From NCBI GenBank assembly GCA_002722245.1, contig PBLA01000033.1, positions 68,813-132,812 on the forward strand: 64,000 bases of DNA, written 5' to 3'. The notes beneath the pieces are model-generated. The model searched no databases. It saw only the letters and a program-made list of their open reading frames with translations, and was not told where the DNA came from. The DNA comes from Flavobacteriales bacterium (GTDB taxonomy: Bacteria; Bacteroidota; Bacteroidia; Flavobacteriales_C; GCA-002722245). The position numbers and the translations under genes were made by a program. How positions within the stretch are numbered: the first letter of the stretch is position 1; each line of letters opens with the position of its first letter. Shown piece after piece: positions 1-64,000 of this stretch.

Positions 1-2921
1 ACCCAACCCTCACCTTTGATGGTACAGGAGAAAACTACACTGTATCAGGAGGAATTATTGGAGACGATGATACGTTACACAATCTGTTCGTCTATTTTGC
101 GGGAACTGTAGCCTCAACCGGAGCGGGAAGAACTGTGTTTAATGAAAATACACTTAATCATACAAGTGATACTTATGAAGTATATATGAATAGAAGTAAT
201 ACGGGAAACATATTGTTAGACAAAGGACAACATACTAACGGTACAGGTAGAGTAGTTGGAACGTTCGGTGAAACAGTTGATCAACCCCATATCGTTTCAG
301 CTTGTGCTGGAGAAACCACAAGCACTCCTCAGGGAACGAATAAATACATCACGAGAGACAACACCGTTGTTGACACTCAGGACGGAACCAGTAATGCGGA
401 AGGAAACGGGGACGATTTTTATCTTGGTTCACATGATGCGAATGGCAACGATTGGCATGGTAATATGTCTGAATTAATCATTTTAAATACAATTCCTACT
501 GCTGCAGAAGAAGATCAAATACAATCGTATTTGGCTGTTAAGTATGGTGTCACCTTAGCTTCAATGGACTATTTAAGTTCAAGCGGAACTGTAATTTGGG
601 ACAACTCAACCTACAGCTCTTACCACAATGATATTGCAGGAATTGGACGCGATGACCTCTCAGGATTGCATCAAAAACAATCTAAATCCGTAAACAGTGA
701 TGCTATTGTTACTATGAGTACTGAAGCTACAGCAGCGAACAATGCCGCTAACTCTACTTCTGTAACCGATGGAGCTTACCTCTTATGGGGGAATAACAAT
801 TCCTCAACTTCTTCTTATGATGATTTACCATCAGGATATTCTGGTAGATTGGATAAGGAATGGGTGGTTGAAATGACGGGTACCGTTTCCAATGTCCACG
901 TTGAATTTGATATCACTGATTTGCGTTTGGGTGGAGATGCCGCCTCCGATTTCTATTTACTCACCGATGCTGATGGTAATTTTACTGCTGGAGCATCCGC
1001 AACGGTTGCTTCAAGTTTCTCAGCCAATAAAGTCACCTTTGATGATGTAAACTTCTCGGATGGACAATACTTTACTCTCGCTACTCAAGAGCCTGGTCCG
1101 GGAGGAGCATCTAACAATCTACTCCTTTGGCTTAAAGCGGATGATCAGGCTCATAATTCAGGAACGACATTGGCTACGGACGGGCAAGATGTGGATAATT
1201 GGCACGATCAGTCTGGTCACAATCTTGATGCTGACGACAGTGGAGGGAATAGCCCTACTTGGGATGAAGATGCGATTAATTTTAATCCAGCTATTGATTT
1301 TACTGGAGGCTCTACTGGAACGCCATTGGATATTCCAAACGGAATCATGGAAGGAGGAACAAAGACGGACATGTATGTATATACTGTAGTTACCACCGAT
1401 GTTACTCAAACACAAACATTGTTTTGGCAAGATTTAAATACCGGGAATACAAATGAAGTCTTTAGCTTTATTCCGCATTATAGTAATAGCTACTCATACT
1501 GGGACAATGGAAATTCGTCTGCCTACAGGGCAGTAGCTGCCTCTGGTGTTACTGTTGGACAACCGCATTTATTCTCACTCAAAAGTACTACCGGTTCTAT
1601 GGAAATAAAAAGAGATAATAATTCCGTAGCAACTTCTTCAGCTACCGGAATTTCTACAGAAGACCATACTCAACCCTTCTACATTGGTTACAGGTGGAAT
1701 AACAGTACAAATTACTTTGATGGTCAACTCGCTGAGTTAATCATTTTTGAAGACGTCCCAACAGCTACGGAACAAGCACAAATAGAATCGTACCTAGCTA
1801 TGAAGTACGGCGTGCAAATGGATAATGGATTTACCTACTACAATTCCAGTGGTGGAACAGTATGGACTGATGACGCCACGTTTGATGATGATTTTGCCAT
1901 GATTGGACGTGATGACCTTTCTGAATTCGATCAGCGACAAGGGAAATCCGGGAACTCAGATGCGGTTGTAACGATGTCCACTCAGGCTATCGCCACAACA
2001 AATGCGGGGAATACTACCCAACTCGGTACAGATAAATCATTTGAAATGTGGGCCAATAATGGAGGGTCATTGGTGAAACAAACCTCCGAATTACACGCCG
2101 AATTCTCAGAACGATTGGGAAGAGAATGGCTTGTTCAAGAAACTGGTACTGTGGGGGATGTTGTGGTAGAGGTGGATTTATCCTCTGCCGGATTCTCCAA
2201 TACACATGTGAAAAATTTCGGACTGGTGATTGATGATGATGGTGACTTTACAGGAGGTACACAATCATGGATTGGTGCAGACACCTACTCCTCTAACAAA
2301 GTTACCTTCAATGCCGTGAACTTTTCAAATGGTGATTACTTTACGGTGATGAACACACCAAATGCACTGCCTGTAGAGCTTTTATACTTTGAAGGAAAAC
2401 GAGTGGGCAGTCATGTTCTACTCGAGTGGGAGACTCTGGCTGAAGTCAATAACGATTATTTCATTGTGGAAAAATCTACCGATGGCGAAAACTGGGAGGA
2501 AATTCTCACTGTTGACGGACAAGGAAATACCTCGCAACCTACTTACTATTCACAAATTGATATTAATGGGTGTGTAGGTATCTGTTATTATAGATTGATT
2601 CAAGTGGATTTTGATGGGCAAAGAGCTGAACCCGAAGTTCTTGTCCTAAAAGACAACACTCAAACTCCTGAACTGGCTATTTCTGTGAGTCCAAATCCGA
2701 TAAACCAAACTGCACACATTGCTTTTGTAGCTCCTGATGGTGGCGTGTTTACATTAAACATCACTACACAAACAGGGAAATTGATTTACAGTACAAAAGT
2801 TTTAGGTGATGAAGGGAATAATCACATCTCCTATGATGCCTCTTTCCTATCAAGCGGTTCGTATTATTTCATCTTGGAGGATGAAAAAGGAAACCGAACT
2901 CAGCAATTGGTGATTAAGTAA
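1..2921 (+). CDS. Large T9SS-exported repeat protein, 5' truncated by the window edge
   Basis: The reading frame is open from base 3, so the true start lies outside the window; about 972 residues are visible. Two tandem copies of a roughly 420-residue module can be seen. Each has a concanavalin/LamG-like jelly-roll part (marked by SELIILN near base 468 and AELIIFE near 1731), then an IGRDDLS...NSDA.VTMST block (near 640 and 1902) and a block with a REW/KEW core. A linker starting LPVELLYFEG, of the fibronectin-like kind often found before sorting signals, follows. The last ~75 residues (SVSPNP..., ending QQLVIK) form a type A T9SS C-terminal sorting domain. The protein should cross the outer membrane through the T9SS and be surface-anchored or released. 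Ligand unknown; adhesion or glycan binding is an inference. The DNA looks less AT-rich than its neighbours. Confidence 0.85.
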   Translation, partial: PTLTFDGTGENYTVSGGIIGDDDTLHNLFVYFAGTVASTGAGRTVFNENTLNHTSDTYEVYMNRSNTGNILLDKGQHTNGTGRVVGTFGETVDQPHIVSACAGETTSTPQGTNKYITRDNTVVDTQDGTSNAEGNGDDFYLGSHDANGNDWHGNMSELIILNTIPTAAEEDQIQSYLAVKYGVTLASMDYLSSSGTVIWDNSTYSSYHNDIAGIGRDDLSGLHQKQSKSVNSDAIVTMSTEATAANNAANSTSVTDGAYLLWGNNNSSTSSYDDLPSGYSGRLDKEWVVEMTGTVSNVHVEFDITDLRLGGDAASDFYLLTDADGNFTAGASATVASSFSANKVTFDDVNFSDGQYFTLATQEPGPGGASNNLLLWLKADDQAHNSGTTLATDGQDVDNWHDQSGHNLDADDSGGNSPTWDEDAINFNPAIDFTGGSTGTPLDIPNGIMEGGTKTDMYVYTVVTTDVTQTQTLFWQDLNTGNTNEVFSFIPHYSNSYSYWDNGNSSAYRAVAASGVTVGQPHLFSLKSTTGSMEIKRDNNSVATSSATGISTEDHTQPFYIGYRWNNSTNYFDGQLAELIIFEDVPTATEQAQIESYLAMKYGVQMDNGFTYYNSSGGTVWTDDATFDDDFAMIGRDDLSEFDQRQGKSGNSDAVVTMSTQAIATTNAGNTTQLGTDKSFEMWANNGGSLVKQTSELHAEFSERLGREWLVQETGTVGDVVVEVDLSSAGFSNTHVKNFGLVIDDDGDFTGGTQSWIGADTYSSNKVTFNAVNFSNGDYFTVMNTPNALPVELLYFEGKRVGSHVLLEWETLAEVNNDYFIVEKSTDGENWEEILTVDGQGNTSQPTYYSQIDINGCVGICYYRLIQVDFDGQRAEPEVLVLKDNTQTPELAISVSPNPINQTAHIAFVAPDGGVFTLNITTQTGKLIYSTKVLGDEGNNHISYDASFLSSGSYYFILEDEKGNRTQQLVIK

Positions 2922-2973
2922 ATCATTTCCGATGGTTTTATAAAAAATTGTATTGATAGACTGACTAAAAGCA

Positions 2974-3000
2974 ATCAGCTCCGCATAAAGCGAGGCTGAT
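2974..3000. terminator. Hairpin between convergent genes
   Basis: The arms ATCAGC and GCTGAT enclose an inner CGC/GCG pairing with a two-base mismatch and an ATAAA loop. It lies between the stop codons of the T9SS cargo gene and ftsZ, which converge here. There is no good T-run on either side, so terminator function is only a guess. Confidence 0.3.
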
Positions 3001-3028
3001 AGTTACCAATGTTATGTTTTACTTATTC

Positions 3029-4804
3029 TTAATCTACATTATCATGTAAAAACGAATTATTTGGGCGGATTTCTGGATTGTTCCCTCCATCGTCTCCTAA
3101 TGTAAATCGAGATACTTTATGCTCTGATGAATGTTGAACATTATCCAATCTCACTTGTCTTCTAATATAAGCTGGCTCATTCTCTAAATCACTTATACTT
3201 GAAGGATTTTTTAACTTAGCTGTTAAGTTGTTTAGCTGACTTAATCTCTGCTGTGATCTCCTCAATCGCTCTTCTGCATCTAATTCATCCGCAAAAGTAG
3301 CTTTCTTTGATTCATCGGACTCAATTGCAGACAATGATTCATTTGGAGTGGACGGGGTTTCCTGATTGGATGGAATACTATTGAAAACAGGTTCAAATTG
3401 CTGATTTACTTCTGTATCCAATGATGTTGATTCTTCGATAGATTCAATTTCATCATTTACTTGATTTTCCTCTTTAAAATCAAATACTGGGCTCTCCTCT
3501 ATAATTACATTATCTACTATAGAATCTTCAGCCTCTTCAACAGTACTTTTTTCTAATTCATCATAAAGGTTATGTATTATTTTTGGAGGCGTATTTGCCT
3601 GAGGCTCTTGAAACTTCTCTTTGGTATCTGTTGTTTGATACGAAGGAACATCTAAATCCATTTTGATCTGCTCTACTCTTGGCTGCGGAACACTATTTTG
3701 AATTTCATTCGTAATCTTAAGTTCTGGTTGATTAGATGGAAGAATCGGCTCTTGTTTTTTCTCCTCTGCAGGAGCGACTTCTTCTTTTAAATTATGGACT
3801 ACTTTTTCTTTTTTCTTTTCTGTTTGAATACCGCCAATAGTTTTGTTGGCTTCAAATCCTGTAGCAATTAATGTAATAGATATATTATCTCCTAATTCTT
3901 CATCCCTTCCTGTTCCCCAGATTATATCTGCGGATAGTCCTGCTTCATCTTGAATATAGTCTGTAATTTGAGAAATTTCATCCATCATCACTTCATTACT
4001 ACCAGAGGTGATATTCAAGAGTATATAATTCGCTCCTTCAATATTATTGTCATTTAATAAGGGTGATTCCAATGCTTCTTGAGCGGCTTTTAGTGCTCTG
4101 TTTTCACCTGACGCCAATGAGGATCCCATTATCGCAACACCACTATTGGTCATAACTGTCCGCACATCCTCAAAGTCAACATTAATATATCCTGTTCTGG
4201 TAATGATTTCTGCAATTCCTTTTGAGGCAGTAGTTAAGATATCGTCCGCTTTTGCAAACGCATCGGTTAGAGAGAGGTTTCCATATATTTCTCTTAACTT
4301 ATCATTACAGATAATCACACATGTATCTACTGAATCTCTTAATTCTTCTAGTCCACCATCGGCCTGATTTGATCTTTTTCTTCCTTCAAAACCAAATGGA
4401 TAGGTAACAATTGCAACAGTTAATATCCCCAACTCTCTTGCTGCTCTAGCAATTATTGGTGCTGCTCCTGTTCCGGTTCCACCACCCATTCCTGCTGTTA
4501 TAAACAGCATTTTGGTGTCTTTTTCAAGAATTTCCTTGATCTCATCAATATTTTCAATTGCTGCATTCTTTCCAACCTCAGCAATCGAGCCTGCTCCTCT
4601 TCCTCCTGTAAGGCTTAAACCCAATTGAATTTTGTTGGGAACAGGACTCATTTCTAAAGACTGTTCATCCGTATTACAGATGTAAAAATCTACTCCTTTG
4701 ATACCCTGTTTAAACATGTGGTTAACCGCATTGGATCCCCCACCGCCAACACCAAACACCTTGATGATGGAGCTTTCTGGTTTTTCTATTTCAAATTGCA
4801 TCAT
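3029..4804 (-). CDS. ftsZ: Cell division GTPase FtsZ
   Basis: Tubulin-like GTPase that polymerises into the Z-ring at midcell and recruits the divisome. The tubulin signature GGGTGTG lies near residue 107, the glycine-rich VGGGGSNAVNH near 18, and the T7-loop NVDFED that completes the neighbour's active site is present. I chose the start MMQFEIE because Bacteroidota FtsZ proteins usually begin MMQF; an in-frame ATG at 4837 would add 11 residues. At about 591 residues it is much longer than the ~385 of E. coli. The excess is an acidic, Glu/Ser/Pro/Gln-rich linker (about residues 330-570) before a short conserved tail. It is the last gene of the dcw cluster, 141 bases after ftsA. Confidence 0.97.
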   Translation of the reverse strand: MMQFEIEKPESSIIKVFGVGGGGSNAVNHMFKQGIKGVDFYICNTDEQSLEMSPVPNKIQLGLSLTGGRGAGSIAEVGKNAAIENIDEIKEILEKDTKMLFITAGMGGGTGTGAAPIIARAARELGILTVAIVTYPFGFEGRKRSNQADGGLEELRDSVDTCVIICNDKLREIYGNLSLTDAFAKADDILTTASKGIAEIITRTGYINVDFEDVRTVMTNSGVAIMGSSLASGENRALKAAQEALESPLLNDNNIEGANYILLNITSGSNEVMMDEISQITDYIQDEAGLSADIIWGTGRDEELGDNISITLIATGFEANKTIGGIQTEKKKEKVVHNLKEEVAPAEEKKQEPILPSNQPELKITNEIQNSVPQPRVEQIKMDLDVPSYQTTDTKEKFQEPQANTPPKIIHNLYDELEKSTVEEAEDSIVDNVIIEESPVFDFKEENQVNDEIESIEESTSLDTEVNQQFEPVFNSIPSNQETPSTPNESLSAIESDESKKATFADELDAEERLRRSQQRLSQLNNLTAKLKNPSSISDLENEPAYIRRQVRLDNVQHSSEHKVSRFTLGDDGGNNPEIRPNNSFLHDNVD

Positions 4805-4945
4805 AACATATGGTTTTGTGAGCACTGATTTTTTCACCAGTCTCTCGTTTTTATATTTAGGTGGGAAACATCAATTTTTCCCTTTTTCATTTTTATCTCT
4901 TTTCGTGGTCACTAAAAATCTTTTCTACGTCTGAGAAAAAGTTAT

Positions 4946-6217
4946 TTATTCACTATCATCTTCAAAAAACTCGCGACTTTTCTTTAAAATAACATCAAAG
5001 AAATTTCCTTTACTCTTACTCGAATGCCCTTTAACTTTATTCTCTTTATTCTTTTGTTGTTTTGCAACTTTCTCCAATCCTTTAATAACTAACCCTACTC
5101 CTGTTGCAAATACTGGACTCGTAATCTCCTCTGCATTTCCACTAGCCAAGTGTTCGTTGGGATACCCTACTCTAGTATCCATCCCTGTCATGTATTCTAT
5201 TAACTGCGTAATGTGCTTTAATTGAGATCCTCCTCCTGTTACTACTATACCACCAATTAATTTTTTTTCAAATCCTGAGTTTTTTATTTCAAAATGCACA
5301 TTTTCTATAATTTCTTCCAATCTGGCCTGAATAATATGGGCTAGATTTTTCACAGATATTTCTTTGGGCGCTCTTCCTCTCAAGCCGGGAATACTGACAA
5401 TTTCATTTTCTTGGTTTTCATTGGCCAAGGCAGAACCAAATTTAACTTTTAATAATTCTGCTTGTGATTTAATGATTGTACACCCTTCCTTTATATCTTC
5501 TGTGACTATATTTCCACCAAATGGAATCACAGCGGTATGCCGAATTATTTGATCCTGGAAAATAGCAATATCTGTTGTTCCTCCTCCAATATCAATTAAA
5601 GCAATTCCAGCTTCTTTTTCTTCCTCACTTAATACAGCTTCTGAAGAGGCCAATGGTTCAAGTATAAGATCGGCCACCTCGAGTCCTGCCTTTTCAACGC
5701 ATTTATAAATATTTTTTGCTGCAGTAACCTGACCTGTTATAATATGAAAGTTCGCCTCCAATCGGACACCTGCCATTCCTATTGGATCTTTTATACCTTG
5801 CTCATTGTCTACGATGTATTCCTGTGGAAGAACATGGATGATTTCTTCACCTGGTAATGTAACCAGCTTGTACATATCGTCAATCAATCCATCTACATCA
5901 ACTTGACCTATCTCGTCGTCGTAAGAATGTCTAATCCTTTCTCCTCTATGCTGCAAACTTTTAATGTGCTGACCCGCTATCCCTACATTCACAACGCGAA
6001 TATCCACACCGGATTGCGCCTCTGCCTCTGCTACGGCTGTTTTAATACTATCAACTGTTTTATCAATGTTTGAAACCACTCCTCTGGTTACTCCGACGGA
6101 CTCGGTTTTCCCCATCCCTAGGATTTCAATTTTACCAAATTCATTTCTGCGCCCCACCATACAAACGATTTTGGTGGTTCCTATATCTAATCCTACAACA
6201 ATATCTGACGTACTCAT
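4946..6217 (-). CDS. ftsA: Cell division protein FtsA
   Basis: Actin-like ATPase that tethers FtsZ filaments to the membrane. The N-terminal phosphate-1 motif GLDIGTTK and the phosphate-2 motif IDIGGGTTDIA are clear. The C-terminus (FFDVILKKSREFFEDD) can form the amphipathic membrane-targeting helix, preceded by a Lys-rich linker. I chose the start MSTSDIVVGLDIG because it places the gene 10 bases after the ftsQ stop and matches the usual family start; an in-frame ATG 36 bases upstream would overlap ftsQ. About 423 residues, normal for the phylum. Order ftsQ-ftsA-ftsZ is conserved. Confidence 0.96.
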   Translation of the reverse strand: MSTSDIVVGLDIGTTKIVCMVGRRNEFGKIEILGMGKTESVGVTRGVVSNIDKTVDSIKTAVAEAEAQSGVDIRVVNVGIAGQHIKSLQHRGERIRHSYDDEIGQVDVDGLIDDMYKLVTLPGEEIIHVLPQEYIVDNEQGIKDPIGMAGVRLEANFHIITGQVTAAKNIYKCVEKAGLEVADLILEPLASSEAVLSEEEKEAGIALIDIGGGTTDIAIFQDQIIRHTAVIPFGGNIVTEDIKEGCTIIKSQAELLKVKFGSALANENQENEIVSIPGLRGRAPKEISVKNLAHIIQARLEEIIENVHFEIKNSGFEKKLIGGIVVTGGGSQLKHITQLIEYMTGMDTRVGYPNEHLASGNAEEITSPVFATGVGLVIKGLEKVAKQQKNKENKVKGHSSKSKGNFFDVILKKSREFFEDDSE

Positions 6218-6227
6218 TCTAATTTCA

Positions 6228-7004
6228 TTATTTGCAAACAATCTGTCTTTCAAACTTCACGTTCACCTCTTGATATTTGTTCCACCCCATTTTCGGGGCG
6301 ATCTCATCGTAATACCTTTTTATTTTTCTTAATTTCTTTTTGTAGTTGGTTAATTCTCCAAAAATAAATTCTTCTCTTCCTAACAGGGGTACAAGTACAG
6401 CATCTCCTTTTTCATTAATGTATACCTGCCCTATTTGTGATCTCCAAAATGAATCTTTGCGCACATACTCCGCAAATGCATACACATCATTAATCAGCTT
6501 TGTATGATTTATTACATCCTTATTCACTAACGTATCCTTCAAGAACCGATTGTACTGACTTAGATGTCCTGTTACCAATAATACACGCGGCGAGTATTTA
6601 GAAGTCCATTCCATAGTTCCTCCATTATCATCCACATAAAATCCAGATGTGGAATCCGGTTTTATTCGTGCAATTACTTTTTTAAGCGTTATTTCTAAAT
6701 GAACGTCCCCATTATGTCCTGTATATACCTCTGCACTTTTTACAGCTGTTTGCTCTTCTAGTAGCTTTTCAACCTCCTCTAAATGCAGACTGCTTAATGG
6801 CTTCCCCATTAAAGTATCTTGCCGAGAATAAACTAGATCCCTGATATCGTTTTGATCCATAAAAGGATCACCTTGAGTAATATCAATGGATACGATGACA
6901 TTTCGCACCAACGTTTTTTCCTGTTCATGTTTAGCAAAAGAAACCAAAACTATGAGGCTAAAAAACAATGTAAATAAAACGATATTCCTTAGCGCTTTTT
7001 TCAT
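6228..7004 (-). CDS. ftsQ: Cell division protein FtsQ
   Basis: Bitopic divisome protein linking early and late division proteins. A short Lys-rich cytoplasmic start (MKKALRN) is followed by one membrane segment (about residues 7-24), then a periplasmic part with a POTRA-like region (LVRNVIVSIDITQGD...) and a beta domain. FtsQ is poorly conserved; the call rests on topology, length (~258 residues) and position between murC and ftsA. An upstream in-frame ATG at 7067 would overlap the murC end by over 50 bases, so the start at 7004, 10 bases after the murC stop, is preferred. Confidence 0.9.
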   Translation of the reverse strand: MKKALRNIVLFTLFFSLIVLVSFAKHEQEKTLVRNVIVSIDITQGDPFMDQNDIRDLVYSRQDTLMGKPLSSLHLEEVEKLLEEQTAVKSAEVYTGHNGDVHLEITLKKVIARIKPDSTSGFYVDDNGGTMEWTSKYSPRVLLVTGHLSQYNRFLKDTLVNKDVINHTKLINDVYAFAEYVRKDSFWRSQIGQVYINEKGDAVLVPLLGREEFIFGELTNYKKKLRKIKRYYDEIAPKMGWNKYQEVNVKFERQIVCK

Positions 7005-7014
7005 GTTGGTTTTC

Positions 7015-8385
7015 CTATTCTCGATGTTTTTGCAAGAACTCTTTAACGTTTTGTACTTCTGCGCCAATATCTCCGGCTCCTATAGTTAAAACTACGTTAC
7101 ATTTTGATGCGCGAATAAGGGATAGGAGTTGTTTTTTTGAACAAAGCGTTTTTGAATTCATTTGAATAAGGTCCAAAAGCATTTGCGAATTCACTCCAGG
7201 AATAGGTAATTCTCTTGCTGGATAAATGGGAAGAAGGATCACTTCATCCAACAATTCTAGACTTTGAGCAAATCCTTTTGCAAAATCATGTGTTCTGCTA
7301 TATAAATGAGGTTGAAAAACTCCAAGAACCATGCGGTTTGGAAACATTTTTCGTACAGACTCTACCAATTTTGTAATCTCTGCTGGATGATGCGCGTAGT
7401 CATCGATATACACTATTTTATCGGTCTTAAGCTGAACATCAAATCGCCTATCCACTCCTGTATAGCGAGCAATGGCCGATTTTAATTCTTCGGGAGATAT
7501 ACCTCGTTCAATACCAACCCCAAATGCAGCTAGGGCATTTTCCATATTATGAATTCCAGGCAACCCTATTTTAACATCTTCAACAACACCTCCTGCCCAA
7601 TGAAAGTCAGCTCTAAACTCCGAATTTTCTACCCGAAAATTAGCCGTGTAATAATCCGCTTCAGTATCTTCAATCGAATATGTTTTGTAGGAATTACCCA
7701 AAATTGGTTTGAGGGAGGAATGAATCAATCCAATTCCATTTGAAGAAAGGTTGTTTGTTAAAAAATGCTTAAACGTTCGCTGCATTTCTTCCTTTGTTCC
7801 ATAAATATCCAAATGATCTGGGTCAATGGCTGATACAACAATCATTTCTGGATGTAAGTGTAAAAATGACCTGTCGTACTCATCGGCTTCAATTACGGTA
7901 ACTTTACTTTCCGAGTCATGGAAATAATTGCTTCCAAGATCTTTTGAAATTCCTCCTAAAAAAGCGGTAAACGGAATATTACAATGGTGAAATACATGAG
8001 CAACCATACTGGAGATTGTTGTTTTACCGTGCGTACCTGAAATTGCTACACTTTTATTTGATTGTGTAATCAAGCCTAAGACTTCCGATCTTTTCAACAG
8101 TTCGAACCCTTCCGTTTTGAAGTAATTATATTCAGAATGATTATTTGGAATAGCTGGAGTATAAATGATTAGAGCACGCTCCTTTTTCTTAAATTCCGGA
8201 GCGACTAATGACAAGTCATCTTCATAATGAATTTCTATTCCTTCCGCCTCAAGTTGTTGAGTAAGTGGTGTGGCTGTTTTATCATAGCCGCCGACGCGAC
8301 ACCCATTTTGTGAAAAATAACGCGCCAAGGCACTCATTCCTATTCCTCCAATCCCAATGAAATAAACATTTTCTTTAGATGTCAC
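7015..8385 (-). CDS. murC: UDP-N-acetylmuramate--L-alanine ligase MurC
   Basis: Cytoplasmic ATP-dependent ligase adding L-Ala to UDP-MurNAc, the first peptide-stem step of peptidoglycan synthesis. The N-terminal glycine-rich motif GIGGIGMSALA, the Mur-ligase P-loop SGTHGKTT near residue 117, and the DDYAHHPAEI motif of the C-terminal half are visible. Length 456 residues is normal. Its start codon overlaps the murG stop by four bases (ATGA), a translational coupling arrangement. Confidence 0.97.
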   Translation of the reverse strand: MTSKENVYFIGIGGIGMSALARYFSQNGCRVGGYDKTATPLTQQLEAEGIEIHYEDDLSLVAPEFKKKERALIIYTPAIPNNHSEYNYFKTEGFELLKRSEVLGLITQSNKSVAISGTHGKTTISSMVAHVFHHCNIPFTAFLGGISKDLGSNYFHDSESKVTVIEADEYDRSFLHLHPEMIVVSAIDPDHLDIYGTKEEMQRTFKHFLTNNLSSNGIGLIHSSLKPILGNSYKTYSIEDTEADYYTANFRVENSEFRADFHWAGGVVEDVKIGLPGIHNMENALAAFGVGIERGISPEELKSAIARYTGVDRRFDVQLKTDKIVYIDDYAHHPAEITKLVESVRKMFPNRMVLGVFQPHLYSRTHDFAKGFAQSLELLDEVILLPIYPARELPIPGVNSQMLLDLIQMNSKTLCSKKQLLSLIRASKCNVVLTIGAGDIGAEVQNVKEFLQKHRE

Positions 8386-9494
8386 TTTTGGATTAATTTT
8401 TCCACCTCAATCATTATTAGATCTGCGGCGTTTTCAATTTTTAGTTTCTCAATATTTCGTGTTAAAACAGTTCGTTTTATTTCATCAGAAAGTAATGAGT
8501 CCAGTTCCGTGAATAAACGCTCTTTCGCCTCTGAATCTTTTACCAAAACACCTGCATTATTATTTACAAGGGCCAAGGCATTAGCTGTTTGATGATCTTC
8601 TGCAGCATGAGGAAAGGGTATTAAAATACAAGGTTTACCCACAAGGCTTAATTCAGTTACTGACATGGCTCCAGACCGAGAAATCACGATATCCGCTGCA
8701 GCGTAAGCGAGGTCCATATTGTAAATAAACTCATGCGCTTGGAGTAATTCACTTCCAATAGCCTTTACCCGATCCTGAGATTGGGTTTTATAAAACTTTC
8801 CAGTTTGCCATAAAAGTTGATATTCTTTTTCTACAAATTTTTCCAATACTGCATCAAGTGCATGATTAATACTTCGAGCACCTTGACTTCCTCCAATGGA
8901 TAAAACGATTGGTTTGTCACTTTTTAGATTAAAGTGTTCTAATGCTCGCGCTCTTTTCCCTTCAAGTTTCTGAATTTCCTGTCGAACAGGATTCCCTGTA
9001 ATAACTAGATTATTCGCTTTTGGAAAAAAGGATTTCATCCCTTGAAATGCAACACATACTGTATTTACATGTTTACCGAGTAATTTATTGGTAATCCCTG
9101 GATATGAATTTGATTCATGAATTAATGTTGGTACTTTACTCCATGTTGCGGCTTTCAAAAGAGGGCCACTGGCAAATCCTCCAACACCAATACAAATATC
9201 TGGTTGAAACTGTTTTATGATTTTACGAGCATTCCATAAACTATGGATTAATTTAATTGGAAAAGAGAGGTTTGATAAGGTTAACTTTCTCTGAATGCCA
9301 CTAATCCATAACCCTTTGATTTTGTACCCTGCTTTGGGAACCTTTTCCATCTCCATTTTTCCCTTTGCACCTACAAAAAGAATAGTTGAATCGGGATATT
9401 TTTTTTGAATAGCGTTTGCTATAGCAACCGCAGGAAATATATGGCCTCCAGTTCCACCCCCGCTTATTATAACTCTAGGTGACTGCTTCATCAT
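8382..9494 (-). CDS. murG: Lipid II synthase glycosyltransferase MurG
   Basis: Peripheral membrane GT28 enzyme that transfers GlcNAc from UDP-GlcNAc to lipid I, giving lipid II. The N-terminal GGGTGGHIFPA loop, the central SIGGSQGARSIN motif and the C-terminal EDHQTANA nucleotide-binding motif are all present; 370 residues is usual. The start overlaps the 3' end of ftsW by 20 bases. A second ATG directly follows the first, so the start may be one codon later. Confidence 0.97.
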   Translation of the reverse strand: MMKQSPRVIISGGGTGGHIFPAVAIANAIQKKYPDSTILFVGAKGKMEMEKVPKAGYKIKGLWISGIQRKLTLSNLSFPIKLIHSLWNARKIIKQFQPDICIGVGGFASGPLLKAATWSKVPTLIHESNSYPGITNKLLGKHVNTVCVAFQGMKSFFPKANNLVITGNPVRQEIQKLEGKRARALEHFNLKSDKPIVLSIGGSQGARSINHALDAVLEKFVEKEYQLLWQTGKFYKTQSQDRVKAIGSELLQAHEFIYNMDLAYAAADIVISRSGAMSVTELSLVGKPCILIPFPHAAEDHQTANALALVNNNAGVLVKDSEAKERLFTELDSLLSDEIKRTVLTRNIEKLKIENAADLIMIEVEKLIQK

Positions 9495-10626
9495 TAGAAA
9501 TATTTCGGCTCGTTTCTCGACTTACATTAAGTATAATCCCAATTGAAATTGCTGTAAACCATAAAGAGGTTCCTCCCATACTAACCATTGGAAGCGGCTG
9601 CCCTGTAACAGGAAAAACGCCAACTGCAACAGCCATATTACTAAAGGCTTGAATCACCAGTCCAGAAGACAAACCAATTACTAAAAGGGTAGAAAATAAC
9701 TTGGTACATTTACGTGCTATCTTAATGCTTCTAAAAAACAGAACTAAATACATGATAATTGTAAAAACACCACCAAACAACCCATAATTTCGAAGGATTG
9801 TGGCATATATAAAATCAGAGGCTGCCTGAGGTGGCTGACCATATTTACCAGGCAAAAGATCAAACCACAAACCAACTGCTCCCCCATCATAAATAGAGGC
9901 TTGTGCTAAACTTGTTTGATAATTCCCGCTCCCCGCATTCATATTGTCCGAGGTAAAAGCTGTTAATCTATTTGACCACGTTTGTAAACGTTGTAAGTTA
10001 TCAGGGAAAATTAAAACAGCTATAAGAAACAAACATATTATGGCTAAGAAAATTATTCCAAAATGAGAGAATTTAACCCCTCCAACAAACAGAACTATAA
10101 AGCATCCTCCCATGATTAAAGCTGCTGTAGAAAAATCAGACTTAATAATAAGAGCGCATGTTAAAATAACAGGGAGAAATAAGTGTGTAAGAACTTCTTT
10201 AAAACTGTGTAAACAATCTTGCTTCCTACTGAGTACACGCGCTAAATAAATAGTTAACGAAATTTTTGCAAAATCAGAAGTTTGGAAACTCAATCCAATT
10301 ATTGGAATTTTGATCCATCTTGATGCATCATCAACATTATGACCAGCAAGCATGGTATAAAGAAGCAATGGAATCGTAATGATCATTAATATGAGGGAGA
10401 GTCGGGAAAGATAACCATGCTTAATTTTGGAAAATTGGTAAGCGATGACAAAGGCACTAACCAAAATGATAGCATGTTTAATAACAAAATAGAAAAAATT
10501 CCCTCCTCTCAAAGATGCCAATTGTTCAGTCCCAACGTATACGATAGGAATAGACAAAAGGGCTAGAGATATAATAACACCCCAAATGACTTTATCGCCA
10601 TATATTTTGTTATAAATCCCTTGCAT
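9475..10626 (-). CDS. ftsW: SEDS peptidoglycan glycosyltransferase FtsW
   Basis: Polytopic inner-membrane SEDS protein (383 residues, about ten membrane segments) that polymerises lipid II at the septum together with the FtsI-type transpeptidase. SEDS signatures visible include SDFIYATILRNYGLFGG in the large loop region and PMVSMGGTSLW near the C-terminus. It starts 5 bases after the stop of the 43-residue membrane protein, and its 3' end overlaps murG. Confidence 0.95.
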   Translation of the reverse strand: MQGIYNKIYGDKVIWGVIISLALLSIPIVYVGTEQLASLRGGNFFYFVIKHAIILVSAFVIAYQFSKIKHGYLSRLSLILMIITIPLLLYTMLAGHNVDDASRWIKIPIIGLSFQTSDFAKISLTIYLARVLSRKQDCLHSFKEVLTHLFLPVILTCALIIKSDFSTAALIMGGCFIVLFVGGVKFSHFGIIFLAIICLFLIAVLIFPDNLQRLQTWSNRLTAFTSDNMNAGSGNYQTSLAQASIYDGGAVGLWFDLLPGKYGQPPQAASDFIYATILRNYGLFGGVFTIIMYLVLFFRSIKIARKCTKLFSTLLVIGLSSGLVIQAFSNMAVAVGVFPVTGQPLPMVSMGGTSLWFTAISIGIILNVSRETSRNISNDEAVT

Positions 10627-10631
10627 TTATT

Positions 10632-10763
10632 TTAGAGTAGACCTTTCTTGAACTTCTTGATCACCCACACAATGCTAAAAATTACAAACAACAATATACC
10701 CGACGCAATAATGGAAGCAAGGTGTCTAACCTCATTACTCTTATCTGGTTTTATTTGAGTCAT
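10632..10763 (-). CDS. 43-residue single-span membrane microprotein of the dcw cluster
   Basis: A short uninterrupted frame with an ATG start encodes MTQIKPDKSNEVRHL..., one hydrophobic span of about 20 residues (ASIIASGILLFVIFSIVWVI) and a Lys-rich tail KKFKKGLL. It begins 12 bases after the stop of the detached MurD domain and ends 5 bases before the ftsW start, in the same direction, so it fills the gap exactly. The positive-inside rule suggests the Lys-rich tail is cytoplasmic. I recognise no family. Position suggests a role beside FtsW or the divisome, but that is inference. Confidence 0.7.
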   Translation of the reverse strand: MTQIKPDKSNEVRHLASIIASGILLFVIFSIVWVIKKFKKGLL

Positions 10764-10775
10764 AATTTAATTTAT

Positions 10776-11324
10776 TTATAAACTTCTAACTGCTTGCTTG
10801 AAAGCATTGCCTCTTTCCTCTAAATTTTCAAACATATTAAAACTTGCTGAAGCAGGCGAAAGCAATACAGTTTCTCCTTTGTCAGCAATGTAATACCCCA
10901 TCTGCACGGCCTCTTCCATTGACCCAGCGTCTACAATCATATCTACTTTATCCAAAAAATTCTCGAATATTTTCGATTTGTTGGTACCAATATAAACAAT
11001 TGCCCTCACTTTTTCTTTAGCTAATTGCTGTAAAGTTGAATAATCTACCGTTTTATCCACTCCACCTACAATCCAAACAATTTGTCTTTGCATTCTTTCA
11101 AGGGCGTACCATGTAGAATTGACGTTAGTAGCTTTAGAATCATTGATATATTCAATACCATGAACATTAGCCACAAATTCTAGTCGATGTTCAACATTTT
11201 CAAAGTCACTGAACTTTTCTCTTAAGTTTTCTTTTCTTAAGTTTCCAACGTTCTTTTTTAGGTTTTCAGCCATTGTGTCACCAATGTTTAACCTGTTTTG
11301 AATTTCAAAATTTCCCTTTGTCAT
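10776..11324 (-). CDS. Stand-alone MurD C-terminal domain
   Basis: This 182-residue protein corresponds to the last helix of the central domain plus the C-terminal domain of MurD. By eye about half of ~146 aligned residues match the full MurD encoded just upstream. The ligand-binding motifs are kept: EHR (start of domain), NDSKATN, GGVDK..DY and LLSPASASF..FEN. The P-loop, the carbamylated-Lys region and the whole UDP-binding domain are absent, so it cannot ligate alone. It starts 3 bases after the murD stop, suggesting coupled translation. The first ~30 residues are unlike MurD. It could be a decayed former murD, a regulatory D-Glu-binding subunit, or a structural partner. Confidence 0.8.
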   Translation of the reverse strand: MTKGNFEIQNRLNIGDTMAENLKKNVGNLRKENLREKFSDFENVEHRLEFVANVHGIEYINDSKATNVNSTWYALERMQRQIVWIVGGVDKTVDYSTLQQLAKEKVRAIVYIGTNKSKIFENFLDKVDMIVDAGSMEEAVQMGYYIADKGETVLLSPASASFNMFENLEERGNAFKQAVRSL

Positions 11325-11327
11325 GAT

Positions 11328-12677
11328 TTATTTAAATTTAGCGTTTAGTTTATATATTTCGTGTTTAAATTTTTTTCCTCGATCCTCATAATTCTCAAAT
11401 AAATCGAAACTCGCGCAGGCCGGAGATAATAACACAGTAAATCCTTCCTCAGCCATGGCAGAGGATTTTTGTACAGCCTCGTAAGCACTTCTTGCATCAG
11501 TAATTTGATGAACAATATCTCCAAATACCTCATGTAGTTTCGAATTATCCTTACCTAAGCAAACCATACCATGCACTTTTGATTTTACTAAAGGAAGTAA
11601 TTGAGAATAGTCATTGCCTTTATCCACACCTCCGGCAATCCATATAATTTTATTGGTTATACTTTCCAATGCATAAAAGACACTATCAACATTTGTGGCC
11701 TTGGAGTCATTGATGTATTCCACTCCATTAAGAACAACCACTTGCTCCATTCTATGCTCGATAGGCTGAAAAGACGCTAAAGCAACCATAATATCGTGTT
11801 TGTCAACTCCTAAAACAGATGCGACTGAAACAGAAGCCATTATATTATACGCATTATGTTTACCCTTTAGGGGAATTCTATCAACAGATATCCTCATGGC
11901 TTTGTTAATATCTATGATGATTTCATTCGATTCCAGTCCAATACCGTTCTCTAATGCACCATTTATACTAAAGGCATAGGATAAGTGAGGGCGCTCTGTT
12001 TTATGTAGCTTCGTCACAATATTATGATCATCGGAATTGTAGAAGAAAACAGAGTATTGATCAACGTTTTTTATCAATTGAAATTTAGCATCGATATATT
12101 CACTTAAATTATTATTGTAACGATCAAGATGGTCAGTGGTAATATTTAGCAATATAGATATATCTAATTTTAAGTCAACAATCCCATCCAGCTGAAAACT
12201 ACTCAATTCCAACACATAATACTCGTAATCAGACTTTGCGACTTGAAGCGCAAAACTATCACCTATGTTACCTGCTATACCAACGTTATAACCCGCACTT
12301 TTTAGAATATGGTATACAAGACTTGTTGTGGTTGTTTTTCCATTACTACCTGTTATTCCGATTAACTTCGCTTGAGTAAACCATGAACCAAATTCAATTT
12401 CAGAAATCACAGAAACATCTTGATTTCTTAATTTTTCTACTAAAGGAGTGCGATCGGGAATGCCCGGGCTTTTCACCACAAGATCAGCAGTTAAAATTTT
12501 TTCCTCACTATGACATCCTTCCTCAAAAGCAATATTCTCCTCCAAAAGCAGGTCTTTGTATTTTGTTGCAATCCTACCCCTATCGGAAACAAAAACATCA
12601 AACTGTTCTTGTTTTCCGAGTATAGCAGCACCTACACCACTTTCTCCAGCACCTAATATGACGAGTCTTTTACTCAC
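11328..12677 (-). CDS. murD: UDP-N-acetylmuramoyl-L-alanine--D-glutamate ligase MurD
   Basis: Cytoplasmic ligase adding D-Glu to UDP-MurNAc-L-Ala. The N-terminal Rossmann-like start (LVILGAGESGVGAA), the P-loop GITGSNGKTTTTS near residue 108, EHRMEQV at the start of the C-terminal domain, NDSKATN, GGVDKGNDY and LLSPACASFDLFEN are all present. Length 449 residues is complete. It lies 3 bases from mraY and 3 bases from the duplicated C-terminal domain. Its C-terminal half looks less like typical Bacteroidota MurD than the detached domain does (judged from memory). Confidence 0.95.
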   Translation of the reverse strand: MSKRLVILGAGESGVGAAILGKQEQFDVFVSDRGRIATKYKDLLLEENIAFEEGCHSEEKILTADLVVKSPGIPDRTPLVEKLRNQDVSVISEIEFGSWFTQAKLIGITGSNGKTTTTSLVYHILKSAGYNVGIAGNIGDSFALQVAKSDYEYYVLELSSFQLDGIVDLKLDISILLNITTDHLDRYNNNLSEYIDAKFQLIKNVDQYSVFFYNSDDHNIVTKLHKTERPHLSYAFSINGALENGIGLESNEIIIDINKAMRISVDRIPLKGKHNAYNIMASVSVASVLGVDKHDIMVALASFQPIEHRMEQVVVLNGVEYINDSKATNVDSVFYALESITNKIIWIAGGVDKGNDYSQLLPLVKSKVHGMVCLGKDNSKLHEVFGDIVHQITDARSAYEAVQKSSAMAEEGFTVLLSPACASFDLFENYEDRGKKFKHEIYKLNAKFK

Positions 12678-12680
12678 TTA

Positions 12681-13916
12681 CTATCTCAACTTTAATGTTG
12701 CAATGGCTAAAACAGCCAACAAAATTCCTACAATCCAAAATCTACTTACAATCTTAGCCTCATGCACGCCCGATTTTTGATAATGATGATGCAAGGGCGC
12801 CATTTTAAAAATTCGCCTTCCTTCTCCCCACTTTTTCTTGGAGTACTTAAAATATCCTACTTGAAGAATCACACTTAAATTTTCAACTAGAAATATTCCA
12901 CATAGAACAGGAATTAGTAACTCTTTTCTAATTGCTATAGCAAACGTAGCGATGATTCCTCCAAGTGCTAAACTGCCCGTGTCTCCCATAAATACTTGAG
13001 CAGGATATGCGTTGTACCATAGAAATCCTATGCAGGCTCCTACAAATGCTCCCATGAACACAACTAGTTCTCCTGAATCAGGGATGTACATAATGTTTAG
13101 GTAATCAGCAAAAAACACATTTCCCGAAACATAGGCCAATACCCCTAAGGCTAATCCTATTATTGCTGATGTCCCTGTTGCTAATCCGTCTATTCCGTCT
13201 GTTAGATTGGCGCCATTGGATACTGCTGTAATTATTATAATCACAACTGGAATAAAAATAACCCACCCCCATTTTGCAGCATCTAATCCAACCCACTCTA
13301 CGATTTCACCATAGTTTAACTCATTATTCTTAAAAAATGGTATTGTGGTAGATAATGATTTTTCTTGAACTTTATCAGTGGATTGATTCACATATTTAAC
13401 GCCATCAACTACCACGTGTTGTTGTTCTTTTTTAATTGATCTTTCAATTTTTACATCTTCACTGAAAAATAGCGTGGTACCAACAATAACCCCAATACCT
13501 ACCTGACCCACTATCTTCATTTTACCTTGTAAACCCTCTTTATTCTTTTTAAATACTTTAATGTAATCATCCAAGAATCCAATAAGTCCAAGCCAAACGG
13601 TAGATAATAAAAGCATCAAAATGTAAATGTTATCCAATTTGGCAAAAAGTAATGTTGGAATCAAAATAGCCGCTAAAATCAATAAACCTCCCATCGTAGG
13701 AGTACCAGACTTTTCCAACTGTCCCTCTAAACCTAAATCTCGCACTGTTTCTCCTACTTGAAGTTGGTGTAACATTCGGATAATTCGTTTCCCCAAAACC
13801 ATAGAAATAACCAAAGAGATAATCACGGCAAAAGCTGTTCTGGTTGTGATATAAGTAAACGCTCCCGCTCCAGGGAAATCAATTTCATTTAAGTAATCAA
13901 ATAAGTAGTACAACAT
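12681..13916 (-). CDS. mraY: Phospho-N-acetylmuramoyl-pentapeptide transferase MraY
   Basis: Polytopic inner-membrane enzyme making lipid I from UDP-MurNAc-pentapeptide and undecaprenyl phosphate. The catalytic motifs are present: [38 protein letters not shown] and [10 protein letters not shown]. At 411 residues it is about 50 longer than the E. coli enzyme. The extra residues form a hydrophilic insertion around residues 155-205 ([17 protein letters not shown] region), usual in Bacteroidota MraY. It is one base from the murE stop. Confidence 0.97.
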
Positions 13917-13917
13917 T

Positions 13918-15381
13918 TTATTTCTGTAGTATTTTAAATGAATCTTCTAGTACTTCCATATCATCAAATGGGTGTTTAACCCCATTTATCTCTTGATATT
14001 TCTCATGTCCTTTACCTGCAACTATTACAATATCTCCAGGCTGAGCGAGTGCACAAGCTGTTTTAATAGCCTCTGCTCGATCTGTAATGGTTAAAATTTT
14101 TGCTAACTCTGTTGGATCGAGCCCTAATTTCATTTCATTTATAATTGCTTCGGGATTTTCAGATCTTGGATTATCTGATGTGGCAAAAACACGATCACTT
14201 AAATTTGCAGCGATACGTGCCATTAAAGGTCGTTTTGCACGATCTCTGTCTCCTCCACAACCAACCACTGTAATGAGTTGTTCATTTCCAGATCTAATAT
14301 CTTTTACTGTATTTAACACCTTTTTTAATGCATCGGGCGTATGTGCATAATCCACAATCGCAATAATTCCACTATTGGATTTAAAATGCTGAAATCGTCC
14401 TTCAACAGCTGAGAGACTACTTAATGATGTTAACACATCCATCTTATCTTCTCCAAGTTCAATCGCTGCTGCATAAACCGCCAAGAGATTATAGGCATTG
14501 AATGAGCCAACAATTCTGGTCCAGACGTCTTGCCCATCAATTTGTAATTGCAACCCCTCAAATGAATTTTCAACTAACCTACATTTGTAATCAGCCATGG
14601 CTTTCAGACCGTATTTTTTCACATCAGCCCTAGTATTTAAAACCATTGTAGACCCATGTCGCTCATCCGCATTTGTAATCGCAATCGTCCCTTTTGGTAA
14701 TTCGTCAAAAAATAACTTTTTTGCCTTAATATATTCTTCAAACGTTTGATGATAATCCAAATGATCGTGTGTGATATTCGTAAATAATGCAATATCAAAT
14801 GCCAAGCCCGAAATTCTTCGTTGATGAATCGCATGTGAACTCACCTCCATAAAACAATGTGTACACCCTTTTTCGACCATTTTTGCCAAAAGCTCATTGA
14901 TTGCAATGGCATCTGGAGTGGTATGGGTAGCAGGAACTGTTTCTCCTATTATCCTATTTTTCACAGTTGACAGCAAGCCTACTTTTTTGGCCAAGCTTCT
15001 GAAAAGTAAATACAATAATGTGGCGGTTGTTGTTTTCCCATTAGTTCCTGTAATCCCTACGAGCTTCAACTTCTCCGATGGATTATCATAAAAGTTAGCC
15101 GCTATTACACCAAGAGCATTGGACGAACTTTTCACCTTTACATAGGTTATTTTTTCTATAATTTCCTCTGGAAACTTCTCGCAAACGATGGCCATAGCGC
15201 CATCATGAATCGCTGTTTCTATAAATGCATGTCCATCCTGATTTGTTCCTCGAGTAGCAATAAACAAAGTATCTCTCGTTACTTTTCGAGAATCAAAACA
15301 AATGGAAGTAATCGCCAAATTGGTATTCCCCTTTATTTCCTCAATCCCTGTTTTATATAATAAATCAGATAGTAATTTCAT
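13918..15381 (-). CDS. murE: UDP-MurNAc-tripeptide ligase MurE, meso-DAP type
   Basis: Cytoplasmic ligase adding the third stem residue. The P-loop [13 protein letters not shown] (near residue 110), [13 protein letters not shown] and the substrate-selecting motif DNPRSENPE are visible. DNPR is the meso-diaminopimelate signature, so the stem peptide should carry meso-DAP. Length 487 residues is normal. Its ATG overlaps the ftsI stop by one base (TAATG), so the two are probably translationally coupled. Confidence 0.96.
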
Positions 15382-17468
15382 TATCCTAATATGATCTCAA
15401 TTTGTTTTCCTTTTATCACTTTGCTACCCGGTGACATGCTTTGTTTAATCACTTTGCCTTTTCCAAAAATCTTAACTGTTAACCCAATATCCTCAAGAAG
15501 AAATAAAGCGTCCTTTGCTGACAATCCTTTTACATTTGGCACTTTATCACCTTGTTTTTTCAATGGTTTTGTTTTTAATTCATTTTTATTGACCACACCA
15601 GACACATACTTATTCTCTCCACTTGAACTGGTCTTTACATTTAACTTTTTAGCAACCGTTATAATTTCACTTTCAAGTCCGTTCTTTGCTTTTATTTTGA
15701 TGTTTTTTTCTTGTGCTATGAGCTCTGTTCTTAGTTCTTTATCCAATGCATACACTCGATCTGAAATCTTCCTAAAAACAGGCGCGGCTGTACTCCCTCC
15801 ATAAAATCCATTTTCACGCGGGTTCGTAACAACTACAATACAAGAATAACGAGGATGATCTGCAGGAAAATATCCTGCAAATGAACTCCTGTATTCTACT
15901 TTGTTTTTTCCATTTTTAGCATAATTGATTTTGGCTGTCCCTGTTTTCCCTGCGACTTTGTAAAGAGAACCTCTAAACGGTCGCCTTGCCGTTCCATGCT
16001 CAACCACTCCATTTAAAAGCTCCTGCAATTTATTTACAGTTTCCTGGGAGCAAATTGAATTCTTGATTACAGCTGGTTCAAAAATGGTTTCTCCTTTTTG
16101 TTCATCAACAATTTTTTCAATGAAAATAGGTTTTACTAATTTCCCGTTATTTGCCACAGCATTGTAATAAGATAAAATTTGTAAAGGAGTAATTTGCGTT
16201 TCATAACCATGACACATCCATTGTAAAGATGTTCCATACCAGTCATGATCTGATGGTGACTTTATCTTTGGTGTTGCCTCCCCTATAATATCAAGACCAA
16301 GCTTTTCACAAAGACCAAAACCATATAATCGTTCAACATACTCCGAAGGATTGTCTTTGTAATACTCTTCAATCAATTTTACAGTACCCACGTTAGAGGA
16401 TTTTTCAAACACTTCCCTGGCCGAAAAAATCGTATTCTTATTGTATTCATGAGAATCTCTAACCTTACGATCATATACTTGATACCTTCCTCGTTTCACG
16501 TTAATTTTTTTTTCGTCTAAATCAAATTGTTCTTTCTCTAAAATTGCCATAAAACTTGCAAGCTTTATAGTTGATCCAGGCTCTTCTGCATCTGCCACAG
16601 CGTAATTCCTTGCCTCTAAATACTCGCCGGTCGCCGTATCAATTAAAAGATTCGCAATCGCTCTAATCTTCCCCGTCTCTACCTCCATAACTACTGCACA
16701 TCCATAATCCGCTTTATTATAAAAAAGTTGATCTTTTAATGCATTTTCAGCAACCTCTTGAATATTTATATCTATCGTAGAATATACATCTGATCCATTT
16801 ACAGGCTCTTGAATTGCAGACTCATTCACGGGGACCCAAACACCTGATTTTCTTCGTTGTAACTGCTTACCATCCTCTCCTTTTAAATACCCATCGTACG
16901 CTCCTTCCAACCCAAAAGGCGCTCTAGACCCAATTGTTCTTGAAGCTAAAACTCCAAATGGCTTTTTTCGCTTTGTATACTTTCGATACGCAAGACCACT
17001 TTTTAATCGTCCTTGGTTTATAAAAGGAAACTGCCTCAGTTTTTGAAATTCTGGATGATTTAAGCCTCTACTCAAAGAGTACCATCTGTCTGAATTTTTA
17101 TAGGACTCTGTTATTCCCCTGTAATATTCTTTCGCTGTTCGCTTACCAATTAATCTTGCCAAGGAATCTGATAATGCACCGATATATTTCGTTAATGTAT
17201 CCTCGTTTATTGAAGGTGAGGTTAAATCTAACCCAACCTCGTAGTAGGTAAGTGAAGTAGCCAATAAACTTCCGTCTTTTGCATAAAGATCACCTCGCTT
17301 TGCTGGGAACTCACGTTCTTTGACGTTGGTTGACTTAACGGCTACCTGAACGCGCTCAGTTTTAATAAATTGAATATTTACTGTTGCTGCTATAATAACC
17401 AAGCTAAAGGCTACTAATAAAAAAAAGAAGAGATACACTCGCTTTAATATGTTTGCTTTTGACTCCAC
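15381..17468 (-). CDS. ftsI: Septal transpeptidase (class B PBP, FtsI type) with PASTA domain
   Basis: Membrane-anchored D,D-transpeptidase crosslinking septal peptidoglycan with FtsW. An N-terminal membrane anchor (residues ~10-30) is followed by a pedestal domain (FPAKRGDLYAKDG), then the transpeptidase domain with the three active-site motifs STIK (nucleophile Ser), SSN and KTGT. A single PASTA domain ends the protein (PNVKGLSAKDAL to the C-terminus). 695 residues. It directly abuts ftsL. PASTA-bearing class B PBPs in the dcw cluster are the Bacteroidota norm; E. coli FtsI lacks PASTA. Confidence 0.95.
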   Translation of the reverse strand: MESKANILKRVYLFFFLLVAFSLVIIAATVNIQFIKTERVQVAVKSTNVKEREFPAKRGDLYAKDGSLLATSLTYYEVGLDLTSPSINEDTLTKYIGALSDSLARLIGKRTAKEYYRGITESYKNSDRWYSLSRGLNHPEFQKLRQFPFINQGRLKSGLAYRKYTKRKKPFGVLASRTIGSRAPFGLEGAYDGYLKGEDGKQLQRRKSGVWVPVNESAIQEPVNGSDVYSTIDINIQEVAENALKDQLFYNKADYGCAVVMEVETGKIRAIANLLIDTATGEYLEARNYAVADAEEPGSTIKLASFMAILEKEQFDLDEKKINVKRGRYQVYDRKVRDSHEYNKNTIFSAREVFEKSSNVGTVKLIEEYYKDNPSEYVERLYGFGLCEKLGLDIIGEATPKIKSPSDHDWYGTSLQWMCHGYETQITPLQILSYYNAVANNGKLVKPIFIEKIVDEQKGETIFEPAVIKNSICSQETVNKLQELLNGVVEHGTARRPFRGSLYKVAGKTGTAKINYAKNGKNKVEYRSSFAGYFPADHPRYSCIVVVTNPRENGFYGGSTAAPVFRKISDRVYALDKELRTELIAQEKNIKIKAKNGLESEIITVAKKLNVKTSSSGENKYVSGVVNKNELKTKPLKKQGDKVPNVKGLSAKDALFLLEDIGLTVKIFGKGKVIKQSMSPGSKVIKGKQIEIILG

Positions 17469-17807
17469 TTAATCCTCTAATGATTTACGATCTGCTTTTA
17501 TTTTAATTTCATCCAATTGAAAAGGAGGTTTTTTACTCTCTCTTAATCCCAATTCTTCCACTTTATTTACTACCTCATTTCGCTGTCCTTTTAAACTCAC
17601 GGCTGTTTTTGTAATGACAAACTCATTATTCTGATCATTTATCTCATTCTTTATTGCGTCCATTTCACGCACCGTTTCTTCTAAATAATATGAGTTTGTG
17701 ATATACAAAAAGCCTAGTGCTGTTAGAAAAAGCACATAGGGTAAGTTTTTGAAGAACACCTGTTCATTTAACCCCAACCATTTTTTTATTTTTCGTGTTC
17801 CTTTCAC
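17469..17807 (-). CDS. ftsL: FtsL-like cell division protein
   Basis: Small bitopic protein (112 residues): a basic cytoplasmic start, one membrane segment (about residues 22-42, LPYVLFLTALGFLYIT) and a periplasmic helix likely to form a coiled coil (VREMDAIKNEINDQNNEF). Sequence is barely conserved in this family. The call rests on topology and on its place between rsmH and ftsI, exactly where FtsL is expected. It should act in the FtsQLB-like complex that activates FtsWI. Confidence 0.85.
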   Translation of the reverse strand: MKGTRKIKKWLGLNEQVFFKNLPYVLFLTALGFLYITNSYYLEETVREMDAIKNEINDQNNEFVITKTAVSLKGQRNEVVNKVEELGLRESKKPPFQLDEIKIKADRKSLED

Positions 17808-17821
17808 TTATTCTTCCTGTG

Positions 17822-18718
17822 TTATCTTTTTTCTGCTATTCTAAGTTTTGCGCTTCTTGCACGGTTATTCACTTCAATCTCTTTCTCATTCGGAACAATT
17901 GGCTTTCTTGTTAGCACTTTGAGCGGAGAGAGTGAATTCCCATAAAAATCTTTTGACTCCTCACCTGTGAAACCACCTGTTCTCATAAAATTTTTAACCA
18001 ACCTATCCTCTATAGAATGATAGGAAATTACAACCAGCTTCCCCCCTGGCCTCAAGACTTTAACTGTCTGCTCCAGCAAGGCTTTCAATGCTTTCATTTC
18101 ATCATTTACCTCGATTCGCAAAGCTTGAAAAACTTGTGCTAAAAACTTATTTTCCTTTTTAACTGGCGTCATTTTTTTCAATACATCAACTAATTCCCCT
18201 GTAGTTTTTAACCCATTTAAATCAACTGCCTCTTTTATTTTTCTGGCCACCCTTCCCGCGCCTTTTATATCCGAATAATTTCTAAACACTTCTGCCAACT
18301 CTTCCCAACTATATTCAAGTAAAATATCTGCGGCAGTTTTCTGAACTCCCTTTCCCATCCTCATGTCCAACGGACCATCAAAACGAATAGAAAAACCCCT
18401 ACTTTCTTGATCAAACTGATGAGACGACACACCTAAATCTGCCAATAAACCGTCAACAACTTCTACCCGATAAAGCTTAAGCATATTCTCTAATTCAGAG
18501 AAATTTTCATGGATTAACGTGAATCGCTCATCCTCTAACTCATTTTCAAGCGCATCTTCATCTTGATCGAACGCATATAAAAAGCAACCGTCGTTTCTTT
18601 TTAAGATCTCTTTAGAGTGACCTCCTCCTCCAAAAGTAACATCAACGTACACCCCTCCAGCCTCTATTCCAAGCGCATCAACACTTTCATTCAATAATAC
18701 AGACTGATGGTATTTCAT
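17822..18718 (-). CDS. rsmH: 16S rRNA (cytosine-1402-N4)-methyltransferase RsmH
   Basis: SAM-dependent methyltransferase modifying C1402 of 16S rRNA at the P site. The N-terminal HQSVLLNESVDAL, the SAM motif VDVTFGGGGHS, LLADLGVSSHQFD, GPLDMRMG and ISYHSIEDRLVKN are the standard landmarks. 298 residues, normal. It abuts mraZ with no gap, so the two are surely cotranscribed. Confidence 0.97.
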   Translation of the reverse strand: MKYHQSVLLNESVDALGIEAGGVYVDVTFGGGGHSKEILKRNDGCFLYAFDQDEDALENELEDERFTLIHENFSELENMLKLYRVEVVDGLLADLGVSSHQFDQESRGFSIRFDGPLDMRMGKGVQKTAADILLEYSWEELAEVFRNYSDIKGAGRVARKIKEAVDLNGLKTTGELVDVLKKMTPVKKENKFLAQVFQALRIEVNDEMKALKALLEQTVKVLRPGGKLVVISYHSIEDRLVKNFMRTGGFTGEESKDFYGNSLSPLKVLTRKPIVPNEKEIEVNNRARSAKLRIAEKR

Positions 18719-19177
18719 TTAATCACCCAGGTTATCATTCCCCATAACTTCTTCAGCAAGACCGGCAAAATCGTCGTCCGACATTTCCAGCTCTGAATCA
18801 TACGCCGCTTTATCCCAAATCTCAATCTTGTTTCCATATGCAAAAAGGACCAACTCCTTTTCAACTCCTGCATATTCCAACAAGCCATTAGGAAGATTAA
18901 TTCTTCCTACACTATCGAGCTCTAGTTGCGTCGCACCACTGATGAACTTACGGGCAAATACCCTGTTCTTCTTAACAAACTGATTAAGGCTACTCACTTT
19001 CTCGGAGACAGACTCCCAATCGTGTTTTTGGTACAACTCTAAACATCGCTCAATACCACGCTTAACAAATAACTTCCCTTCTGCCTCAGGAGAAAACTGC
19101 TTACGCAAACCCGATGGGACCAATAACCGGCCTTTCGCGTCTACCTTGCATTCATATTCTCCTATAAGGTTTGTCAT
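18719..19177 (-). CDS. mraZ: Transcriptional regulator MraZ
   Basis: DNA-binding regulator of the dcw operon with two SpoVT/AbrB-type swapped-hairpin domains. The first carries YECKVDAKGRLLVPSGLRKQF-like residues near the N-terminus; the second is at LELDSVGRINLPNGL. 152 residues, normal. It is the first gene of the cluster. MraZ of other bacteria represses its own operon by binding three or four direct repeats upstream; such repeats are present here at 19215-19238. Confidence 0.96.
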   Translation of the reverse strand: MTNLIGEYECKVDAKGRLLVPSGLRKQFSPEAEGKLFVKRGIERCLELYQKHDWESVSEKVSSLNQFVKKNRVFARKFISGATQLELDSVGRINLPNGLLEYAGVEKELVLFAYGNKIEIWDKAAYDSELEMSDDDFAGLAEEVMGNDNLGD

Positions 19178-19195
19178 AACGTTATGCTGATATTA

Positions 19196-19238
19196 TAAAT
19201 ATAAAAAGTTTGTACCACTTTTGCCCACCTTTTACCAC
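19196..19238 (-). promoter_or_regulatory. Putative dcw promoter with three-copy MraZ box
   Basis: On the minus strand GTGG occurs three times exactly 10 bases apart (plus-strand CCAC at 19215-19218, 19225-19228 and 19235-19238), each preceded by A/G-rich bases in the style of AAAGTGG. A -7-like TATATTTA (plus-strand 19196-19203) lies downstream, 19 bases before the mraZ ATG. The repeats would cover the region where the -33 element should be, consistent with autorepression. Ten-base periodic GTGG repeats are the known MraZ operator design. Confidence 0.75.
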
Positions 19239-19333
19239 GTTGTTAATAACTTACGAATAATCTAAGATAAAACAAATTATTTTACTCAATATAAAACCAA
19301 TATTTACAGGGTTTTTTTACACTTTAACACATT

Positions 19334-19347
19334 GTGGTAAATGGTGG
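19334..19347 (+). promoter_or_regulatory. Second GTGG repeat pair, inverted relative to the MraZ box
   Basis: GTGG occurs at 19334-19337 and 19344-19347 on the plus strand, again 10 bases apart, followed by a degenerate AAAGTT where a third copy would fall. The sequence closely resembles the minus-strand box about 100 bases away. It lies in the 343-base gap between mraZ and the divergent hydrolase gene; apart from these boxes and the promoter I see nothing else in that gap. Confidence 0.5.
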
Positions 19348-19520
19348 GAAGAAAGTTAATTGTTAATAAATATATTCGGAGATGAGCGTACCGATATCAT
19401 TGAATATTGAATTTATAGGATCCATCAACTGATTAAAAAATGAAAAACACAATTGAGTATTAACTTTTGATTCCAACATCGCTTTTGTTATATTAGCATC
19501 AAATATTTCAGGGAGGTTAT

Positions 19521-20282
19521 ATGGATTATCAAATTAAAGAAGACGGAAAATTCAAGTACTTAGAGGAAGGCGAAGGAGAGGTTATTGTACTCTTGCATGG
19601 TCTTTTCGGAGCGTTATCTAACTTTAAAGATCTATTTGAGCATTTCAAAGGAAAATACAAAGTTGTCATTCCAATGTTGCCCTTGTATGACATGCCTGTT
19701 GCTACAACAGGGGTGAAATCTCTTGCAAAGTTTGTAAAGAAATTTATTGATCATAAAGGATATGATAATGTGACTCTTTTAGGAAACTCCTTAGGAGGAC
19801 ACGTTTCTTTAGTATACTACGCTAACTGGCCAGAGAAAGTGCACTCTATGTGTTTAACTGGGTCCTCCGGCTTATATGAGAACGCTTTTGGAAATCAATA
19901 TCCCAGAAAAGGAGACAAAGAATATATTCGTGAAAAAACAGCGAAAACTTTTTATGACCCCGAATTAGCTACAGATGAGCTTGTTGAAGAAGTACAGGGA
20001 ATCATTGGTGATAGAAGTAAATTAATTAAAATCTTGGCTTTGGCCAAGAGTGCTATTCGGCATAACATGGAAAAAGAGCTTCCAAACTTTAATATACCCG
20101 TATGTTTAATTTGGGGAAAGCAAGATATTGTTACTCCTCCTGAGGTTGCTGAAGATTTCAATAGATTAATGCCAAACGCTGAGTTGTTTTGGATAGATAA
20201 ATGCGGACATGCTCCAATGATGGAACACCCCATAGAGTTCAATACAATATTAGAACCTTGGCTCGAAAAGGTAAGAGCTTAA
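19521..20282 (+). CDS. Alpha/beta-fold hydrolase
   Basis: 253-residue serine hydrolase. The nucleophile elbow GNSLGG (about residue 94), the acid in GKQDIVTPP and the catalytic His in KCGHAPMMEHP give a full triad; the oxyanion HG motif (VLLHGLFG) is near residue 26. Substrate unknown. A good Shine-Dalgarno GGGAGG at 19511-19516 precedes the ATG, uncommon in this window. It is the first gene downstream of the divergent mraZ control region, and an intrinsic terminator follows it. Confidence 0.85.
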   Translation: MDYQIKEDGKFKYLEEGEGEVIVLLHGLFGALSNFKDLFEHFKGKYKVVIPMLPLYDMPVATTGVKSLAKFVKKFIDHKGYDNVTLLGNSLGGHVSLVYYANWPEKVHSMCLTGSSGLYENAFGNQYPRKGDKEYIREKTAKTFYDPELATDELVEEVQGIIGDRSKLIKILALAKSAIRHNMEKELPNFNIPVCLIWGKQDIVTPPEVAEDFNRLMPNAELFWIDKCGHAPMMEHPIEFNTILEPWLEKVRA

Positions 20283-20290
20283 ATAAGAAG

Positions 20291-20316
20291 AAAGACCGAT
20301 AAAACGGTCTTTTTTT
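20291..20316 (+). terminator. Intrinsic terminator
   Basis: Perfect 8-base stem AAAGACCG/CGGTCTTT with loop ATAAAA and a run of Ts, directly after the hydrolase stop codon and before engB. Confidence 0.85.
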
Positions 20317-20333
20317 GTTTATCCCTATTCAGT

Positions 20334-20936
20334 ATGGAAATTAAGTCCGCAAGCTTTGTAATTAGCAAACCACATTGGAAAGATTGTCCTAAACCGGTAA
20401 TGCCTGAGTACGCATTCATTGGAAGATCCAACGTGGGTAAAAGCTCATTAATCAATATGCTTTGTGGTCATAAAGGTTTAGCAAAAACCTCTTCTACACC
20501 GGGAAAAACCCAATTAATCAATCACTTTTTAATTAATGATAATTGGTACTTATGTGATTTACCTGGTTATGGCTATGCCAAGGTGAGTAAAAAGTCTCGT
20601 GAGAAATGGGAGAAGATGATTAAAGACTATATCCTGAATCGCGAAAACTTAATGAATACCTTTGTTCTTATTGACTCAAGGATAAAAACCCAAAAAATAG
20701 ACCTTGAATTCATGCTTTGGCTTGGAAAAAATGACGTTCCTTTTTCAATAATCTTCACTAAATCAGATAAACTAAAGCAGCGTGAATTAGCGAAAAACAT
20801 TAAAGCTTACGAAGAAGAACTTTTTAATTATTGGGAGGAAATCCCTCCTTTCTTTATTACCTCAGCAGAAAAAAAAACAGGAAAGGAAAACATTTTAAAT
20901 TATATTGATAGTATAAACCCACTTTTTCAAAAATAA
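20334..20936 (+). CDS. engB: Ribosome biogenesis GTPase EngB (YsxC)
   Basis: Small GTPase of the TrmE-Era-EngA family needed for assembly of the large ribosomal subunit. G1 GRSNVGKSS, the G2 Thr region (SSTPGKTQ), G3 DLPGYG, G4 FTKSDK and G5 TSA are visible. 200 residues, normal. It begins just after the terminator of the hydrolase and ends one base before the next ATG, so it is probably cotranscribed with the following small membrane protein gene. Confidence 0.96.
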
Positions 20937-20937
20937 A

Positions 20938-21417
20938 ATGAAAATTTATCATTATTCAATAGCAACTAAAATTATTGCATCTTCTACAGCCTTAACATTA
21001 CTAATACTATGCTTCATTAATCCAGGATGGATTTTAATCGCAATATTTTTCTTCCCTTTTCTTGTGCTTTTTGCACTTTGGACTCTCTTGGACGCCACTA
21101 CTGTAAATATTGAAAATGATATAGTTAAAATTAAAGAAAGAAAAAGGTTATTTACTGATAATTTTAAATTCCATAAAAAGAATGTTTTAAAGCTAAAGGT
21201 AATTCAACAAGGTTTTATAAATAAAACTGAGCGATCAAATGTTTTTATGCCATTAGCTGCTCTTGATCAAGTACAATCCGACACTAAAGCCTATAAAAAA
21301 GCAATGATTGCTGTTCAAACTAAAAAAAGGGTAATAAGAATAGGCAAAACTTTTAATGATAAAGAAATTTTGAAGGCCTATAAGTTTCTGAAGAGTAATA
21401 TTTCATTGAATAATTAG
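20938..21417 (+). CDS. Small two-span membrane protein, function unknown
   Basis: 159 residues with two N-terminal hydrophobic segments (about 11-27 and 30-50) and then a basic soluble part rich in short strands (TVNIENDIVKIKERKRLF...). The layout resembles bacterial membrane proteins with a PH-like domain, but I cannot name a family. Its ATG lies one base after the engB stop. Confidence 0.7.
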   Translation: MKIYHYSIATKIIASSTALTLLILCFINPGWILIAIFFFPFLVLFALWTLLDATTVNIENDIVKIKERKRLFTDNFKFHKKNVLKLKVIQQGFINKTERSNVFMPLAALDQVQSDTKAYKKAMIAVQTKKRVIRIGKTFNDKEILKAYKFLKSNISLNN

Positions 21418-21466
21418 ATCATTATTACATGCTTTTTTTGTTACAATGCTTTCTTGCTAAGTTTTG

Positions 21467-21474
21467 TATATTTA
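21467..21474 (+). promoter_or_regulatory. -7-like element 4 bases before the LD-carboxypeptidase start
   Basis: TATATTTA matches the TAnnTTTG Bacteroidota -7 consensus at 7 of 8 positions (last base A) and is followed by AATC and the ATG. No convincing -33 element is seen at the standard spacing. Confidence 0.35.
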
Positions 21475-21478
21475 AATC

Positions 21479-22378
21479 ATGCTTCCTCCTCTACTCAAAA
21501 AAGGCGATAAAATTGGTATAGTTGCTTTTGCAAAAAAAATTACACGAGAAGAAATTCAACCAGCCATAAAAATATTTGAACGCTGGGGGCTTCAGGTAAT
21601 TATTGGCGATACAATTGGATCTGAATGGCATCAATTCTCAGGAAAAGACGAACAAAGGCAAGCCGATATACAGAAAATGCTAGATGACACTTCAATAAAA
21701 GCATTAATATCTGCACGAGGAGGATACGGATGTGTAAGATTAATTGACCAAATTGATTTTTCAACTTACATTAAACAGCCTAAATGGATCATTGGATTTA
21801 GTGATGTTACCGTTTTTCACTCACATATCGCTCAAAATTTTCACATACCAACCTTACATGCTACTATGCCTGTTTTTTTCAAAGAAAACAGTGAAGAATC
21901 ATTAATGAGTTTAAAAAATATACTCTTCAAAGGAAGTATGCATTATGAAGAAACGTCAGTTCAGCCAAACCTATGCAAAAACGGAGTATGTAAGGCTGAA
22001 ATAATTGGTGGTAATCTTTCAATTTTATCTAGCTTAAGTGGTTCTGTTTCTGCAGTTGAAACAGATGGAAAAATCCTTTTTTTAGAGGATTTATGTGAAT
22101 ATTTATACCATACTGATCGAATGTTACAAAATTTAAAAAGAAATGGTTTTTTAAATAAAATTGCAGGGTTAATTATCGGAAGCTTTTCAGATATGAAAGA
22201 TAGTTCTGTTCCTTTTGGCTACTCAACTGAGGAAATTATTTTCAACTTATGTAAAGAGTTAGAAATTCCCATATTTACTGGTTTCCCAGCAGGTCATATT
22301 AAAAACAATAAATCACTTGTTTTGGGTGAAAAAGTAACCATGGAAGTAACAAATGGATGCATTAAATTATCCCTATGA
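21479..22378 (+). CDS. ldcA: LD-carboxypeptidase (LdcA, peptidase S66)
   Basis: Cytoplasmic murein-recycling peptidase that removes the terminal D-Ala from tetrapeptides. The S66 N-terminal domain (KKGDKIGIVAFAK), ARGGYGCVRL and the nucleophile motif GFSDVT (Ser near residue 109) are clear, as is the later GGNLSILSSL motif; the Glu/His of the triad are expected in the C-terminal half (FLEDLCEYLYHTDRML, FPAGHIKNN). 299 residues, normal. Its stop overlaps the next start by 4 bases. Confidence 0.92.
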   Translation: MLPPLLKKGDKIGIVAFAKKITREEIQPAIKIFERWGLQVIIGDTIGSEWHQFSGKDEQRQADIQKMLDDTSIKALISARGGYGCVRLIDQIDFSTYIKQPKWIIGFSDVTVFHSHIAQNFHIPTLHATMPVFFKENSEESLMSLKNILFKGSMHYEETSVQPNLCKNGVCKAEIIGGNLSILSSLSGSVSAVETDGKILFLEDLCEYLYHTDRMLQNLKRNGFLNKIAGLIIGSFSDMKDSSVPFGYSTEEIIFNLCKELEIPIFTGFPAGHIKNNKSLVLGEKVTMEVTNGCIKLSL

Positions 22379-22887
22379 TTGTTTTCATTCTCATACTACT
22401 AATTTTTCTTCTTTATTTCTTGATTGCCATATTCCTGCCTAAAACCACTACAATTGCGGCATCATTAAAAATGAATACAGATCTTACTAAAACTTATGAA
22501 ACACTGAAAGATTTTAAAAACTGGAAGGATTGGTCTATTTGGAATAGTGATAACACATTAAACATCCTTCTATCTGAGCCTTCTGATCAAATTGGAGCAA
22601 GATATAGATGGAAAAGCAAAATAAAAGAATTGAAAGACGGATTAATTATTTTAAAATCCGCTCGAGAATATCACCAACTTGAATTTGAATGGAGATATGG
22701 AAAACAACGTAGAGGTGAAATTCTATTTAATCTTGAACCCGATAATCAAATCAGCTTTGTTACATGCTCTATCACCATTAACAATAAGACAAAAATTTTC
22801 GCTCGTTATTTTACATGGTTGATAAGAAAATCGATTCACAAAAATATTCAAGAGGTTCTAGTAAAAATCGAGGAATCAATGAAATAA
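22375..22887 (+). CDS. Membrane-anchored SRPBCC (START/polyketide-cyclase-like) protein
   Basis: 170 residues. One N-terminal hydrophobic segment (residues ~2-19) is followed by the pattern typical of SRPBCC proteins: LKDFKNWKDWSIW near residue 44, GARYRWKS, then alternating strands and a C-terminal helix. Ligand unknown. It overlaps ldcA by ATGA and ends before a strong bidirectional terminator, so ldcA and this gene form a short operon. Confidence 0.75.
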   Translation: MIVFILILLIFLLYFLIAIFLPKTTTIAASLKMNTDLTKTYETLKDFKNWKDWSIWNSDNTLNILLSEPSDQIGARYRWKSKIKELKDGLIILKSAREYHQLEFEWRYGKQRRGEILFNLEPDNQISFVTCSITINNKTKIFARYFTWLIRKSIHKNIQEVLVKIEESMK

Positions 22888-22892
22888 AAGCA

Positions 22893-22923
22893 TCAAAAAA
22901 AATCCCGCAGATGCGGGATTTTT
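22893..22923. terminator. Bidirectional intrinsic terminator
   Basis: Stem AATCCCGC/GCGGGATT with loop AGAT (22901-22920), flanked by an A-run on the left and a T-run on the right, so it can work for both converging genes. The stop codon of the minus-strand DUF2795 gene lies inside the T-run. Confidence 0.9.
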
Positions 22924-23143
22924 AGTATTCATCCTCATTAAAAAGGAAATCTTCTTTAGTAGGAAAGTCGGGCCAGATCTCTTCAATATTCTCGTAAGCC
23001 TCAACCTCCTCCTCTAACTCTTGCAAGTTTTCTGTCACCTCTAATGGCGCTCCAGATCTCATTGCGTAATCAATTAACTCGTCTTTGGTAGCGGGCCAAG
23101 GAGCGTCAGTTAAATAATTTGCAAGTTCTAATGTCCAATACAT
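22922..23143 (-). CDS. DUF2795 family small protein
   Basis: 73 residues beginning MYWTLELANYL and ending FLFNEDEY, strongly acidic. The motif WPATKDELIDYAMRSGAP is the core of DUF2795 proteins, which are highly conserved in Bacteroidota but have no settled function. It is a single-gene unit with its own consensus promoter (23185-23215), converging on the SRPBCC gene. High conservation and strong promoter suggest a well-expressed protein. Confidence 0.85.
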   Translation of the reverse strand: MYWTLELANYLTDAPWPATKDELIDYAMRSGAPLEVTENLQELEEEVEAYENIEEIWPDFPTKEDFLFNEDEY

Positions 23144-23184
23144 ATCGCTATTTTTTTTAAAGTGTGGTGGTCCAAAATTCCCCG

Positions 23185-23215
23185 CAAAAATATACTTTTG
23201 CGGAAACCTTCCAAA
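23185..23215 (-). promoter_or_regulatory. Consensus Bacteroidota promoter for the DUF2795 gene
   Basis: On the minus strand TTTG (plus-strand 23212-23215) is followed by exactly 19 bases and TATTTTTG (23185-23192). This is a full match to the TTTG-N19-TAnnTTTG housekeeping promoter. The -7 element sits inside a perfect 8-base inverted repeat CCGCAAAA/TTTTGCGG (23182-23203). The leader would be about 35-40 bases. Confidence 0.75.
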
Positions 23216-23331
23216 TTTTTCATATAAATAATAAGAACATTTAATTAACAGATATCTATCGCTTTGACAGACAAGTAATTAAATATTGATCTTTTTTTAT
23301 GAACGCCTACTGAACTTGATTTGTTACTAAC

Positions 23332-23363
23332 TTTGATGGATTTTTTGAAAAAGTTTAATTTTG
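23332..23363 (+). promoter_or_regulatory. Promoter for mfd, probably leaderless
   Basis: TTTG (23332-23335), a 20-base spacer, then TAATTTTG (23356-23363), a full -7 match, then AATA and the mfd ATG. The start point is therefore predicted at or next to the ATG. A second full -7 match, TAACTTTG, lies at 23328-23335 and overlaps the -33 element. Confidence 0.6.
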
Positions 23364-23367
23364 AATA

Positions 23368-26300
23368 ATGGAGTCCATAAAATGGCTAGAACAATTTGAA
23401 GATCATCCTTCATTTTCCTTTCTTCAAGACGCACTGATCACTGATGAAAAATTAGTGATTGAAGGAAACAAGGGTGCTTTCCTTCAAGTTATCATGGCAA
23501 CCTTACAAAAGAATAAAGCTAGAAAACAATTAATCATTGCAAATGATCAAGAGGAAGCAGCATACTTTTTTAATGACCTACAAAATCTTTTAGGAGAAAA
23601 TAAAGCCCTTTTCTATCCAGCAAGCTCTACAGCGCCATATGCCCTCCAAAAAACACAGAACGCGAATATCATTCAACGATCAGAAGTTTTATCCGAGTTA
23701 AACAATGATAAAAAAAAGTGTATTGTTACGTATCCTGAAGCGCTGCTTGAAAATGTTGTTAGTCAAAAAGAATTCCGTATTAATAGTCTCCAAATAAAAG
23801 TTGGTGACTCAATCTCTATGGACTTTTTAATTGATGTGCTTTTTGAATACGAATTTGAGCGAGAACAGTTTGTTATAGAACCTGGTCAATTTGCTGTTCG
23901 TGGCGGACTAATAGATATCTGGTCCTATTCATATGATAAACCATTTAGAATTGAATTTTTCGGCGACGACATTGATAGTATACGATCATTTGATCCTGCT
24001 GATCAACTTTCTATTAATGCATATGACAATATAAGTATAGTTCCGAATGTTGGAAATAAATTGGTCCAAGAGGTACAAAGTTCATTTCTTGATTTTTTAG
24101 GAACTTCATCGGTCATCTGGATGAAAGATGTGCAGTTCTCTCTAGATAAAGTAGAACAACATTACCAAAAAGCTGTTGATGCTTGGAGTAAAATTGAGGA
24201 TAACACAACTCAACGCCCACCTCATGAATTATTTACAAATAGAAACGGACTTCAAAAATCACTTTCAAATGTAAAAGTGATTGAATATGGAGGGAAAGAT
24301 TTTTTTAAAAATGCAACTTCACTGCGTTTTGATGTTTCACCTCAACCTAATTTTAATAAAAATTTCCAGCTATTAATTGAAGATCTTGAAAAACATCAAA
24401 AAAAGGGATACACAACTTATATCATTAGTGAAAACGCAAAACAAATAGAACGAATTCACGCCATTTTTAAGGATTATGTAGTAGAGGATGTCTTCATTGG
24501 AGAACACACGAAATTCCACCCTCAATATTTTACTCTCCATGAAGGGTTTATTGACCACACAACCAAAACTGTAGTTTACACTGATCATCAAATTTTTGAC
24601 CGATACCACCGGTTTCGAATAAAAGATAATTTAAGAAAAAGTAGCCAATCCTTAACCATAAAGGAGCTAACCGGACTTCAGAAAGGAGATTATGTTACAC
24701 ACATTGATTACGGAATTGGTATTTTTGACGGATTAGAAATTATTGATCAAGGTGGAAAAAAAACTGAGTCTATTCGATTACTTTATAAGGATAGAGACGT
24801 GCTATATGTTGGAATCCAGTCCTTACATCGTGTTGCCAAATATTCTGGAAAAGAAGGGAAGGAACCGGTATTGAACAAACTAGGAACTACCACATGGAAG
24901 ACGAAAAAAGCAAATACTAAAAAGAAGGTCAAGAAAATTGCTTATGATCTCATAAAGTTATATGCAAAACGAAAGGCAACGCAAGGTTTTTCATATAGCC
25001 AGGACTCCTATTTACAAACAGAATTAGAGGCTTCATTTATTTTTGAAGATACTCCCGATCAAATCACGTCAACTGCTGCAGTAAAAAAAGACATGGAAAA
25101 AGCTTTCCCAATGGATCGTTTAATTTGTGGTGATGTGGGATTTGGTAAAACAGAAATCGCAATTCGAGCTGCCTTCAAAGCCGCTGTTGATGGGAAACAG
25201 GTCGCTATCCTTGTCCCCACAACAATTTTGGCTTTTCAGCATTATCAAACGTTTACAAAACGGTTAAAAGATTATCCGGTAAATATTGATTACATTAATC
25301 GGTTTCGGTCAACTAAACAACAAAAAGAAACACTAAAAAAATTAGAAGAGGGAAAGATAGATATTATTATAGGTACACATCGCCTAGCCGGAAAAGACGT
25401 GAAATATAACGATCTGGGCCTACTAATCATTGACGAAGAACAAAAATTTGGAGTTGCTGTAAAGGATAAATTAAAAACATTAAAAGCAAACCTGGACACG
25501 CTTACTCTAACAGCTACACCAATACCAAGAACACTTCAATTCTCTTTGCTTGGAGCCAGAGACTTAAGTGTCATTAATACCCCACCCCCTAATCGATATC
25601 CTGTTGAGACTTCCATATCTGGTTTTAATGAGGAAACCCTTAGAGATGCTGTTTCATATGAATTGGCTCGTGGAGGGCAAGTGTATTTTATCCACAATAG
25701 AGTAGAAAATATCAAAGAAGTTGCAGGAACTATTCAACGTTTAGTCCCTAACGCGAAAATTGGTATTGGACATGGCCAAATGGAGGGCAAACAATTGGAG
25801 TTAATTATGATAGATTTTATGCATGGTGATTTTGATGTTTTAGTGGCTACAACAATTATTGAATCGGGATTAGATATCCCAAATGCAAATACAATTATTA
25901 TTAATCAAGCCCAAAATTTTGGGTTAAGTGATCTGCATCAAATGAGAGGACGAGTGGGAAGATCCAACAAGAAAGCATTCTGCTATTTAATTGCTCCTCC
26001 ACAAAGTTCTTTAACTACAGAGGCTAGAAAGCGTTTAAGAGCATTAGAGGAGTTTAGTGACTTGGGTAGTGGTTTTAATATTGCTATGAGAGACTTAGAT
26101 ATTCGCGGCGCTGGAGATATGCTTGGTGCTGAACAATCAGGATTTATTGCAGACATTGGCTACGATACGTATCAAAAAATATTAGATGAAGCGATTCAGG
26201 AACTGAAGGAAGGAGAATTTAAAACGCTGTATGCAGAGGAACTTAAAGAAGAAAATAGAATTTTTGTAAAAGATTGTGTGATTGAAACCGATATGGAGAT

Positions 26301-26724
26301 TTTAATGCCAACAACCTACGTAAATGCAGTTGATGAGCGATTAAAGTTATATAAAGAACTTAACGATGTAAAAAATGAAGCGGAGTTAAAAGCATATGCT
26401 AATAATCTAAAGGATCGATTTGGGGACATCCCTCACCAAACAGAGGAATTGATTTCAACCATGCGTTTAAAATGGTTAGCGCAAGACATCGGATTAGAGA
26501 AATTATACATGAAAAATGGATTGTTAAGAGGATATTTTGTCTCCAATCCGGATAGCAATTATTATCAAACTGAAAAATTTGGGAAGGTATTATTGTTTGT
26601 CCAACAAAATTCAAAGTCCTGTAAAATGAAAGAAATCAAAGGAAAACTCGCCGTAACATTTAATCAGATAAGATCAATTGAGGAGGCTTTTAATACGCTA
26701 AAGTCCTTAAGTGAGAATTTATAA
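23368..26724 (+). CDS. mfd: Transcription-repair coupling factor Mfd
   Basis: DNA translocase that removes RNA polymerase stalled at lesions and recruits UvrA. 1118 residues. The N-terminal UvrB-like region (to ~330) includes FRIEFFGDDIDSIR; the CarD-like RNA-polymerase interaction domain starts near residue 440 (GDYVTHIDYGIGIFDGLE). The translocase modules have Walker A GDVGFGKTE near 587, DEEQKFGV, TATPIPRTLQ, and motif VI QMRGRVGRS. A C-terminal TRCF domain follows. All expected modules are present. Confidence 0.97.
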   Translation: MESIKWLEQFEDHPSFSFLQDALITDEKLVIEGNKGAFLQVIMATLQKNKARKQLIIANDQEEAAYFFNDLQNLLGENKALFYPASSTAPYALQKTQNANIIQRSEVLSELNNDKKKCIVTYPEALLENVVSQKEFRINSLQIKVGDSISMDFLIDVLFEYEFEREQFVIEPGQFAVRGGLIDIWSYSYDKPFRIEFFGDDIDSIRSFDPADQLSINAYDNISIVPNVGNKLVQEVQSSFLDFLGTSSVIWMKDVQFSLDKVEQHYQKAVDAWSKIEDNTTQRPPHELFTNRNGLQKSLSNVKVIEYGGKDFFKNATSLRFDVSPQPNFNKNFQLLIEDLEKHQKKGYTTYIISENAKQIERIHAIFKDYVVEDVFIGEHTKFHPQYFTLHEGFIDHTTKTVVYTDHQIFDRYHRFRIKDNLRKSSQSLTIKELTGLQKGDYVTHIDYGIGIFDGLEIIDQGGKKTESIRLLYKDRDVLYVGIQSLHRVAKYSGKEGKEPVLNKLGTTTWKTKKANTKKKVKKIAYDLIKLYAKRKATQGFSYSQDSYLQTELEASFIFEDTPDQITSTAAVKKDMEKAFPMDRLICGDVGFGKTEIAIRAAFKAAVDGKQVAILVPTTILAFQHYQTFTKRLKDYPVNIDYINRFRSTKQQKETLKKLEEGKIDIIIGTHRLAGKDVKYNDLGLLIIDEEQKFGVAVKDKLKTLKANLDTLTLTATPIPRTLQFSLLGARDLSVINTPPPNRYPVETSISGFNEETLRDAVSYELARGGQVYFIHNRVENIKEVAGTIQRLVPNAKIGIGHGQMEGKQLELIMIDFMHGDFDVLVATTIIESGLDIPNANTIIINQAQNFGLSDLHQMRGRVGRSNKKAFCYLIAPPQSSLTTEARKRLRALEEFSDLGSGFNIAMRDLDIRGAGDMLGAEQSGFIADIGYDTYQKILDEAIQELKEGEFKTLYAEELKEENRIFVKDCVIETDMEILMPTTYVNAVDERLKLYKELNDVKNEAELKAYANNLKDRFGDIPHQTEELISTMRLKWLAQDIGLEKLYMKNGLLRGYFVSNPDSNYYQTEKFGKVLLFVQQNSKSCKMKEIKGKLAVTFNQIRSIEEAFNTLKSLSENL

Positions 26725-26725
26725 C

Positions 26726-28195
26726 ATGATTTCTGTTTTAACCAGTCGACATTTTAACCTGTACATTCCCATTGGTTTAGTATTAGCGAACCTTGTATTT
26801 AAAGGGTTGTTTTTAATCAATCATCCAATTGCAGCAGATGAACCCTTCAGTATTTGGGTGTCTCAGATGGATATTTCTTCTATTATAGATTTTTTGGCGA
26901 CAGGGAACAACCCTCCACTTTATGAAATAATTCTACATTATTGGGGTGGGGTATTTGGGACATCAGCGTTATCCATGCGACTACCCTCTTTAATTTTTAG
27001 TTCGCTTTCTGTTCTTCTTATATACCGTCTTTGTGAGAAACATTTACAAAAAAACACAGGGTTAATTGCTGGAATTTTATTTGTTTTTTCAAATTATCAC
27101 ATATTTTTTGCCCACGAAGCTAGGTCATACGCTTTATTGGGAATGTTATCTATAGGTTCTGTCTACTTCTTCTTGAATCTTATTAAAAGTGAGAAAAACG
27201 TGTTTAATAAACGCTCACTTGTTTTTTTCTCAATCTCATCATTTTTATTGATTTCTTGTCATTATTTTGGATTCCTTATTCTACTTACTGAATTGATCTT
27301 CTTAATAATTAACCCTACTCTATTCAAACAGTATTGGAAGGTTATTGGACTTGGCATCGGTATTGTTCTTATCCTTTACATTCCAAATATGGGTGTTTTA
27401 ATCGATCGCTTTACGGATTCTACTGGAAACGGGACTTGGGTAAAGCCGCCAAAGTGGGATGGTCTTTATCACATGTTACGTAAATTCTCCAATCAACCCC
27501 TAGTTGCAGTTTGCTCCATAGTCATTTTAATCGCCTCTTTAATTAAGTTATTGATCCATAAAGTTTTCAATCAAACTTCCATTGGAGCGCGATTCATTTC
27601 CTTTTGGTTCTTTTTTGTTTTTCTTTCCATGTTTACAGTCTCATTTACAACACCTATTTTCATTAAACGTTATTTAATGGTGGCAGGAATCGCTTTTCCT
27701 ATCCTACTCGCCATAGCAAGTACCTATTTGATGGATAAGAAAAAGACAAAATATATCTTCCCATGTGTACTGTGCCTCCTATTTATAATTTCTTCTAACC
27801 CAAATGTGACGAATCAGAGGGATACAAAAGGAGCTATTCAACAGGTTTTAAATTTAAAAACTGACAGGACGATTATTTACCTATGTCCAGATTGGTTTGA
27901 TTTAAACTTTACTTATTATTACAACAAGGAAATATTTCAAAAAAAAATAAACCCTTCTAAATCTCAACTTCATACAGCTCTTAAAAAAGATAACATCTAT
28001 CCGATTAAGGGAAAGGAAGATATTGATCTCAGTTTGTTATCAAACGTTGATCAAGTAATTTTTTTGGATGCTGCGGCGGACTTTTGTTATCCCGAAAATC
28101 GAATTCAACCGTTTTTATCCTCTCAATTGAATCAAATAGATTTTTTTCATTTTGAAAAAATATTCAATGTCATTGTTTACGCCCCATCCAATTAG
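26726..28195 (+). CDS. Polytopic glycosyltransferase, GT39/ArnT-like (PMT superfamily)
   Basis: About 489 residues with roughly ten hydrophobic segments. The first periplasmic loop has the acidic pair in AADEPFS expected of lipid-phosphate-sugar-dependent GT-C enzymes, followed by NPPLYE and, later, HEARSYALL, also typical. It would transfer a sugar from a polyprenyl-phosphate donor to an envelope acceptor; donor and acceptor are unknown. I chose the ATG at 26726, one base after the mfd stop, over a GTG at 26711 inside mfd. Confidence 0.75.
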   Translation: MISVLTSRHFNLYIPIGLVLANLVFKGLFLINHPIAADEPFSIWVSQMDISSIIDFLATGNNPPLYEIILHYWGGVFGTSALSMRLPSLIFSSLSVLLIYRLCEKHLQKNTGLIAGILFVFSNYHIFFAHEARSYALLGMLSIGSVYFFLNLIKSEKNVFNKRSLVFFSISSFLLISCHYFGFLILLTELIFLIINPTLFKQYWKVIGLGIGIVLILYIPNMGVLIDRFTDSTGNGTWVKPPKWDGLYHMLRKFSNQPLVAVCSIVILIASLIKLLIHKVFNQTSIGARFISFWFFFVFLSMFTVSFTTPIFIKRYLMVAGIAFPILLAIASTYLMDKKKTKYIFPCVLCLLFIISSNPNVTNQRDTKGAIQQVLNLKTDRTIIYLCPDWFDLNFTYYYNKEIFQKKINPSKSQLHTALKKDNIYPIKGKEDIDLSLLSNVDQVIFLDAAADFCYPENRIQPFLSSQLNQIDFFHFEKIFNVIVYAPSN

Positions 28196-28227
28196 AATTT
28201 GCTATTGCTTATAATGTTTTCTATCTT

Positions 28228-28246
28228 TTGACAAATTTTCTGTCAA
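28228..28246 (+). promoter_or_regulatory. Palindrome overlapping the regulator's start codon
   Basis: TTGACA (28228-28233) and TGTCAA (28241-28246) form a perfect 6-base inverted repeat with a 7-base spacer. The last A is the first base of the ATG of the XRE gene. Repressors with HTH domains commonly bind such sites on their own gene, so this is a candidate autoregulatory operator. A weak -7-like TATCTTTTG overlaps its left arm. Confidence 0.5.
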
Positions 28247-28983
28247 TGAGTTACTTTGGAAGCAATTTAAAATTATTACGAAAACGAAGAGCAAGATCAC
28301 AAGCTGACGTTGCTCAAACATTGAAAATCACGCGATCTACATGGAGTGCGTATGAAAACAATGCTGCCGAGCCTAATTTTGATACACTCATGAAAATTGC
28401 AAAATACTTCAGTGTTCCAATCGATGTTTTTTTGAAGGAGGATCTTCAGGAATTTTCTGAATTGCGATTAACTAATTTAGAAAATGGTTTTAATGTTGAT
28501 GTTAGTGGGAGAAAGCTAAGAGTTTTAACAACAACAGTAGATCAAAACGATCAAGAAAATATTGAATTGGTACCAATAGCTGCACAAGCGGGATATACTC
28601 AAGGCCTATATGATCCAGAATACATTAAAGTTTTACCTACTTTTCAGCTACCATTTTTGGCAAAGGACAAAACATATAGAACCTTTCCAATATCTGGTGA
28701 TTCAATGCCTCCTGTATCGGATGGAAGTTTTGTCACTGGCGAATTTATACAGAATTGGAATTACATTAAAAATGGCTATCCCTATATTGTAATAACCAAA
28801 TCTGAAGGCATTGTTTTTAAAATTCTATACAATCAATTGAAGAAAAATAAATCGTTCTTGCTTTGTTCAACCAATCCATTATTCGAGCCCTATGAGGTGA
28901 AAGTAGACGAAATTTTAGAGATTTGGAAATTTACCAATTACATCAATTCTGAGGCGCCTGAATTCAATGAAAAACAGGATTAA
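28246..28983 (+). CDS. XRE-family regulator with S24/LexA-like C-terminal domain
   Basis: About 245 residues. The N-terminal helix-turn-helix (about residues 3-60) has LKLLRKRRARSQADVAQTL and TRSTWSAYENNAAEPN, then SVPIDVFL. The C-terminal half (FPISGDSMPPVSDGSFV, about residues 145-160) looks like the S24 peptidase fold with the Ser of GDSM. A clear Lys for self-cleavage was not verified. This is the architecture of phage-CI-like and stress repressors found in Bacteroidota. The ATG at 28246 is preferred over a TTG 18 bases upstream. The stop codon overlaps the convergent acyltransferase stop. Confidence 0.85.
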   Translation: MSYFGSNLKLLRKRRARSQADVAQTLKITRSTWSAYENNAAEPNFDTLMKIAKYFSVPIDVFLKEDLQEFSELRLTNLENGFNVDVSGRKLRVLTTTVDQNDQENIELVPIAAQAGYTQGLYDPEYIKVLPTFQLPFLAKDKTYRTFPISGDSMPPVSDGSFVTGEFIQNWNYIKNGYPYIVITKSEGIVFKILYNQLKKNKSFLLCSTNPLFEPYEVKVDEILEIWKFTNYINSEAPEFNEKQD

Positions 28984-30092
28984 TCTCTTGCTACTACTCG
29001 TTGAAAATTTCGAAGTGAAAGAAAAGCAAAAAACGGTAAACAAACGACTAACAATAAAACAATATTCGCATCAAAATAATTCCAAGCATAAAGTAAACAA
29101 AATAAAAATTGAATTAATCCAAAAAACAACCAACTCACTGCTACCACCGATAAATAAAAGGACTCATCTTTAACAAACCAAACTATTCCTCTTGTTAAAA
29201 AAACAGTAGGTAAAAAAGCTACGAATCCAGGTAAGCAAATCACAAACGCCAACAGCTTGTTTATATATGAACTAGATTGGTTGTAACGATATTTCTCCTT
29301 CTTCCAATTGAAACCTTCAGTTTTAAGAGGTATTTTCTTTTCATAATTTAATGCTTCTAACGCTTTAATTATTTCATGATCACTGTCAGCTTTTTGAATG
29401 ATTTTTTTCCAATGTGAAGCCCTAAATACCGTGTAATCACCTTCAATATGAATCATATTACTTTTTAATCTATTTTTTATCTCCAATAACAGCTTATTCC
29501 GTGCTTTTGACTCACTCTCTTTACATAACTGTTGATAGCTTGAGATGGGTATTGGGCTGGTATAATTTATAAAAACCTTGGAACCACCAACAAAATGATT
29601 TTCATAGTTAATTGCAACGGGGACAACGTGTAAATCTAACTGAAAATTATTTTTACTTTCTGCCTCTAGAGCCAATCTTGCTACTCCTTTTTTTAATTCA
29701 AAAAGATGATGAACGGGTTCACTTACACCCTCTGGAAAAATAAGCACATTACTACCTTTTTCCAATTCTTCAATACAAAATGAAAATGTCCCTTTATTTT
29801 TTTGGGCTATGTCATCAAAACCATCTTGTTTACGAAAAATCGGGATTAAATTTAAACGCTTTGAGATCTTCAGAAATAGGGAGCCCTTGAATACATCCGA
29901 ACGAGTTAAGAAAAAAACCGGTTTTTTTAATTTTAACGCCACCAAAATACCATCCATGAATGTGTTTTGATGATTCACTGCAAAAATTACAGGTTTACTT
30001 GTTGGTACATTTTCAATACCTCGAACCACTATTTTTTTAAAAAAAATAGGAAGATAAATTCTTAATATGACCTGTATAAACTTATAAACCAC
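28980..30092 (-). CDS. 1-acyl-sn-glycerol-3-phosphate acyltransferase-like protein
   Basis: 370-residue PlsC-superfamily acyltransferase. Motif NHQNTFMDG (HX4D catalytic) is near residue 40 and the substrate motif FPEGVS near 119. The C-terminus adds about 80 residues with two or three hydrophobic segments (FVICLPGFVAFLP, FLFCLLYAWNYF), longer than plain PlsC. Likely acylates a glycerophospholipid or related lipid at the inner membrane. Translation appears to start at GTG (30090-30092); an in-frame stop lies shortly upstream and no ATG fits. Confidence 0.8.
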   Translation of the reverse strand: MVYKFIQVILRIYLPIFFKKIVVRGIENVPTSKPVIFAVNHQNTFMDGILVALKLKKPVFFLTRSDVFKGSLFLKISKRLNLIPIFRKQDGFDDIAQKNKGTFSFCIEELEKGSNVLIFPEGVSEPVHHLFELKKGVARLALEAESKNNFQLDLHVVPVAINYENHFVGGSKVFINYTSPIPISSYQQLCKESESKARNKLLLEIKNRLKSNMIHIEGDYTVFRASHWKKIIQKADSDHEIIKALEALNYEKKIPLKTEGFNWKKEKYRYNQSSSYINKLLAFVICLPGFVAFLPTVFLTRGIVWFVKDESFYLSVVAVSWLFFGLIQFLFCLLYAWNYFDANIVLLLVVCLPFFAFLSLRNFQRVVARD

Positions 30093-30152
30093 TTTTATCG
30101 GGTGTTGAGATGATTACTTTACTATTTTTACATGATCAATATAAAATCACTT

Positions 30153-31205
30153 ATGTTCCACAAAATAACGATTAAGAATATAAATAAAGAAACGCCTGAA
30201 GCCGTTTCCATAGAATTTGATATTCCTGAAAATCTAAAAGACGAATTCTCTTTTAAACCCGGTCAATTTTTAACTCTTAAGGCGAAAATACAGGATAAGG
30301 ATGTGAAAAGATCCTATTCTCTTTGTTCATCACCATCCTCAGGACAGCACAAAGTGGTGGTTAAGCAAATACCCAATGGAATGTTCTCATCTTTTGCCAA
30401 TCAAGAACTAAAAATATCGGATACGTTAGAAGTGAATAAACCAGCAGGTTCATTTTATATTGAAACAGCTCCTTCAAATAATAAAAACTATACACTTTTA
30501 GCAGCAGGAAGTGGCATAACTCCCATGATGTCTATTTTAAAAACCGTACTTAAAGAAGAACCAAATAGTACAGTGAATTTATTTTATGGTAATAAAAATC
30601 CTGAACTCACCATTTTTAAGGAAGAACTTGAACAAATCAAAATAAATTATGGTAATCGATTTAATTTACATTTTGTTTATAGTAGATCGAAAGGTGAAAG
30701 CAGGTTTCATACAGGAAGACTTGAGGGCAGAAAACTAAATAAACTTTTTAAAAAATTCGCTCCAATTAGTCATACTGATGATATTTTTATTTGTGGGCCC
30801 GAAACGTTAACTATGAACGTTAAGGAGCTACTCATTAACAAATTTAAATTTGACCCTTCAAATATTCATTTTGAGTTATTTACCACATCAACCCCTATTG
30901 TACCTAAAAAAAATAGTAAATCCGAGGGCATCAGTGAGGTAAAAGCAACAATAAATGGAGAGGTGGTTAACTTTTCTGTAAAGAAAAATCAAAGTATTCT
31001 TGAGGGTGGTTTGGCTGCTGGCTTTGATGTACCCTTTTCTTGTCAAGGTGGAGTATGTGGTGTTTGTAGGTGTATGAAAGGAAATGGAGAAGTTGAAATG
31101 GAAAACAACCTTGTACTCTCTGAAGAAGAAATTGAAAGTGGTGCTATTCTTGCCTGTCAATCTCGTGTACTTTCCGATCATATTGAAGTTATTTTTAATG
31201 AATAA
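30153..31205 (+). CDS. FAD/2Fe-2S oxidoreductase, PaaE-like
   Basis: Electron-transfer protein passing electrons from NAD(P)H through FAD to a 2Fe-2S centre. The FAD-binding barrel has RSYSLCSSP, the NAD(P) domain has LLAAGSGITPMMSIL, and the C-terminal ferredoxin domain carries the CX4CX2C...C ligands (CQGGVCGVC, then ACQS). The order is that of phenylacetyl-CoA epoxidase reductase PaaE, but no paa genes are nearby, so the partner is unknown. I prefer the ATG at 30153 (MFHKITI); an ATG at 30132 adds 7 residues. Confidence 0.85.
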   Translation: MFHKITIKNINKETPEAVSIEFDIPENLKDEFSFKPGQFLTLKAKIQDKDVKRSYSLCSSPSSGQHKVVVKQIPNGMFSSFANQELKISDTLEVNKPAGSFYIETAPSNNKNYTLLAAGSGITPMMSILKTVLKEEPNSTVNLFYGNKNPELTIFKEELEQIKINYGNRFNLHFVYSRSKGESRFHTGRLEGRKLNKLFKKFAPISHTDDIFICGPETLTMNVKELLINKFKFDPSNIHFELFTTSTPIVPKKNSKSEGISEVKATINGEVVNFSVKKNQSILEGGLAAGFDVPFSCQGGVCGVCRCMKGNGEVEMENNLVLSEEEIESGAILACQSRVLSDHIEVIFNE

Positions 31206-31235
31206 TCTCTTTTTTTAGAACTGGGATTATTTTTT
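31201..31235 (+). terminator. Weak hairpin with T-run after the reductase
   Basis: AATAATC overlaps the reductase stop and pairs with GATTATT at 31225-31231, followed by Ts. The loop is long, so efficiency is doubtful. Confidence 0.35.
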
Positions 31236-31261
31236 TTGTAACCTTCATTTTTTTCTGTATT

Positions 31262-31330
31262 TAATTACTGAGGCTTCAACAAAAGAGCTCATGTTGATGC
31301 TGAATTTTTTCACTTAAAAATCAGTAATTA
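31262..31330 (+). promoter_or_regulatory. Inverted repeat bracketing the gldM-like leader
   Basis: TAATTACTGA at 31262-31271 and its exact complement TCAGTAATTA at 31321-31330 enclose 49 bases. The right arm ends on the A of the start codon. Pairing in RNA would hide the start; as DNA it could be a two-site operator. No TAnnTTTG element was found close by. Confidence 0.4.
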
Positions 31331-32934
31331 TGGCAGGAGGAAAACAAACCCCAAGACAAGCAATGATCGGTATGATGTATCTCGTACTACTGGCTATGCT
31401 TGCGATGAATGCGTCCAAGGATCTTCTTAACGCATTTATTTTTCTAGAAGACGGTATTAACGTAACCACTAAAAACTTCAACAATACGAATCAAACAATA
31501 TATGACAAGATCTCTGAATCTGCTGCAACAGGTGCGGACATTGCAATTGAAGCAAACCAAAAAGCACTTTCAATTGCTAAATCAGCGAATGAACTGTTTA
31601 TTGAAATTGACAAATATAAACGTGATATTATTGACATAGGCGGAGGGATAGATGAGGATACGGGGGTACCAATTGGAAAAGATAATCAGGATGTTGGTGC
31701 AGAATATCTTGTTGTAAAAGGACATGGTGAAACTTTAAAACGGAAAATTGGAGCCTATAAAGCCCAATTAATTAATCTTGTTGACGCTCAAGATACTGGT
31801 GTAATCAACGGAATAAATAAACTATTAGAAACTCCTGAACATGTTGACTATGAAGGTGTAACAAGTCCATGGGAAAATGGAATTAGTGAATATCTTCCCC
31901 TCGCTGCAGTAACAGCAAATCTTACGAATTTGCAAAGCTACATACGAAATGCAGAGGCACAAGTATTGAATTATATTCACGAGGAAATTAATATCAATGC
32001 GTTGAAAGTAAATAAAATTTTTGCTACCTCAATCGCTCAATCTGGTTATGTCCTGCAAGGTGATGAGTATTCCGCAAATATTTTCCTTGCCGCGGCTGAC
32101 ACAAATCAATCTCCAATTATAACCGTTGGTGATTACGATACTGCTCATTATCGATCCACAGGCGAAATTAAATTCATTGGAGAAACGAGCGATTTACCTG
32201 TAAAAGGGGGAATTGGAAACTTTAGATTTCAAGCCAGTGAAACAGGAAACCACTCTTGGGGCGGTATTATGAAAGTTCCCCATCCGAATCCGAAAATGAA
32301 AGGGAAGTTTCTTGAATATCCTTTTGTGAATCAATACACCGTGGCTGCCCCAAGTGCAGTTATTTCGTCAGACCAATTAAACATAATGTATAAAGGGGTT
32401 GATAATGAAATGAGTGTATCTGCTCCAGGTATGAAATCAGAAGATTTGGTCGTAGCTGCTCCCGGATGTTCTATTCAACCAAAAGGTGATGGGAAATTTA
32501 TCATAAAACCAAATAGAACAGGGAGAGTTCAAATTACAGTATCAGCAAAAATAAATGGGGAGCAAAAAGTGATTTCTCAGCAATATTGGAAAAGCTCAAT
32601 GCTACCAAAACCAATTTTAAGTATTCCTGGCGTTCGAGGTAAATTCGTATCAGCAAAAACGCTTGAAAGTATATTAACAAACGTTGGAATAAAAGTAGAA
32701 TACGATAAGTCTTTTCCTATTTCGGCAAAACCTACTGTAAAAAAACCAATGATCGGATATGTTTCCACTGAGGGAATTATGCCTGACAAACCTTTAGCAG
32801 GAAAAAAAATCAGTAAGAACACCGCTCAAGTTATCAAAAGACTTAGAAGAGGAAATACAGTTACGATAACGTTAAAGGCAGTGGGGCCTGATGGAGTCCC
32901 TCATAATTTAGATAAAACGGTAACGATTCGATAA
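31330..32934 (+). CDS. GldM/PorM-like T9SS motor protein, orphan copy
   Basis: 534 residues. The N-terminus MAGGKQTPRQAMIGMMYLVL and the single membrane helix (about residues 13-32, ending MNASKDLLNAF) are the GldM hallmark; in T9SS this helix pairs with GldL to form the proton-driven motor. A long periplasmic part follows (coiled part to ~220, then beta-rich domains), as in GldM. Usually gldM lies in gldK-gldL-gldM-gldN; here neither gldL nor gldN is adjacent, so this is either the sole gldM displaced or, more likely, a paralog. An intrinsic terminator follows. Confidence 0.85.
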   Translation: MAGGKQTPRQAMIGMMYLVLLAMLAMNASKDLLNAFIFLEDGINVTTKNFNNTNQTIYDKISESAATGADIAIEANQKALSIAKSANELFIEIDKYKRDIIDIGGGIDEDTGVPIGKDNQDVGAEYLVVKGHGETLKRKIGAYKAQLINLVDAQDTGVINGINKLLETPEHVDYEGVTSPWENGISEYLPLAAVTANLTNLQSYIRNAEAQVLNYIHEEININALKVNKIFATSIAQSGYVLQGDEYSANIFLAAADTNQSPIITVGDYDTAHYRSTGEIKFIGETSDLPVKGGIGNFRFQASETGNHSWGGIMKVPHPNPKMKGKFLEYPFVNQYTVAAPSAVISSDQLNIMYKGVDNEMSVSAPGMKSEDLVVAAPGCSIQPKGDGKFIIKPNRTGRVQITVSAKINGEQKVISQQYWKSSMLPKPILSIPGVRGKFVSAKTLESILTNVGIKVEYDKSFPISAKPTVKKPMIGYVSTEGIMPDKPLAGKKISKNTAQVIKRLRRGNTVTITLKAVGPDGVPHNLDKTVTIR

Positions 32935-32950
32935 TTATCTTATGTCAGGA

Positions 32951-33009
32951 CATACCTCTAATCCAGGTATGATGTTAGAAGGATGGGCTGCAGTGTTGCA
33001 GCCCTTTTT
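32951..33009 (+). terminator. Tandem hairpins ending the gldM-like transcript
   Basis: A CATACCT/AGGTATG hairpin (32951-32971) is followed by a strong GGGCTGCA/TGCAGCCC stem with loop GTGT (32985-33004) and five Ts. The second is a classic intrinsic terminator. Both fall inside an apparent open frame running into the next gene, which argues for the downstream start at 33062. Confidence 0.85.
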
Positions 33010-33049
33010 ACGCAAGCATATCTTGGTATCAACTTTCTTAAATAACCTG

Positions 33050-33057
33050 TATCTTTG
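33050..33057 (+). promoter_or_regulatory. -7 element 4 bases before the methyltransferase start
   Basis: TATCTTTG is a full match to TAnnTTTG and is followed by TTGG and the ATG at 33062. A TTG at 33023-33025 is the nearest -33 candidate but the spacing (24 bases) is long. Confidence 0.5.
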
Positions 33058-33061
33058 TTGG

Positions 33062-33841
33062 ATGTTGAAACGATTTCAATTTGCATTACGGTATTTAAAA
33101 TACTGGTTAAAAGCAAAAACAAAAACTGAATCAGATTTTGTTAATGAACTCATCAACGATGTGTTTAAAAGTAAACAGCAATACTATGATTTTAAGGAAA
33201 TTGAAGGAATAAGATCCGCTCTTAAAAAAAATTATTCCACCATTAAAATTACAGATTTTGGAGCAGGAAGTACCATCAATTCATCCAGCGAACGAAAAGT
33301 TTCGGATATTGCTACTCATTCTGCAAAATCTCCTAGAATTGGACAAATCATGTTTCGACTCGTCAATAAATTTCAACCGAAAACTATGTTGGAATTAGGA
33401 ACCTCTCTTGGTGTTTCCGCTTGTTATCAGATTGGCGCAAATAAATCTGCTCAATTTACCACGTTAGAAGGATGTCCCGAAACGGCTAAAATTGCCCGAA
33501 AAGTTCTTTCAAAATTTAATGCCGACCATACGGTGATCAAAGTTGGGGACTTTAAAAAAACACTTCCTGAATTTCTTCATTCTCAACCACATTTAGATTA
33601 TGTTTTTTTTGATGGCAACCACCAAAAAGATGCTACTGTAAAATATTTTCATCAATGCCTAGAAAAATCGCACAAAGACTCTATTTTTATTTTTGATGAT
33701 ATCCACTGGAGTAAAGGAATGGAAGAGGCATGGCATCAAATTAAATCGCACCCCTCGGTTACTATCACTATTGATATTTTCTGGGTTGGGATTGTCTTTT
33801 TTCAAAAGAATCACCCCGTTTCTCATTTTACTATTAAATGA
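33062..33841 (+). CDS. Class I SAM-dependent methyltransferase
   Basis: About 259 residues. SAM motif I is TMLELGTSLGVSAC, with an acidic residue in TTLEGCP (motif II) and DYVFFDGNHQKDAT as post-motif region, followed by IFIFDDIHWSKGMEEAW, resembling O-methyltransferases of the catechol/caffeoyl-CoA group. Substrate unknown. The open frame extends upstream to 32942 but that part contains the gldM-like terminator, so the start at MLKRFQF (33062), just after a -7 element, is preferred. An intrinsic terminator shared with metK follows. Confidence 0.8.
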   Translation: MLKRFQFALRYLKYWLKAKTKTESDFVNELINDVFKSKQQYYDFKEIEGIRSALKKNYSTIKITDFGAGSTINSSSERKVSDIATHSAKSPRIGQIMFRLVNKFQPKTMLELGTSLGVSACYQIGANKSAQFTTLEGCPETAKIARKVLSKFNADHTVIKVGDFKKTLPEFLHSQPHLDYVFFDGNHQKDATVKYFHQCLEKSHKDSIFIFDDIHWSKGMEEAWHQIKSHPSVTITIDIFWVGIVFFQKNHPVSHFTIK

Positions 33842-33853
33842 TTCCTGATAATA

Positions 33854-33880
33854 AAAAACCCCTTTGTAAAAGGGGTTTAT
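33854..33880. terminator. Bidirectional terminator between methyltransferase and metK
   Basis: Perfect 10-base stem AAACCCCTTT/AAAGGGGTTT (33856-33878) with a 3-base loop between convergent genes. It is flanked by an A-run on the left (a T-run for the minus strand). Confidence 0.85.
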
Positions 33881-33900
33881 ACTTTATCTAATCATATGTA

Positions 33901-35157
33901 TTACAGCTTGAACGCGGATTTTACCTTATCTACATAATCTAATTTTTCCCAGGTAAATAATTCTACAACCACTGATTTTTTTGTTCCATCAGCTCCTATG
34001 AAGGTTTTCTCAACCACTTCATTTTTACGCCCCATATGTCCATATGCGGCAGATTCAAGATAAATTGGATTTCTCAGTTTTAATCGTTGCTCTATAGCAT
34101 ATGGTCTCATATCAAAAACTTGCTCTACAAGTTGAGCAATTTGACCATCGGTTAATTCAACTTTCGCTGTCCCATAAGTGTTAATAAATATACCCATTGG
34201 TTCAACTACACCAATTGCATAAGATACTTGAACGAGAACCTCATCACATACTCCTGCTGCCACAAGATTTTTTGCAATATGACGAGTGGCATATGCAGCA
34301 GATCGATCAACTTTAGAGGGGTCTTTTCCAGAAAACGCTCCTCCGCCATGAGCACCTTTACCTCCGTAAGTATCCACAACTATTTTTCTTCCTGTTAATC
34401 CTGTATCACCATGCGGTCCACCAATAACAAATTTCCCAGTTGGATTAATGTGATAGGTGATTTCGTCATTAAATAAGGATTTTAGATTTTCAGGCAATTG
34501 TTCTACAACTCGAGGAATTAAAATCGTAATGACATCCTGTTTTATTTTCTCCAACATTCCTTCCTCTGTATCAAACTCATCATGTTGAGTTGAAAGTACA
34601 ATGGAGTCAATTCTTAACGGCACATTATCTTCAGAGTATTCAATTGTTACCTGAGATTTTGCATCTGGTCTTAAATAAGGGATTAATCTTCCTTCTCTTC
34701 TTAACCTTGCGTGTTCAATGAGAATTTTATGGGATAAATCTAAAGCAAGAGGCATATAATTCTCTGTTTCTATTGATGCATAACCAAACATCATTCCCTG
34801 ATCCCCCGCACCTTGTTCCTCTGGGTTTGCACGATCAACTCCCTGATTGATGTCTGACGATTGTTCATGAATAGCCGAGAAAACACCACAAGAATTTGCC
34901 TCAAACATATATTCAGATTTGGTATATCCTATTTTCTTAATGACATCACGCGCAATTTTTTGGACATCTAAATAGGTTGTAGATTTAACCTCACCTGCTA
35001 AAACTACCTGTCCTGTGGTAACAAGTGTTTCACAGGCTACCTTTGACTGCGGATCAAAAGCTAAAAAGTGATCAATTAAGGCGTCAGAAATCTGATCTGC
35101 AACTTTATCTGGATGTCCTTCAGAAACAGACTCAGAAGTAAATAAATAGTTTGCCAT
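33901..35157 (-). CDS. metK: S-adenosylmethionine synthetase
   Basis: Makes SAM from methionine and ATP in the cytoplasm. Signatures: [14 protein letters not shown] at the N-terminus, [12 protein letters not shown] (methionine-adenosyltransferase signature 1) and [16 protein letters not shown] (signature 2). 418 residues, slightly longer than the ~384 of E. coli, as in other Bacteroidota. Single-gene unit with a full -7 match TACATTTG (plus-strand 35181-35188) 23 bases before the ATG. Confidence 0.97.
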
Positions 35158-35180
35158 TTGGAAGATATTGAAATATGTCC

Positions 35181-35188
35181 CAAATGTA
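35181..35188 (-). promoter_or_regulatory. -7 element of metK
   Basis: Minus-strand TACATTTG is a full match to TAnnTTTG, 23 bases upstream of the metK ATG. It lies between metK and the 3' end of gldA. No -33 TTTG at standard spacing was seen. Confidence 0.45.
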
Positions 35189-35202
35189 TGAATTTAATAA
35201 GA

Positions 35203-36108
35203 CTATTCCTTGGTGAGGCTTTGAAAAACATCCTCCATTTTCTGCTCTTTCTTTTGCATGCTGATCACAAGGTTTTGTTGATCGATCGCCAATTGAGCTA
35301 TTTTTGGACGTACATCTACCATTTGAGCGCTATACACTTTAAATGTTGTATCCGAAATTTCAGTAACCTTACGAACACCTTCTATTGCGTGTAATTCACT
35401 CAAAGGTATTGGATGCTCAAACTCCACTTCAATAATGATTTCAGTATTTGTACTTTGAAGCTTTTGAATTTCTCCGTCTGCTACGATTTCTCCTTGCTTA
35501 ATAATAATTGCTCGATCACAAATTGCCTCAACTTCCTGCATAATATGAGTAGAGAGCATAACAGTTTTTGTTTTCCCAATGGATTTAATTAGGGCGCGAA
35601 TATCAAGCAATTGATTCGGGTCTAAACCTGTTGTAGGCTCGTCTAAAATAAGTACCTCAGGGTCATGAATAAGTGCAGCTGCAATGCCTACTCTTTGACG
35701 AAACCCTTTAGAGAGCTGTCGTATTTTTTTGGATTTTTCTGGAGTTAAACCAGTTAGCTCAATCATTTCCTCCACACGTTCACGCTTATTTTTCACCTTG
35801 TGAATATCTGCGATAAATGAAAGAAATTCCTTGACATACATATCTAAATAGAGGGGATTATGTTCAGGGAGATAACCGATTTTCTTCCGAGACGCTATCG
35901 AATTCATTAATACATCAACCTCACATACTTTAACCTCTCCTTCGCTTTGAGTAAGGTAACTTGTTAAAATCTTCATCATTGTCGATTTTCCTGCACCATT
36001 TGGTCCTAAAAACCCAACAACTTCTCCAGTTCCTATTTCAAAAGAAACATTATTTAACGCTTTCTGACTTCCATAATACTTGGTAACATTTTTTACTGAA
36101 ACTGACAT
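35203..36108 (-). CDS. gldA: Gliding-motility ABC transporter ATPase GldA
   Basis: Cytoplasmic ATPase of an ABC-2 type transporter needed for gliding in Flavobacterium johnsoniae, where it works with GldF and GldG. Walker A GPNGAGKST, signature LSKGFRQRVG, Walker B VLILDEPTTGLDPNQLL and the switch-His segment MLSTHIMQEVE are present. 301 residues and near family-typical wording throughout (YLPEHNPLYLDMYV). gldF and gldG are not in the window, as is common because gldA often stands alone. Confidence 0.92.
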   Translation of the reverse strand: MSVSVKNVTKYYGSQKALNNVSFEIGTGEVVGFLGPNGAGKSTMMKILTSYLTQSEGEVKVCEVDVLMNSIASRKKIGYLPEHNPLYLDMYVKEFLSFIADIHKVKNKRERVEEMIELTGLTPEKSKKIRQLSKGFRQRVGIAAALIHDPEVLILDEPTTGLDPNQLLDIRALIKSIGKTKTVMLSTHIMQEVEAICDRAIIIKQGEIVADGEIQKLQSTNTEIIIEVEFEHPIPLSELHAIEGVRKVTEISDTTFKVYSAQMVDVRPKIAQLAIDQQNLVISMQKKEQKMEDVFQSLTKE

Positions 36109-36121
36109 TGGACAAATTATA
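36109..36121 (-). promoter_or_regulatory. -7-like element before gldA
   Basis: Minus-strand TATAATTTG (plus 36113-36121), a TAnnTTTG element with one extra base, is followed by TCCA and the gldA ATG, so the transcript would have almost no leader. Confidence 0.35.
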
Positions 36122-36252
36122 GGTTATATACTTATGGATAACTAAATCGTTCATCTAATTTAAAAATAAACTTTACTAATTAGTAATATCAACGCAGTAT
36201 TGATTAATCTAGTATGGCATTATCAACATAAGTAACAATTCAGTTTAATACG

Positions 36253-36260
36253 TATTTTTG
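36253..36260 (+). promoter_or_regulatory. -7 element 5 bases before the rsgA start
   Basis: TATTTTTG is a full TAnnTTTG match followed by TAATA and the ATG at 36266. No clear -33 TTTG at 19-21 bases was found. Confidence 0.5.
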
Positions 36261-36265
36261 TAATA

Positions 36266-37192
36266 ATGAAAGGTCTGGTTTACAAATCAACAGGAAGCTG
36301 GTACAAAGTAAGAAACGAAGAAGGTTTTTTTATCGATTGCCGTTTAAAAGGAAAATTTCGCATCAAAGGCTTAAAGGCGACCAACCCTATATCTGTTGGA
36401 GATATTGTTTATTATGAACCTGAAGCAAATAAAGAAACAGGCTTAATTCTTAAGGTAGAGAATCGAAAAAATTACCTCATTAGAAAGTCTGTAAACCTCT
36501 CTAAACAATACCATATTTTAGCCGCTAATATTGACCAAGCTGTATTAGTAGCCACTATTACTCAACCTGAGACATTGAACGAATTTATTGATCGATTTTT
36601 AGTGAGTGTGACTGCGTATGATATTCCTGCGATCATCTTAGTAAACAAATTAGACCTCTATGAGGACAAGCATCTAGAACAACTTGCTGACTGGGACAAT
36701 ATTTATCAAGAAATTGGATATAAGGTACTTCCTATTAGTGTTGAGAAGGGAATCAATATGGATCAAGTAAAACAATTATTTCACAATAAAACCACAGTAC
36801 TATCTGGTAATAGCGGGGTTGGGAAAAGTAGTTTAATCAAAAATTTAATCCCTAGTGAGGAGGTAGCCATTAAAGAAATATCAGAAATCCATCAACAAGG
36901 CGTGCATACCACCACGTTTGCTGAAATGTATGATTTATCGGATGGTGGGCATTTAATTGATACTCCTGGAATTCGTGGATTAGGCATTATAGATATTGAA
37001 TCCAAAGAACTCACCAACTACTTTCCCGAATTCATGAAACGGAAAGAAATGTGTAAATTCAATAATTGTGTACACATTAATGAACCCAATTGTGCAATTA
37101 AGACTGCTGTGGAACAAGGTGAAATTGCTTTTTCACGATATAATAGTTATCTCAGTATGTATCACAATGACCAAGAAGAAAACTACCGTTAA
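36266..37192 (+). CDS. rsgA: Ribosome small-subunit-dependent GTPase RsgA
   Basis: Circularly permuted GTPase acting late in 30S maturation. An OB-fold N-terminus (about residues 1-65) is followed by NKLDLY (G4), SVEKG, GNSGVGKSSLI (G1 near residue 178) and DTPGIRGLG (G3), in the permuted order G4-G1-G3. The C-terminal zinc motif CKFNNCVHINEPNC is intact. 308 residues, normal. Its stop overlaps the dtd start by one base. Confidence 0.96.
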   Translation: MKGLVYKSTGSWYKVRNEEGFFIDCRLKGKFRIKGLKATNPISVGDIVYYEPEANKETGLILKVENRKNYLIRKSVNLSKQYHILAANIDQAVLVATITQPETLNEFIDRFLVSVTAYDIPAIILVNKLDLYEDKHLEQLADWDNIYQEIGYKVLPISVEKGINMDQVKQLFHNKTTVLSGNSGVGKSSLIKNLIPSEEVAIKEISEIHQQGVHTTTFAEMYDLSDGGHLIDTPGIRGLGIIDIESKELTNYFPEFMKRKEMCKFNNCVHINEPNCAIKTAVEQGEIAFSRYNSYLSMYHNDQEENYR

Positions 37193-37644
37193 TGAGGGCT
37201 ACTATACAACGCGTCAAAGAATCGAGCGTAAAAATTAATGATAATACGGTTGGAGAAATCCAACGAGGTCTTCTGGTTTTTATCGGTATTGAAAATTCAG
37301 ATACGCTTGAAGATATTCAATGGCTAAGTCATAAAATAAGTCAATTAAGGATCTTTGCAGACGATCATTTACCAATGAATAAAAGTGTGATTGATGTTGA
37401 TGGAGAAATACTTGTTGTAAGTCAATTCACTCTTTTTGCAAGCACTAAAAAAGGGAATCAACCCAGTTTTACGCGCTCTGGAGACCCTAATTTTGCTAAA
37501 AAGATGATTGATGAATTTACCCGCCAATTATCTCAAAAAACAGGTAAAAAGATAAAAACAGGAATCTTTGGTGCAGATATGCACGTTTCGCTAATAAATG
37601 ATGGACCAGTAACCATTCATATTGATTCTAAGAACAAAGAATAG
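37192..37644 (+). CDS. dtd: D-aminoacyl-tRNA deacylase
   Basis: Proofreading hydrolase that removes D-amino acids from tRNA. The active-site motif SQFTLFASTKKGNQPSF (SQFTL) and the cross-subunit GPVT motif (NDGPVTI) near the C-terminus are present; 150 residues is standard. The dimer places GPVT of one subunit in the active site of the other. Overlaps rsgA by TAATG, so the two are cotranslated. Confidence 0.96.
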   Translation: MRATIQRVKESSVKINDNTVGEIQRGLLVFIGIENSDTLEDIQWLSHKISQLRIFADDHLPMNKSVIDVDGEILVVSQFTLFASTKKGNQPSFTRSGDPNFAKKMIDEFTRQLSQKTGKKIKTGIFGADMHVSLINDGPVTIHIDSKNKE

Positions 37645-37731
37645 TTAATAGTTATTTTCTGTGTGTACATCGTAATCCATAACTCTTGATTATTTTAGCT
37701 TATATTAAAGCATAGTTATTCCGCATTAATT

Positions 37732-38145
37732 ATGAAAATACTTATTATTAATGGACCTAATTTAAATTTATTAGGAAAAAGAGAACCTGAGGTATATGGA
37801 TCAACTTCTTTTGAAGACTACTTTAAGACGCTGAAAAAACGTTTCAGTAGTCTCAAGTTAGAATTTTATCAAAGTAACATGGAGGGTGAACTGATTGATA
37901 AAATACACAATGTTGGATTTAGTTATGATGGTATTGTCTTAAATGCAGGGGCCTATACGCATACATCTGTTGCTTTAAGAGATGCAATTGCAGGAATAAA
38001 AACACCTGTAATCGAAGTACATATCTCCAACACACACCAACGAGAAGAATTTCGACATCACTCGTTCCTATCTCCTGTTTGTAAAGGGGTTATTCTTGGG
38101 TTTGGATTAGATTCCTATCGATTAGCCTTGGAAAGCTTCATTTAG
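37732..38145 (+). CDS. aroQ: Type II 3-dehydroquinate dehydratase
   Basis: Third step of the shikimate pathway. NGPNLNLLGKREPEVYG, the flexible loop region, QSNMEGELI, NAGAYTHTS (active-site loop) and EVHISNTHQREEFRHHS are all present in order. 137 residues, slightly short of the usual ~145 but complete. Its TAG stop overlaps the stop of the convergent nadE by two bases. Confidence 0.96.
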   Translation: MKILIINGPNLNLLGKREPEVYGSTSFEDYFKTLKKRFSSLKLEFYQSNMEGELIDKIHNVGFSYDGIVLNAGAYTHTSVALRDAIAGIKTPVIEVHISNTHQREEFRHHSFLSPVCKGVILGFGLDSYRLALESFI

Positions 38146-39773
38146 GCTAAATACTTAGCAACAATAGGCAGACGCCTTCCCATTCCAAATGCCTTGGGAC
38201 TTACCCTAAGAATTGGGGGAGTTTGATAACGTTTATATTCATTGACATTGACCATTTTCAACACTCTTTTTACTAAGTTTTCGTCGACACCCATTTTTAC
38301 AAGTTCTCTTGGGCCCCTTCTATTCTCAATATATTCAAAGAGCACTTTATCCAAAACCATATAATCTGGTAATGAATCCGAATCTTTTTGATCTGGTCTT
38401 AATTCTGCGGATGGCGGTTTTATAATTGTATTCTCAGGAATCACCTCTGCATACTTATTAATAAATCTTGCCAAATCAAATACTTCTGTTTTATATACGT
38501 CTCCCAAAACAGATAATCCACCACACATGTCACCATATAACGTTCCATAACCAACTGCAGCCTCACTCTTATTGGAGGTATTCAACACAATATGACCAAA
38601 CTTATTGGAAATAGCCATTAAAAGAACACCTCTTGTTCTGGCTTGTAAATTTTCTTCTGCTAAACCAAAGGGCAAATCCTTAAACATAGGATGTAATTTT
38701 CCCTCATAGGCATGATAAATATCTTCAATAGGAATTACCTCAAAAGGAGCTCGGATGTTTTCCGCTAATTTTTTAGCGTCAGCAATAGAATGTTCGGATG
38801 AAAATTGTGATGGCATCAACACGCCAAAAACATTCTCACTACCAAGCGCTCTGGCCGCAAGGGCAAAAGTTACTGCAGAGTCAATTCCTCCACTTAATCC
38901 AACTATAGCTTTCTGAAAATTCAGTTTTTTGAAATAATCCTGAATTCCCAGTACGATTGCATCATGAATCAACTCAATCTTGGATCCTGTTTTTACACTT
39001 TCTTTTTCAAAAGAGCTTCCATCAAAATCAGAGACCAAAATCCCCTCTTTGAAGAATTCTTCCTGCGACGCAACAGTTCCATCAGCATTCATAAAAAATG
39101 ATCCTCCATCAAAAATAAGCTCTGTTTGAGCTCCTACATTATTACAATAAACTATGGGTAATCCTGTTTTATTTGTGTTTTCACCAAGTACTTTTTTACG
39201 CTCAAAATCCTGATTATAGGAAAATGGAGAGGCAGAAATATTCACGATAAGCTCTGCGCCTTTATTTTTTAGTTCTATTGCTGGAGTTTTTGTATACAAA
39301 GGATTATCACCAACATTCCACAAATCTTCACAAATTGCTACACCTACTTTTTTCCCTGCAACACGAACTACATCAAATGATCTGTTGGGCTCAAAATATC
39401 GATATTCATCAAAAACATCATAGGTTGGCAAAAGCGTTTTATGAATAACTTTTTCTATTTTCTGGTTTGTAATTACAAAAGCAGAATTAAATAGCGATTT
39501 CCCTTTTCCTGTATCATTTTTACTAGGACCTCCAACAATTACAGAGATTCCCTCAGAAACTTTAGCCACCTCATGAATACTGGCCATACATTTTTCTACA
39601 AAATCATCAAATTCTAAAAAATCTCGAGGAGGATAACCACAAATAGCCAATTCTGAAAAAACAATTAAATCAACCTGTTGAGTCTTGGCTTCCGCGATGC
39701 ATTTAATTATTTTTTTTGTATTTGATTCGAAATTCCCAACATGGAAATTTAATTGAGCAACAGCAATTTTCAT
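38142..39773 (-). CDS. nadE: Glutamine-dependent NAD+ synthetase
   Basis: Last step of NAD synthesis. The N-terminal nitrilase-type glutaminase domain (about 1-260) shows the Glu in FSELAICGYPP, the Lys in HKTLLPTYD and the nucleophile Cys in VAICEDLWN; the C-terminal synthetase domain has the PP-loop GLSGGIDSAV and NTSNKSEAAVGYGT. 543 residues. nadE beside gldB-gldC is also seen in F. johnsoniae, but here it is divergent from gldB with a beta-barrel gene between. Confidence 0.96.
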   Translation of the reverse strand: MKIAVAQLNFHVGNFESNTKKIIKCIAEAKTQQVDLIVFSELAICGYPPRDFLEFDDFVEKCMASIHEVAKVSEGISVIVGGPSKNDTGKGKSLFNSAFVITNQKIEKVIHKTLLPTYDVFDEYRYFEPNRSFDVVRVAGKKVGVAICEDLWNVGDNPLYTKTPAIELKNKGAELIVNISASPFSYNQDFERKKVLGENTNKTGLPIVYCNNVGAQTELIFDGGSFFMNADGTVASQEEFFKEGILVSDFDGSSFEKESVKTGSKIELIHDAIVLGIQDYFKKLNFQKAIVGLSGGIDSAVTFALAARALGSENVFGVLMPSQFSSEHSIADAKKLAENIRAPFEVIPIEDIYHAYEGKLHPMFKDLPFGLAEENLQARTRGVLLMAISNKFGHIVLNTSNKSEAAVGYGTLYGDMCGGLSVLGDVYKTEVFDLARFINKYAEVIPENTIIKPPSAELRPDQKDSDSLPDYMVLDKVLFEYIENRRGPRELVKMGVDENLVKRVLKMVNVNEYKRYQTPPILRVSPKAFGMGRRLPIVAKYLA

Positions 39774-39862
39774 CGTAGAATGTTAGACACCTAAGTTACG
39801 CAATCGTCTTTTAGATTAAAAGAGAAGGCGAACAAAACACCATGATATAATTTACTGTATGA

Positions 39863-40636
39863 TTAGAATTGTATTCCAATTTGAAGCGAAATATAATTTA
39901 ATTTAGTGGCTCTTGTAAAATCACTTCCACTCATATAGCTAATTGAGCCTGATTCTTTAGTAAGTAAATTTGTAAATGGAATATTCGCATTAGCTCCCAA
40001 AAGCAAGGATGTATTCCCTACTAGGTTCCATTCAACTCCTGCGCCCACATTCACCGCTCCTCTATAAAATCTCGTTTCATCATTGGCATCAAACTTACCC
40101 TCATTTTCAGAAATCGTGGTTTGAAGCTCACCGCTATTCATGATGACATCATTTTTCTTTGTGATCGCCTTGGTTATAATATTTGCAGTGGCACCAAACT
40201 CCGCATAGTAGGTAAAATATCCTACCTCGGCTGCTCTAAATTTCAACTTTAATGGGATATCAACAGAGTTAAAAACATACCTTCGAGACAATAACATAAA
40301 GGCATTATCAGAAAGTTTCTGCCCTCCACTTGTCCAGGAAAATTCTAACCCAACGGAATCGGTGTAGGAAACTCCTCCTGAAGTTTGAGAAAACAGAATC
40401 CCCGTTGCAATAGCCGTGCTTTTATTTAAACAATATTCATAATTTAACCCTCCCGACAAATGGTACCCTAACCCTTTGTTTTTTGAACCATTTTTACCCA
40501 TGGTAAAGTAAGATACTCCGGGAGTTCCCTTTAGTCCAAATCGATGTTTTCTAAACTCTGGTCCCGATGAAACGTCTTGTGCAAAACCATGCGAATAAAT
40601 CGCAATAACGAATAAAAAAGCAATAATTTTTTTCAT
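39863..40636 (-). CDS. Secreted outer-membrane beta-barrel protein, PorT-like family
   Basis: 257 residues. A signal peptide (KKIIAFLFVIAIYSHGFA, cleavage probably after AQ near residue 20) is followed by many amphipathic strands with Gly/aromatic spacing and a terminal strand ending LQIGIQF, the C-terminal Phe typical of barrel proteins. General type fits the OmpA/PorT-like small barrels of Bacteroidota. Function unknown. It is monocistronic, between nadE and the divergent gldB. Confidence 0.75.
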   Translation of the reverse strand: MKKIIAFLFVIAIYSHGFAQDVSSGPEFRKHRFGLKGTPGVSYFTMGKNGSKNKGLGYHLSGGLNYEYCLNKSTAIATGILFSQTSGGVSYTDSVGLEFSWTSGGQKLSDNAFMLLSRRYVFNSVDIPLKLKFRAAEVGYFTYYAEFGATANIITKAITKKNDVIMNSGELQTTISENEGKFDANDETRFYRGAVNVGAGVEWNLVGNTSLLLGANANIPFTNLLTKESGSISYMSGSDFTRATKLNYISLQIGIQF

Positions 40637-40745
40637 AATTTACAGTTTATTTAAAAATTACTTCAAATGTTAGTTGAGTTTTCACATCAAAGCCCTAATT
40701 TGAACAACTCACCTTACGAATTTAAAGAAAGCAATTGATAGTTGT

Positions 40746-41726
40746 ATGAAGAACGTCTTTATTTTGTTTTTATTTACTGTTTTGGCTTACGCATGTACCG
40801 ATCCTAAACTTATGGTAGATGTATCTCAAAGCAAAGTAAATTTAACATTCAAACATTATGAACAAGATTTATTTACCATCAAAAAAGCAGAGATTAAAAA
40901 ATCACTTGATGATCTAGCCAAAATGTATCCCGTTTTTGTAAACGGTGAGTACAAAAACCCTACCAAAATTTTTGAATTAAATAATTACCTCAATAATGAC
41001 CTCAATAAAAAGTTATTCAATGACTGGTCTAAAAGAATTGGAAACTATGACCAATTTACGCATGACTTAAACACTGCCTTTACCTATTATCATCACTATT
41101 ACCCTTCGGATAGTTTACCTGAAATATACACCTATATATCTGGAGTAAATTATGAAGAACCTATTATTATACGTCCGAAGGAAATCATCATCGGAATAGA
41201 TCTCTTTTATGGTAAAGACTACGAATCTTATCCAAAACTTCAGATTCCTCAATATATTTCTCAAACTTTTCGAAAAGAGTATATTGCCCCTAAAGTCATC
41301 CGAAATTTTGCTAAACGTAAGTTTGCACCTTACCTAAATGGTACAAATATGCTGGAAAATATGATTGCATTAGGAAAGCTTGAGTATTTTGTGGAAGCTA
41401 TGATGCCTCAAATGATGGATTCAGCGCGTTTCCAATTTACCACGCAGCAAATGATCTGGTGTTACAGTCACGAACATTCATTTTGGAAACATTTAACCCT
41501 CAAACAATATCTTTTTTCTAAAGATGTTCACACGTTCAAAAAATTTCTTCAACCAGGTCCTTTTGTTTCCTCTTTGGAGCGAGATTCACCTGGAAGAGCG
41601 GGTGTTTTTATAGGATATCGTATTGTTCAAGATTATATGAATAAAAATCCCGAAGTTACCCTACAGGATTTGATGATAAATACAGATTTTACAGCTATTT
41701 TTAAGGCTTCAAAATACAATCCATAG
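40746..41726 (+). CDS. gldB: Gliding motility lipoprotein GldB
   Basis: Lipoprotein required for gliding and chitin use in F. johnsoniae. The signal peptide ends in a lipobox YAC (Cys near residue 17). The body contains family-typical segments: LTFKHYEQDLFTI, IIIGIDLFYGKDY, and FLQPGPFVSSLERDSPGRAGVFIGYRIV near the C-terminus. 326 residues, normal. It is followed after 3 bases by gldC, matching the known gldB-gldC pair. Confidence 0.92.
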   Translation: MKNVFILFLFTVLAYACTDPKLMVDVSQSKVNLTFKHYEQDLFTIKKAEIKKSLDDLAKMYPVFVNGEYKNPTKIFELNNYLNNDLNKKLFNDWSKRIGNYDQFTHDLNTAFTYYHHYYPSDSLPEIYTYISGVNYEEPIIIRPKEIIIGIDLFYGKDYESYPKLQIPQYISQTFRKEYIAPKVIRNFAKRKFAPYLNGTNMLENMIALGKLEYFVEAMMPQMMDSARFQFTTQQMIWCYSHEHSFWKHLTLKQYLFSKDVHTFKKFLQPGPFVSSLERDSPGRAGVFIGYRIVQDYMNKNPEVTLQDLMINTDFTAIFKASKYNP

Positions 41727-41729
41727 GTC

Positions 41730-42065
41730 ATGAGCATATCCAAAGAAATAAAGTTCACCGTTACGTTAGACGAAAATCATATTCCAGAAAAATTAGAATG
41801 GACAGCATCTGATGAAGGAGGTGTTGACAAAGAAGTTATAAAAGCAATTATGCTATCTGTGTGGGATGGTAATGAAAAAGTGGCTAAACGAGTTGATTTA
41901 TGGACAAAAGAAATGATGGTAGATGAAATGAAATACTTTCATTTTCAAACATTAATGACTTTGGCCGACTCATTGGAACGATCGACAGGCGAACATACAG
42001 TAGCGAAGAAAATCAAAGCGTTTGGAATGGAAATAGGAAAAGAAATGAATATTTTGACGAAATAA
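41730..42065 (+). CDS. gldC: Gliding motility protein GldC
   Basis: 111-residue soluble protein without signal peptide. The N-terminus (KEIKFTVTLDENHIPEKLEWTA) and KYFHFQTLMTLADSLERSTGE are typical of GldC, which in F. johnsoniae supports, but is not essential for, gliding. Directly follows gldB; dnaG follows 74 bases later. Confidence 0.92.
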   Translation: MSISKEIKFTVTLDENHIPEKLEWTASDEGGVDKEVIKAIMLSVWDGNEKVAKRVDLWTKEMMVDEMKYFHFQTLMTLADSLERSTGEHTVAKKIKAFGMEIGKEMNILTK

Positions 42066-42139
42066 ATCACTTCTTGTATTTATTTTGAAATTCTAATAAA
42101 CACAATTATAGTTTATATCCATAAGATGTTGTTTAATGT

Positions 42140-44164
42140 ATGATTCCTAAGGATACCATAGATAAAATAGTAGAAGAATCTCGTGTTGAAGAGGTTGTGG
42201 GAGATTTTGTCGCTTTGAAGAAAAGAGGTGTCAATTTACTGGGACTCTGTCCATTTCACAATGAAAAAACACCGTCTTTTACTGTATCGCCTGCAAAAGG
42301 AATATATAAATGTTTCGGTTGTGGAGCCTCCGGCAATTCCATTAACTTCATCATGGAGCATGAACACATCTCTTATCCTGAAGCGCTAAAATATCTTGCA
42401 AAAAAGTATAACATAGAAATTCAGGAAAAGGAAGTTAGTCCCGAGGATCGAAAAAAACTGGACAAGAGAGAATCTCTCTTTTTGGTCACGCAATTTGCAA
42501 AGGAACAATTTATTAAAAATCTCCATCAAACAGATGAAGGAAAATCAGTTGGGCTAAGCTATTTAAACTCACGAGGAATATCTTCAGAAATGATGGAGAA
42601 ATTTGGATTAGGGTATTCATTTGAGGAGCGAAATCACTTTACCAAAATTGCTCAGGATAAAGGGTATAAAACGGAGCACCTTATTGATGCCGGATTAACT
42701 TCTGAAAAAAACAGCACCCTTTATGATCGATTTTTTGGAAGAATCATATTCCCCATTCATAATTTATCGGGAAGAGCTATAGGTTTTGGTGCTCGAATTT
42801 TACATAGCCACAAGAAAGCAGCTAAGTACTTAAATTCTCCTGAAACTGAAATATATCATAAAAGCGATGTCCTTTATGGATTATATCTTGCAAAAAGATC
42901 CATGATTCAATTTGACAACTGCTTTTTGGTAGAAGGGTATACCGATGTTATTTCCTTTCATCAAAAAGGTATTGAAAATGTGGTTGCTTCCAGTGGAACA
43001 TCATTAACTCCTGGTCAAATTAAACTAATTAAACGATTCACTCCGAATATCACTGTTTTGTATGATGGTGATGCAGCAGGTATCAAAGCATCTTTTAGAG
43101 GTATTGATCTCATTTTGAAAGAAGGAATGAATGTAAAAGTCGTCACCTTCCCTGATGGAGAGGACCCTGATTCATTTTCAAGAGCGAATACAGGAGCGGA
43201 ACTGAAGGAATATATTGAGTCGAATCAACAGGACTTTATGCATTTCAAAACATCTATTTTGTTAAAAGATGCAGGAAATGATCCCCTCAAGCGTGCAGGT
43301 TTAATAAAGGAGGTTATGCAATCAATTGCTATTATTCCTGATCGAATCATCCGATCCGTATATACACAAGAAGCTTCTAAACTCCTTGCTATTGAGGAAA
43401 AAGTTTTGATTACCGAATTGAATAAATTAAGACGGTATAATCTAGAAAAAGAGCAAAAATTTACTCCACAAGAAGACGCTCCGCCTCCGGGGTTTATTCC
43501 TCCGCCTCCTGTTGACACCCTTTTACAAAAAGACACCTCTGATATTCCTCCTTCATCGGGAACAAATCAGTCGAAGCAGAGTGAAATTAACTACCCCAAT
43601 GATCCCCAAGAAGCCTATCTTTTGAGGCTTTTACTAAAATACGGTCACTTTGAGATTTATGTCGATCATCCCAATTCTGAAGAGAAAAAGGAAAATGATA
43701 TCGATCTTCCTGAAAAACACTATCAAATTACCATTGCACAGATGGTTATTGAAGAAATCACCCAAGACGAATTATCCTTTGACAACCCTAAACATCAAAC
43801 TATTTGGACTACGTTCAAAAATAAATTTTATGAAGGGGAGATTCCTACAGAAAAGTTCTTTCTTCAAAGTACGGAGGCTGATTTGGTAAAGCACGTTATT
43901 GATATTACAGAGGAAAGACATTCACTAGCCAATTGGAACAAGCATTCTATTTATGTAGCCACTGAGGAAGAAAAAATTAAATTAGCCCTTTCTATTGCTA
44001 TTAATCGCTTTAAATATCAAAAGTTACAAACTCAAATTGAACATATTAAAGCGAAAATAGAATCAAATGATGTATCTAATGACATCAATGATCTTATGGT
44101 TCATTTGAATTTGCTTATTCAAGCTAAACTTGTCATTGGTAAAGCATTAGGGAAATCCAGTTAA
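42140..44164 (+). CDS. dnaG: DNA primase DnaG
   Basis: Makes RNA primers at the replication fork. The zinc motif has Cys37, His40, Cys58 and Cys61 (CPFH...CFGCG). The TOPRIM catalytic core has LVEGYTDVISF and LYDGDAAGIKA. Between ~435 and 485 lies a Pro/Ser-rich linker (APPPGFIPPPPVDT) before the C-terminal domain that should bind the DnaB helicase. 674 residues, somewhat long because of that linker. Confidence 0.96.
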   Translation: MIPKDTIDKIVEESRVEEVVGDFVALKKRGVNLLGLCPFHNEKTPSFTVSPAKGIYKCFGCGASGNSINFIMEHEHISYPEALKYLAKKYNIEIQEKEVSPEDRKKLDKRESLFLVTQFAKEQFIKNLHQTDEGKSVGLSYLNSRGISSEMMEKFGLGYSFEERNHFTKIAQDKGYKTEHLIDAGLTSEKNSTLYDRFFGRIIFPIHNLSGRAIGFGARILHSHKKAAKYLNSPETEIYHKSDVLYGLYLAKRSMIQFDNCFLVEGYTDVISFHQKGIENVVASSGTSLTPGQIKLIKRFTPNITVLYDGDAAGIKASFRGIDLILKEGMNVKVVTFPDGEDPDSFSRANTGAELKEYIESNQQDFMHFKTSILLKDAGNDPLKRAGLIKEVMQSIAIIPDRIIRSVYTQEASKLLAIEEKVLITELNKLRRYNLEKEQKFTPQEDAPPPGFIPPPPVDTLLQKDTSDIPPSSGTNQSKQSEINYPNDPQEAYLLRLLLKYGHFEIYVDHPNSEEKKENDIDLPEKHYQITIAQMVIEEITQDELSFDNPKHQTIWTTFKNKFYEGEIPTEKFFLQSTEADLVKHVIDITEERHSLANWNKHSIYVATEEEKIKLALSIAINRFKYQKLQTQIEHIKAKIESNDVSNDINDLMVHLNLLIQAKLVIGKALGKSS

Positions 44165-44223
44165 TACACCATAAAAAGTTAATTTCTCTTTCTTTTATTT
44201 TTTAAATCTAAAATATCTTCATG

Positions 44224-44231
44224 TACCTTTA
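44224..44231 (+). promoter_or_regulatory. -7-like element before the M23 lipoprotein gene
   Basis: TACCTTTA (7 of 8 to TAnnTTTG) is followed by AATC and ATG, the same spacer and tail as in front of the LD-carboxypeptidase gene. Confidence 0.35.
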
Positions 44232-44235
44232 AATC

Positions 44236-45486
44236 ATGAGAATGCTTTATTTTAAACAACTTATTCCAATACTTTTAATCTACTTTATTATTCAAAGTTG
44301 TGGTGATCACAAAAAGAGCGACCTCAAAATCATTGAAAATCCAGATGCTATTGATTCAATTCCAAAAGCACCCCAACTACTCTACGGATTTCCTGTTGAT
44401 TCATTCAAAGTTGTTGGTGATAAAGTGAAAAAAAATCAATTTTTTAGTGACTTAATAACCAGTCATGGCATAAGTTATTCCATGATGAACAAAATGGTTA
44501 AACAAGGCGAAGAATTATTTGATGTGCGTAGATTACGTGCAGGAAGAGATTATACTGTTTTTGAAAAAAAAGATTCTACCGAAAAGGCCTTAATCTTTGT
44601 GTATGAAATTGATCGAATCAATTATGTTGTGTATGACCTAAGAGATTCTTTAACAATCTATCGCGCTAAAAAACCTGTAAAAATAATTGAGCGATCGGCA
44701 GCAGGAATTATCAACAACTCGCTTTACCTTACTTTAGATCAACAAGGATATAATCCTGAACTCGCAATTACGCTTTCAGAAGTTTACGCCTGGAGTATTG
44801 ACTTTTACCACATTCAAAAAGGAGATCGATTTAAAGTCATTTATGACGAATTAGTAGTAGATAATGAAAGTATAGGAATTAAGCGTATAAAAGCAGCTTA
44901 CTTTGAGCATTTTAAAAAACCATATTATGCAATACAATTTAGTCAAGGAAATCATTTGGGTTACTATGATCAGGAGAACAGAAGTGTAAGAAGACAATTC
45001 TTAAAAGCTCCTGTTAAATTCTCAAGGATTTCTTCAAGGTATTCCAAAAAAAGATTCCACCCTGTTCAGAAAAGAAATAAACCGCACTTGGGAACAGATT
45101 ATGCAGCACCAAAAGGAACCCCTATATACTCTACCGCAAATGGTGTTATTACTCATGCAAGATTTAGCAAATACAATGGGAACTATGTTAAAGTAAAACA
45201 TAACTCTGTATACTCCACACAGTATTTACACATGAGTAAAATAAAGAGAGGAATTCGACCTGGAGTAAGTGTATCGCAAGGCGATGTGATAGGTTTTGTT
45301 GGCTCCACCGGACTGGCTACAGGACCACATGTGTGTTATCGATTCTGGAAAAACGGTAAACAAGTAGACCCTTACCGTCAAAATCTTCCAAAAGCAGAAC
45401 CGATTAAAAAAGCAAATCTTGAAACATATCAAAAAATTAAGCAAGTGGTAATCGCTTCTTTAGAAGACATTCCGTATCCTAAATAA
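44236..45486 (+). CDS. M23 peptidase lipoprotein with an altered metal motif
   Basis: 416 residues. A signal peptide ends in a lipobox (IIQSCG, Cys near 22). The C-terminal LytM/M23 domain has the HxxxD half of the zinc site (HLGTDYAAPKGTP near residue 284), GNYVKVKH and HMSKI. The second half reads GPHVCYRFW, where most M23 enzymes have HxH, so the third metal ligand is Cys instead of His. The HVCYRFW form occurs in other Bacteroidota as far as I recall, so it may be an active subgroup. Probable target is peptidoglycan; an inactive activator role is possible. Confidence 0.85.
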   Translation: MRMLYFKQLIPILLIYFIIQSCGDHKKSDLKIIENPDAIDSIPKAPQLLYGFPVDSFKVVGDKVKKNQFFSDLITSHGISYSMMNKMVKQGEELFDVRRLRAGRDYTVFEKKDSTEKALIFVYEIDRINYVVYDLRDSLTIYRAKKPVKIIERSAAGIINNSLYLTLDQQGYNPELAITLSEVYAWSIDFYHIQKGDRFKVIYDELVVDNESIGIKRIKAAYFEHFKKPYYAIQFSQGNHLGYYDQENRSVRRQFLKAPVKFSRISSRYSKKRFHPVQKRNKPHLGTDYAAPKGTPIYSTANGVITHARFSKYNGNYVKVKHNSVYSTQYLHMSKIKRGIRPGVSVSQGDVIGFVGSTGLATGPHVCYRFWKNGKQVDPYRQNLPKAEPIKKANLETYQKIKQVVIASLEDIPYPK

Positions 45487-45504
45487 ACGTTTCATATTTA
45501 TTCC

Positions 45505-45861
45505 TTATTCAGAGTATTTTTCTCTAAATAAAATCTTCATTAACTCTCTTTTAACGATTAGTAAAGCGATTTCATCAAAAACAATTCCCATGCTCTGTAT
45601 TTGATGCTGAAATTCCTGTTCTGGGATATCAACTCGATAAAGCACATCAAAAAAATCAGAAGCACTTAAGTCAAATACTTTAGAAAGAAAACGAGATACT
45701 GTTTGCAAAAGAAAATCGCTATTAACTAGTGTTATCTTTTGTAATTCTCTATCAAAATCAACATCATTAAAATCTTTGGATAGTTGCGCCTTCAGTTTTC
45801 TAAAATAATCCTCTTGACGAAGGTAAAATGCTAATCCATCACTCTTCTTAAGATCCATCAA
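45505..45861 (-). CDS. Unknown 118-residue protein coupled to polyprenyl synthase
   Basis: Soluble, mainly helical by composition (SDGLAFYLRQEDYFRKLKAQL..., ending KREKYSE-like residues), without signal peptide or Cys. I recognise no family. Its ATG overlaps the stop of the polyprenyl synthase gene by four bases (ATGA), so translation is coupled, which suggests a linked function. Its end is 18 bases from the convergent M23 gene end. Confidence 0.7.
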   Translation of the reverse strand: MMDLKKSDGLAFYLRQEDYFRKLKAQLSKDFNDVDFDRELQKITLVNSDFLLQTVSRFLSKVFDLSASDFFDVLYRVDIPEQEFQHQIQSMGIVFDEIALLIVKRELMKILFREKYSE

Positions 45862-46826
45862 GATGATCTTTTCATCAATGCCTCTGAAAACTCAAGAATT
45901 GGAATTTTAAGTTCCTCTGAAGCATTAATTTTATGGAGGCTAGAAATTGCCTTTTGATAATATTCATCCATAAGCTGAAAGGCTAACTGATCCACTTTTA
46001 ATGAAGTATATATTCTTTTTACGGCCTCCACTTTCTTCAAAGAATCCACATTTTTATTATTCAACCAAACATCAAGCTCTCCTGACTGATCAAGCTCCAT
46101 TGCTTTAAGCATCATGAAAGTCTTTTTATTGGAAATAATATCTCCACCCACTTGTTTTCCAAACTTTTCAGGTTCACCAAAACAATCTAGATAATCATCC
46201 TGCAACTGAAATGCAATACCTAAATTTACCCCAAATTCATAAATTAAATCTGCATTTTCTTTGGAAGCCTCCGCAACCAATGCACCAATTTTAAATGAAC
46301 CTCCTACTAAAACTGAAGTTTTTAGCCGTATCATATTCATATATTCAGCTAAAGTAACATCAGTACGTGTTTCGAAATTCATGTCGAGCTGCTGTCCCTC
46401 ACACACTTCAATTGCAGTCATATTAAATACCTTTAATATTTCTGATAAATTGGTATACTCGCCTTCAAGAAAATGATTATACACCTCAATCAAGAGGGTG
46501 TCACCAGACAAAATTGCAATATTGTCATTCCACTTTTCATGTACTGTCTGTTTTCCTCTTCGAAGTGGTGCCTTGTCCATGATATCATCATGAACAAGTG
46601 TGAAATTATGAAAAACCTCTATTGCTTTCGCAGCAGGAAGAGCGCGATCTAATGTTGAACCAAATAATTGGGATGCAAGTAATGTAGTGACTGGACGAAG
46701 TCTTTTTCCTCCCAACTGAAGAATATAATTCATCGGATCGTAAAGTTCACCAGGGCTCCCGGAATACGTTGTATTGGAGATTTCATCTTGAACCAAAGGA
46801 ATGATTTCCTTATACCCTAAACCCAT
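45858..46826 (-). CDS. Polyprenyl diphosphate synthase
   Basis: Head-to-tail trans-prenyltransferase. The first Asp-rich motif is DDIMDKAPLRRGKQTVH and the second is DDYLDCFG, with GGKRLRP near residue 35 and VGGDIISNKK. 322 residues. Chain length cannot be read with certainty: residues before the first motif (FHNFTLVH) are bulky, more in line with short chains (farnesyl/geranylgeranyl). Supplies precursors for quinones, carotenoids or undecaprenyl carriers. Confidence 0.9.
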   Translation of the reverse strand: MGLGYKEIIPLVQDEISNTTYSGSPGELYDPMNYILQLGGKRLRPVTTLLASQLFGSTLDRALPAAKAIEVFHNFTLVHDDIMDKAPLRRGKQTVHEKWNDNIAILSGDTLLIEVYNHFLEGEYTNLSEILKVFNMTAIEVCEGQQLDMNFETRTDVTLAEYMNMIRLKTSVLVGGSFKIGALVAEASKENADLIYEFGVNLGIAFQLQDDYLDCFGEPEKFGKQVGGDIISNKKTFMMLKAMELDQSGELDVWLNNKNVDSLKKVEAVKRIYTSLKVDQLAFQLMDEYYQKAISSLHKINASEELKIPILEFSEALMKRSS

Positions 46827-46832
46827 TAAATG

Positions 46833-47777
46833 TTACTTTTTATTTTGAAATTGAGGACTTTTTATAAGTTTTATCAACCCTTCTTCTATAGTAATTAAAT
46901 CCCTTCCTAGTAAATCACGCATCTTTCTATTATCTGGACATCTTCGATTCATATCACCATCCTTTAAAGGAGGTAAGTGAACGATTTTAGACGAACTGTT
47001 TGTGATTTCTATAATCTTTTTAGCCAAATCAATGATTCTTATTTCAGTTTCTCCTCCAATATTTATCACATCATTAATTACCTTATTTTCATAGAGCGCT
47101 TTCAAACATGCATCAATATTATCATCACAATAACAAAAGGTCCTTGTTTGAGAACCATCTCCATATATGGTAATATCTTCTCCTTGTAGCGCTTTGTATA
47201 AAAATTTGGACATTACAAAATCATCGCTTTGTTTTGGTCCATAAGTATTAAAGAATCGAAATATTGTATACTCTAAACCAAATTCCTGATGATATGATCT
47301 TAAAAATGCCTCTCCAATATTTTTAACTACAGCATAAGGAACCTTCGAATTAAGTGGCGTTGTTTGCTCGTGTTGAGGCAACTCCACAGGCTCTCCATAT
47401 ACTTCTGAAGAAGAGGAAAAGAATACTCTTTTTACTCCTGTGCTTTTGGATAAATTTAACACATGCTTAAAGCCTTCAATGTCTCGTAATACCTTAACAG
47501 GATTGTCTTGTGTTCTTTGCACACCAACTAAAGCGGCATAATGGAACACATAATCAAACTTTTTCCCGAGCATAATTTCAGCAATATCACGATACTCATT
47601 AACATCTGCTTTAACAAAACGCCAATTATCCTTTGGTAAATGATGAGGCAATTTTTCTACATTTCCTGTGGACAAATCATCCACAATTACCACATAATTA
47701 TCAGGATTCGTAATTAACTTTTCAGCTAGGACACTTCCTATAAAACCTGCTCCTCCGGTAACTAATATTCTTGTCAT
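46833..47777 (-). CDS. NAD-dependent nucleotide-sugar epimerase/dehydratase
   Basis: 314-residue extended SDR enzyme. The NAD motif GGAGFIGS, the active-site SSSSEVYG and YAVVK (YxxxK), and RFFNTYGPKQS are clear. The wording is close to UDP-glucuronate decarboxylase and UDP-glucose 4-epimerase relatives; I cannot choose between them. Starts one base from the rfbA stop, so nucleotide-sugar supply for surface glycans is likely. Confidence 0.88.
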   Translation of the reverse strand: MTRILVTGGAGFIGSVLAEKLITNPDNYVVIVDDLSTGNVEKLPHHLPKDNWRFVKADVNEYRDIAEIMLGKKFDYVFHYAALVGVQRTQDNPVKVLRDIEGFKHVLNLSKSTGVKRVFFSSSSEVYGEPVELPQHEQTTPLNSKVPYAVVKNIGEAFLRSYHQEFGLEYTIFRFFNTYGPKQSDDFVMSKFLYKALQGEDITIYGDGSQTRTFCYCDDNIDACLKALYENKVINDVINIGGETEIRIIDLAKKIIEITNSSSKIVHLPPLKDGDMNRRCPDNRKMRDLLGRDLITIEEGLIKLIKSPQFQNKK

Positions 47778-47778
47778 T

Positions 47779-48639
47779 TTATTTCACTATATTTTCCATG
47801 TATACACCATAACCACTCTTCTTTAGAGGTTGTGCCAATGCTAACAACTGTTCTCTATCTATAAAACCCATTCGGTAAGCAACCTCTTCAATACACCCAA
47901 TCTTTAGTCCTTGTCGCTCTTCTATGACCTGAACGTATTGACCAGCTTGCATCAAGCTAGAAAAAGTTCCTGTATCTAACCATGCTGTACCTCTATTTAA
48001 TAAGCTTACTTTTAACTTTCCTCTCTTGAGATATTCCGCGTTAACGTCAGTAATTTCATATTCTCCTCGAGGAGATGGTTGAATATTTTTAGCAATATCT
48101 ACTACATCATTATCATAAAAATATAACCCAGGTACTGCATAATTTGATTTCGGAGATTCTGGTTTTTCTTCAATAGAAATCGCGTTCATATTATCATCAA
48201 ACTCTACTACACCATAACGTTCAGGATCAGATACGTGATACGCATAAACCACTCCTCCATCAGGGGAATTATTAGACTGAAGTAAACTAGACATTCCCGA
48301 ACCGTAAAAAATATTATCTCCTAGAACTAAAGCCACATCATCATCCCCGATAAATTCCTCTCCTAAAACAAAAGCCTGGGCTAAACCATTTGGTTCGTGC
48401 TGAATAACATAGTCAAACTTACATCCAATTCTACTTCCATCACCCAATAATTGTTGAAAAGCCAATTGATCATGGGGAGTAGTTATTATTAGAATCTCAT
48501 TAATCCCCGCAAGCATGAGTGTAGAGAGTGGATAATAGATCATTGGTTTGTCGTAAACAGGCATAAGTTGTTTACTAACGGTAAGGGTTAATGGATGCAA
48601 TCTTGTTCCAGAACCTCCTGCCAAAATAATTCCCTTCAT
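47779..48639 (-). CDS. rfbA: Glucose-1-phosphate thymidylyltransferase
   Basis: Makes dTDP-glucose, the entry to dTDP-rhamnose and related sugars. [20 protein letters not shown] with the key Arg and Lys, [29 protein letters not shown] and [10 protein letters not shown] are diagnostic. 286-287 residues, normal. rfbB, rfbC and rfbD are not in the window. The second of two adjacent ATGs (48639) is preferred because the family starts MKGIILAGG. Confidence 0.94.
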
Positions 48640-48645
48640 CATTTT

Positions 48646-51009
48646 TTAATTTTGTTCAGCCCTTTCGGCCTTTATCGTGATTAACTTATCCAAAGTAAGT
48701 AATAAACAAGGTAATAAAATTAGATTAGATAACATGGCAACCAATAGAGTTAGTGCCACTAATAATCCCAATGCTACTGTACCCCCAAACTCTGAGGCAA
48801 CAAAAATACCAAATCCAAAGAATAAAACTACTGAAGTGTAAAACATACTCAACCCTGTCTCTCGAAGTGCCTTAATGACAGAAACCTTAATTGCACCTTC
48901 GTTAACCGCTAATTCTTGACGATACTTCACTAAAAAATGGATGGTATCATCTATTGAAATCCCAAAGGCTATGCTAAAAACAAGAATCGTTGAAGGCTTA
49001 AGATTAATCCCACAATATCCCATTATTGCTGCTGTAATGAATAATGGAAGTATATTGGGCAACAGACTGATTAAAACCATTCGAACATTCTTAAACATTG
49101 CCCCCATTAAAGCCGAAATTATAATTACTGTTAGTATAAGGGACATAATAAGATTGGATATTAACGTTTCAACTCCTTTAGCAACAATGACTCCAATGCC
49201 CGTGAAGGAAAATGAATATTGTTCCGTTCTAAAGATTTTTTCCATTTTTTCTTTCAGTTCAGCCATAAGTACCTTTGTGCGATTCGTTCCCACATCTTTC
49301 ATCTGTAAACTAATCCTTAATTGACTTTTATCTTTTGAAATAAACGCATTTAACATATCCGATGACTGGTCTTTTGAAGAAGACGCATATTGATAAATAA
49401 AACCGAGTTCATTCCTTAAAGGCACACTGTATTCATTTTTATCTCCTCCCCACAATGCTTGCTTACTATATTTTAAGACATCAAGCATGGATAATGGCCG
49501 AGAAAACTCATCATAAGTATCCAATAAATCGTACAACTTTTGAACCTTTTTCAAGGTTTTCGTTTTTAACGCCTTTCCCTTTTTATTCGTTTTAACAATA
49601 ATTTCAAAAGGAACAACTCCATTAAATTTCCCCTCATAATATTTTAAATCTATCATTACAGGATGATCCTCGGGCATATCATCTACCACCAAAGCATCAT
49701 TGTCTAATTGACTTAAACCAAAACCGGCGGTACCTGCGATAAAAATCATAATCACATACACCGTTCCTCTATAATTAATACATACGTTTACGAACCACTC
49801 GATTAACGAGTTTGTCCATCTATAATCTAAGTGTTTATAATGCTTCTCTGCAGGTGGTGATAAATAACTGTATATAATTGGTAAAAGAAGAATAGATAAG
49901 AAAAAAACACCCAGAATACTAATTGATGCAATAATTCCAAATTCTTTTAAAATATCACTTGATGCGAAAATAAATGTAGCAAACCCACTTGCAGTAGTAA
50001 CATTTGTCATGAATGTAGCACCTCCAATTTTCTGTATTACTCTTTTCAATGCAAGTGCCTGATTTTTATGATCTCGATATTCATCAAAGTATTTGTTAAT
50101 CAGAAAGATACAATTTGGTATCCCTATAACAATTACTAAAGGAGGAACTAAACTTGTAAGCACATTCATATTGAACCGAAGTGATCCAAAAACTCCAGTT
50201 TCTGCTAAGCGATGCAACAATCCAAGAGAACCAAACAGCCATACAACCCCGACTGCAACAACAAGTAACGACACAAATACTGCTCGAGGTGCTCTTAGAA
50301 AGAAATATAACAATAAAGCAGTAAGCAAAAATGCCAAGCTAATGAATAGTATAATTTCATTACTAACTTGAGAACTTAATTTTGCTCGAATATACGGCAT
50401 ACCTGAATAGTTGAAATCAATATCCACTTCCTTAGCAAATGCTTCCACTTTGTCGGTTATTGATAAAATATATTGGTTTCTCTTTACGGTTTCTAGAGAG
50501 TCTGAATTTAAGGTTATCGCAATAAGAGAAATTTGATTTTCAGGCAAGTATAAAATACGCTCATAAAATGGTTGATCATGTAATAAGCGAATAGCTTGAT
50601 TAATTTCTTCTTGGGTTTCTGGCTTTTTATGAAAAGCTTTTTCTAATTGAAATTTATTTTTACCCTTGTCAATTCGTAAACATCCAAAATTAGCAAATGA
50701 AAATACACTATCTACGGCTGGTTCCTCTTGTATTTTCTGAGAAAAGTCATAAAACACCTGGAATTTTGGAAGATCGTAAAAAGAAGAATCTTCTGTTGAT
50801 ATTAAAAAAACATTATCATTTGCACCAAATGTATTTTTAAATTCACTGAATATGATCGATGTAGAATCACCAACAGGTAATAACCTCGTAAGATCATAGG
50901 AAACTTTAACATGACCCAAATTTGAAGCCATAAAGCCAGTAATAGCTATGAGGACAAAAATGACCCAAAGCCTACCCCTTAAAATAATATGAGAAATGTT
51001 ATTCCACAT
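48646..51009 (-). CDS. RND-superfamily (MMPL-type) membrane transporter
   Basis: 787 residues with two similar halves, each one membrane helix, a large periplasmic loop and five more helices (VSNEIILFISLAFLLTALLLYF in the first half; LIMSLILTVIIISALMGAMF in the second). The sterol-sensing/MMPL motif FGISIDDTIHFLVKYRQ lies near the C-terminus. Without fusion or outer-membrane partners nearby it probably moves lipids or hydrophobic molecules. A -7 match TATTTTTG (minus, plus 51027-51034) lies 17 bases upstream. The 198-base gap to korB holds nothing else I can name. Confidence 0.82.
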   Translation of the reverse strand: MWNNISHIILRGRLWVIFVLIAITGFMASNLGHVKVSYDLTRLLPVGDSTSIIFSEFKNTFGANDNVFLISTEDSSFYDLPKFQVFYDFSQKIQEEPAVDSVFSFANFGCLRIDKGKNKFQLEKAFHKKPETQEEINQAIRLLHDQPFYERILYLPENQISLIAITLNSDSLETVKRNQYILSITDKVEAFAKEVDIDFNYSGMPYIRAKLSSQVSNEIILFISLAFLLTALLLYFFLRAPRAVFVSLLVVAVGVVWLFGSLGLLHRLAETGVFGSLRFNMNVLTSLVPPLVIVIGIPNCIFLINKYFDEYRDHKNQALALKRVIQKIGGATFMTNVTTASGFATFIFASSDILKEFGIIASISILGVFFLSILLLPIIYSYLSPPAEKHYKHLDYRWTNSLIEWFVNVCINYRGTVYVIMIFIAGTAGFGLSQLDNDALVVDDMPEDHPVMIDLKYYEGKFNGVVPFEIIVKTNKKGKALKTKTLKKVQKLYDLLDTYDEFSRPLSMLDVLKYSKQALWGGDKNEYSVPLRNELGFIYQYASSSKDQSSDMLNAFISKDKSQLRISLQMKDVGTNRTKVLMAELKEKMEKIFRTEQYSFSFTGIGVIVAKGVETLISNLIMSLILTVIIISALMGAMFKNVRMVLISLLPNILPLFITAAIMGYCGINLKPSTILVFSIAFGISIDDTIHFLVKYRQELAVNEGAIKVSVIKALRETGLSMFYTSVVLFFGFGIFVASEFGGTVALGLLVALTLLVAMLSNLILLPCLLLTLDKLITIKAERAEQN

Positions 51010-51026
51010 CGAACAAAATCAATTTC

Positions 51027-51034
51027 CAAAAATA
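51027..51034 (-). promoter_or_regulatory. -7 element of the RND transporter gene
   Basis: Minus-strand TATTTTTG is a full TAnnTTTG match 17 bases before the start codon; no -33 TTTG at standard spacing was seen. Confidence 0.4.
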
Positions 51035-51207
51035 GAAACTATAATTCATAATTGTAGAATAAAACATTATAGGTTATAAACATTCAGATTTAGTGCAATT
51101 GCGTTGGTTTGTTTTTTGATAGAAAAGATTTTAAAAATTAATACCCCAGACTTTTCTAAATTAGAAACAATGCACATCAATCTAACACTTTTAGCAACGC
51201 CTTAGTT

Positions 51208-52233
51208 CTATTTAATTGTCCAGGTATTAGGCCCTTCCAATAAAGTATTTAGATCTGGCTCTCCTTTTGCCTCCACATGCTTATCAACTTGAGCCTGAAC
51301 GCCGGCCTCGTAAATGGGTCTTTCTTCTTGATAAAAAATACCAAAAGGTCTTGGCAAACAACCATCCTCTCTAGGGTCATCAAAGAAACGCACCAATATA
51401 GACGCCTTTACTTTATCATATTTATCATGAATCCATAATTCTGATTCATCCACATCTTCTAGATTTACTACTTTGGGTGTAAACCCATCAAGAATAATTG
51501 CCTTTTGTTTTTCCTTTCCAAAAAGAAGTGGAGCTCCATGCTCTACGAAAATGGTATTATCAGGCTTGCTGTCTTTCTCTGTAAATGTAAAAAACGCACC
51601 GTCATTGAAAATATTACAATTTTGATAGATCTCTACTAAACTCGTTCCTTTGTGTTTTGACGCTTCTAGTAAAACAGGACGCATATGCTTAGGATCTCTA
51701 TCTAACGTTCTTGCTATGAAGGTAGCATCTGCCCCTTTGGCTAAAGCAAGCGGATTAAATGGATGATCAATAGAACCAAATGGAGTTGATTTTGTAATTT
51801 TTCCTTTTTCAGATGTTGGAGAATACTGACCTTTAGTTAATCCATAAATTTGATTATTAAACATTAAAACATTTACATCAACGTTTCTTCTTAATAAATG
51901 AATAAAGTGATTTCCACCAATAGATAGCGAATCACCGTCTCCCGTTATCATCCACACATTCAAATCAGGCCGAACAGTTTTTAACCCCGTAACAAATGCC
52001 GGTCCTCTTCCATGGATAGAATGCATTCCGTAGGTTTCCATATAGTATGGAAACCTTGACGAACAACCAATACCCGATATAAAAACCGTCTCATCATTAT
52101 TTAACTCAAGTTCAGCACATACACTTTGAACTTGCTTAAGTATTGAATAATCTCCACATCCAGGACACCACTTTACATCTTGATCAGATGCATAATCTTT
52201 AGCCGTAATTTTTTTTGCTTTTACTTCTGCCAT
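51208..52233 (-). CDS. korB: 2-oxoacid:ferredoxin oxidoreductase, beta subunit
   Basis: Thiamine-diphosphate subunit of the enzyme that oxidatively decarboxylates 2-oxoglutarate (or a related 2-oxoacid) with ferredoxin. The Fe-S motif WCPGCGDYSIL near residue 22, GIGCSSR, and the ThDP motif GDGDSLSIGGNHFIHL...NVLMFNN are present. 341 residues. korB follows korA after 10 bases. Substrate choice is inferred from overall similarity to KorB. Confidence 0.92.
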   Translation of the reverse strand: MAEVKAKKITAKDYASDQDVKWCPGCGDYSILKQVQSVCAELELNNDETVFISGIGCSSRFPYYMETYGMHSIHGRGPAFVTGLKTVRPDLNVWMITGDGDSLSIGGNHFIHLLRRNVDVNVLMFNNQIYGLTKGQYSPTSEKGKITKSTPFGSIDHPFNPLALAKGADATFIARTLDRDPKHMRPVLLEASKHKGTSLVEIYQNCNIFNDGAFFTFTEKDSKPDNTIFVEHGAPLLFGKEKQKAIILDGFTPKVVNLEDVDESELWIHDKYDKVKASILVRFFDDPREDGCLPRPFGIFYQEERPIYEAGVQAQVDKHVEAKGEPDLNTLLEGPNTWTIK

Positions 52234-52243
52234 TCCTTTATTT

Positions 52244-54094
52244 TTAAGCTAAAACTTCTTTTACCTTATCTACAATCTCACCAGTTGCAAACGGGAGGCC
52301 TTTAATTTTGTTCAACCCCTTTGCATCCACTAAAAACTTTTCTCGGATAATTTTAATGAATTGACCATTGTTCATTTCAGGCATCACAACCTGGTCAAAC
52401 TTTTTAATCAACTCACCAAGATTTTTAGGTAACGGATTTAAATAACGAACATGCGCATGAGAAACACTGAATCCCTCATCAATTAATTTGGTAGTTGCTG
52501 TTTTTACTGCACCGTAGGTTGAACCCCAACTTAGTAGTAAGACATCTCCTGATTCAGCTCCCGTATCAATTTTTTGTTTTGGGATATAATTGGCAATTTC
52601 ATCCACCTTAGCTTGACGAACTTTTACCATTTTCTCATGATTTTCGGGATCATAAGAAACGTTACCTGTTTCAAAATCCTTTTCTAAACCTCCAATTCTA
52701 TGTGCCAATCCCTTAGTTCCAGGTATGGCCCATGGTCGAACAAGTTTATCGTCTCTTTTATACGGTAAGAAAGCTGGATCTTGAGGCTCTCTTGGCTCCG
52801 CAAAATTCACACTGATATTTTTTAAATCCTCAGATTTCATCACTTCCCAAGGTTCTGAACCATTTGCAATATATCCGTCGGTAAGTAAGAAAACGGGTGT
52901 CATATGCTCAATCGCAATGCGACATGCTTCGTAAGCCGCATCAAAACAATCTTTGGGAGACTGAGCTGCAATAACGGGCACAGGAGATTCTCCATTTCGA
53001 CCGTACATGGCCTGAAATAAATCCGCCTGTTCCGTTTTAGTAGGCAACCCAGTAGAGGGCCCTCCTCGTTGAACATTGATTACAACAAGAGGTAACTCAA
53101 ACATACCTGCCAAACCAATCGCCTCTCCTTTTAATGCAATCCCCGGACCTGAGGATGTTGTAATGCCTAATTTCCCACCAAATGATGCTCCAATCGCCGA
53201 ACAAATGCCTGCAATTTCATCTTCGGCCTGAAAAGTTTTAACGCCAAAATTTTTATACTTCGATAGGAAATGAAGAATATCCGAGGCGGGAGTAATTGGA
53301 TATGTGCCACAAAACAATTCCAATCCTGTTTTTTGACTCGCTGAAATCAATCCTATGGCTGTAGCCTCGTTTCCCATGATATTTCTGTAAGTCCCTGGTT
53401 TTATATTGGCGGGTTTAACCTCGAACCTAGAGGCTATTGCTTCAGCTGTATCGCCGTAATGATACCCAGCTTTAAGTACTGATATATTTGAATTAATTAA
53501 TTCCGGCTTCTTAGCGAACTTAGTTTCAATAAATTTGATGGTATTATCCAATGATCGATTATACATCCAATAGAGAAATCCAAGAACAAACATATTCTTG
53601 GATCGATCAACTATTTTTGTTCCTAGTCCAGATTCTTTTAATGTTTCTCGAGTAATTTTAGTTACATCCACTTCATGGACCTTATACCCATCCAATGTAC
53701 CATCAGTTAGAGGCGTTAGGCCTTCTTCATATTTTGCTAATCGTAAGTTTTTCTTATCGAACCCATCAATATTAGCAATAACGATACCTCCTTTTTTTAA
53801 GGAAGCTAGATTTGATTTTAGTGCTGCAGCGTTCATCACCACAAGCACATCTGCTTGATCACCTGGAGTAAAAAGCTCAATACTACCAAAGTGTAGTTGA
53901 AATCCAGATACACCTGCCACTGTTCCTTGTGGAGCTCTAATCTCTGCAGGGAAATTTGGAAATGTACTAATGTCATTACCCACGAGAGCTGCTGTATCTG
54001 TAAATTGACCTCCAGTTAATTGTATACCATCCCCAGAATCTCCTGCAAACAAAATGGTAACCTCATCCTTTATTTCACTTGTAATTTGCGACAT
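52244..54094 (-). CDS. korA: 2-oxoacid:ferredoxin oxidoreductase, fused gamma-alpha subunit
   Basis: 616 residues: an N-terminal gamma domain (about 1-190; FAGDSGDGIQLTGGQ) fused to the alpha (pyrimidine-binding) domain with TYPITPASDILHFL near residue 270, EDEIAGICSAIGAS and TSSGPGIALKGEA. The gamma-alpha fusion is a known KorA type. With KorB it replaces or supplements 2-oxoglutarate dehydrogenase. A 26-base palindrome lies 13 bases upstream of the start. Confidence 0.92.
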   Translation of the reverse strand: MSQITSEIKDEVTILFAGDSGDGIQLTGGQFTDTAALVGNDISTFPNFPAEIRAPQGTVAGVSGFQLHFGSIELFTPGDQADVLVVMNAAALKSNLASLKKGGIVIANIDGFDKKNLRLAKYEEGLTPLTDGTLDGYKVHEVDVTKITRETLKESGLGTKIVDRSKNMFVLGFLYWMYNRSLDNTIKFIETKFAKKPELINSNISVLKAGYHYGDTAEAIASRFEVKPANIKPGTYRNIMGNEATAIGLISASQKTGLELFCGTYPITPASDILHFLSKYKNFGVKTFQAEDEIAGICSAIGASFGGKLGITTSSGPGIALKGEAIGLAGMFELPLVVINVQRGGPSTGLPTKTEQADLFQAMYGRNGESPVPVIAAQSPKDCFDAAYEACRIAIEHMTPVFLLTDGYIANGSEPWEVMKSEDLKNISVNFAEPREPQDPAFLPYKRDDKLVRPWAIPGTKGLAHRIGGLEKDFETGNVSYDPENHEKMVKVRQAKVDEIANYIPKQKIDTGAESGDVLLLSWGSTYGAVKTATTKLIDEGFSVSHAHVRYLNPLPKNLGELIKKFDQVVMPEMNNGQFIKIIREKFLVDAKGLNKIKGLPFATGEIVDKVKEVLA

Positions 54095-54106
54095 ACTTTT
54101 TATAAA

Positions 54107-54132
54107 AAGACATTTCTAATTAGAAAGGTCTT
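54107..54132. promoter_or_regulatory. 26-base palindrome upstream of korAB
   Basis: AAGACATTTCTAA followed by TTAGAAAGGTCTT: 12 of 13 base pairs match with no spacer. It sits 13 bases before the korA ATG in the gap to the nifU-like gene. It could be an operator for a dimeric regulator or a leader hairpin; no T-run follows, so terminator use is less likely. Confidence 0.45.
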
Positions 54133-54249
54133 GTTGTTATTTAATTTATCCTGTTGAAGCCATTCAAAATCAACAGATTTGTGAAGAGCACAAAAATAAG
54201 ATTATTCCACTAATTTTTAATTATATCAAACATATATTAGACGTGAAAA

Positions 54250-54507
54250 TCAATTAGATGCTAAATTAGTCACCTGCACCGATGTTATTTCCGGAGCTTC
54301 TTGTAAGATATTCTCCTCTATACCGCTCTTAAAGGTCATATTACTCATTGAACACGAACTGCAATTCCCTAAAAACTCTAATGTTAAAACACCGTCATCG
54401 GACAAATCAACCACTTTTACATCTCCACCATCAGAATTAAGAAAAGGCCTTACTTTTGCCAATCCAATATCCACTTTTTCCAAAACTACTTTTTTGTTCT
54501 TAATCAT
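54250..54507 (-). CDS. NifU C-terminal-domain (Nfu-type) Fe-S protein
   Basis: 85 residues corresponding to the Nfu domain, which carries and delivers Fe-S clusters. The family markers KVRPFLNSDGGDVKVVDL and the cluster ligands CSSC (in LGNCSSCSMSNMTFKSGIE) are intact. It lies between mrp and korAB on the same strand, in line with a role in maturing Fe-S enzymes such as KorAB. Confidence 0.93.
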   Translation of the reverse strand: MIKNKKVVLEKVDIGLAKVRPFLNSDGGDVKVVDLSDDGVLTLEFLGNCSSCSMSNMTFKSGIEENILQEAPEITSVQVTNLASN

Positions 54508-54525
54508 GACTTTTAGTTTGTATGA

Positions 54526-55626
54526 TTAATTATTCATCTTTACTAATTTGGTAGGCTCCATTGTTTTGTTCCTCACATCAACAGCATGATCAACCGCTTT
54601 CACCATTTCCTTCAAAGCAATTGCTTGTGGTGTTGTTTCTTGAAGTATTGCAGGTCGTCCAGCTTCCCCTGCTTCACAAATACTTTGAACAAGAGGAATC
54701 TGACCCAATAAGTTCACTCCGAGTTGATTGGCCAATTGCACACCTCCTTCTTTTCCAAAAATGTGATATTTGTTGTTAGGCAATTCGGCTGGAGTAAAGT
54801 ATGCCATATTCTCCACAATTCCGAGAACAGGTACTTTAATATGTTCTACCTGAAACATTCCTACACCTTTTTTTGCGTCAGCTAACGCAATACCTTGGGG
54901 AGTAGTCACAACAATTGCCCCCGTTACAGGGACCGTTTGCACTAAGCTCAGATGAATATCACCCGTTCCTGGAGGTAAATCAATAAGTAAATAATCTAAA
55001 TTCCCCCAATAGGTATCAATAAACATTTGCCTAAGTGCCTTACTTGCCATAGGCCCCCTCCAAACAATCGCCTGATTAGCGTCAGCAAAAAAACCAATGG
55101 AAAGCATTTTTACCCCATAATTTTCAATGGGCTTAATGTAATTCTTCCCGTCAATGTCAATCGTAGATGGTTTTTCTTCGGCAACATCGAACATTAATGG
55201 CATACTCGGACCATAGATATCTGCATCCACTAATCCAACACTATACCCTTGTTCTGCTAAACCAACCGCAAGATTTGAAGTAATTGTTGATTTCCCTACA
55301 CCTCCTTTCCCAGATGAAACTGCAATTATATTTTTAACGCCCGGAAGTACTTTTCTTTGATCCGGCTCGCGATCTTGAGGGAGCGGAATAATATCTGCTT
55401 TGACTTTAATGTCTTTTGAAATAAATCGATGAATAGCAAATTCACAAGCCTCCACCATTTTTTTTCGATTGTGTAATGCCGGATTATGCACTTTAACTGA
55501 AAACGCAATTGATTGTTCCGTAAACACGAGATCATCAACTAATTTAAGTTCCACAATATTCTTTTTGAGATCGGGTTCTTGAACGGAACTCAATGCCTCT
55601 AAAACTTGATCTTTACTTGGTATCAT
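54526..55626 (-). CDS. Mrp/ApbC family Fe-S carrier P-loop ATPase
   Basis: 366 residues. An N-terminal MIP18/DUF59 domain (about 1-75) is followed by the deviant Walker A SSGKGGVGKST near residue 104, DADIYGPSMP, and LIDLPPGTGD. The CxxC that bridges the Fe-S cluster in E. coli Mrp/ApbC is missing: the matching stretch reads VENMAYFTPAELPNNKYH. Nfu-type gene follows directly. A full -7 match TATTTTTG (minus, plus 55650-55657) lies 23 bases upstream. Confidence 0.9.
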   Translation of the reverse strand: MIPSKDQVLEALSSVQEPDLKKNIVELKLVDDLVFTEQSIAFSVKVHNPALHNRKKMVEACEFAIHRFISKDIKVKADIIPLPQDREPDQRKVLPGVKNIIAVSSGKGGVGKSTITSNLAVGLAEQGYSVGLVDADIYGPSMPLMFDVAEEKPSTIDIDGKNYIKPIENYGVKMLSIGFFADANQAIVWRGPMASKALRQMFIDTYWGNLDYLLIDLPPGTGDIHLSLVQTVPVTGAIVVTTPQGIALADAKKGVGMFQVEHIKVPVLGIVENMAYFTPAELPNNKYHIFGKEGGVQLANQLGVNLLGQIPLVQSICEAGEAGRPAILQETTPQAIALKEMVKAVDHAVDVRNKTMEPTKLVKMNN

Positions 55627-55649
55627 ACCTTATTTAGAATAATTCTATA

Positions 55650-55657
55650 CAAAAATA
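55650..55657 (-). promoter_or_regulatory. -7 element of the mrp-nfu unit
   Basis: Minus-strand TATTTTTG, a full TAnnTTTG match 23 bases before the mrp start codon. No standard -33 partner seen. Confidence 0.4.
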
Positions 55658-55798
55658 GGGATTTCACATGAATATTATTTAGGGATGAACTTCAAAAATA
55701 ATGATCAACGGATAACATAATACTTAAACGCATTATGACAAAATGCGAATGTCCTTCCGCTGATCTAAATTAGGTAATGGAATTAACACCTGTTTAAT

Positions 55799-55831
55799 TT
55801 TGGTGTGAACAAAGGAAATGTATTATCTTTA
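55799..55831 (+). promoter_or_regulatory. Promoter of tRNA-Cys
   Basis: TTTG (55799-55802), a 21-base spacer and TATCTTTA (55824-55831, 7 of 8 to TAnnTTTG) lie 15 bases upstream of the tRNA 5' end. Confidence 0.5.
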
Positions 55832-55846
55832 GGTCCAGTTTTAATT

Positions 55847-55918
55847 GGTTGCGTGGCCGAGGGGCTTAGGCACAGGTCTGCAAAACCTGCTACGGCGGTT
55901 CGATTCCGTCCGCAACCT
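55847..55918 (+). tRNA. tRNA-Cys (anticodon GCA)
   Basis: A full cloverleaf can be folded: acceptor GGTTGCG/CGCAACC, D stem GCC/GGC, anticodon stem CAGGT/ACCTG with loop CTGCAAA (anticodon GCA at the centre), and T stem GGCGG/CCGTC with loop TTCGATT. The discriminator base is T, as required for Cys. CCA is not encoded. A terminator follows. Confidence 0.97.
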
Positions 55919-55923
55919 CTACC

Positions 55924-55952
55924 AAAGGAATGTGTCAAACATTCCTTTTTTA
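55924..55952 (+). terminator. Intrinsic terminator of tRNA-Cys
   Basis: Perfect 9-base stem AAAGGAATG/CATTCCTTT (55924-55932, 55940-55948), loop TGTCAAA, then Ts, right after the tRNA. Confidence 0.88.
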
Positions 55953-56059
55953 TTTTAAATACTTCATATTACCCATTCTATATTCCAATTATTTTTATCG
56001 CACATCATCAAAATTGAACTTGATTAGTACCATTGTCTATTACATAATGTAAAAAGTTG

Positions 56060-56067
56060 TAATTTTG
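56060..56067 (+). promoter_or_regulatory. -7 element 5 bases before the panD start
   Basis: TAATTTTG, a full TAnnTTTG match, is followed by CGGCC and the panD ATG. The nearest upstream TTG (56033-56035) is 24 bases away, a little far. Confidence 0.5.
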
Positions 56068-56072
56068 CGGCC

Positions 56073-56423
56073 ATGTTAGTTGAAGTACTAAAATCTAAAA
56101 TCCACAGGGTTACTGTCACAGAAGCTGATTTGAATTACATTGGAAGTATTACTATTGATGAAGACATCATGGATGCGGCGAATGTAATTGAAGGGGAAAA
56201 GGTTCAAATTGTCAACATCAACAATGGTGAACGATTGGAAACTTATATCATTAAAGGACCGAGGGGATCAGGGGCAATTTGCCTCAATGGGCCTGCCGCT
56301 CGTAGAGTTGCAGTAGGTGATATCATTATCATTATCTCCTATGCTCAAATGGATTTTGAAAAAGCTAAACAATTTAAGCCAACCATCGTATTTCCCAATA
56401 CGTCTACTAACCAGATAAAGTAA
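56073..56423 (+). CDS. panD: Aspartate 1-decarboxylase (pyruvoyl enzyme)
   Basis: Makes beta-alanine for pantothenate and CoA. The proenzyme cleaves itself between Gly24 and Ser25 (YIGSITID), and Ser25 becomes the pyruvoyl group. Lys9, Arg54 and Tyr58 are in the expected places, and [11 protein letters not shown] is typical. 116 residues, slightly short of E. coli's 126. The rfaE2 gene follows with no gap. Confidence 0.96.
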
Positions 56424-56924
56424 TTGGATACCTTTCAACAGATTGCATCGAAAATTCAATCCATTGAGCAATCAAATAAAACGATTGAAAATTGGAGAAA
56501 GGAAAAAGAAACCATTGTTTTTACCAATGGTTGTTTTGACTTATTGCATCTTGGACATATCGATTACTTAACGAAAGCAAAGGATTTGGGATCAAAATTA
56601 ATCATTGGTGTTAATTCCTCCCAATCAGTTACGCGCTTAAAAGGTCCTACTAGACCCATTAATTCAACTGAAACGAGAGCCTTTATGTTGGCGGCTTTCA
56701 AATTTGTTGATTTGGTCGTAATATTTGAAGACGATACGCCAATAGATTTAATTTCAAATATTAAGCCTAATATTTTGGTGAAAGGGGGGGATTACACACT
56801 AGAAACTGTTGTAGGCGCCAAAGAAGTAATGAAATACGGTGGAGACGTAAAAATAATTCCATTTTTGGAAGGATTCTCCACCACCAGTATCGTAACTAAA
56901 ATTCAAAGTTTTAGTAGAAGTTAA
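56424..56924 (+). CDS. rfaE2: D-glycero-beta-D-manno-heptose 1-phosphate adenylyltransferase
   Basis: Nucleotidyltransferase making ADP-heptose for the lipopolysaccharide core; corresponds to the C-terminal domain of E. coli HldE. TNGCFDLLHLGHIDYL holds the HxGH motif; VNSSQSVTRLKGPTRPIN and VKGGDY follow. 166 residues. The only suitable start is TTG at 56424, which directly follows the panD stop, so translation is probably coupled. Separate kinase (RfaE1) is not in the window. Confidence 0.92.
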   Translation: MDTFQQIASKIQSIEQSNKTIENWRKEKETIVFTNGCFDLLHLGHIDYLTKAKDLGSKLIIGVNSSQSVTRLKGPTRPINSTETRAFMLAAFKFVDLVVIFEDDTPIDLISNIKPNILVKGGDYTLETVVGAKEVMKYGGDVKIIPFLEGFSTTSIVTKIQSFSRS

Positions 56925-56959
56925 ATTGTTTATATATTCGCAAAATCAATCTGTAGATT

Positions 56960-57367
56960 ATGAAAAAATATACCCTATTAATTATTGTTTTTAGCGCAGT
57001 CATGTTATCTTCTTGTAACCGACAAAACAAGATTAACATCCAAGGTGATTGGGAATTATTATCTAGACCCTATTCACATGTTAACTACAGATGGAGCTTT
57101 GAAGAAGATGAAGTACATGTTATGGCTACAGATGCTAAAGAAAATCAAGGAATGACTGGTGAAATAGACACGTGTGCTTCTGGTTCTTACACAATAAAAA
57201 ATGGTATTTTAACATTAGCTCTTCCTGGTGTTCCGTGCAGAGGAAGCTCTTACACAGGAGACTGGGAAATCAACACGCTTAATGAAACCGGAATGACACT
57301 TAAAAGAGAAACCGATTCGGGTACTCAGTGGTACGAATTTCAAAAGGGTTTCATACAATTGGATTAA
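56960..57367 (+). CDS. Small lipoprotein, lipocalin-like layout
   Basis: 135 residues with a signal peptide and lipobox LSSC (Cys near residue 19). The mature part begins with a GDWELLSRP strand and contains repeated beta strands and two further Cys (DTCASG, GVPCRG) that may form a disulfide. The layout is that of lipocalin-like small lipoproteins in Bacteroidota. Function unknown. Confidence 0.72.
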   Translation: MKKYTLLIIVFSAVMLSSCNRQNKINIQGDWELLSRPYSHVNYRWSFEEDEVHVMATDAKENQGMTGEIDTCASGSYTIKNGILTLALPGVPCRGSSYTGDWEINTLNETGMTLKRETDSGTQWYEFQKGFIQLD

Positions 57368-57398
57368 TTTATTTTTAGTCTTAGAACTCTAATTTAAA

Positions 57399-58766
57399 TT
57401 GGGGAAGAAAAAAACGACCTTTGTATGTCAAAATTGTGGCAATCAATCTGCCAAATGGTTGGGAAAGTGTCCGCAATGTAGTGCATGGAACTCGTTTGTA
57501 GAGGAAATTGTAAGCATTTCATCCTCTAACGCGCATTCAGATCATCCTTTAAGAACGACCAAAAAAGCGAAAATACTGAGTGAGGTTCAGCCTCTCACCC
57601 AAAAACGACTCATCTTTAATGATCCAGAACTCAATCGCGTATTAGGAGGAGGAGCAATACCGGGTTCTCTTATTTTATTTGGCGGAGAACCAGGAATTGG
57701 GAAATCCACACTCATGTTGCAATTAGCAATTAGTAACCCACAATTTAAAGTTCTCTATGTATCGGGTGAAGAGAGTGATGAGCAAATTAAAACCCGAGCT
57801 GATCGTATTAACAACATTACAAGCGAAAATATTTTTATTCTAACTGAAACCGATACGACCATTATTCGAAAAACTGCTGAAAATATTAATCCAGACATCT
57901 TAATTATAGATTCCATTCAAACCCTTCACTCGGATAAGTTGGATTCCGCCCCAGGTACTGTATCACAAATAAGAGAATGTACATTCGAAATTTTAGCCTT
58001 TTCAAAAAGCCTATCGCTTCCCACATTCATAATTGGACATATCAATAAGGAAGGTAGTCTTGCGGGACCTAAAGTCCTGGAGCATATGGTGGATACGGTT
58101 CTTCAATTTGAGGGAGATCGCAATCATTTTTACCGAATTGTTCGAAGTATAAAAAATAGATTTGGTTCTACAAATGAGCTTGGGATTTATGAAATGCTGG
58201 AGTCTGGATTACAACCTGTAATCGATCCATCAAAAATTCTTATTTCTGCAAGGGAAGAACATTTGAGCGGAATTGCGATTACTGCTAATCTAGAGGGCGT
58301 ACGTCCTCTGATGATTGAGACACAAGCCTTAGTGTCAAGAGCAGCTTATGGAACCCCTCAGCGTTCTGCAACAGGATTTGATGCACGAAGAATGAACATG
58401 CTTTTGGCTGTGCTAGAGAAAAAATGCGGCTTTAAAGTTGGACTTGAAGATGTATTTCTCAATATCACGGGCGGTATTAAAATTGAAGATCCTGCGTCTG
58501 ATCTAGCAGTACTTGCGGCCATTGTATCTAGCAGAGAAGATATTTCGATCTCCAGCAAAGTCTGTTTCGCAGGAGAGGTTGGACTTTCAGGAGAAATACG
58601 TCCAGTTCAAAAAATTTCTGCTCGTATAACTGAAGCTGAAAAATTAGGTTTCGAAAAGATTTATGTTTCTCATTATAATGATTTCAGTGCTTTAAATAGT
58701 GCTCATAGTATTGCTCTTTTTAAAGCAAAAAAAATTGAAGAGGTCTTTAGAGATCTCTTCGCATAA
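57399..58766 (+). CDS. radA: DNA repair ATPase RadA (Sms)
   Basis: RecA-like branch-migration helicase. Zinc finger Cys10/Cys13/Cys24/Cys27, Walker A GEPGIGKST near residue 96, the RadA-specific KNRFGSTNELGIYEM, and a C-terminal Lon-protease-like domain (inactive) with SDLAVLAAIVSS. 455 residues, normal. The start is TTG at 57399; the family usually begins MxKxKTxFxCxxCG and no ATG fits. Confidence 0.95.
   Translation: MGKKKTTFVCQNCGNQSAKWLGKCPQCSAWNSFVEEIVSISSSNAHSDHPLRTTKKAKILSEVQPLTQKRLIFNDPELNRVLGGGAIPGSLILFGGEPGIGKSTLMLQLAISNPQFKVLYVSGEESDEQIKTRADRINNITSENIFILTETDTTIIRKTAENINPDILIIDSIQTLHSDKLDSAPGTVSQIRECTFEILAFSKSLSLPTFIIGHINKEGSLAGPKVLEHMVDTVLQFEGDRNHFYRIVRSIKNRFGSTNELGIYEMLESGLQPVIDPSKILISAREEHLSGIAITANLEGVRPLMIETQALVSRAAYGTPQRSATGFDARRMNMLLAVLEKKCGFKVGLEDVFLNITGGIKIEDPASDLAVLAAIVSSREDISISSKVCFAGEVGLSGEIRPVQKISARITEAEKLGFEKIYVSHYNDFSALNSAHSIALFKAKKIEEVFRDLFA
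58737..58760 (+). terminator. Hairpin at the radA 3' end
   Basis: GAAGAGGTCT and AGATCTCTTC pair over 10 bases (one G-T) with loop TTAG, inside the last radA codons, followed after some A/T bases by a T-run. Possible terminator overlapping coding sequence. Confidence 0.35.
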
Positions 58767-58813
58767 TTTAAAAGTTTTTTCTTCTTTTAGCCCTATTCAT
58801 TAAATATAGACCC

Positions 58814-60196
58814 ATGGCGCTTTTAAACATTTCTAATCCTTATACATCAGAACTCATTGCTACTTTACAATTACAGTCAAGGGAAGAAGCAGTAGAGGTA
58901 TTCAATATGTCCTTTGATCTTTTTCAAAAGAATCCTTTGGGATTGTCAAAAGCGAAACGAATTGAGGTCTTAGAACAATTTTACATCCTCCTTAAAGAAA
59001 ATCGGGAGGAACTTATCCAATTAAGCCTTTCGGAGGGTGGGAAACCACTTCATGACTCTATTATTGAAATGGATCGTGCACTAGAAGGTGTGAAATTAAG
59101 TATTCAATCCATTTTCAAAATATATGGAGAAGAAATCCCTATGGATCTGAATAACGCTAGTTCAAATAAATTAGCATTTACCCAAAAAGGACCAATAGGG
59201 GTTGTATTCGCAATCAGCGCGTTTAATCACCCTATTAATCTTGCTGTGCATCAAATAATTCCCGCAATAGCAGCAGGATGCCCTGTAATTTATAAACCCG
59301 CATTAACCACACCACTGGTTAGTAAAAAATTGATCGAATTATTGTATAACGCAGGATTACCAGATGGTTGGTGTTCCTACCTTTTATGTGACGATGATAC
59401 CACATCAATACTTTGTGAAAATGATAAAATTAGTCACATTTCATTTATAGGTGCCGCACAGATTGGTTGGGAGATCAAGCGCAAGATTGCTCCTGGTGTA
59501 ACCCTCACATTAGAACATGGAGGAAATGCACCTGTTATCCTTACAGCAGAAACCAACATAGAAAAAGCTTCGGAAGATATAGCAAAAGCTGGATTTTATC
59601 ACGCAGGTCAAGTATGTGTTTCTGCACAAAGAATATATGTCCATAACTCAATCCTTAAACCATTTATAGAAAAATTAAAAAACGTAACAATGCGTCAAAA
59701 GGTGGGAGATCCTGCACATCCTGAAACTTTGATAGGGCCTATTATAACAAAAAAAGCACAGAACAGAATACATCAATGGATTCAAAAGGCGATCAAAGAA
59801 GGCGCATCGTTAATATGCGGAGGAATGGAACTATCAAATAACTGCTATGCTCCAACAGTTCTCCTTAACCCCTCCGAAGACAGTCTGGTATCAACAGAGG
59901 AAATTTTTGGGCCGGTTTTGTGTGTCTATTCCTATGAAAATGTAAACAATGCCATAGAACGTGCGAATCGTTCACCCTATATTTTTCAGTCAGCTGCCTA
60001 TACTGAGAATTTAAACCAAGCACTTTTGTTTGCGAAAAAATTGAATGGATCAGCAGTAATGATTAACACCCATCCTGCATTTCGCGTTGACTGGATGCCT
60101 TTTGGAGGTCAAGGAAGAAGTGGTGAAGGGCTTGGCGGAATAGAATATGCAGTCAAAAGCATGCAAAAACAAAAAATGGTCGTTATTCAACATTAA
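58814..60196 (+). CDS. Aldehyde dehydrogenase family protein
   Basis: 460-residue NAD(P)-dependent aldehyde dehydrogenase. The catalytic Cys lies in GQVCVSAQRIYV, the general-base Glu in TLEHGGNAPVIL, and the transition-state Asn in SAFNHPINLAVHQ; EEIFGPVLCVYSY and MPFGGQGRSGEG are also typical. Substrate unknown; the layout is closest to broad-specificity NADP-dependent members. The 3' end overlaps the convergent secreted-protein gene by 14 bases. Confidence 0.9.
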   Translation: MALLNISNPYTSELIATLQLQSREEAVEVFNMSFDLFQKNPLGLSKAKRIEVLEQFYILLKENREELIQLSLSEGGKPLHDSIIEMDRALEGVKLSIQSIFKIYGEEIPMDLNNASSNKLAFTQKGPIGVVFAISAFNHPINLAVHQIIPAIAAGCPVIYKPALTTPLVSKKLIELLYNAGLPDGWCSYLLCDDDTTSILCENDKISHISFIGAAQIGWEIKRKIAPGVTLTLEHGGNAPVILTAETNIEKASEDIAKAGFYHAGQVCVSAQRIYVHNSILKPFIEKLKNVTMRQKVGDPAHPETLIGPIITKKAQNRIHQWIQKAIKEGASLICGGMELSNNCYAPTVLLNPSEDSLVSTEEIFGPVLCVYSYENVNNAIERANRSPYIFQSAAYTENLNQALLFAKKLNGSAVMINTHPAFRVDWMPFGGQGRSGEGLGGIEYAVKSMQKQKMVVIQH

Positions 60197-60641
60197 ACTG
60201 AATAAGTTCTGAGGAATCTTTAATATCAACTTGTTCATCTCCTAAGTGAACAGACAATTTCCCAGGCATTTTTAATTTATTCATGTTTACTTTTGACTTA
60301 ATTTGAAATTTCGCCGAATACGTTTTATTTTTTTGCATATGCATCCATATCATTTTGACTTTTCGTCCAGCAACTCTGAAATTCACTGATTCATCTCGAC
60401 CAATTTCTTGAATAAAATCTGCCGTAATTGGAAGTTTTGCCTGATATCTTGCCACACCATTAATTTGGTCTGCGTTTCTAACGTGAATACCTACTTCGTA
60501 ATGATTATGATCAATTTTTTTAATGGTTTTTTTTACTGTAATACCATAATTCTTAGTGTCCCCACTAAGTGTAAAGGACAACATAGCACCAACAATAAGA
60601 AAAATAAAAATTTTATATATTATTCTAGAACTAACTAACAT
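60183..60641 (-). CDS. Secreted protein of unknown function
   Basis: 152 residues with an N-terminal signal peptide (IFIFLIVGAMLSFTLS) and a mature part of alternating strands, basic, with no Cys. It reads like a single beta-sandwich domain (YEVGIHVRNADQINGVARYQ). I do not recognise the family. It is a monocistronic gene, convergent with and overlapping the aldehyde dehydrogenase gene end and divergent from hemC. Confidence 0.7.
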   Translation of the reverse strand: MLVSSRIIYKIFIFLIVGAMLSFTLSGDTKNYGITVKKTIKKIDHNHYEVGIHVRNADQINGVARYQAKLPITADFIQEIGRDESVNFRVAGRKVKMIWMHMQKNKTYSAKFQIKSKVNMNKLKMPGKLSVHLGDEQVDIKDSSELIQFNVE

Positions 60642-60698
60642 AATAATATAAAGATAACAACAAAAAACATTAAATGAAGAAGATCAATTTAATATGTA

Positions 60699-60727
60699 TT
60701 GTAAAACGTCCTTTTTAACTAATTTTA
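60699..60727 (+). promoter_or_regulatory. Promoter of hemC, probably leaderless
   Basis: TTG (60699-60701), an 18-base spacer, TAATTTTA (60720-60727, 7 of 8 to TAnnTTTG), then CAGT and the hemC ATG. Confidence 0.45.
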
Positions 60728-60731
60728 CAGT

Positions 60732-61622
60732 ATGGCTTTAATTAAGATTGGAACAAGAGGAAGCGACCTTGCCCTATGGCAGGCCAACTTTGTAAAAAGT
60801 GAGTTAGAGAAATTAGGTTGCGATGTTGAGCTGAAAATCATCAAAACCCAAGGGGATAAAATTCAACACTTAAGTTTCGACAAGCTTGAGGGAAAAGGAT
60901 TCTTCACCAAAGAAATTGAGGAAGCCTTATTAGATAAAACTGTTGATCTTGCCGTTCACTCCCATAAGGATCTTGAAACAAATCAACCAGATGGATTAGA
61001 AATAGTTGCTGTTTCAGATCGCGAAAATCCCTCTGATATACTACTTATCCAAAAAGATGCTTATGATCCTTCAAAACAATTAGCATTAAAAAAAGGCGCT
61101 ATTGTGGGAACCTCTTCAGCGAGAAGAAAGGCTCTATTAAATGCTTTTCGATCCGATATTGAAATTAAAGATTTAAGAGGGAATGTCCCTACCAGAATTG
61201 ATAAACTAAGACAACAAGATTACGATGCCATTGTTTTAGCAAATGCAGGTGTTTCAAGATTAAAAATCGATCTTTCAGAATTTCACGTTGAAATTTTAAA
61301 ACCTCAAGATTTTATTCCTGCACCTGCGCAAGGTGTATTAGGATTACAAATCCGATCGAACGATGAGCAAACACGAAAGTATGTGGCTAAAATGAATAAT
61401 GCCCGAGTTAAGTCTATTATCAATATCGAAAGAGGAGTTTTAAATAAACTGAACGGAGGGTGTCAATTACCACTTGGTGTTTATGCGGAGAAAATTGGTG
61501 ATAAATACGAAGTGTGGACTGCTCTTGGACAAGAAAATGGATCTGTAAAAAGATTACAATCTACGTTTACTTCAGAAGAAGGAGCAGCAGATGCTATTGT
61601 TTCCGAATTAAAAAAAAAGTAG
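60732..61622 (+). CDS. hemC: Porphobilinogen deaminase (hydroxymethylbilane synthase)
   Basis: Polymerises four porphobilinogens into hydroxymethylbilane in heme synthesis. RIGTRGSDLALWQA-like N-terminus (KIGTRGSDLALWQ), the substrate-binding SSARRKALL, LRGNVPTRIDKL, PAPAQGVLGLQ, and the Cys that carries the dipyrromethane cofactor in LNGGCQLPLGVY. 296 residues. The gene ends ...TTA AAA AAA AAG TAG, so its last codons are a slippery run directly before the stop; hemD is open in the -1 frame from there. Confidence 0.96.
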   Translation: MALIKIGTRGSDLALWQANFVKSELEKLGCDVELKIIKTQGDKIQHLSFDKLEGKGFFTKEIEEALLDKTVDLAVHSHKDLETNQPDGLEIVAVSDRENPSDILLIQKDAYDPSKQLALKKGAIVGTSSARRKALLNAFRSDIEIKDLRGNVPTRIDKLRQQDYDAIVLANAGVSRLKIDLSEFHVEILKPQDFIPAPAQGVLGLQIRSNDEQTRKYVAKMNNARVKSIINIERGVLNKLNGGCQLPLGVYAEKIGDKYEVWTALGQENGSVKRLQSTFTSEEGAADAIVSELKKK

Positions 61623-62275
61623 AAACTAAAAAGGTATTTATCTCTAAAAACCTTGATATAAACAGCTTATTCCGTTCTAATTTCATTTTACCTGAGTATA
61701 AAATTCTGGCGGAATCTTTAATTGGTTTTGAAATTAATCTTACACACGAAATCCCTGCAACCGATTGGATATTTTTCACCAGTAAAAATTCCGTTCGATT
61801 TTTTTTCAAACAAGACCTAAAAATAGACACTCGCAAAGTAGCTTGTGTAGGAACAGGTACTTACAAAGAGTTATCTAAACACGTTCAAGAAATTCACTTT
61901 GTTGGGGATGCCGTTAATATTAATGAAATAGGTGAAAAATTTGAGTTAACTGTAAATGGTGGGACTTGTTTATTCCCCGTATCCAATATTTCTAAAAGAA
62001 CCATTCAGAACTATTTTAAAGACCAATCCAAAGTTTTTGATTTAGTTGTATACAACACTGTAGAAAAATCTAATTTTAGTAACCCTAAAGCTGATGTATT
62101 AATATTTACTAGTCCCTCAAACGCTAGAGCATATTTTTCAGAATTCGAATTCGACGAAAACCAAGTAGTGATTTCGATGGGTCTAACAACTGGAAAGGAA
62201 CTTGAGAAACTAGGGATTTCAAATTATAAAACACCTAAATCCACAGGAGAATTAGGATTAATTGATTTAATTTAA
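61607..62275 (+). CDS. hemD: Uroporphyrinogen-III synthase, no standard start codon
   Basis: Cyclises hydroxymethylbilane to uroporphyrinogen III. The HemD fold is recognisable: KKVFISKNLD at the N-terminus, WIFFTSKNSVRFFF, VACVGTGTYKEL, LIFTSPSNARAYF and a C-terminal VISMGLTTGKELEKLG. The usual family start falls at KKVFISKN (about 61631), yet no ATG, GTG or TTG lies near it in this frame. The first upstream candidate is GTG at 61514, which would add 35 out-of-family Arg/Cys-rich residues read inside hemC. The coordinates given begin at an ATT. Expression as a HemC-HemD frameshift product is the simplest reading; a missing A in the sequence is the main alternative. Confidence 0.85.
   Translation: MKKKVETKKVFISKNLDINSLFRSNFILPEYKILAESLIGFEINLTHEIPATDWIFFTSKNSVRFFFKQDLKIDTRKVACVGTGTYKELSKHVQEIHFVGDAVNINEIGEKFELTVNGGTCLFPVSNISKRTIQNYFKDQSKVFDLVVYNTVEKSNFSNPKADVLIFTSPSNARAYFSEFEFDENQVVISMGLTTGKELEKLGISNYKTPKSTGELGLIDLI
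61610..61622 (+). other. Candidate frameshift or slippage site joining hemC to hemD
   Basis: Nine As (61610-61618) and G precede the hemC stop TAG (61620-61622). In the hemC frame the heptamer A AAA AAG is at 61613-61619, the same as the E. coli dnaX slippery site. After a -1 shift the next codon is GTA (61619-61621) and the frame continues through all of HemD. RNA polymerase slippage adding one A would give the same fusion. Confidence 0.6.
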
Positions 62276-62310
62276 TCACGCATTCCTACGTAAGGTATAC
62301 ACATCCTAAT

Positions 62311-63366
62311 TTATGTCGCACTCTTCTCTCCCCAAACCTTCGTTCCTTCTGTACAATTTTTACATATATCTATTTCTGAACGAGATTTAAGAATGGCCTG
62401 ACGAAAGCCTTTATATTTTTGACCTTTCCAAATTGATTTGAAATCTTGTTCGGCTAACTGACCTAGTTGGTGGGTAGCATCTTTATCGAAACAGCAAGGA
62501 ACTATTCCTCCATTCCAAGTAATCACACAGCCTTGCCACATCCTCCAACACGCATTAATCATCCGGTTTTTCACTCCCCAGGTACCATCTTTTTTTTGGT
62601 AGTAACGGGCGTATTTATCTATTGAAGGGATTAACTCATTTCCATTTTCATAATTGTAAACCTGGGCAGTTTTTAATCGAACCTCATCTACGCCAATCTC
62701 TTTCCCTAATCTCAATACATCATCAATTTGATGTTCATTTGGTTTAACTACCAAGAATTGAAAAATTACAAAGGGTTTAGAGGAGTTTATTTTCTTCTTT
62801 GCAGCTATTACATTCTTTGCGCCTTCAAGTACCTTTTCCAGCTTACCACCAACTCTGTAGGACTCATATGTCTCTTGGGTTGTTCCATCAATTGAGATAA
62901 TCAATCTGTCCAAACCAGATTCAATTGTTTTCTCGGCCATTTCTGGTTTTAAATAATGGGCATTAGTTGACGTAGCTGTGTAAATATTGTTTTCATGAGC
63001 GAACTTTACCATATCTAAAAAAGCTGGATTTAAATAAGGTTCACCTTGAAAATAAAAGGTTAAATAGTGTAATTCTTTTTTAAGTTGAAGAATTGAATCT
63101 TTAAAAAACTTATTTTCCAACATTCCTGTTGGACGGGTAAAAGCTCGCAATCCGCTTGGACACTCTGGGCATCTTAAATTACATGATGTTGTAGGCTCAA
63201 AAGATATACTCGCTGGATACCCCCATTGAACTGCTTTTTTAGTAAGACGCGACCAATAATAACTAGCCAACAACCTAAAACTATTAAACAACTTGGCAGG
63301 AGTTAATTTGGATGTAAGATTAAGTTGATCTTTGATTCTTGCTTTCAAATTGGAAAAATAAGGCAA
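62311..63366 (-). CDS. Radical SAM/SPASM protein
   Basis: 351 residues. The radical SAM cluster motif is CNLRCPEC (CX3CX2C, in TTSCNLRCPECPSG near residue 62). The C-terminal SPASM region has Cys in GCVITWNGGIVPCCFDKD and CKNCTEG for one or two auxiliary clusters. GEPYLNPAFLDMV and LIISIDGTTQETYESYR are typical. Substrate unknown; SPASM proteins modify peptides or other biomolecules. The start appears to be TTG (63364-63366), as no ATG fits. Confidence 0.85.
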   Translation of the reverse strand: MPYFSNLKARIKDQLNLTSKLTPAKLFNSFRLLASYYWSRLTKKAVQWGYPASISFEPTTSCNLRCPECPSGLRAFTRPTGMLENKFFKDSILQLKKELHYLTFYFQGEPYLNPAFLDMVKFAHENNIYTATSTNAHYLKPEMAEKTIESGLDRLIISIDGTTQETYESYRVGGKLEKVLEGAKNVIAAKKKINSSKPFVIFQFLVVKPNEHQIDDVLRLGKEIGVDEVRLKTAQVYNYENGNELIPSIDKYARYYQKKDGTWGVKNRMINACWRMWQGCVITWNGGIVPCCFDKDATHQLGQLAEQDFKSIWKGQKYKGFRQAILKSRSEIDICKNCTEGTKVWGEKSAT

Positions 63367-63483
63367 CTAAATTAAGCAATGATTGTTTATTTAAATGAAT
63401 TTTAAGGAACTTTGATTATCAATTTTTCATTTGCGCTTTGGAATAATATTTGATCAACAATTAAAATTAATTTTAATCAAAAC

Positions 63484-64000
63484 ATGAGGTCACTACTTTT
63501 AGGTATTTTTTTATTGAGTCTTTTTGGAGCTTTTACGAGTAAAAGGAAAATAGAAACTGATCAAAATGAAACACTTCGATCAGTTTCCCAAACTTCATTT
63601 GGAAGAGGAGAATATTTAGAATATAAGGTTTCTTATGGTCTCTTTGATGCTGCGAAAGCCACATTAGAGATTAAACCTGAATCACAAAATGTAAATGGAA
63701 GAAAAACAATGCATATTGTCGGAAAAGGAAGGTCAAGTGGTGCCTTAAGATGGTTTTTTAAAGTAGACGACAGTTATGAAACGTATGTTGATGAGGAGGC
63801 TATACTACCATGGAGATTTATTCGACATGTACGAGAAGGTGGTTATAAATTAGACCGGAGCATCGATTTTGATCAGTACAAAAATAAAGCAATTGTTTTT
63901 CAAAAAGACACGAAAAACTACACAGTAAAACCAAATACACAAGACTTATTATCAGCTTTTTACTATGCCAGAACGCTCGATTTAAGATCAGCTAAAGTGG
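63484..64000 (+). CDS. DUF3108 secreted/outer-membrane-associated protein, 3' truncated by the window edge
   Basis: 172 codons are visible. An N-terminal signal peptide (SLLLGIFLLSLFGAFTS) is followed by GRGEYLEYKVSYGLFDAAKATLEI, GRSSGALRWFFKVDDSYETYVD and PWRFIRHVREGGYKL, the core of DUF3108 proteins. The family is predicted to be envelope-located; its function is unknown. The upstream gap (63367-63483) is shared with the divergent radical SAM gene. Confidence 0.82.
   Translation, partial: MRSLLLGIFLLSLFGAFTSKRKIETDQNETLRSVSQTSFGRGEYLEYKVSYGLFDAAKATLEIKPESQNVNGRKTMHIVGKGRSSGALRWFFKVDDSYETYVDEEAILPWRFIRHVREGGYKLDRSIDFDQYKNKAIVFQKDTKNYTVKPNTQDLLSAFYYARTLDLRSAKV

Follow-up and report, generated by a model that had tools for sequence, protein, structure and literature searches.

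MurD is essential, has long been a drug target and is usually studied as a self-sufficient enzyme. The dcw cluster in the window, i.e. the whole stretch of 64,000 nucleotides analysed here, raises the question of why a complete murD is directly followed by a second, short gene that encodes little more than the C-terminal domain of the same enzyme. This gene and its product, a detached MurD C-terminal domain, are called det in the following. Such proteins form a conserved, apparently undescribed group whose genes lie in the dcw clusters of many Bacteroidia.

The det gene and its predicted product

The dcw segment of the window is encoded on the minus strand in the order mraY, murD, det, a small ORF with one transmembrane (TM) helix, ftsW, murG and murC, followed by ftsA and ftsZ, with the outer gene names assigned by eye. 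murD (11328..12677, minus strand) encodes a full-length protein of 449 aa, in which Pfam detects MurD_N, Mur_ligase_M and Mur_ligase_C, and both the P-loop GSNGKTTT and the C-terminal ligand residues are intact. It begins 3–4 nt after mraY (12681..13916, minus strand) and, with mraY immediately upstream, occupies the usual place of murD in the dcw cluster. det (10776..11324, minus strand) has an ATG start 3 nt after the murD stop codon and encodes 182 aa. It is followed by the gene for the 43 aa one-TM protein (10632..10763, minus strand) and by ftsW (9475..10626, minus strand), the next dcw gene downstream and a fixed neighbour of det across families. The order mraY-murD-det-ftsW-murG is shared by the 10 genomes of the window's family and recurs in many other families, and det still precedes ftsW in one genome with a split dcw cluster (G050).

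The initial annotation had described a short gene matching murD at about half of its positions, and BLASTP agrees with this: det aligns to residues 269–444 of the neighbouring MurD with 46% identity over 176 residues without gaps (E 2e-49). The EHR, NDSKATN, GGVDK..DY and LLSPA.ASF motifs, said to be kept, are all present. Pfam finds only Mur_ligase_C (PF02875) in det, which passes the gathering cut-off (43.4 bits versus 28.4), in line with the proposed loss of the P-loop, the carbamylated lysine and the UDP-binding domain. The NCBIfam MurD model TIGR01087 scores det at 168.7 bits, under its curated cut-off of 211.95. Devoid of the central and N-terminal domains, det falls outside MurD ligases as defined by three domains, a P-loop and a carbamylated lysine. 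Its sequence implies that det cannot be a ligase alone, because it has neither the central domain that binds ATP nor the domain that binds UDP.

The description of det as a C-terminal domain holds for residues 46–182, but not for the first approximately 45 residues, which correspond in a gap-free alignment to the last part of the MurD central domain (from about MurD residue 269). This segment appears to be reworked into a predicted helix, with TKGNFE.Q and MAEN.K conserved in the window's family. In an AlphaFold model based on a 36-row alignment, det is predicted to fold as an intact MurD C-terminal domain, with block-mean pLDDT values of about 80–98 from residue 50 onwards and a low-confidence N-terminal helix. 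The top PDB fold matches of this model are MurDs (Foldseek, E 1.6e-14, MurD C-terminal domain).

Distribution and origin in Bacteroidia

A search of 60 relatives, including nine other members of the window's genus or family, detected an intact det directly between murD and ftsW in 10 of 10 genomes of this family, to which Flavobacteriales bacterium isolate nzgw150 (JAHEZL010000009.1) also belongs. Identity to the window copy is 91% within the genus and drops to 75% for the sister genus. Among 177 surveyed Bacteroidia genomes with a completeness of at least 95%, 50, counted by hand, contain two or more matches. Reading of the loci confirmed det in 16 family codes (f1, f4, f5, f9, f10, f12, f20, f24, f27, f29, f31, f37, f41, f42, f44 and f46), i.e. 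in at least 16 Bacteroidia families; this count leaves aside G029 and G053, whose second matches are unconfirmed at the murD locus. The gap between murD and det is usually 1–45 nt. No detached domain was found in about 50 genomes of the phylum outside Bacteroidia when searched with full MurD, a less sensitive query than a det profile. Among 80 named loci, det is present in 12, all from uncultivated organisms, and the named Pedobacter, Mucilaginibacter, Crocinitomicaceae, Prolixibacteraceae and Chitinophagaceae loci are without it. det is dispensable in many families, which have lost it and possess a normal MurD.

Some loci deviate from the standard arrangement. Extra det copies away from murD occur in f4, f42 and f46. 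In L054, L055 and L057 (f4 and f46), a second, diverged det lies outside the dcw cluster and adjoins an aldehyde dehydrogenase gene; the surroundings of these second copies, read by eye as aldehyde dehydrogenase and a MerR-type regulator, give no clue to function. In a Cryomorphaceae MAG, murD and ftsW are separated by a tandem pair of det genes, both of them strongly diverged (L115:5588-6633). Another MAG (L105, CALPVI020000072.1) is titled Actinomyces viscosus and contains a Bacteroidota-type dcw cluster; the title is probably wrong.

In an outgroup-rooted tree of 170 C-terminal domains, the dets of the window's family form one group (100/100) and join 36 other dets in a single clade (99/90). 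Of the remaining dets, 17 make up a second clade (100/100), and a single one on a long branch is placed elsewhere. In a thinner tree, the window-family det again groups with dets of other families (94/76), and the AU test does not reject a common clade of all dets (p 0.44). A tree of mraY, ftsW and murG confines the det genomes to one large part of the class and requires about ten changes, and for this reason an early gain followed by repeated loss is the simplest reading. Most likely, det arose a single time, early in the ancestry of a large Bacteroidia clade. A partial tandem duplication would be the obvious route, because the stretch homologous to det is the 3' end of murD, and det is the very next gene. 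A duplication private to the window's family would unite its full and detached copies in a joint clade, an arrangement that the AU test disfavours without rejecting it (p 0.093). Read-through past the stop codon of murD was also considered and discarded: murD and det share a frame in the window and in G006, but in the other members of the family they are 8–13 nt apart, which breaks the frame in most of them.

The initial annotation had suggested the opposite history, in which the full-length gene would be a newcomer, acquired horizontally, and det what is left of the murD that the family had originally. Two observations could favour this: a tree of the N-terminal and central domains does not group the two genera of the window's family, and MurDs from one of these genera resemble those of the other no more than they resemble the MurDs of different families. 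However, one clade for the window-family murDs is not rejected (AU p 0.45), murD sits in its normal dcw place, and the C-terminal-domain trees containing both copies place det among the dets of other families and lend no support to a newcomer murD. The claim that det is nearer to typical Bacteroidota MurDs did not hold either: over the C-terminal-domain columns, mean identities are 57.4% for det and 59.1% for the neighbouring MurD, with det being nearer in only 26 of 78 comparisons. A newcomer murD is therefore highly improbable.

Selective constraint and ligand-contact residues

Within the window's family, dN/dS was determined by the Nei-Gojobori method for seven pairs, with synonymous sites near saturation in the wider ones. 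det shows values of 0.011–0.049, below those of murD (0.08–0.16) in every pair. The corresponding ranges are 0.02–0.06 for mraY where measurable, two very short comparisons being artefacts of cut loci, 0.03–0.10 for ftsW and 0.02–0.09 for murG. det thus has the lowest or nearly the lowest dN/dS of the cluster in this family; the closest pair (G001-G004) has slightly smaller values for ftsW and murG than for det. Synonymous change in det is ordinary, which locates the constraint in the protein. Between the genera of the family, det is 80.6% identical over the same columns in which the MurD C-terminal domain reaches 54.2%. The full murD is fast-evolving in this family, and MurDs of the two genera are only about 46–54% identical. 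Among the nine other families compared, the MurD C-terminal domain is better conserved than det in all but f4, where both reach 97%. det is under purifying selection in other families as well, with dN/dS below 1, although the f9 murD starts used in this test are probably too far upstream.

A functionless, decaying duplicate might be suspected from the other-family dets, whose evolution outpaces that of murD and in which D-Glu contacts are lost. This explanation is refuted for the window's family by the low dN/dS and the intact gene in 10/10 genomes, and intact frames, a conserved position and dN/dS below 1 elsewhere leave it a negligible probability overall. The initial view that det is not a dead fragment is thereby borne out, and neither absence or frameshift in close relatives nor a dN/dS near 1, which it had named as counter-evidence, was observed.

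In E. coli MurD, a D-Glu mimic is held by Lys348, Thr321, Ser415 and the Phe422 amide (PMC3527612), K319 is located near ADP (PMC8788868), and Glu recognition is set by K348 and its neighbours (PMC8788868; PMC3527612). In E. coli numbering, the window det retains H301, R302, D317, K319, T321, K348 and S415. Six of these (H301, D317, K319, T321, K348 and S415) are jointly present in all 10 window-family dets, in all 10 MurDs of this family and in 80 of 81 other full Bacteroidia MurDs, and in none of the 54 dets from other families. In the latter, K348 is found in 3/54, K319 in 24/54 and T321 in 35/54, and the structural-looking residues E304, N316, P411 and G426 survive in 52–54 of the 54. The window-family dets are themselves changed at neighbouring positions that are invariant or nearly so in full MurDs (G349T, N350V/I, C413S and D417N). 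Judged by these residues, the window-family det is a site-preserving version, while the other members of the group look like pseudo-domains. Together, they provide a natural series from a copy that preserves the ligand site to copies that lose it.

Possible roles of det and comparison with known systems

The recurrence of this arrangement in at least 16 Bacteroidia families suggests that det is a genuine helper or regulator in the synthesis of the cell wall. Given the retained ligand residues, the earlier proposals that it might regulate or complement MurD, or bind D-Glu, are reasonable. The best explanation is that det acts as a non-catalytic accessory subunit of MurD, a role for which the chances appear about even. 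The conserved gene order, the low dN/dS, the common clade of most dets, the retained ligand contacts and the intact fold speak for it. The C-terminal domain of MurD moves between open and closed positions (PMC3527612), MigC binds and inhibits MurD in Acinetobacter (PMC12208494), and MurG binds Mur ligases as a scaffold (PMC6420597). A free copy of the C-terminal domain could occupy or contact the seat of this domain, keep MurD within a complex, or recruit it to the membrane. det would go back to a single partial tandem duplication, which copied the 3' third of murD early in the ancestry of the Bacteroidia clade, and would since have been retained, though often lost, between murD and ftsW. Presumably co-produced with MurD, it may dock on MurD or on a MurD-containing Mur complex at the seat of the mobile C-terminal domain and there tune D-Glu addition or place MurD near MraY, MurG or FtsW. 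A tethered MurD-det AlphaFold model of 633 residues, in which the murD stop codon was read as Q solely to join the chains, has a pTM of 0.58, a low-confidence linker and no confident docking. The loss of det from many families with a normal MurD also counts against this role. Whether one mechanism is common to all dets is uncertain, because nearly all other-family copies have lost K348.

The one-TM gene between det and ftsW is present in 10/10 genomes of the window's family, and its product comprises 43 aa in the window's genus and 71–92 aa in the sister genus. The other det loci contain no convincing counterpart; three have unlike small hydrophobic ORFs. This protein may anchor det in the membrane or take part in controlling FtsW. 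With its D-Glu and nucleotide contacts kept, the det of this family could thus be membrane-tethered. A more far-reaching and more tentative version of the accessory role is that det is an unrecognised subunit of the precursor machinery, an ancient protein that would bind MurD, together with the membrane-anchored small protein in the window's family, and control or localise D-Glu addition, so that MurD would be a hetero-oligomer.

Other functions have to be weighed against an accessory role on MurD. det could be a scaffold or adaptor for FtsW, MraY, MurG or the small TM protein, with MurD being just its ancestor and operon mate. The constant proximity to ftsW, which persists in G050 although the cluster there is separated from murD, the family-specific one-TM neighbour and the extra copies away from murD are consistent with such a function, but a pure scaffold would not need the D-Glu and nucleotide contacts retained in the window's family, and this reading is rather unlikely. 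The same contacts, conserved in 10/10 window-family dets and including the K348 region that sets Glu recognition in MurD, would fit a sensor or carrier in the D-Glu branch that binds D-Glu, ADP/ATP or the MurD product by itself. This is less probable still, as the site in MurD also needs the central and N-terminal domains, both missing from det, to be complete, the invariant neighbours are changed, and the contacts are lost in other families. A link of det to a missing D-Glu supply was rejected, since a MurI-type racemase occurs both in genomes that carry det and in genomes that lack it.

That det serves as the catalytic C-terminal domain in trans, substituting for MurD's own, is doubtful. Its ligand residues are intact, and it barely changes in a family whose MurD evolves unusually fast. 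However, MurD's own C-terminal domain keeps every ligand residue in 10/10 genomes and there is no sign of its replacement, while it is det in which the invariant neighbours are changed. The accessory-subunit reading is directly testable, because det is small, is predicted to fold alone and is encoded beside its likely partner. A conserved single-domain MurD relative, which in one family is more constrained than the enzyme itself, hints that the cytoplasmic steps of peptidoglycan synthesis have an additional regulatory or structural layer.

No description of a detached MurD domain was found in searches of open-licence papers for duplicated or truncated MurD and for Bacteroidetes dcw clusters. 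det shares sequence, fold and ligand-contact residues with the corresponding domain of the MurD ligase, directly downstream of whose gene it is encoded, but it is devoid of the N-terminal UDP-binding and central ATP-binding domains, remains under the cut-off of the MurD model and carries the G349T, N350V/I, C413S and D417N changes. MurD2 of the alternative MurD2/MurL pathway in Xanthomonas is likewise a MurD relative with a modified glutamate site; it is, however, a full-length L-Glu ligase with Arg at the K348 position (PMC8788868), whereas det is a single domain that keeps the Lys, and the genome encodes a member of the Asp/Glu (MurI-type) racemase family, which places det outside MurD2/MurL. 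If the accessory role applies, det would resemble MigC of Acinetobacter as a MurD-binding adjuster of activity, but MigC is an unrelated COG0523 GTPase encoded elsewhere (PMC12208494), while det derives from MurD itself. MurT-GatD and PAP11, a MurE-like subunit of the plastid RNA polymerase, are distant fold matches of det and exemplify Mur-ligase relatives that act as subunits of complexes, although they are larger, belong to other families, have other partners and are not closely related to det.
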